From the IMG/VR virus record IMGVR_UViG_3300042147_000037, positions 1 through 28,388 of that record: DNA of 28,388 nucleotides; one strand, given 5' to 3'. Of this stretch, positions 1 to 28,388 are shown one piece after another (within the stretch, counting starts at the first letter, position 1; every line of letters begins with the position of its first letter). The position numbers and the translations under genes are program-made. The stretch comes from a virus. Below the pieces are notes generated by a model. That model ran no database searches and was not told the origin of the DNA. It saw nothing but the letters and a program-made list of their open reading frames with translations.

Positions 1-35
1 AACCCATACCCCGTGTAGGGGCTGGGTGTGAGGTC
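1..35 (-). terminator. Terminator hairpin after the 75-aa membrane protein gene
   Basis: On the minus strand the segment reads CCCAG-CCCC-TACAC-GGGG-TAT-GGGTT, a stem-loop with CCCC/GGGG and CCC/GGG pairing ending in T residues. It lies just after the TGA at 50-52. The same design recurs at 590-624 and 1761-1793. The T tract is short and the window edge cuts off what follows, so termination strength is uncertain. Confidence 0.6.
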
Positions 36-49
36 TTGTGGCGGATGTG

Positions 50-277
50 TCAGTTCTCGTCTTCGAAGTCCATCGTCTTCGACGCGTCGCGAATGGCCCA
101 CACGGTAGCGGCGACACCACCGGCGACACCGGCAACGAAGCCAGCGACAGTTGCAGCGTTCTTGATTCGATTACGCTTCTGTCGCTTGGCTTCCATTTCG
201 GTGTAGCTCTTAGCGGTGTCCGCCCGGTTGCGCATGATGTTCACGGCGTCGGAAACGGAGGTCTTGATACGGGACAT
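50..277 (-). CDS. Small single-span membrane protein (75 aa), array gene
   Basis: No family is recognised. The protein has a basic N-terminal half (KRQKRNR near residues 31-37), one hydrophobic Ala/Val/Gly-rich span at about residues 41-62 and an acidic tail ending FEDEN. That pattern suggests one membrane helix with the basic N-terminus in the cytoplasm. The ATG at 277 is chosen because the frame upstream of it runs through the promoter-like repeat; a weak GGAA lies 6-8 bases before it in the context GATTGGA, which also precedes the genes starting at 829 and 1708. The gene has its own promoter-like module (292-331) and a hairpin after its stop. Function is unknown; location and topology are inferred from composition only. 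Confidence 0.75.
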   Translation of the reverse strand: MSRIKTSVSDAVNIMRNRADTAKSYTEMEAKRQKRNRIKNAATVAGFVAGVAGGVAATVWAIRDASKTMDFEDEN

Positions 278-290
278 GATAGTTCCAATC

Positions 291-331
291 AGTAGGGGTC
301 TCATTATAACCCTTGTAAAATGTGCGACCCC
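291..331 (-). promoter_or_regulatory. Promoter-like repeat copy 1
   Basis: Minus strand reads TCGCACA-TTTTACA-AGGGT-TATAAT-GAGACCCCTAC. TATAAT is an exact -10 match (303-308 on the plus strand). No consensus -35 lies 16-18 bp upstream. The module sits about 15-25 bases upstream of the ATG at 277. It is flanked by an inverted repeat AGGGGTC/GACCCCT. Confidence 0.7.
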
Positions 332-337
332 TGGGAA

Positions 338-559
338 CTACTTCTTGCGAGCAGTCCTCTTGGGAGGAGACTTGTACTCGTCATGAAGAATGGCCTCGGC
401 CGTGATTCCTTCGGAACTGCCCAACCATCTGCTGACGATAACGATGCGGTGGGCTTCCAGAATCTTACGAAGATCTTCGCTGTCCAAGTCGGTGGTGACC
501 GGGACCTGGACATCTACGAGCGGATAACCCTCGTCTCGACGAATGATCTTGATCTTCAA
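338..559 (-). CDS. Hypothetical protein (73 aa), array gene
   Basis: No family is recognised. It is a small, mixed-charge, probably soluble protein with a Lys/Arg-rich C-terminus (PPKRTARKK). The likely start is TTG at 559, eight bases after AAGGA; there is no ATG in frame near it. Unlike most neighbours it lacks the TTTTACA/TATAAT module. A weaker CATATTCT box lies between the upstream hairpin (590-624) and the start, so it may use a different promoter or read-through. Promoter copy 1 begins right after its stop. Function unknown. Confidence 0.6.
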   Translation of the reverse strand: MKIKIIRRDEGYPLVDVQVPVTTDLDSEDLRKILEAHRIVIVSRWLGSSEGITAEAILHDEYKSPPKRTARKK

Positions 560-589
560 CGCTCGATCCTTACCTGAGAATATGGGCGA

Positions 590-624
590 AACCCATACCC
601 CGTGTAGGGGCTGGGTGTGAGGTC
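590..624 (-). terminator. Terminator hairpin after the 68-aa membrane protein gene
   Basis: Minus strand CCCAG-CCCC-TACAC-GGGG-TAT-GGGTTTCG forms a stem-loop overlapping the stop of the gene ending at 623. It is nearly identical in sequence to the hairpin at 1-35. Confidence 0.65.
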
Positions 625-829
625 AGTTCTCTTCGTTGAGCTCGTCCATGTGGTAGTACTCGTCGGAAAGGCCCTTCTCCTCCAGGAACGCGTTGAGAGA
701 GCGGATTCCGATCTGCTGGACGACTGCGAGCGTCGTGGCGACGACGGCAACAGTGCCCAGGATCTTGGTCCGGTTCTCGACAACCTTGTTCTTGGCGGAG
801 ACGGCTTTGCTCTTGATGTTCTGCATCAT
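623..829 (-). CDS. Small single-span membrane protein (68 aa), array gene
   Basis: No family is recognised. The first 20 residues are basic (KSK, KNK, NRTK), followed by a hydrophobic span at about residues 22-41 and an acidic C-terminus (MDELNEEN). This is the same plan as the proteins at 50-277, 1472-1708, 2122-2373 and 2474-2779, although the sequences do not look alike. ATG at 829 is preferred because GATTGGA lies about 8 bases upstream, as in two neighbouring genes; a TTG at 841 in the same frame is the alternative. It has its own promoter-like module (848-884) and a terminator hairpin after its stop. Confidence 0.7.
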   Translation of the reverse strand: MMQNIKSKAVSAKNKVVENRTKILGTVAVVATTLAVVQQIGIRSLNAFLEEKGLSDEYYHMDELNEEN

Positions 830-847
830 GGTGATGTCCAATCGATA

Positions 848-884
848 GTAGGGGTCTCGTTATACCCCTTGTAAAATCTGCGAC
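848..884 (-). promoter_or_regulatory. Promoter-like repeat copy 2
   Basis: Minus strand GGTCGCAGA-TTTTACA-AGGGG-TATAAC-GAGACCCCTAC. The -10 is one base off TATAAT (859-864 on the plus strand). It begins directly after the stop codon of the 35-aa ORF at 886-993 and precedes the gene starting at 829. Confidence 0.65.
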
Positions 885-885
885 C

Positions 886-993
886 CTAGGGCGATTCCTT
901 TAAGAACCACGCGAGAATGAAGAGGGAAAGGGCCAGACCCATTTCGTCCCCGATCATCGCCAGAAAACCCAGAACGACAAAGAAGCGGCTCAT
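886..993 (-). CDS. Very small hydrophobic protein (35 aa)
   Basis: A 35-codon frame starts with ATG at 993, overlapping the TGA of the upstream gene (990-1181) as ATGA, and ends with TAG at 886-888 just before promoter copy 2. It would begin MSRFFVVLGFLAMIGDE and continue with a second hydrophobic stretch at residues 19-31, ending KESP. The overlap suggests translational coupling with the two-span membrane protein upstream, so the pair may act together in the membrane. No homologue is recognised and the size makes chance possible, but coupling, hydrophobic composition and exact fit between neighbours support it. Confidence 0.55.
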   Translation of the reverse strand: MSRFFVVLGFLAMIGDEMGLALSLFILAWFLKESP

Positions 994-1181
994 TCGTCCT
1001 CCTCCAGAAATCCATCGATTCTGGTGATCAGAATCAGGAAGATCGTGTAGAACAGCGTGAATATGAGCATCAGTGCGATCATGAACACGAAGAGGTTTCC
1101 CGGAGCCATGTAACCCATGACCCAGCTCGCCAGGATCGCACTACAGCCGATCATCCATGCGTGAAACAGAAAGTTTTCCAC
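990..1181 (-). CDS. Two-span membrane protein (63 aa)
   Basis: The protein is almost entirely hydrophobic, with likely membrane helices at about residues 4-26 and 29-53 and an acidic end (GFLEEDE). The start is GTG at 1181 with GGAAGGAAAA just upstream. It follows the gene at 1206-1415 after 24 bases and overlaps the next small ORF by four bases, so 1415-886 looks like a three-gene unit. Size and two-helix hairpin resemble a class of small phage membrane proteins including holins and superinfection-exclusion proteins, but nothing specific supports either role. Confidence 0.7.
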   Translation of the reverse strand: MENFLFHAWMIGCSAILASWVMGYMAPGNLFVFMIALMLIFTLFYTIFLILITRIDGFLEEDE

Positions 1182-1205
1182 GATTTTCCTTCCGGGGGAA
1201 TTTTA

Positions 1206-1415
1206 CTAAAGCTTATTGGGCTTCATATACCAGAACACAGTAATTGAATGGTTCGGATCGATCCCGTTCTCCCTGCAAACGTAATTCAGACGATCCAGGT
1301 AAGCGTCATACTCGTAACCTTTCCATTCGAGTTCTCCGGAAAGTGTTACCTGTCTATTCAGAAGAGTGCTTCGAACACTGATCATGAAGAAGTATTGCTT
1401 TTTACGACGGAACAT
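1206..1415 (-). CDS. Hypothetical protein (69 aa)
   Basis: No named family is recognised. The N-terminus is basic (MFRRKKQYFF), followed by a soluble alternating pattern rich in Tyr and Trp, suggesting a small beta-containing fold. The ATG at 1415 follows AGGAG at about six bases. It is preceded by the terminator hairpin at 1438-1467 and by GTCAAAAT, an octamer that also lies immediately before the adaptor and portal genes. No TTTTACA/TATAAT module is present here, so this gene is regulated differently from its array neighbours. Confidence 0.65.
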   Translation of the reverse strand: MFRRKKQYFFMISVRSTLLNRQVTLSGELEWKGYEYDAYLDRLNYVCRENGIDPNHSITVFWYMKPNKL

Positions 1416-1437
1416 TAGAAACTCCTACTATTTTGAC

Positions 1438-1467
1438 GAAACCCATACCCCTTGCGGGGCGGGTTTG
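1438..1467 (-). terminator. Strong terminator hairpin after the 78-aa membrane protein gene
   Basis: Minus strand AAACCC-G-CCCC-GCAA-GGGG-TAT-GGGTTT: two stacked stems (AAACCC/GGGTTT and CCCC/GGGG) around a GCAA tetraloop. It starts a few bases after the TAA at 1472-1474. Compared with the 590-624 copy the loop changed while the paired blocks stayed intact. Confidence 0.75.
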
Positions 1468-1471
1468 GAGT

Positions 1472-1708
1472 TTACTTGTCGTCTCCGCTCTTGGTCTTCT
1501 TGACGATTACCTGGCTCGCGGTGTCGATGGCCTTTATGGTCGCATAGACTCCGACCACGGTAAGGGCGGCGAACTTCACAACGTCCTTGCCTCGCTCGGC
1601 GATGAGCTTGACAGTGTCGGGGTGAAGGATCTTGTCCTCGGTGGTGGGAGAGTCTTCGTTCTTCTTGGGCTTGACGAACCGGATTCGGGCTTCGCGGTTG
1701 TTGAACAC
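1472..1708 (-). CDS. Small single-span membrane protein (78 aa), array gene
   Basis: No family is recognised. A charged N-terminal half (residues 1-42) is followed by one hydrophobic span at about 44-65 and a basic tail (VKKTKSGDDK). GTG at 1708 is chosen because the same frame upstream is a translation of the promoter-like repeat, and GATTGGAA lies 6-8 bases before the GTG, the same context as the starts at 277 and 829. A TTG at 1720 is possible. It is flanked by its own promoter-like module and terminator hairpin, making it one complete cassette. Confidence 0.65.
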   Translation of the reverse strand: MFNNREARIRFVKPKKNEDSPTTEDKILHPDTVKLIAERGKDVVKFAALTVVGVYATIKAIDTASQVIVKKTKSGDDK

Positions 1709-1724
1709 GGCGGTTTCCAATCTA

Positions 1725-1760
1725 GTAGGGGTCTCATTATAGGCCGTGTAAAACGTGCGA
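1725..1760 (-). promoter_or_regulatory. Promoter-like repeat copy 3
   Basis: Minus strand TCGCACG-TTTTACA-CGGCC-TATAAT-GAGACCCCTAC, with TATAAT at 1736-1741. This is the commonest form and is identical over this span to copy 4. It abuts the terminator hairpin of the upstream gene with no spacer. Confidence 0.75.
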
Positions 1761-1793
1761 AACCCATACCCCATGTAGGGGCTGGGCTTGAGA
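1761..1793 (-). terminator. Terminator hairpin after the 69-aa gene
   Basis: Minus strand CCCAG-CCCC-TACAT-GGGG-TAT-GGGTTTCG, the same design as 590-624 with one loop base changed. It runs straight into promoter copy 3, so one transcript ends exactly where the next promoter begins. Confidence 0.65.
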
Positions 1794-2003
1794 TCAGCTT
1801 CCGATGTAGAGGATCTTGACGATGGCCATGTACTCCGGGTATTCCGAGCTGGTCTTGAGTTCTTTCGCGGAGATGAACTTGGCAGGCTTGCCGACTCCGT
1901 TGTAGACGTAGAAAATCTCTTCTTCGGGGAGTTCGGGACGGATGCCTTCGTTCAGCTTCTCGATGATGTCGAGGGTGGCGGGAATAACGGGGATGATGTT
2001 CAT
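1794..2003 (-). CDS. Hypothetical soluble protein (69 aa), array gene
   Basis: No family is recognised. Unlike most array genes this product has no clear membrane span. It begins MNIIPVIPATLDIIEKLNEG and contains an acidic segment (ELPEEEIFYVY). Two adjacent ATG codons occur at 2006 and 2003; 2003 gives the better six-base spacing from AAAGGA. It has its own promoter-like module (2017-2052) and hairpin (1761-1793). Function unknown. Confidence 0.65.
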   Translation of the reverse strand: MNIIPVIPATLDIIEKLNEGIRPELPEEEIFYVYNGVGKPAKFISAKELKTSSEYPEYMAIVKILYIGS

Positions 2004-2016
2004 CATGATTCCTTTC

Positions 2017-2052
2017 GTAGGGGTCTCATTATAGGCCGTGTAAAACGTGCGA
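2017..2052 (-). promoter_or_regulatory. Promoter-like repeat copy 4
   Basis: Minus strand TCGCACG-TTTTACA-CGGCC-TATAAT-GAGACCCCTAC followed by the ribosome binding site GAAAGGA. TATAAT is at 2028-2033. The leader between the expected transcription start and the ATG would be about 20 bases. Confidence 0.75.
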
Positions 2053-2078
2053 CGCTTAGAGATCACTACCATTTTGGC

Positions 2079-2118
2079 AAAAACGAAAGCCCGTGTGGGG
2101 CCGGGCGATCGCTTTTCG
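2079..2118 (-). terminator. Rho-independent terminator after the 83-aa gene
   Basis: Minus strand GCCCG-GCCCCACA-CGGGC stem-loop, with outer CGAAAAGC/GCTTTCG pairing, followed by TTTCGTTTTTG. It starts four bases after the TAA at 2122-2124. The sequence differs from the CCCCTACACGGGG type, so terminators in the array are alike in position rather than by simple copying. Confidence 0.75.
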
Positions 2119-2121
2119 AGA

Positions 2122-2373
2122 TTACTTCTTGGGGGTGTTTCCGATGTGACGAATGGCGTAGCTCTGTCCGTCGTCGTTGAAGTTGTACACAATGTTCACG
2201 TCGCCGGTTTGCAGCGCTTCGCGGTCATCGGGCGTCAACGTGATGGTGTTCTTCTTGGTCTGGTGAATGACACTGGCGGCGTAGACGGTGGAGATGATTC
2301 CGGAGGCGGCAGCAAACACGGGAGCGTACTTGCGGATCTTCTTCTTGGCGGCTTCGAGCTTTTCCTTGTTCAT
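2122..2373 (-). CDS. Small single-span membrane protein (83 aa), array gene
   Basis: No family is recognised. The Lys-rich N-terminus (residues 1-15) is followed by one hydrophobic span at about 17-37 and a soluble domain of about 45 residues (TLTPDDREAL onwards). The charge pattern suggests N-terminus in the cytoplasm and the soluble part outside. ATG at 2373 has GAAAGGA about nine bases upstream. It is a full cassette with promoter copy 5 and the terminator at 2079-2118. Confidence 0.75.
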   Translation of the reverse strand: MNKEKLEAAKKKIRKYAPVFAAASGIISTVYAASVIHQTKKNTITLTPDDREALQTGDVNIVYNFNDDGQSYAIRHIGNTPKK

Positions 2374-2389
2374 GGGAATGGTTCCTTTC

Positions 2390-2425
2390 GTAGAGGTCTC
2401 ATTATAGGCGTTGTAAAACGTGCGA
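2390..2425 (-). promoter_or_regulatory. Promoter-like repeat copy 5
   Basis: Minus strand TCGCACG-TTTTACA-ACGCC-TATAAT-GAGACCTCTAC followed by GAAAGGA. TATAAT is at 2401-2406. The GAGACC block carries one substitution relative to copies 3 and 4. Confidence 0.75.
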
Positions 2426-2428
2426 AGG

Positions 2429-2470
2429 CAAAAACCATACCCCTTGTATAAACGGGGCAGAGGGTTTTTG
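2429..2470 (-). terminator. Strong terminator hairpin after the 101-aa gene
   Basis: Minus strand AAAAACC-CTCTG-CCCC loop GGGG-TAT-GGTTTTT: AAAAACC/GGTTTTT and CCCC/GGGG stems and a T-rich 3' side. The A-rich/T-rich arms would let it work in both directions. It starts directly after the gene ending at 2474. Confidence 0.8.
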
Positions 2471-2473
2471 AGA

Positions 2474-2779
2474 TCAGTCTTGGAACGGGCTTAGCCTCAT
2501 CTCGAGGCGGCCATCATCGGTTGGGTACGAGATAGTCTTTCCTTCCTTCATGGAATCGATGCATTCGCCGGTGACAGGAATCAGACCTTCAAGATCGTCC
2601 TGACCGTCGACCTTCTTGATGAGGTAGTGTTCCTCAAACAATGAATTGATCGTACGACCGTAATAGATCTTGGCGGTGACTGATGTTACTGCAGCGACGG
2701 CTCCTACAATTCCGATGTAGGCGGGGTAGTTTTTCTCGACGTTCTCTTTGATTTGGCCGATCTTCTTCTTGAGGTTCAT
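2474..2779 (-). CDS. Small single-span membrane protein (101 aa), array gene
   Basis: No family is recognised. Its N-terminus is MNLKKKIGQIKENVEKNY, then a hydrophobic span lies at about residues 18-38, then a soluble domain of some 60 residues rich in Asp/Glu/Gly (DGQDDLEGLI, YPTDDGRLEM). The plan matches the 2122-2373 product: basic tail, one helix, acidic soluble domain probably outside. ATG at 2779 follows AAAGGAAACCG. It has its own promoter-like module and terminator. Confidence 0.75.
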   Translation of the reverse strand: MNLKKKIGQIKENVEKNYPAYIGIVGAVAAVTSVTAKIYYGRTINSLFEEHYLIKKVDGQDDLEGLIPVTGECIDSMKEGKTISYPTDDGRLEMRLSPFQD

Positions 2780-2791
2780 CGGTTTCCTTTC

Positions 2792-2827
2792 GCAGGGGTC
2801 TCAATATAGGCCGTGTAAATCCTGCGA
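2792..2827 (-). promoter_or_regulatory. Promoter-like repeat copy 6
   Basis: Minus strand TCGCAGG-ATTTACA-CGGCC-TATATT-GAGACCCCTGC followed by GAAAGGA. It is the most diverged copy (TATATT for TATAAT at 2803-2808, ATTTACA for TTTTACA), yet spacing and GAGACCCC are kept. Confidence 0.65.
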
Positions 2828-2831
2828 AAGG

Positions 2832-2875
2832 CAAAAAACAAACGGCGTGCAAACCTTGCTAGGGTCTACACGCCG
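2832..2875 (-). terminator. Rho-independent terminator after the 99-aa gene
   Basis: Minus strand CGGCGTG stem pairing with CACGCCG around a 19-base loop, then TTTGTTTTTTGCC. This is a classic GC stem plus T tract, 25 bases after the stop at 2900 and just before promoter copy 6. Confidence 0.8.
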
Positions 2876-2899
2876 CTGTTCATGGTCCTTCGGGGATTA

Positions 2900-3199
2900 T
2901 CAGGATGAGTTCTTCGTCTTGAAGATGAAACCGAGAGCCTTCGACGTCAGTGCGTGCGTCCGCTCGAAGCTGATGATCATCAGAATCCCGGTGAGGTTCA
3001 CGCCCGCGGCGAACAGTGCTTCCTTGCTGATGGGCTTCTGGCTGGTTTCAGCCTGAATCTTCTTCAGCTTGGTGTACTGGTCGACCATGTGGGCGTAACC
3101 CTCGGTCTCGGGGTTCGCGTTGATGATAGCCTTGTGCAGACGCTCGATGATGTCATCGAGTTCGGTCGGTTCCTTGGTCTTCTTGAACGGGTTGTTCAT
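2900..3199 (-). CDS. Small membrane-associated protein (99 aa), array gene
   Basis: It has a charged helical N-terminal region (residues 10-50, with DDIIERLHKAI and YTKLKKIQ) and one hydrophobic span at about 61-79 (ALFAAGVNLTGILMIISF), ending LGFIFKTKNSS. I recall similar short membrane proteins in actinobacterial phage genomes but can give no function. ATG at 3199 lies about nine bases after GAAAGGA. It is the first cassette of the array in transcription order. Confidence 0.75.
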   Translation of the reverse strand: MNNPFKKTKEPTELDDIIERLHKAIINANPETEGYAHMVDQYTKLKKIQAETSQKPISKEALFAAGVNLTGILMIISFERTHALTSKALGFIFKTKNSS

Positions 3200-3215
3200 C
3201 GTGAACAGTCCTTTC

Positions 3216-3251
3216 GTAGGGGTCTCATTATAGCCGCTGTAAAATATGCGA
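3216..3251 (-). promoter_or_regulatory. Promoter-like repeat copy 7 (first in transcription order)
   Basis: Minus strand TCGCATA-TTTTACA-GCGGC-TATAAT-GAGACCCCTAC, with TATAAT at 3227-3232. It starts 15 bases after the stop of the 3267-3518 gene. No terminator is visible between them, so late transcripts could run into the array. AGGGGTC and GACCCCT form an inverted repeat around it. Confidence 0.75.
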
Positions 3252-3266
3252 CCCCTGCTGAGGATG

Positions 3267-3518
3267 TTACTCCCGAATCATCGGTACTATCTGGTCCACT
3301 GCCTTGTGTGCCCACACCGATGCCCGTTCCAGGTCATCGTACGCCAGATGCCTGTACCGCTTCGCTGAAGCATCAGGAGGAAGTATCTGCACGAGGACCG
3401 CCGCGAACTCCTTGAAAGCGGTTCGCAGATGATTGTGCATCTCTTCGGCAGTATTCGGACCTTCGATCTCCGCCTTGTGGAACCCGAACCGGTTCTCGAT
3501 CTCTTCGTTGTCGAGCAC
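3267..3518 (-). CDS. Acb2/Tad1-hairpin-like small protein (83 aa), possible cyclic-nucleotide sponge
   Basis: The pattern, with an N-terminal RFGFHKA, two long helices at about residues 23-46 and 56-80 joined by a PPDASAKR turn, and a C-terminal LERASVWAHKAV, fits the Acb2/Tad1 hairpin domain widely found in actinobacterial phages. Known Acb2 proteins form hexamers that bind cyclic di- and trinucleotides and so block CBASS immunity. Assignment is by remembered pattern, and binding residues have not been checked. The start is GTG at 3518, one base after the holin stop, so it is probably co-transcribed with the lysis genes. If the family call is wrong it is simply a small helical phage protein. 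Confidence 0.55.
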   Translation of the reverse strand: MLDNEEIENRFGFHKAEIEGPNTAEEMHNHLRTAFKEFAAVLVQILPPDASAKRYRHLAYDDLERASVWAHKAVDQIVPMIRE

Positions 3519-3519
3519 G

Positions 3520-3912
3520 TCAGTTGTTCTCCACTTCGTCTACCACGCCGAAAGTGACCTGATCCATGGAGGCGATCACCTGAGGATGTGTATTGAGCCG
3601 AGTCACCATGCGCTTCGTGGTCTCGTCCCCGTCCACTGCCTCGAAAGCGACTTCACCCACATACTGTGGCTTGGCATTACTCCGGTTATAGGACCGCGTA
3701 GATATCCCGAGCAGTACACCCAGGAAGGTGTTCACCGCCGCGATCGTACCGATCACTTCTTCGGCGTTCGGGAGATGCCAGATCTGGGCAAGGGAGAAAT
3801 ATAGCGCTCCCATAGCCGGAAGTATCAACGCCGCCGACTGCTTGATGACGGCATAGGTCCTGTCACCGAGAAGTGGTGTTCTCGCTTTGGCGTGGTGGGA
3901 TGACTCGGACAT
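3520..3912 (-). CDS. Holin, phage r1t type (130 aa)
   Basis: Two hydrophobic spans lie at about residues 23-45 and 52-71. The segment LILPAMGALYFSLAQIW followed by EEVIGTIAAVNTFLGVLLGI is typical of r1t-type holins, which form lesions in the cytoplasmic membrane and release the endolysin at lysis. The ATG at 3912 is chosen because it starts the conserved part; an in-frame start at 3951 would deepen the overlap with the upstream gene, which is already 50 bases. The C-terminus (about 75-130) is soluble and longer than in minimal holins. The endolysin is 23 kb upstream in this genome, so the lysis genes are split. Confidence 0.8.
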   Translation of the reverse strand: MSESSHHAKARTPLLGDRTYAVIKQSAALILPAMGALYFSLAQIWHLPNAEEVIGTIAAVNTFLGVLLGISTRSYNRSNAKPQYVGEVAFEAVDGDETTKRMVTRLNTHPQVIASMDQVTFGVVDEVENN

Positions 3913-4270
3913 TGTTGACGAACCCTTCGTTGGGAGGAAGTATGTCGGCAAACCTACTGCTGTGGATGATCGGGAGTTCGTGAACTCGATTCATGATCTG
4001 CTCCGCCACCCCGTTCCCCCCAAGAGCCTTGTACGGCCCCCAGTAGAAGTTGTTCAGCTCCTCGAGTTCGTCCTTCGTGACGACCCCCCGGTTTACGATC
4101 TCGACCCCAGTAGAGGTGATCTTGTCGTAAGCCAGTCCCATCACTATGGTGGTAGTCGAAGACTTCGCTTCACCCTTGCGATGCAAGTAGGCCCAGAAAC
4201 CACCAGACGCGATGATCGATGCGACGATTCCGGAAACTGAAGTCAGGACTACCTGCACCCAAGTGTCCAC
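3863..4270 (-). CDS. Membrane-anchored lysis-module protein (135 aa)
   Basis: One N-terminal membrane span lies at about residues 5-29, ending AYLHRKGEAK. A conserved soluble region follows, with MGLAYDKITSTGVEIVNRG, then YWGPYKALGGNG and MNRVHELP. I recognise this arrangement from proteins next to holins in phages of Gram-positive hosts, where it is often annotated as a membrane or holin-like protein; its action is unknown to me. The start is GTG at 4270 with only a weak CGGA upstream. It overlaps the holin start by 50 bases, which suggests linked expression. Confidence 0.65.
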   Translation of the reverse strand: MDTWVQVVLTSVSGIVASIIASGGFWAYLHRKGEAKSSTTTIVMGLAYDKITSTGVEIVNRGVVTKDELEELNNFYWGPYKALGGNGVAEQIMNRVHELPIIHSSRFADILPPNEGFVNNVRVIPPRQSENTTSR

Positions 4271-4285
4271 GAAATATCCGTTCTG

Positions 4286-5275
4286 CTAGATGGTTCTCTT
4301 CCAGACTCCTAGATTTCGGACCCATGGTTCTGCGATTTTCCAGACTCCGCCGTCCTTAACGTAAGGAACGGCAAGCTTCACTGTTGAGCCCACCTGAATA
4401 TAGGCTCCGGCGACAGTTCTGGTACTGGCTGCCCCCGACCATGGACTCCATCCAACAGAGCTCTGGGCCCTGGCGAAAAAGTAGTACACGGTTCCGGGGG
4501 TCAGGCCAGAAACCACCTGAGGCGAAGTCGCCGACACAGTTGTGGTCGGAGTTGTGGGATTGGTTCCGTATCCGATCTGGTAACCGATGATCGGAGAACC
4601 ACCATTCCCGTTCGCCATGAAAGCAACGTCTACGCTGGTCGCTGTGACGCTCGAAAGTAGTGGAGTACTCGGAGCTTCGGGAACCTTGAGTGTCGTAGCT
4701 GTTGCTGCAGAGGACCACGCGCTATAACCTTCGGAGTTATGCGTACGGGCCCAGATCCAGTACTTTGTTCCAGTTGAGAGACCAGATATGGTTGTCGATC
4801 CATCGGAACTGACGACATCGCCGTCACCCCGGTCCGATGTAGGGCTGTATGCAATCTGTCTCGAATTGATCGAGGCCCCGCCATTCGACCCGTCCGAAAA
4901 CGTGGCGACAAATGACGTCGACTTGATGGAGGATATGACCGGTCTGCTCGGAGCCGATGGAACCGATGCCCGGTCGATGGCATGACTGAAGGTCGTAGAA
5001 GTACCGATACCCGAAATACTGGTGTCAGTCAGCAGTCTGAAAGTTACCGTCTGTTCGGTCGTTACCGTGCGTTCTCCGACCTTGTACCAGTCAGCACCCG
5101 TAGGGTAGTTGATGGATTTGTTGGTCGTCGAATTATTTGCCGTGTAACTGAATTGCAGACCGTTGTACCAGTTGTCCGAATATCCGGCTTTGAACCAGAA
5201 CTCTACATCTGTTCCGGTATCGCGGATCATCATCTTTCCGCTGCCGTTGTTGGTCGTCTTTGTCCAGTCAGTCAT
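4286..5275 (-). CDS. Tail protein with two fibronectin type III domains (329 aa)
   Basis: Residues 1-105 form a Thr/Ser/Asn-rich beta domain (GTDVEFWFKAGYS). Two fibronectin type III domains follow at about 106-197 and 198-288, each with the pattern P-S-x-P and GLxxGTxYxxxARxxxxxGxSxWS. The C-terminus holds two copies of a short V-x-x-x-G-V-W-K motif (VKDGGVWK and VRNLGVWK, residues 306-326). Such proteins sit at the tail tip and may bind cell-surface sugars. The ATG at 5275 follows AGGAGGTGAC. It closes the tail gene block before the lysis genes. Role as receptor binder is inference. Confidence 0.8.
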   Translation of the reverse strand: MTDWTKTTNNGSGKMMIRDTGTDVEFWFKAGYSDNWYNGLQFSYTANNSTTNKSINYPTGADWYKVGERTVTTEQTVTFRLLTDTSISGIGTSTTFSHAIDRASVPSAPSRPVISSIKSTSFVATFSDGSNGGASINSRQIAYSPTSDRGDGDVVSSDGSTTISGLSTGTKYWIWARTHNSEGYSAWSSAATATTLKVPEAPSTPLLSSVTATSVDVAFMANGNGGSPIIGYQIGYGTNPTTPTTTVSATSPQVVSGLTPGTVYYFFARAQSSVGWSPWSGAASTRTVAGAYIQVGSTVKLAVPYVKDGGVWKIAEPWVRNLGVWKRTI

Positions 5276-5283
5276 GTCACCTC

Positions 5284-5523
5284 CTAGCTGATGATCTTGA
5301 AGTAGATGTCTCCATCTGAGCCACCTGTAGGGTCAGCCGTCCCAGAGGATATGCCCGCCGCCGTACGGAAACCCGCCTTTCCGACAGGAACGAGGGCCTT
5401 CACATTCGCGATATAATCACGAGTGCGAGTGATCTCTCGTCCTCCCCAGCGAACACGGCCTTCCTCACCCGTATCCGGGACGACCGCGAATCCAGCGGCT
5501 GTTGCTGCATCACCGATGGCCAC
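5284..5523 (-). CDS. Short tail-tip protein (79 aa)
   Basis: A small protein with a Gly/Ala-rich start, a central segment VRWGGREITRTRDYIANVK and the end GTADPTGGSDGDIYFKIIS. The GGSDGDIYFKI ending is familiar from short minor tail and fibre-associated proteins of actinobacterial phages. GTG at 5523 is selected by GGGAGG about seven bases upstream. Its stop codon lies within the ribosome binding site of the next gene, so the two are probably coupled. Precise function is unknown. Confidence 0.65.
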   Translation of the reverse strand: MAIGDAATAAGFAVVPDTGEEGRVRWGGREITRTRDYIANVKALVPVGKAGFRTAAGISSGTADPTGGSDGDIYFKIIS

Positions 5524-5544
5524 GCTTTACCTCCCTTGTGAATA

Positions 5545-6720
5545 TCACGGCTGATTACCCCATACCGAATCGGTATCCGAATCGAGATCCAACCAGGTCT
5601 TGTCTTTCATCCACGAGAGCCACGATCCAGTGTTGATGAAGACGTTGAGAGTGAGCGTCGGATATGCGCGCTCACCTTCCTTGTCGGATACAAAGATCTG
5701 CTCGGTCACCCGCATGTTGTTCGCGATACCGTCTTCATTACGCATCTCGATAAGGTCGCCGAGATTGTAATGAATGCCGTACTTGTAAGAGCTGTTCTGG
5801 CTGATTTCGCCATCGAAAGCCTGGTAAGTACGGTTCTTGGCCAGCTCTTCTTTCCCTCGCTGAATGAGAGCCGCTGAGACGTCGGGGTTTTCGCTCGTAA
5901 TATCGCTGGCATTGACCACCAGAACACGACGTTCGAAGCCTTCGACGTCCGGGTCCACATCCTCGGGATAGACCATCTCGAATCCCGCCGGAGAAAATAC
6001 GTAAGCTACGTTCTTGGCGTTCTCTACGATGGTCAGTTCTTTCGTGTTCTCCAGATTGTCAAGTCCTGGGGCGAACACCACTGGCGCGAGAGTCGACTGT
6101 CCCGTGGTCCGATCACTACCGGAGTAAATATCGAACCACAGGTTAGAAGTGTCGTACTCGCGGAGAAGACGGAACCCGAGATTGTAAGTACTGCAGATCT
6201 GGGCAATGGCGTCATAGACGGTCATTGGTTCCAGCTCGACGGTGACTGGGTCTACAGGTTCTGGGATTGTGCTGGCAGCCAGGAACGTCCCTTCATTGAT
6301 GAAGGGAATAATGTCCTGGGTATCGAGAATGCCGGTGACGCAGATGTCGTGGAATATCTTCCGAGCCACGTCAGCGGGCTCATCAGTGATTGTCCACTTG
6401 GGCGAGGTCGTCAGATCATCCAGAGACTCTTTAGCCACTCGGTCCAGCAATATGGCCTCTAGGGAACGGCCCTGGACCTTGAGAATCTTCTTCCCGTCAT
6501 CGTTTACGGCATTCTCGATCGTTTCCACCATCATGACATAGTGCGACACGTTGGTGGCCAGGAGAGTGGAGGCTGTGAAGGTTCTCCGGCTGTCCTGGGT
6601 CGAGAATATCTCCAGCTCGAAATCGCCGTGCGTCTGGTACCTCTCGGTCCAGATGAACGACTCGAAGGTGTCGATGACCCTGTCACGGCGGAGCAAAGGA
6701 TCGAGAATATAGATCTCCAT
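5545..6720 (-). CDS. Tail protein, siphovirus ReqiPepy6 Gp37-like (391 aa)
   Basis: The N-terminus (MEIYILDPLLRRDRVIDTF, FIWTERYQTHGDFEL) and the segment KKILKVQGRSLEAILLDR match the Gp37-like family of Rhodococcus phage ReqiPepy6, a counterpart of the tail-associated (Tal) baseplate hub proteins. It would join the distal tail protein to the tip and carry the fibre proteins. ATG at 6720 shares one base with the stop of the upstream gene (TGATG); the open frame further upstream, to 6846, lies inside the distal tail gene and is rejected. Length is normal for the family. No lytic domain is visible. Confidence 0.85.
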   Translation of the reverse strand: MEIYILDPLLRRDRVIDTFESFIWTERYQTHGDFELEIFSTQDSRRTFTASTLLATNVSHYVMMVETIENAVNDDGKKILKVQGRSLEAILLDRVAKESLDDLTTSPKWTITDEPADVARKIFHDICVTGILDTQDIIPFINEGTFLAASTIPEPVDPVTVELEPMTVYDAIAQICSTYNLGFRLLREYDTSNLWFDIYSGSDRTTGQSTLAPVVFAPGLDNLENTKELTIVENAKNVAYVFSPAGFEMVYPEDVDPDVEGFERRVLVVNASDITSENPDVSAALIQRGKEELAKNRTYQAFDGEISQNSSYKYGIHYNLGDLIEMRNEDGIANNMRVTEQIFVSDKEGERAYPTLTLNVFINTGSWLSWMKDKTWLDLDSDTDSVWGNQP

Positions 6721-7544
6721 CACAGTGCTCCGTACTTCTTCGTGTAGTCGAGGGTGTAGGGAATAGCCGCACCTGTGGCGTAGGCACGGAATTGATTTAC
6801 ACCTCGAACCAGAGACATCCAGGTGGACTGAGGTGGGATCGCCCACAGCATAGAACTGGATATGCCTGAACGTACGAGGGTGACGCTCTTGCTTCCGCGA
6901 ACGGTACTGATGGTCAGAACGTCACCGGAAGCGAGGTCGCCAGAGAAATCCATGGAACGGATCTCTCCACTCGGAAGGGTGTGATAAAGCGTGAACTCAG
7001 TCAGCGTACGGTCCACATTAAGAGTGAATATCACACCCGTCTCGATGTGCCCATCGTACACAATGGGCGTTGTCGTACTCCCCGAAGTTGTGTCTCCAGT
7101 CAGGTGCACAGGTGTCGGATCGAAGAAATCCGGATTGAAACACATGATGGAAACCTGCATCGCAGGCTCTTGGTCGAAGATCGTAGGATCGCACGTCTCT
7201 ACCGTCCCGAGAATATCGACCGTCAAGCCCCCGTCCGTGAAGAAACGGAGGCTGACGTCGGTCTCAGACATGAAGAACTCGTAGAGCTGGAACCTCAGAC
7301 TTTCGTACGACTCCAGAGCGGCGGGGTCCGGATTCAAACCCAGTTGGAATTTGATGTTCCGGGTTTCCCGCCGCTTGGAATTGAGCTGTTCTCCAGGAAG
7401 TTGAGCGAATGATGACGAAACGAGTGTCGCCTTCACCGGACCCAAACCGTCAATATCCAGAACATGGATACTGTCGGTGTCATCATCCAACTGCAGATTG
7501 AGAAGGGCGCCCTGATTGTTTCGCACTTCCACCCTGGTGATCAC
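6720..7544 (-). CDS. Distal tail protein, Dit-like (274 aa)
   Basis: The N-terminal part (to about residue 145) has the typical pattern of distal tail proteins: recognisable stretches are GPVKATLVSSSFAQLPGE, an ETRNIKFQLGL strand and FFMSETDVSLRFFTDG. The remainder looks like a beta-rich galectin-like domain. Dit forms a ring at the end of the tail tube where the hub attaches. The gene starts with GTG at 7544, overlapping the tape measure stop as GTGA, and ends at the start of the Gp37-like gene, which is the standard tape measure-Dit-Tal order. Confidence 0.85.
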   Translation of the reverse strand: MITRVEVRNNQGALLNLQLDDDTDSIHVLDIDGLGPVKATLVSSSFAQLPGEQLNSKRRETRNIKFQLGLNPDPAALESYESLRFQLYEFFMSETDVSLRFFTDGGLTVDILGTVETCDPTIFDQEPAMQVSIMCFNPDFFDPTPVHLTGDTTSGSTTTPIVYDGHIETGVIFTLNVDRTLTEFTLYHTLPSGEIRSMDFSGDLASGDVLTISTVRGSKSVTLVRSGISSSMLWAIPPQSTWMSLVRGVNQFRAYATGAAIPYTLDYTKKYGAL

Positions 7545-10500
7545 GGCGTCGTCTTCAGAGCTCCCTTCTTCATGGACAGTTGGTTCTTCGTCTGACGGTA
7601 GATCTCCGCCGAAGAAAGAGCCTTTGGCGAATTGTTGTTCTGGATGAAAGTGACCGGGGTGACGGGCGTAGAAATATCGCTCTGCTCGGCCGCAGCTTGG
7701 TTGCTGGCGTAGCTGGCTGCTACGAATCGAGCCTTGGCGTAGGCCGAATCGATCGATATGTCCTTGGCTGTTATCAGCCCGCTTATCTGACCGGCATCCT
7801 TCCTGACACTGGACAGATCAAGGACGGGCGTAATGACCGGCCTGGTGTCGATGTCTCCATTGACCATGTCGGCCACGTTGGAAAGCGACTTACGGAGGGA
7901 ATCCGCAGCAGCCGTTCCGAGGTTGGCAGCAGACTCCTCTACCAACCCGGACATTTCGTCCACGCCCTTCGCAACACCCTCCGCAGAAAATCGACCGATC
8001 GCCATGAACACCCTGGAGGGCGACTTGATACCGAGCTTCTTCTTGATGGCTCGGACCATGGCATCAGCGATGGCATCCATCTGCTTCTCGATGGCCTTCT
8101 GCTGATTCTGCAGACCCTTGACGAGTCCCTCCGCAGCCTTCACTGCGGCGTCGTACAGCTCACTAGAAGCCTGAACACCCAGCGACTTGGCGACGGTAGA
8201 AAGCTGATTGTTGAGGTCGTTGACCTTATTGATCTCTTCCTTTCCGCCAGCCAGGAGTTCGTTCGCGAATGGAAGCGCGTCGATACCCTTACTCAGAAGC
8301 TGTCGGTACGACTCGTCATTCAGACCGAGATCACGCAGTCTCTGAAGGGTATTGGCGAATTGCTTGGTCTTCTCGATTTGCTTCTGGAGATCTGACTCGT
8401 AGTCGGAAACCTTCGTCTCGGGGGTGATCTCAGGGAGGTTGTCATACTGGTCGATGATCTGAGCCTTGAAGTCTGCTCTCGTTTTGACAAGATCCTCGAG
8501 CTTCTTCTTGGCATCTTCCAGCTTGGCGTTGATCTTGTCTTGCTGATCGGCCAGTTTACCGAGAGCGGTTGATCTTTTCTTGAGAGACGTGGTCACGTAT
8601 ACGTAAGCAGCAACTTCGGCCTTGTTTTCCTTCTTTGCCTGAGCCAGTGCTTTTCGGGTCTTCCGTATCTCGTCGTTGTCTCTCTTACGGGCGCTGGTCA
8701 GTCTCTTCAGCTTGGATTCAAGAACGTCGACGTCCTTAGCTGAATCGCGCATAGCTGTCTTGAGATCCGCAGACAGCTTCTTCATCGCCTCGTTGACGCT
8801 TGCCTTGTTCCCATCCAGACCCTTACGGAAGCCGTCGATGACGTACTTACCGATCTTCTCGAATTCCTTCGAGGGTGAGTGGATACCGAGAACACCCTTG
8901 GCGGCATCGAGCGCACTGCTTGCAACACTCTTCGCAGCACTCGCGATTTCTCCGAGACCAGCCATGATGCCTCTGGCCATACCCTTGACGATGGCTACGG
9001 CAAGACGACCGCCAGCAGCTCCCATTGCAGCAGAGTTGTTGTCGATCGTACGAGTCAAGGCGTTGATGAACTTGATGATCAGATCTACGCCGGATTGAGC
9101 AACCTTTGGAACATTATCCCCAATGGCCTTGAGGAATGCCTGAATTACTCTTGTTGCTGCGCCAGCAACCTTCCCGAGATTGTTGGCTATACCGTTGAGA
9201 ATACCGGTCAGCAACTTGAGGCCGGAATCGACCATCCTGGGAATATACTCGGACATCTTCTTGACCATCATGGACATCATACGCAGAAGCGCGTCCACGA
9301 TCTTGGGCGTCAGTCTTACGATCGCAGATATGAGCGCTTCCAGGACGACCGTGATCGCCTTAAGAATCGCCGGTCCGGCGCCTTGGATGACCTTCGCGAA
9401 CGCGATGATTCCCAAACCGATCTGCTTCATCAGCTCGGGAATAAGGCCGATAAGACCCATCACGATACCGACGATCGCCGCAGTTCCAGCCGCACCTGCC
9501 GCAGCAAGAGCCGTGAGGCCCGTTGCGAACAGGAATACTCCAGCACCTGCTGCCAGCATACCGACACCCAGAAGAGTGACAGCCAAACCCAGAGCAATCA
9601 TCACCGGTACGACCGGAGCCAGCAATATGGCCGATATGGCGAAAGTCGCGAAGACACCCGCGAGCATCAGCAAAGACTTACCGATTTCGGCCAAAGACAT
9701 CTGACCGAATTGCTGGAGTACCGGAGCGAGAACCCTAAGAGCAGCGGCGACAATAAGCGTCGCGGCAGCACCAGGAAGCGCTCCTGTCATGAAGAACAGT
9801 GCAGCAGCGATGATTCCGAGAGTACCGGCAAGCATAGTCATCGCCTTGCCGATCTCCTCCCAGGAATACTGGGCGAAGTCTTCCAGTACCTTGGCGACTT
9901 GCTGGAGGGCGATGGCCGTAATGAGCACACCCGCCGCAGCAAGTGGCGCCGTGGGAGGAATAACATACAGAGCTGCTGCGATGATCGTCAGAGCACCAAG
10001 CATGACCGTGAGACTGGAACCGATTTCGGCCCAGCTCATCTTCGCCATGTCCTGAAGTGCATCCCCGATCATTCCCAAGGATATGGCTATTCCGAGAACA
10101 CCGAGGGCTGCTAGAGGAGCAGTGGGAGGAATGAACATGAGTGCGGCCGTGATGATGGCAAGCGCACCCGCAAGAGTGACCAGACCCTTGGCTATCTCCC
10201 CCCAGGACATCTTCGCCATGTCCTTTACCGCACTGGCGAGGATCTTGATCCCTACCGCCAGAAGAAGGAGCCCCGCACCTTGGAGAAGTCCGCCCTTGTT
10301 GACCTTTGCGAACATGGTGAAGAGCACCAGAGCACCTAGAAGGGTTCCGACACCTACAAGTCCCTTGGCGAGTTCATTCCAGTCAAGACCTGCAAGATCT
10401 GTTACCGCGCTGACCAGGATCTTGACTCCCGTTGCCAGGACGATCATTCCGAGACCTGTGGAAATAAGGCCCGACGGGTTCTTTATGAACTGGGAGACTG

Positions 10501-13033
10501 CGACCAGTGAGCCCAGAAGAACGGTTACACCCGTCAATCCCTTCGCAAGTCCGTTCCAGTCCAGAGCAGCCATGTTCTCCATTGCGTGCGTCAGAATAAC
10601 GACCGCAGTACTCAGAAGAATCAAACCTGCCGCAACCAAGGGCATCTTGGCCAGACCCTGGAAACCCGACATCTTCTCGAAAGCCAAGAGAGTGAGAATC
10701 AAGGTACTGAACAGTTGGGCGATGGCTACGGATGCCCGCATGAGCCCTTGCTGATCGATCTTCGACAATATGTTCATCGAGACCGCCAGAATCCCGATGG
10801 CGATAGCGATCTGAAGAAGAGTCGTGGCTCGAAGGGTGTTCTGCATGGCACCGAGAGTGTTTGTGAATCCCTCGATGGCGTCGGAAATACCGTCGAGAAG
10901 ACCGGCAGGACCACCACCGGCAAAGTTCTTGATCAGCAGAACCAGACCGGCGAACAGACCCGTATTGAATGCTGCCAGAACCTTCTCGAAGTCCAGACCC
11001 TCGAACATGCTAGATGCTTCAATACCGATACTGCTGAGAACCTTCGCGATTCTGGCACCCAGATCATTGAAGAAGGAGCCGACGTTCTCCATGACCGTGA
11101 GAACCTTGCCCCATACGGTCGCGACGACTTCCCCAAGCCTTCCGAGAGGCTCGAGCTTGGAGGATATGCCCTCGACCTTCTTCTCGACATTGCTGGAACC
11201 GCTGCCCTCGAAGAGCTTCGCCAGAAATGCGCCGAGAAGTTGAACAAGCCTGATCGGTACCGAGAGAACGGCCGACAGACCCGAGAAGAAGTTCTTGAGG
11301 CCTTCTCCCTCCTGGATACCCTTCCGAAGGGCGACCAGGAAATCGCCGAAACCAGCAGTGAAATTCAGAAGTCCGCCAGAGCCCTTGGTTATGACTCCGA
11401 ACAGATCAAAGATTACGCCAACAACTCCTCCGATGATGTCGAACGCGATTCCAAATATCGCAAAGACACCGGCGAAGGTCCTCCTCAGTTTACCAGCTGT
11501 TTCATCTCCGATTTTGAGATTCTTCGTGAACTCCGCAAAGTTCTTGGTCATGTCCGCGAGCTGCTTGCCCGTGGTTGCCGGGAATATGTCCCGGAAAGCG
11601 TCCTTGATCGGTGCGGCTACCGACCCAAGAGCCTTGAAGACGTTTGTAATGCCCTCGATAAGGGCCTTACGGCCTCCAAGCTTATCCCAGTCCTTGAGCA
11701 TCTTGTTCCGGGCGTCGGAAGAACGCTGAAGAATTCCGCCGATGCTGTTGCTGATGCCCGTGAACAAGCCCTTGGCTTCAGCGAAGTCGCCGAATATGAT
11801 CTGCCAGGTTTGTGCCCAGCCGGAACCGAGCTGTTCCTTGAACGTTCCGAAGAGCTGGGTTGCGGTCTTGACCTCCGTAGCCGCACTCTTCGCCATTTTG
11901 GCCTGATCTTGAATGGCCTTGATCTGTGCCTTACTGAATCCCTGTGCGGCGAGTTCGGCATCAGACAGATCGCCCGTAAACTGCGAAAGAGTACGGGTAA
12001 GAACATCCGATGTAAGCCACGATTCCTGTCCAGGCTTAGCCGTGATGGATTCACGGAAAGACTTTCCTTCGATCGTGACATTCTTCATGTCGCCCTTGAG
12101 CTTTACCGCACCCTTGCTGAGTGTCCCCATCTTCTCAGCGTTGAGAGCCAGAGCCCTCTGGAATACGGTACCACCCATACCGGCGTTGACGACCGAGTTC
12201 CAGTCCTCGAGCGTAACCCGTCCTGCGGATATGGCCTGAGAGAGCTGATACATAGCTCCAGAGGCTTGTTCCGAATTCGAGCCGGAAAGAGCCGCCAGGT
12301 TGGCGATACCCTTGATTGCCGCAGTAGCAGGCTTAAGGGCAACACCGGCAGCCGTGAAGGTACCGATGTTCTTCGCCATCTCGGAGAAGTTATAGATCGT
12401 CTGGTCGGAGTAGTGGTTGAGCTCGTCGAGTGCTTTGGTGACGTCCTGAAGATTCGTACCGGCGGCCTGTGTATTGGCCAGAATGGTCTGGATCGAATTC
12501 AGGTTGGTCTCGTACTCGCGGAAACCATCCATTACGGGGGAGAAGGTGAAAGATTTCACCAACTGACCGCCAGCAGATATGGCCTGGTGAGCAATGGTCG
12601 CGAGAGCAGTCGTGGCTACGACCGACATCGCTCTGAAGCGGTCGGATATGGCCTGGACGTTTTGTTCGATGTTCTTGAACGAGACCTTCTTGCCCTCGTT
12701 GTCGATGCTGTTCAGGTTCTTGGCGACGTTCGCAGACATCGCTTGAACCTTGGTAGCTACCGACTGAACACCGTGTCCGACCTTTTCGAGACCTTGAACG
12801 GCACTGGTCGACAGAGTGCGAATATGACCAGCAACTGCCTGAACACCGGATTCGATGTTCTTGAAAGACAGTCTTTTGGCTGCTGCTTCGACATCAGAAA
12901 GACCCTTTGTGGCGCCCTTCATCTCAAGTTCTTTGGTGAACCTGCCGAGCGAGTCACGGGTCCTGGCGATACCCCGCTCGAAAGCCGCGTTGTCGAAACG
13001 CATTTGTACAACGCGCTCATCAATACTACTCAT
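7541..13033 (-). CDS. Tape measure protein (1830 aa)
   Basis: It is the longest gene, and sets tail length. The N-terminal 300 residues are helical and contain a duplicated segment (55-75 and 117-137, both with SFKNIE..VQA). The centre contains about six tandem units of roughly 60 residues, each starting with a (D/S)W-x-E-(I/L)-(A/G)-K-like motif and followed by hydrophobic stretches long enough to span a membrane; such regions may help DNA cross the cell envelope. Two copies of the phage tape-measure motif LGI(H/K)SPS(K/R) lie in the C-terminal half, between them a coiled coil. ATG at 13033 overlaps the upstream stop by four bases. By the common rule of about 1.5 angstroms per residue the tail would be some 270 nm, an estimate only. 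Confidence 0.95.
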   Translation of the reverse strand: MSSIDERVVQMRFDNAAFERGIARTRDSLGRFTKELEMKGATKGLSDVEAAAKRLSFKNIESGVQAVAGHIRTLSTSAVQGLEKVGHGVQSVATKVQAMSANVAKNLNSIDNEGKKVSFKNIEQNVQAISDRFRAMSVVATTALATIAHQAISAGGQLVKSFTFSPVMDGFREYETNLNSIQTILANTQAAGTNLQDVTKALDELNHYSDQTIYNFSEMAKNIGTFTAAGVALKPATAAIKGIANLAALSGSNSEQASGAMYQLSQAISAGRVTLEDWNSVVNAGMGGTVFQRALALNAEKMGTLSKGAVKLKGDMKNVTIEGKSFRESITAKPGQESWLTSDVLTRTLSQFTGDLSDAELAAQGFSKAQIKAIQDQAKMAKSAATEVKTATQLFGTFKEQLGSGWAQTWQIIFGDFAEAKGLFTGISNSIGGILQRSSDARNKMLKDWDKLGGRKALIEGITNVFKALGSVAAPIKDAFRDIFPATTGKQLADMTKNFAEFTKNLKIGDETAGKLRRTFAGVFAIFGIAFDIIGGVVGVIFDLFGVITKGSGGLLNFTAGFGDFLVALRKGIQEGEGLKNFFSGLSAVLSVPIRLVQLLGAFLAKLFEGSGSSNVEKKVEGISSKLEPLGRLGEVVATVWGKVLTVMENVGSFFNDLGARIAKVLSSIGIEASSMFEGLDFEKVLAAFNTGLFAGLVLLIKNFAGGGPAGLLDGISDAIEGFTNTLGAMQNTLRATTLLQIAIAIGILAVSMNILSKIDQQGLMRASVAIAQLFSTLILTLLAFEKMSGFQGLAKMPLVAAGLILLSTAVVILTHAMENMAALDWNGLAKGLTGVTVLLGSLVAVSQFIKNPSGLISTGLGMIVLATGVKILVSAVTDLAGLDWNELAKGLVGVGTLLGALVLFTMFAKVNKGGLLQGAGLLLLAVGIKILASAVKDMAKMSWGEIAKGLVTLAGALAIITAALMFIPPTAPLAALGVLGIAISLGMIGDALQDMAKMSWAEIGSSLTVMLGALTIIAAALYVIPPTAPLAAAGVLITAIALQQVAKVLEDFAQYSWEEIGKAMTMLAGTLGIIAAALFFMTGALPGAAATLIVAAALRVLAPVLQQFGQMSLAEIGKSLLMLAGVFATFAISAILLAPVVPVMIALGLAVTLLGVGMLAAGAGVFLFATGLTALAAAGAAGTAAIVGIVMGLIGLIPELMKQIGLGIIAFAKVIQGAGPAILKAITVVLEALISAIVRLTPKIVDALLRMMSMMVKKMSEYIPRMVDSGLKLLTGILNGIANNLGKVAGAATRVIQAFLKAIGDNVPKVAQSGVDLIIKFINALTRTIDNNSAAMGAAGGRLAVAIVKGMARGIMAGLGEIASAAKSVASSALDAAKGVLGIHSPSKEFEKIGKYVIDGFRKGLDGNKASVNEAMKKLSADLKTAMRDSAKDVDVLESKLKRLTSARKRDNDEIRKTRKALAQAKKENKAEVAAYVYVTTSLKKRSTALGKLADQQDKINAKLEDAKKKLEDLVKTRADFKAQIIDQYDNLPEITPETKVSDYESDLQKQIEKTKQFANTLQRLRDLGLNDESYRQLLSKGIDALPFANELLAGGKEEINKVNDLNNQLSTVAKSLGVQASSELYDAAVKAAEGLVKGLQNQQKAIEKQMDAIADAMVRAIKKKLGIKSPSRVFMAIGRFSAEGVAKGVDEMSGLVEESAANLGTAAADSLRKSLSNVADMVNGDIDTRPVITPVLDLSSVRKDAGQISGLITAKDISIDSAYAKARFVAASYASNQAAAEQSDISTPVTPVTFIQNNNSPKALSSAEIYRQTKNQLSMKKGALKTTP

Positions 13034-13407
13034 GCCGAGGTCACCGCCTTCCAGACATCATCCGCAATCTTGTCGAATATGGGCTTCATGGCAGGGTTGA
13101 TGTAGTCTCTGCCCTGCACGTAGCCTCCCGTACCTGTTCCGTAACCGAGCTGCAGCATGATAGCCACAGGAAATCCGTTCTCGACGTCGTTGTTCGTCCA
13201 CTTGATCGTGACGGCTTTCCCGCTACGTTCGATCTCGTAATCCCAGGAATCCGAAGCAAGGCCTGAATCCAGAGGGGTAGCATCGGCAAGAGCTCTTACT
13301 CCTGCTTCAGCACCGGCAACGATCGATCGGTAAATATCACCTCTCGAAACCCTGTTCAAGAAAGCTTCGGTGTTCTTGAAGGAGCCGGACGACGTGATGC
13401 TTATCAT
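13030..13407 (-). CDS. HK97 gp10-like protein (125 aa)
   Basis: The pattern ALADATPLDSGLASDSWDYEI followed by ILQLGYGTGTGGYVQGRDYI and NPAMKPIFDKIADDVWKAV-like helices fits the HK97 gp10-like family of neck or tail-completion proteins. Such genes usually lie between head and major tail genes. Here it lies downstream of the tail tube and chaperone genes, directly before the tape measure, while a separate tail terminator exists at 17290-17595. It may therefore act at the tail end rather than the neck. ATG at 13407 follows AAGGGG. It overlaps the tape measure start by four bases. Confidence 0.7.
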   Translation of the reverse strand: MISITSSGSFKNTEAFLNRVSRGDIYRSIVAGAEAGVRALADATPLDSGLASDSWDYEIERSGKAVTIKWTNNDVENGFPVAIMLQLGYGTGTGGYVQGRDYINPAMKPIFDKIADDVWKAVTSA

Positions 13408-13431
13408 GCGACCCCTTCGGGACGAGTTTGG

Positions 13432-13857
13432 TCAGTAGTCCCAGGTCGTTGCTACGAACTGGGCGTGGTCGATCTGTGCTTGTTCGTGGTGGTCGTGCCA
13501 GACCTCAGCGCAGTACCTCTGGTTCGCGAATCCGTGGAACTGCCACGTCGCCATGTCCCAGTCACGACCTGGAGTATCGATCTCGTTGTCGGTCCCGGTG
13601 TCATCATCGGTGAGATCACGCATGAACCTCGACATGAACTGGCGAGGACGGTCATCATCCGGAGGAATCTCCGAAAGGTCTGCCCAGGTGATCTCACGAC
13701 TCCAGATGAAGTCTGTATTCCTCTTCGGAACGATGAAGGAAAGATCACGAACCATACCGGCATCATCGCGAAGAACCTTGTCGAAAACCAACCGCGTCCA
13801 GGTCTTCGGCTGAATGATCCGTGGTGTGGCCAGATATAGCTTGACCTGTGTACCCAA
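13432..13857 (-). CDS. Minor structural protein of unknown function (141 aa)
   Basis: No named family is recognised. The N-terminal half has alternating hydrophobic residues (GTQVKLYLATPR, TWTRLVFDKVL), suggesting a beta fold. The middle is very acidic (DLTDDDTGTDNEID). The C-terminus is rich in His, Gln and Trp (AEVWHDHHEQAQIDHAQF). The only reasonable start is TTG at 13857, six bases after a strong AGGAGGCGG that overlaps the upstream stop. Its place between a fibre-like gene and the gp10-like gene suggests a tail component. Confidence 0.7.
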   Translation of the reverse strand: MGTQVKLYLATPRIIQPKTWTRLVFDKVLRDDAGMVRDLSFIVPKRNTDFIWSREITWADLSEIPPDDDRPRQFMSRFMRDLTDDDTGTDNEIDTPGRDWDMATWQFHGFANQRYCAEVWHDHHEQAQIDHAQFVATTWDY

Positions 13858-13866
13858 AACCGCCTC

Positions 13867-14997
13867 CTAAGCAGCAGCTTCGTAGGTTCCGAATATGGAC
13901 AGACGGTCGCCGTTGGCCCAGGTCAGAGGGCTGACGGAGTCCACGATGCCACCCGCCAGGGAAGAGTTGTCAGCGCTTCCCGAGCCTGTGTAGAGGATGA
14001 TCTGAGTGGTCGAGTTCAGGTGTGCCAGACCCGCGGTTGCCTTCGTCAGGCTTCCCACCCAATATGAGGCGTATCCGATCGGGACACCCGAAGCCGCAGC
14101 AGTTACCGGCATTGAGAACAACCAGTTGTCAGAGCTTGTGGGGGACGTTCCGAAGTTGGTCGTGTTACCGAATACGATGTTCATCCGGTAATGGATGGTG
14201 CGACCGAAACGTACGTACTTGCAGTCGACGGTGGCGTTACCGAGGCTCGGTGTCGCTGATCCGGAAGTCGTGGTCCAAGTAGGAGTCCACGAAGTCCAGG
14301 CACCGACATTCATGTTGGAAGCGCCGAGGAAAGCTCCGGTGAATCCAGCCGTACCGCCAACGGTAAGGTTGGTTACGATATCCACCGAGTGGTCGGTTCG
14401 CCAGAGTCCCGAGCTAGCTCGGTACCAGTTCACATCACGAGCACCGGAACCCGGACCGACTTCGCGCTTGCCGTCAGCATATTCACGAACTCGGTCGAAG
14501 GTATCACCACTGATCCCGCCACCGAGAATCACATCAGTGGTTGCCGATCGGTTGGAGGTTATCGCACCGGTCATGGTGCCGCCGGTCTTCGGCAGGAGAG
14601 TTGCCGAAAGATCCGATGAGACCTGAGCCAGAGTACGGTTCACCCAAACGCCAGACTTCCTCTGAATGAAGTCGTCGTTCGCCGGAGAGATGTTGGAGAT
14701 AGCGGTGAGATCGTCGTCGATCGGCTGCTTGGTGGAAGCCAGGGACAGAAGTCCTGCTGGAGTGACCGCCCTTGTGGAATCTGTTCCGGCGATCGTTTCG
14801 GCTGAGGTGGCCAGTTCGACCACACCCGCTGTGGTGTCCGTCGCGGCACCTACAGCACTCGCTATGGAACCGGCATCGATTGTACTCTCGTCGTACCGGG
14901 TGAGAATAAGATGCCCACCCGTGATTTCAGCCTCAACGATCGTCTGATCACGGATCGCGATCATCGCAGCGGCGGTCAATCCCGTGACGGTAGCCAT
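13867..14997 (-). CDS. Tail fibre-like / receptor-binding candidate protein (376 aa)
   Basis: Residues about 50-87 contain the tail-fibre repeat pattern TTAGVVELATSAETIAGTD-STRAVTPAGLL, seen in collar and fibre proteins of many phages, followed by LLPKTGGTMTGAITS, another fibre signature. The C-terminal 130 residues are Ser/Thr/Gly/Trp-rich and beta-like (WTSWTPTWTTTSGSATPSLG), as in receptor-binding heads. ATG at 14997 follows AAAGGCGG. Its place between a second tail tube protein and the gp10-like gene, upstream of the tape measure, is unusual since fibres normally follow the tail-tip genes. It may decorate the tail shaft or serve as a side fibre; this is inference. Confidence 0.75.
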   Translation of the reverse strand: MATVTGLTAAAMIAIRDQTIVEAEITGGHLILTRYDESTIDAGSIASAVGAATDTTAGVVELATSAETIAGTDSTRAVTPAGLLSLASTKQPIDDDLTAISNISPANDDFIQRKSGVWVNRTLAQVSSDLSATLLPKTGGTMTGAITSNRSATTDVILGGGISGDTFDRVREYADGKREVGPGSGARDVNWYRASSGLWRTDHSVDIVTNLTVGGTAGFTGAFLGASNMNVGAWTSWTPTWTTTSGSATPSLGNATVDCKYVRFGRTIHYRMNIVFGNTTNFGTSPTSSDNWLFSMPVTAAASGVPIGYASYWVGSLTKATAGLAHLNSTTQIILYTGSGSADNSSLAGGIVDSVSPLTWANGDRLSIFGTYEAAA

Positions 14998-15012
14998 TTA
15001 ACCGCCTTTCTG

Positions 15013-15798
15013 CTAGGAGCTGATTGTGTACGAGTCTTCGTCGACGAATATAGCCGTCGGCCAAGTGATCTGGAACGTCTCTTCGTCCAGCATCTGAATG
15101 GCGCTTTCCGGACCGATGACTGTGAACGTTCCGTCTTCGTTGTCGATGACTTCGAACGTGGCGTTGTCATCGAATATCTCTACGAGTTCGTCGAAGTCGG
15201 GCAAGCGGGCTTCGAATTCGTTGGTTCCGTAGAGAATATCCTCAAGAACCGCTATGGTTTCAGCGTTGGTCGTACGGCTGTCGATGACGATATGAGGAGT
15301 TCGATGATAGCCGGTTGTGACTGGAGGGCGAGCCGTTACCGACCAGCTGAAATCCTCCGGATCGATATTGTCGCTGACTGTCCGGTAGTCCGCTCCCGAT
15401 GGGGCAGCCATAGCGTTGTAGATCAGATGGATCTTGTATCCGTGCTCGGCGGAAAGATCGTTTCCGATCATGGTCCGGTACGAGAAACCGAACGTCTTTC
15501 TTCTCTGCCGAGTAGCGAACAAACCGGGACGGACTTTCACCGATCCATCACAGACCCCGAATTCGTCGGGATATGTGTAGGCGCTTATGGTCGCCCGGAA
15601 ATCTTCCGGAGAAGGAAGATTCAGGTACTTGACGCCGTCTATGTAGTACGGCTTGGCATCTCCTCCGTCGGAACTCACGTTGACTGAGGTGAGACCGTTC
15701 CAAGGAACACCGGGAAGCGATCCGACGTACAGAACACCTCGATCGACACCGTTTTCGTAGTAACGCTCGCCTGTAGCGCCCCATACGATCCTCGCCAT
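15013..15798 (-). CDS. Second tail tube protein, paralogue of the major tail protein (261 aa)
   Basis: It is clearly related to the product of 16386-17276: both have M-x-RI-W....ER-YE-GVDRGVLY near the N-terminus, then PWNGLT, AYTYP(E/D)E, CDGS, YRT(L/M)(V/I)GNDL and DSxxxxAxxxxxLEDxLYGT. It lacks the 72-residue Ig-like end of the other copy and has a different short acidic C-terminus. Codon usage is ordinary here, against strongly G/C-ending in the paralogue, suggesting a lower-copy component, for instance a special ring at a tube end. ATG at 15798 follows GGGGAGGAAG. It lies directly after the chaperone gene. Confidence 0.85.
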   Translation of the reverse strand: MARIVWGATGERYYENGVDRGVLYVGSLPGVPWNGLTSVNVSSDGGDAKPYYIDGVKYLNLPSPEDFRATISAYTYPDEFGVCDGSVKVRPGLFATRQRRKTFGFSYRTMIGNDLSAEHGYKIHLIYNAMAAPSGADYRTVSDNIDPEDFSWSVTARPPVTTGYHRTPHIVIDSRTTNAETIAVLEDILYGTNEFEARLPDFDELVEIFDDNATFEVIDNEDGTFTVIGPESAIQMLDEETFQITWPTAIFVDEDSYTISS

Positions 15799-15812
15799 TC
15801 AGCTTCCTCCCC

Positions 15813-16355
15813 TCAGCCTGTCGTTTTCATTTCTCTCTTACGCTGTTCGTTGAGCTCTTCCCGCATCCGCATCGCTTCTGCTGGACTCATCTTCTTGGGC
15901 GGAGCCTTCTTGTGACTGCACACCTTTATCAGAGTCAAAAGACGGTTCAGATGCCAGTGCTCGAACTCAACGGGGATCCCGAACTCGATCATCCAGTAGT
16001 AGATGAGTTCGGCGGTGATCTTTTCTCGGCTCTTTCCGGAAGTCTTCGGCTCATTGAACCACGTCGCAGTCATCGAATCCGCGATGTAATCGTTGATGTC
16101 CTGGATGTTCTGTTTCGACATCCGGAGGAAAAGCTCCGGGGGGACTTTCTTGTTGAGGATCATTGCTCTGACATACCAGAGCAGTTCCTCATCGGACTTC
16201 TCAGTGTCACTCAAGAACGGTTTCTTGAAATGTGACTCCCATTTTGACAAGGTGACCAGAGAGTGCTCCAGTTTCAGCTCGAACCCGTCAAGAACTACGA
16301 ATTCCTGCGTTTCATGATTGAATCCTTCGCGCAGAGGAACTGTTACGACAAGCAC
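15813..16355 (-). CDS. Tail assembly chaperone (180 aa)
   Basis: Its position right after the major tail protein and its sequence fit a tail assembly chaperone that coats the tape measure during tube assembly: KLEHSLVTLSKWESHFKKPFL at the N-terminus, YYWMIEFGIPVEFEHWHLNRLL in the second half and a basic end (KKAPPKKMSPAEAMRMREEL). Start is GTG at 16355 with AAAGGAGA about eight bases upstream. Many phages make a longer second form by -1 frameshift; no open extension in another frame is evident because the next gene starts 15 bases after its stop, so a single product is most likely. Confidence 0.8.
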   Translation of the reverse strand: MLVVTVPLREGFNHETQEFVVLDGFELKLEHSLVTLSKWESHFKKPFLSDTEKSDEELLWYVRAMILNKKVPPELFLRMSKQNIQDINDYIADSMTATWFNEPKTSGKSREKITAELIYYWMIEFGIPVEFEHWHLNRLLTLIKVCSHKKAPPKKMSPAEAMRMREELNEQRKREMKTTG

Positions 16356-16385
16356 TCTCTGGTCTCCTTTCTGTCATTCGATGGG

Positions 16386-17276
16386 TTACGAGAAGTCGAA
16401 GAACCACTCGTCCTGGACGACCGGCGGGAAGCGGTAGCCAGTGGTCGGGTAGGCCCTGACGATGGTGTCCGAGGTGATCGCGACCGTACCGGTGACCGTC
16501 GTGCCGTTGATCTTGTACACCACGCCGGTGACGGACGGGATGGTGATCTCGTCAGTGGTCGAGTTGTACGTCGGGGCTGTCGGCGTGACCTCAGAGATCG
16601 ACGCGGCAAAGATCGCGAGCACGTCACCCGGAAGCGGGAGCGTCGGATCGGTGCCCACGGTGCCGTAGAGGAAGTCCTCGAGGTCGGCGAGTGCGTCGGC
16701 GTCGACCTTGGTGGAGTCGATCGTCAGCAGAGCCGTCGGCTTGTAGTCCTTGCCCGTGGCCGGGTCGGTGCCGGGAACATCCACCGGGATCGTGGTGACC
16801 TCCCAGCTGAAGGTGATCCCCTCCGGCGAGTCGTTGACGGTGGCGAAGGCCTTCTCGGAAGGGGCCGCAGTCGCGCCGTAGACGAGATGCAGCTTGTAGC
16901 CGAAGTCCGTTCCCTGGAGGTCGTTACCGACGAGGGTGCGGTAGGAGAGACCGAAGGCACGGCGACTCTGCTGACCCACGGACACACCAGCAGAAGGGGT
17001 AGCGGAACCGTCGCACTGCTTCCACTCTTCGGGGTAGGTGTAGGCCTCGATCGTGGCGCCGAACTCCTCTGCGGAGACGAGGACGGCGTAGACCCGGTTG
17101 TCCGCGTAGGTCTTGTTGGCCTCGGCACCCGACGGGGACTCAGTGACGGTCGTGAGACCGTTCCACGGGAAACCCTCGGGGTAGTTCCCCTCGTTGTCGA
17201 CGGGGTAGAGGACGCCGCGGTCGACACCGGTCTCGTAGACCCGCTCTCCGGCCTGGTCCCAGGCGATCCTGGTCAT
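16386..17276 (-). CDS. Major tail protein (tail tube) with Ig-like C-terminal domain (296 aa)
   Basis: Residues 1-224 form the tube domain shared with the paralogue at 15013-15798. Residues 225-296 form an Ig-like domain (PTYNSTTDEITIPSVTGVVY...AYPTTGYRFP) closely resembling the C-terminus of the capsid protein at 17918-19888. Codons end almost only in C or G, unlike adjacent genes, as expected for a very abundant protein. The ATG at 17276 follows AAAGGAAG. Its neighbours, the tail terminator upstream and chaperone downstream, are in the normal order. The Ig-like domain probably projects from the tube and may weakly bind cell surfaces, as proposed for such domains in other phages. Confidence 0.9.
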   Translation of the reverse strand: MTRIAWDQAGERVYETGVDRGVLYPVDNEGNYPEGFPWNGLTTVTESPSGAEANKTYADNRVYAVLVSAEEFGATIEAYTYPEEWKQCDGSATPSAGVSVGQQSRRAFGLSYRTLVGNDLQGTDFGYKLHLVYGATAAPSEKAFATVNDSPEGITFSWEVTTIPVDVPGTDPATGKDYKPTALLTIDSTKVDADALADLEDFLYGTVGTDPTLPLPGDVLAIFAASISEVTPTAPTYNSTTDEITIPSVTGVVYKINGTTVTGTVAITSDTIVRAYPTTGYRFPPVVQDEWFFDFS

Positions 17277-17289
17277 GTGTTACTTCCTT

Positions 17290-17595
17290 TCAGAAGTAAA
17301 GTGTGAAGACGAAGTGATTGAGGTTGTCCTTCTTGAACGTTCGTTCCATTGAGGACAACGGCAACTGAGCAATATCGTCGGGGATCAGTGAGTCCGGATT
17401 CCGGTCGATCGCTGTCACCTGATATCGCTTGGAGCGCCTGTAGGGAGAGTTGTCCGCGAAGTCGGTTTTCGTGTCGTCCCAGGCGTAGATAATGCAGGGG
17501 TAATACAATTCATTGTTCGGGGGTGCTTGGAAATATACGTTCGGATTCCCAAGCAACCCCAAAAGGAGTGTATGCAACTCAAGGCGTGTGCCCAT
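17290..17595 (-). CDS. Tail terminator protein (101 aa)
   Basis: The pattern TRLELHTLLLGLLGNPNVYF, QAPPNNELYYPCIIYAWDD and the ending LNHFVFTLYF is that of tail terminators (tail completion proteins) in siphophages of Gram-positive bacteria, which cap the tail tube and join it to the head. The ATG at 17595 begins the conserved part; extending the frame to 17724 would place 43 non-conserved residues over the upstream gene and is rejected. It overlaps the head closure gene by 17 bases. Length is normal. Confidence 0.85.
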   Translation of the reverse strand: MGTRLELHTLLLGLLGNPNVYFQAPPNNELYYPCIIYAWDDTKTDFADNSPYRRSKRYQVTAIDRNPDSLIPDDIAQLPLSSMERTFKKDNLNHFVFTLYF

Positions 17596-17899
17596 TGTAG
17601 ACACCCCCAAGCCTGAGAATAAGGCGGGGATGCTGCAGTTCGATCTCAGTGACCGACCACTTAGTCCCCGCCCACTCAACATAGCGAATCGCCGTAAAAT
17701 GCTCGCGGGCATACGCGTTCGCAACGATACTGATGGAATTACTCACCGAGAGGTCGTTGTTGACGCTCTCACCGCTCTGGGACTTCAGCGAGTTCCGGAT
17801 GACATCACCAAAATATGTGAATTCTGTCACCTGGTCTTCGTGCACGCCCGGTGCGGTTTCTACAGTTTCTCCGTATCCCACCTTTCCTGAAAATCGCAT
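17579..17899 (-). CDS. Head closure (head-tail connector) protein (106 aa)
   Basis: Beta-rich small protein with SNSISIVANAYAREHFTAIRYVEWAGTKW and the ending IELQHPRLILRLGGVYNG, typical of head closure proteins (head-tail stopper) in this type of siphophage. It would sit below the adaptor ring and keep DNA inside the head. ATG at 17899 follows AGG-rich sequence 19 bases after the capsid gene. It is followed by the tail terminator as expected, but the adaptor gene that normally precedes it is missing here and found at 26143-26502. Confidence 0.8.
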   Translation of the reverse strand: MRFSGKVGYGETVETAPGVHEDQVTEFTYFGDVIRNSLKSQSGESVNNDLSVSNSISIVANAYAREHFTAIRYVEWAGTKWSVTEIELQHPRLILRLGGVYNGHTP

Positions 17900-17917
17900 G
17901 ACTGGTTGACCTGCCTA

Positions 17918-19888
17918 CTACGCGGGGTCGCGCGTGAACTTCCAGGAGTCTTCCTGGTTGTTCGCGAAGTGGTAGTTCGTGTCCGGGACCGAGTAGATCG
18001 TGACGGACGCGCCCGCAGCGATGGCGGACATGGCACCGGCGGAGAGCGTGGTGCCCGCAGCGTTCTTGTAGATCACGCCGGTGACGGTCGGGATGGTCAC
18101 GACACCCGTGGTCTTGTTGAACGCGGGCTGGACCGGGGTCACGAGGACGGACGTCGCGGCGGTCTTCCGGATGACGATCGCGGCCTTCGGACGGACGAGA
18201 GCACCCGACATACGGGTCTCCATCAGGTACTTGTACTGGTTGTAGTCGATGTCGAAGTCGTCGAACGTGGTCAGCTCGCCGCCACGGTCCGTACCGACGT
18301 TGAAGTCCATGAGGTTGACGATGATGCCGATCAGCCCCTCGACCTCCTTCATCGGCTCGACGGTGACGATCTTGTCGACGCCCAGCGCGTCGGCGACCTC
18401 CTGGCGGTTCTTGTAGTACCGCTGACCGTTGAGGTCCTTGGCCTGGAGGAACTTGTTGAGCTGGGGGATGGTCGTGAAGAACGTCGGCGTACCGGTGCCC
18501 TTGTAGTACTCCATGCCGTCCATGACGGCGTCCACGACCTCGTCGTAGCTGGAGTTGGCGTCGTCGACGTTGACGTTGACGGTGGTGACGTAGAACTCGT
18601 GGTCGTTGAGGATCGACCGGATACCCAGGCCGTCCTGGACACCCATCGGGTCCTTGATCTTGTCCTCGTCCGAGATGTCGCGGCCGTCACCGATGAGAAC
18701 CGCTCGCGCGATCTCCTCCTCGGTCATGAGCCGCATCTCACCCTTGAGGAAGGTGACCATGTCGAAGTCGGTGACGTCGAGGATGTCGTCACGGTCGAGC
18801 TGCTGCTTCTTGTAGATCGTGACCGGACCGGTGGTCCGCTTGGTGACGCCGATCCACTCTTCCTTCTTGTACGCACCCTTGACGTAACCCTTGGCACGGG
18901 CGGCTTCCTGGGTCAGGTCGGCGGAGAGCGTCTTGATCCGGGAGAACGGGGTGTGACGCATACCGTTGAGAACGACGGACACCCACTCGGTCCGGCGCTT
19001 GTCGAGCTCGATGACGCCGGTCGCCATCTTCGCGTCCGGGAACAGGACGTCGATGTTCTCGACACCGTGCTGGAGAGCGAAGTTCTTGGCCACCTTGCGA
19101 AGGGAACCGGTCGCCATGGCATCCGCGAAGATGCCCTCGATGTCCTCGTGGGTAAGGGTGGTCTTCTCGTTGGACGGACCGTTGTTGGTCGTCTGGTCGA
19201 ACACGTTGCGCGACATCTCGTCGGTTCCTTCCTGGTGGGCGATCTCGCCCTCTCCGGGCTGTACGATGGCGGACTGGGCCGCCTCCTTGGCGGCGTTTTC
19301 GAGGGCGACGCCGACGAAGTAGTAGACGACGTTCTGCTCTTCCTCGGACATACCGTTGAAGACGTCGTTGACAGTGAGGTCCTTATGGACCAGCTCTTCG
19401 CCCTCTTCGATCTCGTCGAGAGCGTGCTCCAGCTCGAGACCCATGTGGATGACGGCCTCGTCTTCCAACTCGGTAATGGAGTCGTCGGCGTGCCGGATGT
19501 TCACCCAATCGATCCTCGCCTCGGGGTTCGCACCCGCAAGAACCAGACTGACTTCCCGGATCTCTCCGTGAACGACGTTCTGTCCGCTCTTGGTGAGCTT
19601 GTTGGCGTAGATGGACAGGTGCTGGATGTCGCGGTGAGCAACCAGACCCTTGGCTACGTTGCCCTGAGGAGTGTCGTTGAAGAACGCGTAGGCGTAGACG
19701 CCGTCGTCACGGCTCTCCAGGATCGCGTGTCCGAGCACGTTCTGAATGTTGCTGTGCCCGTGCTGGTAGACCAGCGGGACCTTCTTGTCGTGCATGTGCT
19801 TGAAGGCACCGGGAAGGATGGTGAGGCCGTCGCTGCACTTGACGTTGGCCTTCGTTGCCCATCCACCGAAATCCGCTTCGATGGTCAT
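17918..19888 (-). CDS. Capsid maturation protease fused to major capsid protein, with Ig-like C-terminus (656 aa)
   Basis: One frame joins three parts. Residues 1-135 are an HK97-type prohead protease: PLVYQHGHS contains the catalytic His (43 or 45) and GEIREVSLVLAGANP the Ser (114). Residues about 135-225 are an acidic helical linker that could act as scaffold. Residues about 225-575 are an HK97-fold capsid protein beginning MSRNVFDQ. Residues 584-656 form an Ig-like domain similar to that of the tail tube protein. The protease would cut itself off during maturation. Codons are strongly G/C-ending. ATG at 19888 lies within TCAAAATG, with CAGGAG upstream. Large size comes from the fusion; no frameshift or stop separates the parts. 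Confidence 0.92.
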   Translation of the reverse strand: MTIEADFGGWATKANVKCSDGLTILPGAFKHMHDKKVPLVYQHGHSNIQNVLGHAILESRDDGVYAYAFFNDTPQGNVAKGLVAHRDIQHLSIYANKLTKSGQNVVHGEIREVSLVLAGANPEARIDWVNIRHADDSITELEDEAVIHMGLELEHALDEIEEGEELVHKDLTVNDVFNGMSEEEQNVVYYFVGVALENAAKEAAQSAIVQPGEGEIAHQEGTDEMSRNVFDQTTNNGPSNEKTTLTHEDIEGIFADAMATGSLRKVAKNFALQHGVENIDVLFPDAKMATGVIELDKRRTEWVSVVLNGMRHTPFSRIKTLSADLTQEAARAKGYVKGAYKKEEWIGVTKRTTGPVTIYKKQQLDRDDILDVTDFDMVTFLKGEMRLMTEEEIARAVLIGDGRDISDEDKIKDPMGVQDGLGIRSILNDHEFYVTTVNVNVDDANSSYDEVVDAVMDGMEYYKGTGTPTFFTTIPQLNKFLQAKDLNGQRYYKNRQEVADALGVDKIVTVEPMKEVEGLIGIIVNLMDFNVGTDRGGELTTFDDFDIDYNQYKYLMETRMSGALVRPKAAIVIRKTAATSVLVTPVQPAFNKTTGVVTIPTVTGVIYKNAAGTTLSAGAMSAIAAGASVTIYSVPDTNYHFANNQEDSWKFTRDPA

Positions 19889-19909
19889 TTTGACGGAACT
19901 CCTGTCTGC

Positions 19910-20434
19910 TTAGCTTTTCGCCCGAGACGCGATGGCCCCTGACTTGCGCATCTTGGCGATCCGCTCCTGAATGGTCTTGAGTTTCGCAGTCAGCGACTTC
20001 ACTTCGTCCGCAAGCTGCTCGTTCTTGGTCTTCTGGTAGTACTTCGCCTGAGCTTTCGCTTCCTTAGCCTTCTGAGAGGCTGTCAGATGCTCTTTCTTAC
20101 GACTCGTACTCTTATCGGAAGACTTACGGTCGTTTGACGACTTGGAATCGGAAGATGTGTTCTTCTTCTCCGTAGTCTTGACGCCGCTTCGAGCTTTGGC
20201 CTGCTTTGTGAGAAGTTTCAGCGCCTCCTGAAGCTTTTCCAGCCGCGCTCTCAATGCGGCTACCTGAGCTTCGAGTTGACGCTGTCGTTGCTTACGTCGC
20301 TCCTGCTGGGTCTGTCGGGGACGAGACTTCGACACGTCCAGAGTGCCGGTCTTACGCCCCTTGAGCTGACGAGTCTTCAGGTAATATGCCCGGCGCTTTT
20401 CCGGATCATAAACGTGAACGAGTTCGTCATCCAT
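19910..20434 (-). CDS. Coiled-coil protein between portal and capsid genes, scaffold candidate (174 aa)
   Basis: Highly charged protein with two coiled-coil stretches at about residues 42-82 and 120-164 and a Ser/Lys linker at 84-115. It starts MDDELVHVYDPEKRRAYYLK and includes TRQLKGRK, a YDP-x-K-x-x-x-YY-x-x-T-x-x-LKGR pattern I recall from phage proteins of the portal-capsid region, often beside HYGVKGMKWG proteins. Location and helix content suit a scaffolding or internal head protein, but the capsid fusion may already supply a scaffold. ATG at 20434 overlaps the portal stop by eight bases, which suggests coupling. Confidence 0.65.
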   Translation of the reverse strand: MDDELVHVYDPEKRRAYYLKTRQLKGRKTGTLDVSKSRPRQTQQERRKQRQRQLEAQVAALRARLEKLQEALKLLTKQAKARSGVKTTEKKNTSSDSKSSNDRKSSDKSTSRKKEHLTASQKAKEAKAQAKYYQKTKNEQLADEVKSLTAKLKTIQERIAKMRKSGAIASRAKS

Positions 20435-21764
20435 CTTCGATCCCCAGATCAGAGAAGATCGAATCGACTACACCACTGAGTTCGTCCAGACCACTTTGCA
20501 GAGCTTCATCGCCGTCGTCCGGAATATCAGCAGACTCATCGAGCGGTACCGCAGGGCTCTCGAGAGGCTGAGGCATGTTGCTGTTGATGAGCTTGTCCGC
20601 CTTCGGATCCTTCGACGGCTTGATACCGATAGCCGCACGGATCTCGTTCGAAGCCAGAACCTCGTTCCGGGTGAACTTGTCCACGATCTCGGCAAGCTGT
20701 TCCATCGGAACGAGCTTGAACGGGTCCCGGAAATACATGATCGACTGCTTCTGTGTCCGAGCCGTCTTGGACAGGAAGGTTCGCTTCATGGCTTCCGAGA
20801 TCGCTTGTACGAGAGGCTCGACAGTCCTGTTGAAATAATTCAGCATGGCCTTTTCATCGGCCGTACCGTCCATGACTTCAGGAGTCAGACCAAGCTGAGC
20901 GTACAACTGATTCGTGAGGTATTCGATCTGCTTCAGAAGGTTGTTCTCAAGCGGTCGGTTCAGCTGCTGGATCTTTTCGGTACCGTCGACATAGGCGATA
21001 CCGTACTTGCTGCCCGTCAGCTGGGCTTCCAGATCCTTACGCCTTTGTTCCGCCTGCTGCCGACGGGCTTCATGCTTGACGACGTAAGGGAGCTGGATGA
21101 TCATGTCCAGCTTTCCGGAACTGGTGATCTCGTCAACCGTATCCAGCATGCTGAGCTTGCGCTGCAGACGCTTCAGGGTAGAGTTCGGCTGATTCATCAC
21201 CGCATAAAGAGGGTTCTCGACAACCGCCGCAAGTCTCTTGGGAACGGTTACTTCTTTCCTCTCGCCGTACCGGTCATCGTAGAGACTGACTCGGACATGC
21301 TGAGGAAACCATCCGACAATGGTTCCTACTCGGAGTTGCTGAACACTGAACGCGTTGTTGTCTGTCGGATCAATATCGGTGACCACCGGGACTATGGCGA
21401 TGCAGCCCTCTTCGAAGAGAGTCATCGCTATGTCCTGACGGAACTGACGAGCCCCCTGATCAATGTTCGGCTCGACGGTCAGGCACTCCTGAAGGTCGGT
21501 TTTCATGTCCTCCAGATATCGGTCCTGGTCGTCCACTCGGACATGTCTGATGTCGATACCTGCTACATCGATCGCCATACGAGTATGGATAGATGCGAGG
21601 ATAGAACGTTCGTTAGAGAACGCAGACCTTCGGTAATTCGGGTTACCGTAGATGCCCGATCCCCGGTCATGCGAATGGATGCCCCCGTTTATGTAATTTT
21701 CGTCTGTGAACAGACTCCAACTGTGTTTGAGAACACCAGCCACCTTTGACAGCAATCCTGCCAT
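20427..21764 (-). CDS. Portal protein (445 aa)
   Basis: HK97-type portal, the dodecameric ring through which DNA enters and leaves the head. Supporting segments are SWSLFTDENYINGG, AFSNERSILASIHTRMAIDVAGI at the N-terminus, IEYLTNQLYAQLGLTPEVMDG-like stem residues (about 285-305) and RNEVLASNEIRAAIGIKPS near 375-395. The C-terminal 50 residues are acidic. The ATG at 21764 follows AGAGGAGGTGA, preceded by GTCAAAAT. Order portal, coiled-coil protein, protease-capsid is standard; two tag-bearing genes separate it from the terminase. Confidence 0.92.
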   Translation of the reverse strand: MAGLLSKVAGVLKHSWSLFTDENYINGGIHSHDRGSGIYGNPNYRRSAFSNERSILASIHTRMAIDVAGIDIRHVRVDDQDRYLEDMKTDLQECLTVEPNIDQGARQFRQDIAMTLFEEGCIAIVPVVTDIDPTDNNAFSVQQLRVGTIVGWFPQHVRVSLYDDRYGERKEVTVPKRLAAVVENPLYAVMNQPNSTLKRLQRKLSMLDTVDEITSSGKLDMIIQLPYVVKHEARRQQAEQRRKDLEAQLTGSKYGIAYVDGTEKIQQLNRPLENNLLKQIEYLTNQLYAQLGLTPEVMDGTADEKAMLNYFNRTVEPLVQAISEAMKRTFLSKTARTQKQSIMYFRDPFKLVPMEQLAEIVDKFTRNEVLASNEIRAAIGIKPSKDPKADKLINSNMPQPLESPAVPLDESADIPDDGDEALQSGLDELSGVVDSIFSDLGIEDG

Positions 21765-21796
21765 GTTTCACCTCCTCTCATTTTGACGGTTCGAAA

Positions 21797-22666
21797 CTAG
21801 CTGTACTCTTTACCTTCGGGAATCTTGAGATCGAGAAGAGCCTGATTAACGTCGTCAGCACTGAGTGGCTTGACGCTCATCTTCTTCAATGTTCCGTTTG
21901 GGTTGAGTACGATGAGAGGAGCCTCGGAGAGATGTCCGCGGTCATTGTCGTCAATAACCGAGTTATAGCCCTTTTCACGAACAGCTTTGAAATACGCTGA
22001 GTTGAGAGGAGTGTCAGCATACTGCATTTCGGTGAAGTCCTTATACGCTCTCAGTCCCAGTTGATGAGAGTTCAAACGCTTCACTTCTTTGGGGTAACTC
22101 CTCTTCAGGTATTCCCTTCCGGTGACGGTCTTACCGTTCTTCAACGTGATGGACTTGGTATCCATCAAACCTATGAACGCATCAACACGAGCCTTCTCCG
22201 AAGGAGATTTGAGCGTGTTGACGGCTTTGAACGTCACCTCATAGTGCTGCTTGTAGGACTTGCTGCCTCCGGATTTGAACGGGTTCTTCGAGTTGGTCAG
22301 AGGCATGACCGCACGATAGAGACTTTGATCAGATTTTGTATAGGAAACGTAAGTAGATTCCCCATACGTTTCGGCGGATCTCTTTGTGACTCGACGTACG
22401 TTAGTACCCTTCCTGACCAGTTGATCCTTGGTCGAAAGTTTGTTGTACTCCTCGTCGGTCATCTTTCGAGTAAAAAGATCTTCGCCGGTTCTGTACTTGC
22501 TCTCCATGGCAGCAACAGCGAGATCGTTGTGCCTCTTTCGCGCTGCTTTACGCTGCTCCTTAGTCCAAGTTGAGGGTTCGGACTTCCTCACACCCCACTT
22601 CATACCCTTGACGCCGTAATGAGAGAGTTCGCCCGAAGACGTCATCCCTTTGATCTTGTACGGCAC
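21797..22666 (-). CDS. HYGVKGMKWGVRK-tagged protein of unknown function (289 aa)
   Basis: The shared tag (HYGVKGMKWGVRK) lies near the N-terminus at about residues 16-28, followed by a basic helical linker (WTKEQRKAARKRHND). The rest has GTNVRRVTKRSAETYGESTY, QSLYRAVMPL and a C-terminal GYNSVIDDNDRGHLSEAPL, then IVLNP. I recall similar tagged proteins in prophages; the VRRVT ... STY spacing vaguely resembles ADP-ribosyltransferase motifs, but no catalytic Glu is identified. GTG at 22666 is preferred because the strong GGAGG lies six bases upstream of it; the ATG at 22672 touches that site. It precedes the portal by 32 bases. A packaged cargo role is inference. Confidence 0.75.
   Translation of the reverse strand: MPYKIKGMTSSGELSHYGVKGMKWGVRKSEPSTWTKEQRKAARKRHNDLAVAAMESKYRTGEDLFTRKMTDEEYNKLSTKDQLVRKGTNVRRVTKRSAETYGESTYVSYTKSDQSLYRAVMPLTNSKNPFKSGGSKSYKQHYEVTFKAVNTLKSPSEKARVDAFIGLMDTKSITLKNGKTVTGREYLKRSYPKEVKRLNSHQLGLRAYKDFTEMQYADTPLNSAYFKAVREKGYNSVIDDNDRGHLSEAPLIVLNPNGTLKKMSVKPLSADDVNQALLDLKIPEGKEYS
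22583..22621 (-). repeat. HYGVKGMKWGVRK tag coding segment, copy in the 289-aa gene
   Basis: Thirteen codons encoding HYGVKGMKWGVRK. The DNA core CCCTTGACGCCGTA (plus strand) is shared with the copies at 23083-23121 and 25577-25615, with several synonymous differences here. Confidence 0.85.
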
Positions 22667-22683
22667 GAACATCCTCCTTCCGG

Positions 22684-23136
22684 CTAGAGTGAAGAGATGT
22701 TGTAGACACCCTTGCGGTTCTTGGCGTAGTCCGGACCGGTTGTCGCATGACGGGGAAGCCCCATCGCATCGGATACTGCGGCACGACCTCGGTTTGTCTC
22801 GGCTCGCTTTGCCACGGACTGAGCGGCAACACCTGCCGAGAGTTTGATGACGTTTCCGATCACTCGGGCGCCGGAAGCGATTTCCGGTCCGAAAAGGACG
22901 CCCAGACCTACAGCAGTTCTCTGGCGGGCATTGCGCCGCCTTTCGGCCGTTCGGGCTTGATCCAGCGTCTTCCCTTGGTTCAAACGCCGGTTGATGCGCT
23001 TGACGCCTCGCTTACCGTGCTGGGTCTTGTCATAGGCCCTGCTTCCGGCGGAGTACTGCTGGTTCGGTGCGTTCAGCTCCGCACGTCGGACGCCCCATCG
23101 CATGCCCTTGACGCCGTAGTGAACGAGTTCACTCAT
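22684..23136 (-). CDS. HYGVKGMRWGVRR-tagged basic protein (150 aa)
   Basis: The tag lies at residues 6-18, almost at the N-terminus. It is followed by YDKTQHGKRGVKRINRRLN, a segment I recall in other phage proteins that carry this tag, then a strongly basic run (ARTAERRRNARQR, 61-73), a hydrophobic helix at about 75-109 and a C-terminus ending GVYNISSL. Basic charge would suit contact with packaged DNA; the hydrophobic part could insert into a membrane on ejection. ATG at 23136 follows AGGAGATCGAC. Function unknown. Confidence 0.75.
   Translation of the reverse strand: MSELVHYGVKGMRWGVRRAELNAPNQQYSAGSRAYDKTQHGKRGVKRINRRLNQGKTLDQARTAERRRNARQRTAVGLGVLFGPEIASGARVIGNVIKLSAGVAAQSVAKRAETNRGRAAVSDAMGLPRHATTGPDYAKNRKGVYNISSL
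23083..23121 (-). repeat. HYGVKGMRWGVRR tag coding segment, copy in the 150-aa gene
   Basis: Thirteen codons encoding HYGVKGMRWGVRR. The first 21 bases in coding direction are identical to those of the copy at 25577-25615, more than protein-level conservation alone would require. Confidence 0.85.
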
Positions 23137-23156
23137 GTCGATCTCCTGACGGAATA

Positions 23157-23399
23157 TCAGGCTTCGAGGGCGGCGACCCGAGCCTCGAGCTTGGCGATGG
23201 CCTCGAGAAGGGTGTCCGTCTCCTCGACGTCGTCCGCTGCGACAGGGGCGTAGCCCGTCATCACGATGTTGGTACCGGACGGAGACCAGAGATCGCCCTC
23301 CTCGGTCACGAGAGCGATCTTAGCCGTGTACCGGTTACCGAGACTGCTCAGGTTTTCGGTGACGACGGCACGGCCTACGAAACCGTTGAAACCACTCAT
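23157..23399 (-). CDS. Small protein with C-terminal coiled coil (80 aa)
   Basis: Residues 1-50 look beta-rich (FVGRAVVTENL, YTAKIALVTEEGDLW); residues about 58-80 form a short heptad-type helix (TDTLLEAIAKLEARVAALEA) that could trimerise. This is the plan of small head-decoration or fibre-base proteins, which is a guess. ATG at 23399 overlaps the terminase stop as ATGA with GGAGGCATTCGA before it, so it is translationally coupled to the terminase. Codons are largely G/C-ending. No specific family is recognised. Confidence 0.7.
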   Translation of the reverse strand: MSGFNGFVGRAVVTENLSSLGNRYTAKIALVTEEGDLWSPSGTNIVMTGYAPVAADDVEETDTLLEAIAKLEARVAALEA

Positions 23400-25141
23400 T
23401 CGAATGCCTCCTTATGGAGCTTGTACGCGACGAAGGCGTCCAACATCGCGGCTACGTTGTCGATCTTGGCTTCCTGGCGCTTCTTCCAAAGCTTCCGGTT
23501 ACCGTTTGTGTCTTCCATCGTGATGGCATTACCCATCGCGAAGGTCATCAGATCCTGATCAAATATGAGCAAGCGTTCGCCACTCAGAGCCTTCAGTTCA
23601 CCAAGCGGAACAGACTCTGTACGCGCCCCCTGGATGACTTTCTCTATGCCATACGGCCCATTCTCCGCTTCCCAGCGGGTGACGAACTCCTTAGCGTTGT
23701 AGGGGTCGAAACCAAATGCGCGCACGTCATAGTCAGATCTCTGGATGAAGTCATCCAGATCATCATAGACTTCCATCATGTCGAGGATGGTGCCTTCCAT
23801 GATATGAAGGCTGCCCTCGTTTATGAAGTCGTCATACTTCTTCCGCATTGCGCCTGGAAGGTTCATCAATGTCAGAGAAGTGATGTAGCTACGAGTCTTG
23901 ATTCCGAACCCGCCGTTGCCTAGCGGGAACATGAAGGTGAAGGCACAGAAGTCGTCACCCTGCGAAAGGTCAGCACCTAGTGCGCAGGGCATACCGTCGA
24001 ACCAGGCCCGAGGATGCGGAAGTGTCTCCTCGTAAGTGAAGAAGTACGTGAAGCCTTCCATGGGTATCCCGAATCTCTTGGCGAGAATATCATTCCTCGC
24101 CGCTGGGGCTTTCTCGGCCCGTTCGACATCGAGCTGATAGACGTCGTAAGTAACTGTCTTGCCGAGATTCGGGTTGGCCTTCAGCCACGTCTCCGGATTT
24201 GCGACTTCTTCCAGTTCATCCAGCTTGTAATGCCAGATCGAAACGTGGGGTGCTTGGTACTTACCTTTGAGAATATCGGCAAGCTCAAGCTTGATGGTGT
24301 CACCACTGCCATTCCGGACTGTTCCCTCAGAACTGACAGCCACGATGAGGTAGTCGTCGAGCTTTGAGGCTCCCTGTTCGATGGCACCGATGACATCCTC
24401 TCGCAGATCCCCAGAAAGCCACTCATCTACAGTGGCGACCTTGGTCCGAAGACCCTGCAATTTATTGATGGTCATCGGACGGACTTCGAGCATCGAGCCG
24501 GTGAGGAAGTTTTCGACACCCTTTTTGGTCGCAGCGAGTTTAACTCTGTTCGCTTTTGATCCGGTTGTGTTCTGAAGTGATCCTTCTGTCAAAAATGCGA
24601 ACAGAGGTCCACGGCTCCGAGTGATAGAAGTGCGAATCGGTGACATTACCTCTTCGGCCTGCTTCATTGTCGGAGCTGTTGTGATCTGATGTGTCGTCGA
24701 CGTGTCCACATTGAGGAAATAGCTCTGAAGACACGACTCGTACAGCGACTTGGCGGCACCTCGGGCAACGATGAGGTACTGCTTTGTCGTCAGACGCTTC
24801 TTGACGATCTTGTCGACGTAAACGCCTCCGCGACCGTTCGGAAGGGGTTCGTAGACGCTTCGATTGACGAAGTAGTACCAGCAGAAAATCTGCTCGGCCC
24901 ACATCTTGAACGTGTCCAACAGATGCAGATCACTGCCATCGGTCAGCGTCAGCTCATTCTCACAATAGAGAATGAAACCCTCGGTCGGTCTTGGGTCGTA
25001 GTAGATGTTCGGGTTGGCGATGAGCGCGTCGATACGGTTCATCTCCAGTGAGATTTCCCGGTTTACAGGAATTTCTCCCCGAATAACCGCGGCACGGAAT
25101 TCGCCGTAATACTTCGGCGTCGCCGTGTTCGACAGTTCCAT
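23396..25141 (-). CDS. terL: Terminase large subunit (581 aa)
   Basis: DNA-packaging motor with ATPase and nuclease domains, of the HK97 Terminase_1 type. The Walker A-like motif is RGAAKS (127-132), Walker B is VATVDE (235-240), and the nuclease acidic residues are likely D391 in GADLSQGDD, D479 in GFDPYNAKEF and D561 in IDNVAAMLDAF. Length is usual. ATG at 25141 follows GGAAGGAGGGTGG. It docks on the portal with the small subunit, whose gene is 2.7 kb upstream because several unrelated genes separate them. Confidence 0.95.
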   Translation of the reverse strand: MELSNTATPKYYGEFRAAVIRGEIPVNREISLEMNRIDALIANPNIYYDPRPTEGFILYCENELTLTDGSDLHLLDTFKMWAEQIFCWYYFVNRSVYEPLPNGRGGVYVDKIVKKRLTTKQYLIVARGAAKSLYESCLQSYFLNVDTSTTHQITTAPTMKQAEEVMSPIRTSITRSRGPLFAFLTEGSLQNTTGSKANRVKLAATKKGVENFLTGSMLEVRPMTINKLQGLRTKVATVDEWLSGDLREDVIGAIEQGASKLDDYLIVAVSSEGTVRNGSGDTIKLELADILKGKYQAPHVSIWHYKLDELEEVANPETWLKANPNLGKTVTYDVYQLDVERAEKAPAARNDILAKRFGIPMEGFTYFFTYEETLPHPRAWFDGMPCALGADLSQGDDFCAFTFMFPLGNGGFGIKTRSYITSLTLMNLPGAMRKKYDDFINEGSLHIMEGTILDMMEVYDDLDDFIQRSDYDVRAFGFDPYNAKEFVTRWEAENGPYGIEKVIQGARTESVPLGELKALSGERLLIFDQDLMTFAMGNAITMEDTNGNRKLWKKRQEAKIDNVAAMLDAFVAYKLHKEAFE

Positions 25142-25156
25142 CGTCCACCCTCCTTC

Positions 25157-26167
25157 CTACTGCGTCATTCGCCTTACGACGACTCCGGCGCCTGCTGCGG
25201 CTGCTGGACCGACTCCACCTGTGAAATATCCGAAGGTGGCGGCAGCGGCGGTCTTGAGCCCGGTCTTGACGTGCTCACCTGTCGGGGTTTCCAGGAACTT
25301 GCGGGTCTTCTCGATGGTGTTACCTATGGCGAGCATCTTCTTGACCTGATTGTGTCCTCGGTCAATTATCGCCTGCTGCTGAGGCGAGGGAGAGGTGATC
25401 GACTGCTGGAAACGACGCTCCAGATCCATTCGCTCGAGGTACTGACGCATCTCCTGATTGGAAAGGGAGCCGGTACCCTTGGTCTGAATCTTGTCGTGGA
25501 GCTTGTTGGCGTTCCGGGCATCTTCGGATAGGCGTGGCTTGGGTCCGCTTGGAGCGCTGGCGAGTTCGGCATCGCTTCTGCGAACACCCCACTTCATGCC
25601 CTTGACGCCGTAGTGGTAGAGGTCGTCCATGGCGATACGTCCTCTTTCGATCTGAGACATCGCTACCGCCATCTCGGTTTCCGGATACTTGAGTTCGAAC
25701 GTGGGACCTACAGAGTCGTCGACCCAGACAGCGATACGGTCGAAGCTCACGTAGGTGACTTCTCGGTGATCGATCGGGTCTTTCGCCGGGTTGTCGGGAT
25801 ACCCTAGAGTGAGATGTGGTGTCCACGAAGGGTATTGCTTCGGGATCAGATACGCTTTCCGGATCAACTCGTTCTGAAGGAGATGACTTCTGAACAGAGC
25901 GATGTCCTTCGTCCACTCCTTGTGGAAGAAGAGAACATCCGCATTCTGGTCACCCAGCTCCCCGCGCTTCTCGACTTCGAGTACGAAAGGACTGAGCTGA
26001 GATGCAGCATGCTCGACCTGCCCGACGACGAGTTCCATCTCGGCGGCATCAAAAGGATTTGCGCCGAGATAGAGGAGGGTGAGATGCGGTTCCTTCTCGC
26101 TGGAGATCTTCCGAACGTAGTCTCCCTCGCGAGGGAGGGCTACTACAACGAGATCGGTTCGGTCCAT
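25157..26167 (-). CDS. 2H phosphoesterase domain fused to HYGVKGMKWGVRR tag and helical tail (336 aa)
   Basis: Residues 1-165 are a 2H phosphoesterase (2'-5' RNA ligase superfamily) with both H-x-T motifs: PHLTLLYLG (His28, Thr30) and PHLTLGY (His118, Thr120). The tag HYGVKGMKWGVRR is at 185-197. Residues 198-336 are helical with a hydrophobic Ala/Gly-rich end (about 301-331). Known 2H enzymes act on 2'-5' or cyclic nucleotide bonds; T4 Acb1 of this superfamily degrades CBASS signals, other members process tRNA or ADP-ribose phosphates. ATG at 26167 overlaps the adaptor gene by 25 bases. The active-site pairs are intact, so activity is plausible; the substrate is unknown. Confidence 0.85.
   Translation of the reverse strand: MDRTDLVVVALPREGDYVRKISSEKEPHLTLLYLGANPFDAAEMELVVGQVEHAASQLSPFVLEVEKRGELGDQNADVLFFHKEWTKDIALFRSHLLQNELIRKAYLIPKQYPSWTPHLTLGYPDNPAKDPIDHREVTYVSFDRIAVWVDDSVGPTFELKYPETEMAVAMSQIERGRIAMDDLYHYGVKGMKWGVRRSDAELASAPSGPKPRLSEDARNANKLHDKIQTKGTGSLSNQEMRQYLERMDLERRFQQSITSPSPQQQAIIDRGHNQVKKMLAIGNTIEKTRKFLETPTGEHVKTGLKTAAAATFGYFTGGVGPAAAAGAGVVVRRMTQ
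25577..25615 (-). repeat. HYGVKGMKWGVRR tag coding segment, copy in the 2H phosphoesterase gene
   Basis: Thirteen codons encoding HYGVKGMKWGVRR, placed in mid-protein between the enzyme domain and the helical tail. A Met (AMDDLY) lies five residues before it, resembling the N-termini of the two other tagged proteins. Confidence 0.85.
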
Positions 26168-26502
26168 TGGTCACCCTCCCTCAGGACGCTGATCCTATAC
26201 GTGTATTCGTCCCTCTGCAGCTTGTACGCATCCCCGAGGAAGGATGTTCCTGGAGGATCGAACAGCCTCTTCACTTCGAGATAGACGAATGACTTGACGA
26301 AGTTGTACCGCCTGTCAGGGAGGAAGTCTTCCCACAAGGCCGAGTCATCCTCGATCTCGAACCCGTCTTCGGGACCGACTCCCAGCTGTGTCAGAGTAGC
26401 GAACACAGAGTTGATGTGTATCAAGAGATCGAGATCGAAGCTGTCGTCGTCTTCGGTCAGCCCGATAACCTTCTTGATGGTGTTGAGTATGCTCTGGGCC
26501 AT
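26143..26502 (-). CDS. Head-tail adaptor protein, out of place (119 aa)
   Basis: The pattern LNTIKKVIGL, INSVFATLTQLGVGPEDGFEI, DFLPDRRYNFVKSFVYLEVKRLFDPP is that of head-tail connector adaptors (HK97 gp6-like role) in phages of Gram-positive bacteria, which bind the portal and receive the head closure ring. Normally this gene follows the capsid gene; here it is some 8 kb away, upstream of the terminase. ATG at 26502 follows GGAGGAGG, preceded by GTCAAAAT as at the portal gene. Length is normal. Confidence 0.8.
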   Translation of the reverse strand: MAQSILNTIKKVIGLTEDDDSFDLDLLIHINSVFATLTQLGVGPEDGFEIEDDSALWEDFLPDRRYNFVKSFVYLEVKRLFDPPGTSFLGDAYKLQRDEYTYRISVLREGDQWTEPISL

Positions 26503-26529
26503 GTGGGAAACCTCCTCCCATTTTGACAG

Positions 26530-27252
26530 TTAGCGCTTGCCCTGCCGGATCAGCTTGTTGACTTCGCGCTGGACGTTGACAGGGTTGTAGCCCGCTTCCC
26601 TCAGGTCCTCCGACCGCTCGGGGTCGTTGCCCCACTGACCCCTGAGAACCTCGGCGGCGACCTGCTGGACGGTCTTCTGACCCTTCTTCGGAGTCATGAG
26701 CTCTTCGACCCGGTCCTGGACCTTCTGGAAGTCGTAACCCGCCTTGAGGAGCCTGCGGACCCGGTCCGGACCGTTGCCCCAGTCACCACGAAGGACTTCC
26801 TGAGCCAGCTGCTCGATCGTCTTCCTGGTGGGGGTGGAGGGGTCCGGGGAGGAGGGGGAGTCGCCGGGCTTCTGGTAGCTGCCCGCGAAGAACAGCACGT
26901 GGACGTGGTCGTAGTGGTTCTCGGTGACGCTTCCACGGTCAGCCATCTTGCGCCGGACGCCGGGCTGAGTGACCGTCGAAGTGATGTGCTGTTCCCAGAT
27001 CACATGCTGGAGCCGCAGACGCTTGCGGTGCTTCCAGATGTAGTTGCGGATCCAGTCACCGGCCGCCTCGTTGTGGACCATGAGGTCGAGTGCCCGGCCG
27101 GTGGCGTGCTCCGAGCTGGAGCCCATGCCCCACATGTACCAGATCTCGTGACCAGCCTTTGCGGCCGCATCGAAGATCTCTCGAGATATGGACCGAGTCG
27201 CGGGCTGTACCTTGCCGAGCTTGGCACTGACGGTGCTATAGGCAGTGGTCAT
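26530..27252 (-). CDS. Endolysin: M15/VldE-like peptidase with two CW_7 repeats (240 aa)
   Basis: The catalytic domain (residues 1-125) carries the zinc-site pattern SSEHATGRALD (His49, Asp56) and HYDHVH (His116 or 118), as in D-Ala-D-Ala carboxypeptidase-like and actinobacterial VldE-like lysins that cut peptidoglycan peptides. After a Pro/Ser linker (129-142) come two CW_7 (Cpl-7) repeats at about 144-185 and 193-235, each with L-R-G-x-WGN, which bind the muropeptide. No signal peptide is seen, so release would depend on the holin at 3520-3912. Codons are strongly G/C-ending. ATG at 27252 overlaps the upstream stop as ATGA. Its place between HNH and head genes is unusual. Confidence 0.88.
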   Translation of the reverse strand: MTTAYSTVSAKLGKVQPATRSISREIFDAAAKAGHEIWYMWGMGSSSEHATGRALDLMVHNEAAGDWIRNYIWKHRKRLRLQHVIWEQHITSTVTQPGVRRKMADRGSVTENHYDHVHVLFFAGSYQKPGDSPSSPDPSTPTRKTIEQLAQEVLRGDWGNGPDRVRRLLKAGYDFQKVQDRVEELMTPKKGQKTVQQVAAEVLRGQWGNDPERSEDLREAGYNPVNVQREVNKLIRQGKR

Positions 27253-27455
27253 TCGGACGACTCCTTCTTGTTCGTCTCTTCGGCGTCGAAGTCGGCCTCT
27301 GCTTCATCGGCTTCGAGCTTGTTCTCGTCGAAGACGTCCGGCTCGTTGGGAGGCTCGGGGGTTTTAGCAGTCTTCTTGGCGGTCATACTCGTCACCTTTG
27401 TTTCGGGAACGGATTGGAATTCGTCGTAGAGGTGATGGATTCCCTCGATGCCCAT
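27249..27455 (-). CDS. Small acidic protein (68 aa)
   Basis: No family is recognised. A short N-terminal motif (MGIEGIHHLYDEFQSV) is followed by a Lys/Pro region and a very acidic C-terminus (LEADEAEADFDAEE), probably disordered. ATG at 27455 is chosen because GGTGA lies about nine bases upstream; a GTG at 27464 overlapping the HNH stop as GTGA is a real alternative. It overlaps the endolysin start by four bases. Function unknown. Confidence 0.6.
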   Translation of the reverse strand: MGIEGIHHLYDEFQSVPETKVTSMTAKKTAKTPEPPNEPDVFDENKLEADEAEADFDAEETNKKESSE

Positions 27456-27460
27456 GACGG

Positions 27461-27871
27461 TCACCAAAGTTTCGTGTCGCCGGGTCTGCGTTCGATCGGT
27501 CTCAGAGGAGCCAGTTTTCCGTCGCCGTAGTGAATGGCGTTGTGAGTTCTCAGAGTGACCGTGATGAGATTGTTCGGATCAAGGATGCTCGGGTCACTGG
27601 ATTCGACGTCTGCAACAGTCATCGGATTCAAGTGATGTATGTAGAGGGCCTGGTGGATCTCGAAACCTTCGACGCCCATGTCGCATCCGTTGTCACGGAC
27701 AATGATCTCGTTACGAAGTCTCTTCCACTCTCTCGACCGGTAGAACATCTGGTTGAGATAACGATCGAAACCGAAAGTCTCTCTGCCGACTTTCCCCCGG
27801 AGGGAAAGGTACTCGAAGCGTTCCTCGAATGTGGGGAGTCGGATCAGTTCGGAATACGATCTACTGATCAT
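27461..27871 (-). CDS. HNH endonuclease (136 aa)
   Basis: The HNH core is present: HH at 79-80 (ALYIHHLNPMT), Asn101 in PNNLITV and His110/His114 in RTHNAIHYG, with a Cys63 region upstream (VRDNGCDMG) that lacks a full zinc-binding Cys set. HNH proteins beside terminases in HK97-like phages help the terminase cut DNA at genome ends, and the position directly after the small subunit suits that role. ATG at 27871 overlaps the small terminase stop by 11 bases. Confidence 0.88.
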   Translation of the reverse strand: MISRSYSELIRLPTFEERFEYLSLRGKVGRETFGFDRYLNQMFYRSREWKRLRNEIIVRDNGCDMGVEGFEIHQALYIHHLNPMTVADVESSDPSILDPNNLITVTLRTHNAIHYGDGKLAPLRPIERRPGDTKLW

Positions 27872-28220
27872 CTTCTTCGCCGTAACCGTTGTAGGAGCGG
27901 AGAGCCTTGATGACTTGCTTGTAGCCGTCTTCCATCCGCTGTTGGGCTAGCAGGGCTTCACGTTTGGCCTCCAGCAAAGCGTTCTCATGCTCGAGCCGTT
28001 CCTTCTCCAACCTCTCTCTTGCCGAACCGGCTTTGAGAAATGCCGAGATCACCTGAGCAGACGCTGTTCCGTCTTCCAACTGACGCTCTGCCAGATCCCA
28101 GGCAAGACCAATCAGTTGGTTCTCACGACCCTCTGGAGTGGTTGCAGTACTACGCCGGGGCCGCCTAGGTTCTGATCCACTACTACGTGGTTCAGGATTA
28201 CTTCGCCTGCGCGGCGGCAT
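27861..28220 (-). CDS. Small terminase subunit-like protein (119 aa)
   Basis: A basic Pro/Arg/Ser-rich N-terminus (1-30) is followed by GRENQLIGLAWDLAERQLEDG (31-51), ASAQVISAFLKAGSARERLE and a long charged coiled coil (about 68-105), ending NGYGEEDDQ. I recognise this pattern from small terminase-like proteins encoded just before HNH and large terminase genes in phages of Gram-positive hosts. It would recognise phage DNA and recruit the large subunit. ATG at 28220 lies six bases after AGGTGA; a GTG at 28229 is possible. Assignment rests on pattern and position. Confidence 0.75.
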   Translation of the reverse strand: MPPRRRSNPEPRSSGSEPRRPRRSTATTPEGRENQLIGLAWDLAERQLEDGTASAQVISAFLKAGSARERLEKERLEHENALLEAKREALLAQQRMEDGYKQVIKALRSYNGYGEEDDQ

Positions 28221-28226
28221 AGTTCT

Positions 28227-28254
28227 CACCTACTTTCTAGTGGGTTCATGTCAA
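28227..28254 (-). promoter_or_regulatory. Weak promoter candidate before the small terminase gene
   Basis: Minus strand has an exact TTGACA (plus 28249-28254) and, after 16 bases, TAGGTG. The -10 match is poor and coincides with the ribosome binding site AGGTGA, which would leave almost no leader, so the pair may be chance. Confidence 0.25.
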
Positions 28255-28265
28255 GAAAAGTGAAA

Positions 28266-28337
28266 GTTCTTCAGGGGCTTACTCGCGTGGAGACGGCTGC
28301 CAAACCAAACACTTACGCGAGTAAGCTCCTCAGGAAC
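28266..28337. repeat. Long imperfect inverted repeat upstream of the terminase genes
   Basis: Arms 28266-28288 and 28315-28337 match at 20 of 23 positions when one is reverse-complemented, with a perfect 12-base inner part (GCTTACTCGCGT). The 26-base spacer is not symmetric. Its position just before the small terminase gene is where packaging or end sites (cos/pac) often lie. It could also be a regulator binding site or an RNA hairpin. Confidence 0.7.
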
Positions 28338-28345
28338 CCTCGGGG

Positions 28346-28372
28346 GCAAAAACTTCTGCGGAAAAGTTCCGC
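28346..28372 (-). terminator. Terminator-like hairpin at the right edge
   Basis: Minus strand GCGGAA-CTT-TTCCGC is a six-base perfect stem (28358-28372), followed by AGAAG and TTTTTG. It would end a transcript arriving from beyond the window. No gene is visible between it and 28220: the stretch 28221-28388 is non-coding and holds this hairpin and the inverted repeat. Confidence 0.45.
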
Positions 28373-28388
28373 CGGGGGAAAAATATAG

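Follow-up and report, generated by a model that had tools for sequence, protein, structure and literature searches.

What drives the expression of a series of short genes that lie at one end of a 28.4 kb stretch of phage DNA (the window), each behind a copy of the same module? Seven copies of TCGCA-N2-WWTTACA-N5-TATAATGAGA are present in the window, all on the minus strand (Table 1), exactly where the sequence-only reading had placed seven promoter-like modules. TTTTACA-N5-TATAATGAGACC is matched without mismatches at five sites, with one mismatch at 853-876 (TATAAC) and with two at 2797-2820 (ATTTACA and TATATT). The motif was not found in 100 dinucleotide-preserving shuffles of the window (mean 0.00), which rules out a chance occurrence. 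No eighth copy was picked up in the 28.4 kb, either with a tolerance of up to three mismatches or with a matrix; this agrees with the earlier remark that the structural block is devoid of the module.

One short gene directly follows each module, as had also been proposed, with 21-29 nt separating the inferred +1 from the likely start codon at all seven copies. The genes begin a few hundred bases after a holin gene (3520-3912, Phage_holin_Dp1) and are 68-101 codons long if the most likely start codons are used. None of the seven products reaches the cut-off in a Pfam search. Hairpins with short T runs are located between most cassettes. The description of the region as a gene array with one module per short gene can thus be retained for these seven, with the qualification that the gene at 1472-1708 uses a GTG start and that three small open reading frames near the array (338-559, 990-1181 and 1206-1415) lack their own copy.

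Table 1. Predicted promoters, small genes and terminator-like hairpins of the window; the hairpins were read from the sequence.
Feature	Position	Strand	Details
Predicted promoter 1	302..327	-	TCGCA 323-327, TTTTACA 314-320, TATAAT 303-308, inferred +1 302
Predicted promoter 2	858..883	-	TCGCA 879-883, TTTTACA 870-876, TATAAC 859-864, inferred +1 858
Predicted promoter 3	1735..1760	-	TCGCA 1756-1760, TTTTACA 1747-1753, TATAAT 1736-1741, inferred +1 1735
Predicted promoter 4	2027..2052	-	TCGCA 2048-2052, TTTTACA 2039-2045, TATAAT 2028-2033, inferred +1 2027
Predicted promoter 5	2400..2425	-	TCGCA 2421-2425, TTTTACA 2412-2418, TATAAT 2401-2406, inferred +1 2400
Predicted promoter 6	2802..2827	-	TCGCA 2823-2827, ATTTACA 2814-2820, TATATT 2803-2808, inferred +1 2802
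Predicted promoter 7, first in transcription order	3226..3251	-	TCGCA 3247-3251, TTTTACA 3238-3244, TATAAT 3227-3232, inferred +1 3226
Small gene after promoter 1	50..277	-	75 aa, hydrophobic stretch
Small gene after promoter 2	623..829	-	68 aa, hydrophobic stretch
Small gene after promoter 3	1472..1708	-	78 aa, GTG start
Small gene after promoter 4	1794..2006	-	70 aa
Small gene after promoter 5	2122..2373	-	83 aa
Small gene after promoter 6	2474..2779	-	101 aa
Small gene after promoter 7	2900..3199	-	99 aa
Terminator-like hairpin after gene 50-277	1..35	-	CCCAGCCCC / GGGGTATGGG
Terminator-like hairpin after gene 623-829	590..624	-	
Terminator-like hairpin after gene 1472-1708	1437..1466	-	
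Terminator-like hairpin after gene 1794-2006	1761..1795	-	T run touches promoter 3 TCGCA
Terminator-like hairpin after gene 2122-2373	2075..2110	-	
Terminator-like hairpin after gene 2474-2779	2430..2470	-	
Terminator-like hairpin after gene 2900-3199	2836..2876	-	CGGCGTGTAGACC / GTTTGCACGCCG, then T run

The best DNA matches of the window are Streptomyces phages such as Scarif and Rima, and the window is part of a large lineage. The motif is found on the coding strand in Streptomyces, Gordonia, Rhodococcus, Arthrobacter, Microbacterium and oral phages, and also in the Lactococcus phages P078, P092, P118 and P162; copies per genome reach about 30 (Qui). A full-text literature search with TATAATGAGA and 'phage' returned no relevant paper; the ReqiPepy6 genome paper (PMC3020559) may contain an earlier mention. 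From 510 non-redundant copies, to which many of the scanned genomes had themselves contributed, we derived a matrix that gave 184 copies in the sense orientation, none in the antisense orientation and none in a reversed control across 20 phage sequences (∼1.1 Mb from Streptomyces, Gordonia, Rhodococcus, Arthrobacter, Microbacterium, Curtobacterium, Lactococcus and oral phages). The reverse complement resembles a T7-like promoter (GGTCTCACTATAGGG in Rima), but a promoter on the opposite strand was rejected, as all 184 copies are in the sense orientation and it is on this side that the RNAs are found.

Selection of the copies used ACA/ACT-N5-TAT[AT][AG]TGA, so that these letters are conserved by construction. 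The TCGC box was only loosely required at selection (CGC, CGT or CGA within 18 nt) and is nevertheless 94-99% conserved; the Lactococcus copies are without it. When the G that follows TATAAT is numbered +1, conservation covers TCGC(A) (-25 to -21), WWTTACA (-18 to -12), TATA(A/G)T (-6 to -1) and GAGA (+1 to +4). About one helical turn separates each of the three upstream boxes from the next. A sigma-54-like -24/-12 promoter has similar spacing, found no further support and was discarded. The same core motif is retained from Lactococcus to Streptomyces phages in phage genomes of 34-61% G+C, which makes recognition by the host alone unlikely. These sequence comparisons mark the motif as a promoter for transcription throughout the lineage.

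A start codon with a ribosome-binding site follows 542 of 703 unique copies, mostly 21-33 nt from +1. A start codon is absent after some 150 copies, and in most of these cases a structured RNA ending at a T-tract comes next. In P078 a copy precedes a tRNA gene (RNA-family match L112:4022-4083), in Pepy6 it precedes tRNA-Ala and in CHPC971, as seen by eye, a tRNA-like sequence; tRNAs were the only families found in an Rfam search of selected regions. The presence of copies before tRNAs and structured non-coding RNAs excludes a translation signal. It follows that the motif can hardly act in translation as a start-associated sequence of the kind proposed for phages of cluster K and Microbacterium cluster EF (PMC7302621). 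Those sequences are also short conserved motifs repeated before small genes, and the usual distance to the start codon would suit such a role, but they sit at the ribosome-binding site, whereas the conserved part of the lineage motif lies upstream and stops before it. The comparison with start-associated sequences that had been drawn from the window is thus not supported.

The non-coding RNAs place the motif in a fixed register relative to the transcript, which strengthens the promoter-like character first attributed to it. Their 5' end (GAGA...) is complementary to the 3' arm of their own terminator, just before the U-tract, as in GAGAAGG...CCTTCTCTTTTTTT of Shepard. Among 103 copies with a T-tract, complementarity is confined to 9-nt windows that start between about -4 and +7 (z as low as -12 relative to swapped 5' ends); there is none further upstream or from +10 onwards. 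An earlier ungapped test was weaker but clear, with at least seven of eight positions paired in 25 copies compared with no more than 13 in 200 swaps. Where GAGA varies, the changes are compensatory: GAAAGGTATTAT is accompanied by ATAATACCTTTC and GAGGAGA by TCTCCTC. The bases right after TATAAT are therefore needed in the RNA and transcription is expected to start at or before the adjacent G; the pairing sets the latest possible start, and the actual one could be further upstream. With sigma-70, transcripts begin some 5-9 nt beyond the -10 box. In addition, a -35 box ∼17 bp upstream of TATAAT is not conserved, and the matrix carries low information there. Given this missing box and a transcript that starts directly after TATAAT, the latter is, from the sequence, very probably not a sigma-70 -10 box.

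The host RNA polymerase with its main sigma factor might still use TATAAT as a -10 box if a phage activator or sigma appropriator bound at TCGCA/TTTACA replaced the -35 element, in the manner of T4 MotA/AsiA. TATAAT is identical to the bacterial -10 consensus and the lineage has other conserved proteins of unknown function. We consider this arrangement unlikely, however, since the register of the non-coding RNAs and the poorly conserved -35 region speak against it, and since the -10 consensus is lost in diverged copies (TTTAATAGA in Eevee). A still less probable role is that of operator or stoperator sites for a phage repressor. Such sites would likewise be repeated, directional and intergenic, but the fixed register to both RNA 5' ends and gene starts is the behaviour of a promoter.

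A candidate for the enzyme that recognizes this promoter is a protein of ∼900 amino acids that is common to all 15 lineage genomes first compared and is encoded at the right genome end. It is labelled 'RNA-dependent RNA polymerase' in both the P078 record and PHROG 4291. A DFDGD motif is invariant among 43 relatives, and helix-turn-helix domains are found at both ends of the protein. PDB sequence searches gave no polymerase relative, so that a fold comparison was needed. The predicted model (mean pLDDT 79.9) is closest to QDE-1 (E 3e-10, Z 14.6), followed by the phage structures 8f72 (P32 gp64 RNA polymerase) and 8f5m (P74 gp62) and by plant RDR2; the largest subunits of cellular enzymes appear later, over residues 415-714, and as the comparison ran against a list, absence of a family from it does not exclude that family. 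In a profile comparison with YonO, which belongs to PHROG 8308, only the region around DxDGD aligns, with a marginal E of 0.06. The contig of the window does not include the genome end where the polymerase gene would lie; its own phage presumably carries one.

Motif and polymerase largely occur together. In 50,697 phage records the numbers of motif and polymerase records are identical for Gordonia (55), Streptomyces (54), Siphovirus (12), Rhodococcus (4) and Microbacterium (4), while Arthrobacter, Lactococcus and Curtobacterium, in which the motif has diverged, have more polymerase than motif records. Motif matches are present in 27 of 30 polymerase contigs, a few of them single weak ones, and the polymerase is present in 26 of 30 long motif contigs. 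The other four hold a terminase and are probably incomplete because the exonuclease gene that neighbours the polymerase is missing as well (this search had no positive control). Bacterial genomes amounting to 257 Gb yielded two motif matches, near chance and neither with a polymerase. The most diverged polymerases go with altered motifs, namely TTTTACA-N5-TATAGTAGAA in Lactococcus CHPC971, ATTACA-N5-TTTAATAGACCC in Curtobacterium Eevee and AAAAACA-N5-TATARTGAGAAC in Microbacterium Damascus. This co-occurrence is not independent of ancestry, because motif and polymerase share one lineage with a common backbone (terminase).

Taking the sequence comparisons and the modelled fold together, we propose that the motif is the promoter of the lineage's own single-chain, QDE-1-like (two-barrel) RNA polymerase, to which we assign a probability of about three-quarters. 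FP_oengus is an unexplained exception that argues against this proposal: it has the polymerase, the motif was not found in it, and a de novo motif search returned only scattered words without promoter anatomy. We infer the use of the motif by the polymerase, and likewise the exact +1 and the timing of expression. In the proposed layout TCGCA and WWTTACA, which may be read by the helix-turn-helix domains, would be followed by a G+C-rich 5 bp spacer, TATAAT and the initial GAGA, at the positions given above. The first base of the RNA would be the G after TATAAT or one just before it, with no sigma factor involved. Each promoter would serve a single small gene or non-coding RNA, and most of these would end at a hairpin terminator of their own. 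The outcome would be many short units under equal control, located mainly in the region between the lysis and replication blocks. Separate expression of small genes by one regulator had been anticipated from the window, and the likely regulator is this phage-encoded polymerase.

The architecture invites comparison with T7-type promoters, which are compact, extend into the transcript, and have a TATA box right before the start and a purine-rich initial sequence. The lineage motif shares each of these features, but its sequence is different and the polymerase is of the two-barrel class. Closer in enzyme type is Thermus phage P23-45, for which promoter motifs have been mapped for the two-barrel RNA polymerases gp96 (virion) and gp64 (PMC10770324). 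There, too, a phage single-chain two-barrel polymerase goes with a conserved phage-specific motif, located before early genes. As in P23-45, the motif is linked to the presence of the polymerase across relatives, and 8f72 and 8f5m are among the best fold matches here. P23-45 is described as having one AT-rich and one GC-rich motif, whereas the present phages, of another lineage, have one compact three-box motif that mostly precedes single small genes and non-coding RNAs. Compared with this case of distantly related enzymes, the breadth and architecture of the lineage motif are unusual. YonO of Bacillus phage SPbeta is a single-chain DNA-dependent RNA polymerase with DxDGD, and its mapped start is followed by a gene and a non-coding RNA (PMC5467207). 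It transcribes late genes as one operon and not as small single units (PMC5467207), which counts against our proposal. A search of a stretch of the SPbeta late-promoter region gave no close match to the lineage motif.

The ancestor of cellular RNA polymerases has been suggested to have looked like the single-chain two-barrel enzymes (PMC5467207). Few promoters of this enzyme class are known: those of P23-45 have been mapped (PMC10770324) and that of YonO was left open by Forrest et al. 2017 (PMC5467207). The motif adds candidate promoters by the hundred in culturable phages of Streptomyces, Gordonia, Arthrobacter and Lactococcus, with a predicted start site and with natural promoter variants paired with polymerase variants. 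Promoter recognition by such enzymes, with or without a sigma-like factor, thereby becomes directly testable. The motif also marks a large unstudied set of small membrane proteins and non-coding RNAs as one putative regulon.

It is conceivable, though doubtful, that the virion carries the polymerase and delivers it by injection, such that the small membrane proteins and non-coding RNAs would be transcribed at once on entry with no need for the host RNA polymerase. If so, the units would form a pre-early host-takeover regulon with one promoter that Actinobacteria phages share with those of Firmicutes. Packaging is hinted at only by the N-terminus of the polymerase, where an almost invariant HYG..R.SGRYPWGSG, in a part that is modelled with very low confidence, might be a targeting-like signal.

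A conserved ncRNA family stands behind the same promoter motif that recurs in the related phages, with the core GAGACACGAAnGTGTAGG... and, further on, a hairpin containing TTTTCGnTGGG. In RNAalifold the family has 22 pairs, 15 of which are changed on both sides, and within the regions searched nothing in Rfam matched it. A second family, GNAACRCGAATGTTG ... GAAGTTCGTNGCTCCC, likewise lies downstream of this motif in Arthrobacter phages. In one of these, Darby, a promoter copy is followed immediately by a short tRNA-like RNA with a GGTTCGAATCC arm and the stem GGTAAGG/CCTTGCC, for which ARAGORN made no tRNA call.

Coordinates of the ncRNAs and of the sequence ahead of promoters
Feature	Location	Phage	Record
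GAGACACGAAnGTGTAGG-core ncRNA	L097 from 11541	Secretariat	31519
GAGACACGAAnGTGTAGG-core ncRNA	L103 from 1325	Pepy6	41303
GAGACACGAAnGTGTAGG-core ncRNA	L119 from 8015	Qui	
GAGACACGAAnGTGTAGG-core ncRNA	L224, L225, L253, L277, L283, L286, L292, L294		IMG/VR
GNAACRCGAATGTTG ... GAAGTTCGTNGCTCCC ncRNA	L106 from 11391	Shepard	
GNAACRCGAATGTTG ... GAAGTTCGTNGCTCCC ncRNA	L109 from 8484	Michelle	
GNAACRCGAATGTTG ... GAAGTTCGTNGCTCCC ncRNA	L127 from 10347	Darby	
tRNA-like RNA	L127:10231-10310	Darby	30231
Promoter with GGGGTC or GTAGGGGTCTC ahead	3226-3257, 858-889, 302-333	window	
Promoter with GGGGTC or GTAGGGGTCTC ahead	25240	LibertyBell	
Promoter with GGGGTC or GTAGGGGTCTC ahead	26649	Bing	

The initial transcribed sequence seems to differ between coding and non-coding promoter copies. 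GAGACC, the most frequent over all copies, is typical for protein genes, whereas GAGAAG, GAGAGG and GAGAGA are typical for ncRNAs.

The QDE-1-like polymerase proposed to read these promoters is also present, at 42% identity, in Faecalibacterium phage FP_oengus (L304-L306), where a search for the promoter repeat found no recognisable one. The N-terminus of the polymerase carries a nearly invariant signature, HYG..R.SGRYPWGSG (alignment A1, residues 13-28 of L141:4001-6694), which falls where the structure model has very low confidence and is possibly a targeting or packaging signal.

Some promoters have GGGGTC or GTAGGGGTCTC ahead of them, a sequence reverse-complementary to the leader GAGACCCCTAC. 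Given this complementarity, read-through RNA could fold across promoter and leader at such sites.

Follow-up and report, generated by a model that had tools for sequence, protein, structure and literature searches.

Internal head proteins of the T4 type carry a capsid targeting sequence. The virion-delivered effectors recognised so far have mostly been found because they are fused to a MuF, portal or ejection protein. For 2H phosphoesterase domains on MuF or portal proteins, packaging and injection have been predicted and a role in counter-signalling has been proposed (Iyer et al. 2017, PMC5512222; 2022, PMC9503650). A head-borne 2H enzyme has thus been proposed in print before. The anti-CBASS nuclease Acb1 also has the 2H fold with two HxT motifs (PMC9117128). 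Here we describe a phage gene in which a 2H domain is followed by a short peptide tag and a helical tail.

The 2H-tag gene and its intact 2H domain

The window, which is the whole stretch of DNA that was analysed, is a virus record of 28,388 bases. The minus strand carries its head genes in the order endolysin, connector, 2H-tag gene, terminase, a small ORF (23157-23399), two tagged genes, portal, coiled protein and protease-capsid fusion. The 2H-tag gene (25157..26167, minus strand, as are all features below) encodes a protein of 336 aa. Its ATG start is closely preceded by a good Shine-Dalgarno-like sequence, GGGAGGG. The gene overlaps by 25 bases the upstream head-tail connector gene (26143..26502; PF24829, E=1.3e-32), and is followed directly by the gene of the terminase large subunit (23396..25141; PF20441, E=5.2e-32), which shares 90.5% identity with that of Streptomyces phage Scarif. 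An effector domain is thus encoded among the head genes, and the 2H-tag genes of phages Kardashian, Tanis and ReqiPoco6 occupy the same position between connector and terminase. Two further tagged proteins are encoded between the terminase and the portal gene (20427..21764; PF04860, E=8.2e-17). The last gene of the order encodes a fusion of an S78 prohead protease with the major capsid protein (17918..19888; phrog_3270, E=3.5e-235; PF04586 and PF05065). Pfam and PHROG profiles matched no MuF or portal domain in the 336-aa protein.

The N-terminal residues 1-161 (25685..26167) form the 2H domain. The Pfam family PF13563 (2_5_RNA_ligase2) spans residues 24-129 with E=2.5e-8, above its cut-off. 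The earlier note had claimed that both catalytic motifs are intact, and this was confirmed: both read HLT, at residues 28-30 (26078..26086) and 118-120 (25808..25816), and H28, T30, H118 and T120 are invariant in an alignment of 27 relatives. Both HxT motifs are also kept in every 2H-bearing tagged ORF of IMG/VR that is complete over them (at least 57 ORFs carry the domain); those missed by the regular expression have HCT, HMTF or DPE variants or are cut by a contig end. The AlphaFold model of this part is of high pLDDT, and its comparison with 2H structures gives Foldseek E-values down to 6e-7 and VIA-align Z scores up to 12.4. With its two H-x-[T/S] motifs and duplicated alpha-beta fold the domain belongs to the 2H superfamily; it is intact and is a predicted phosphodiesterase. 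When the sequences of solved structures were searched by profile, the 2H domain had no match at E up to 1, and the tail drew weak helical matches.

The best VIA-align scores were obtained with CPDase (12.4), YjcG (12.3), LigT (11.8) and Usb1 (11.6), followed by the 2',5'-PDE of rotavirus VP3 (11.0). Since differences of less than 1 in Z are treated as ties, the fold names no substrate. The earlier note had offered Acb1 as the model and had suggested a structural comparison with Acb1 and LigT. Acb1 stands as a precedent from the same superfamily, but its rows score 7.9-8.4, below LigT and the other leading folds, so that by these Z scores the nearest fold is not Acb1.

Several 2H-tag and 2H-MuF genes of phages are deposited as 'RNA ligase', a name that is probably wrong because the matched part is the 2H domain. 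The family phrog_2659 (891 positions), which bears the same name, matches these proteins at its C-terminal 2H part only. A paper on 'a conserved phage phosphoesterase' (PMC12287305) concerns a metallophosphoesterase unrelated to the 2H-tag protein.

The DUF7211 tag, its capsid lineage and its cargo

The tag is a peptide of about 20 residues, L-x-H-Y-G-V-K-G-M-K-W-G-V-R-R, which corresponds to Pfam DUF7211 (PF23847). It lies at residues 181-201 (25565..25627; PF23847 E=1.5e-11, tag HMM i-E 3.7e-15), where DUF7211 matches residues 181-199 with 43.9 bits against a cut-off of 27, and it is modelled poorly, with pLDDT mostly below 50. From 352 distinct windows the consensus L-x-H-[YHF]-G-[VI]-K-G-M-[KRH]-W-G-V-R-[RK] was obtained. 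The pattern has no match in about 1.04 Mb of shuffled sequence; judged by this null and by the two further copies in the window, it is not a product of chance. Our search found no published description of the tag by its sequence, as DUF7211/PF23847 or as a shared head-linked module, in a collection covering few subscription journals and no bioRxiv preprints.

A pattern scan of IMG/VR returned at least 120 stretches, which together with the 2H loci contain at least 354 distinct tagged ORFs in at least 108 clusters. Among the matches listed, the tag lies inside the first 40 residues in 258 of the 354 ORFs, and a single locus has up to eight tagged ORFs. One 5.5-kb IMG/VR contig contains eight exact tag matches. 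DUF7211 was matched by every member of a 108-member sample of the tagged ORFs, in which there were also matches to the Gln_amidase papain-fold toxin (8) and to GNAT (4), and one weak match to Phage_scaffold. Custom profiles assigned an ART-like domain to at least 35 of the tagged ORFs in IMG/VR and a 2H domain to at least 57. In the complete genome of Kardashian every tag falls within 2-6.5 kb, and the remaining 47 kb contain no tag.

Relatives of the tag are also found in bacterial genome contigs, in Firmicutes and other MAGs; none of the matches listed from such contigs covers the 2H domain (residues 1-161). One group of DUF7211-like matches (L291-L309) comes from contigs labelled Firmicutes, Bacteroidota, Saccharibacteria and one Thermoplasmata archaeon, which are perhaps prophages or contamination.

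The tag is tied to one constant capsid lineage. In 50,697 phage records, compared by totals and genus counts rather than by record lists, the tag query matches 245 and the protease-capsid fusion 246, and the genus counts are near-identical, with Arthrobacter 95, Gordonia 55, Streptomyces 54 and Lactococcus 13 in both. Among the matches listed, phrog_3270 is present on 35 of the 36 tagged metagenomic contigs of at least 15 kb, the exception being a contig of 15.8 kb. Conversely, a tag was detected at all 35 metagenomic capsid loci that have 6.5 kb or more of upstream sequence, in 31 by the regular expression and in the last 4 by the HMM. At those 31 loci all 62 tags scored by the regular expression lie upstream of the capsid gene and on its strand, and none elsewhere. 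The portal has the same genus distribution as the tag, except for weak Streptococcus matches, and co-inheritance of the head module therefore explains the pattern as well as direct contact between tag and capsid.

Some matches to the capsid-fusion gene contain in-frame stops, namely two TGA in G016 (L043) and one TAA each in G010, G021 and G022 (L024, L051 and L052), which may reflect recoding, errors or stops at the edge of the match.

The tag is followed by a helical tail at residues 205-336 (25157..25555; phrog_11022, E=1.7e-44 over 179-336), which occurs without the 2H domain in phages Bing and Scarif. Their gp6 proteins correspond to the 2H-tag protein minus its 2H domain and begin, with MDR or MGR, a short way ahead of the tag. 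They share 67% (Bing) and 49% (Scarif) identity with the 336-aa protein where aligned, the latter in spite of the 90.5% identity between the terminases of Scarif and the window. On a tree of 113 tails the presence of the 2H domain changes at least 20 times; the tail alignment has 128 columns, which leaves many forks poorly settled, and at least 4 of the changes are forced by well supported branches. The 2H domain is thus swappable cargo, which has come and gone repeatedly while the core of tag and tail stayed conserved.

Of the two further tagged proteins in the window, the first (150 aa, 22684..23136) has the tag at its N-terminus (PF23847, E=6.3e-11) and belongs to phrog_34327, a family without known function. 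The second (291 aa, 21797..22672) has the tag near its N-terminus (PF23847, E=7.9e-11) and relatives in 121 phage records, sometimes two per genome. Its structural model has a mean pLDDT of 79, and the leading VIA-align rows are mostly NAD-using folds of the ART/NADase type with Z of 5-7.5; Foldseek gave no significant match for this model. The assignment to ART/NADase-like proteins is therefore of moderate confidence, as it is model-based.

Probable packaging and delivery, and possible substrates

The earlier note had regarded the peptide as a possible packaging tag. This suggestion is well supported by comparison, namely by the near-absolute link with one capsid lineage, by two kinds of relatives and by the repeated gain and loss of the 2H domain. 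The orf7 protein of Lactococcus phage 1706, encoded between connector and TerL, carries the DUF7211 tag twice and was deposited under the name 'structural protein', a label that reportedly derives from virion mass spectrometry. Independently of this, Microbacterium and Arthrobacter phages carry the 2H family of the 2H-tag protein on their MuF/capsid-protease proteins, and phage Hendrix carries it on its portal protein (gp47). Hendrix gp47 is a portal protein of 1,040 aa with the 2H domain at 843-971, and its annotation mentions the portal only. The tag was not found in the examined regions of phages with 2H-MuF or 2H-portal fusions. The literature yielded no virion proteomics or other virion assay of a 2H-tag protein: the Faecalibacterium phage paper holds no proteomics of phage Oengus, neither SDS-PAGE nor mass spectrometry was matched in the Arthrobacter phage paper, nor was mass spectrometry in the one on Microbacterium phages.

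Confinement of the tag to phages of one capsid type makes it probable that the 2H enzyme travels in the particle and enters the cell along with the DNA. We consider packaging of the 2H-tag protein in the head quite likely, and its delivery into the cell somewhat favoured. A slight preference is likewise given to DUF7211 as a head-sorting tag of the whole capsid lineage, with which each phage would load between one and eight interchangeable effectors, 2H among them, and, jointly with this, to a lineage made up of 1706-type protease-capsid fusion heads that spans phages of Actinobacteria, phages of Lactococcus and gut phages.

We propose that the tag and the helical tail would be the virion part of the protein, drawn into the prohead by a head of the protease-capsid-fusion type. 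The N-terminal 2H domain would be the exchangeable enzymatic cargo of the particle, delivered with the DNA into an actinobacterial host, probably Streptomyces, and the two further tagged proteins, one of them ART/NADase-like, would be delivered together with it. Inside the cell, the 2H domain would cleave a phosphodiester beside a ribose 2'-OH or 3'-OH. The most likely target, and the least certain step, would be a nucleotide immune signal (a cyclic or 2'-5' oligonucleotide), cleaved before phage genes are expressed. Such early action on nucleotide signals, which the earlier note had suggested, is plausible, and the literature already offers it for the 2H-MuF and 2H-portal fusions. As a whole, a head-packaged 2H effector is the best explanation, and we give it an even chance. 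An immune-signal nucleotide as the substrate is a tentative choice, with RNA ends or RNase action ranked next.

The 2H-tag protein may also be packaged but act on RNA, as a 2',3'-cyclic phosphodiesterase or Usb1-like RNase on host or phage RNA or tRNA ends. The nearest folds (CPDase, LigT, YjcG and Usb1), the Pfam family 2_5_RNA_ligase2 and the RNase role that Iyer et al. (2017, PMC5512222) list among the options for 2H domains of virions point this way; against it, the domain reaches 24.4 bits with TIGR02258 (LigT/ThpR RNA 2',3'-cyclic phosphodiesterase), below the cut-off of 65.7. Furthermore, no RNA ligase (PF09414), KptA (PF01885) or RtcB (PF01139) was detected in the 16 phage genomes or contigs searched, all of them with the 2H family, and this weakens repair with a phage-encoded partner and with it the tRNA repair that the earlier note had listed as an alternative. 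We regard an RNA enzyme as rather unlikely.

Slightly less likely still is that the tag-tail protein is an assembly factor, that is, a scaffold or minor head protein docked by the tag and later lost or kept as structure, with the 2H domain never reaching the host. The constant position between connector and terminase, the constant link with one capsid lineage and the weak Phage_scaffold match of one tagged protein all speak for such a factor. Against it stands the deposition of 1706 orf7 as a structural protein. The tagged proteins also bear many unrelated enzyme-like domains, and this, with the comings and goings of the 2H domain, is as expected of cargo. It is improbable that the 2H domain works jointly with the ART-like protein encoded nearby and has as its substrate ADP-ribose 1'',2''-cyclic phosphate or a related compound derived from NAD: the top-scoring CPDase acts on this cyclic phosphate, but its lead in Z is a tie, and KptA, the usual source of the cyclic phosphate, was not found in the carrier phages searched.

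If the tag marks such effectors across the capsid lineage, it would make many 'hypothetical proteins' of laboratory phages (Streptomyces, Gordonia, Arthrobacter, Lactococcus) candidates for effectors of the first minutes of infection. It would also provide a simple peptide with which the entry of cargo into heads could be studied, and the choice of internal proteins by protease-capsid-fusion heads would become directly testable.

Comparison with known systems

A counterpart of the 2H-tag protein at the same genome position is 1706 orf7, which also has DUF7211 tags and a related tail. It differs in having two tags, no 2H domain and a different C-terminal part. As in the T4-type internal head proteins, a short peptide, mostly near the N-terminus, is common to several unrelated proteins of one head; unlike in those proteins, the DUF7211 tag also stands between domains, and the likeness drawn here is one of layout. 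Acb1 shares the 2H fold and the two HxT motifs, although the fold match to it is weaker (Z 8.4 against 12.4 for CPDase), and Acb1 is not known to bear a head tag. Like the 2H-MuF and 2H-portal fusions (PMC5512222, PMC9503650), the 2H-tag protein ties a 2H domain to a head protein, and the domain belongs to the same sequence family as those of the Microbacterium and Arthrobacter phages. In contrast to these fusions, the carrier is a small tag-tail protein, and its tag is common to several other phage proteins.
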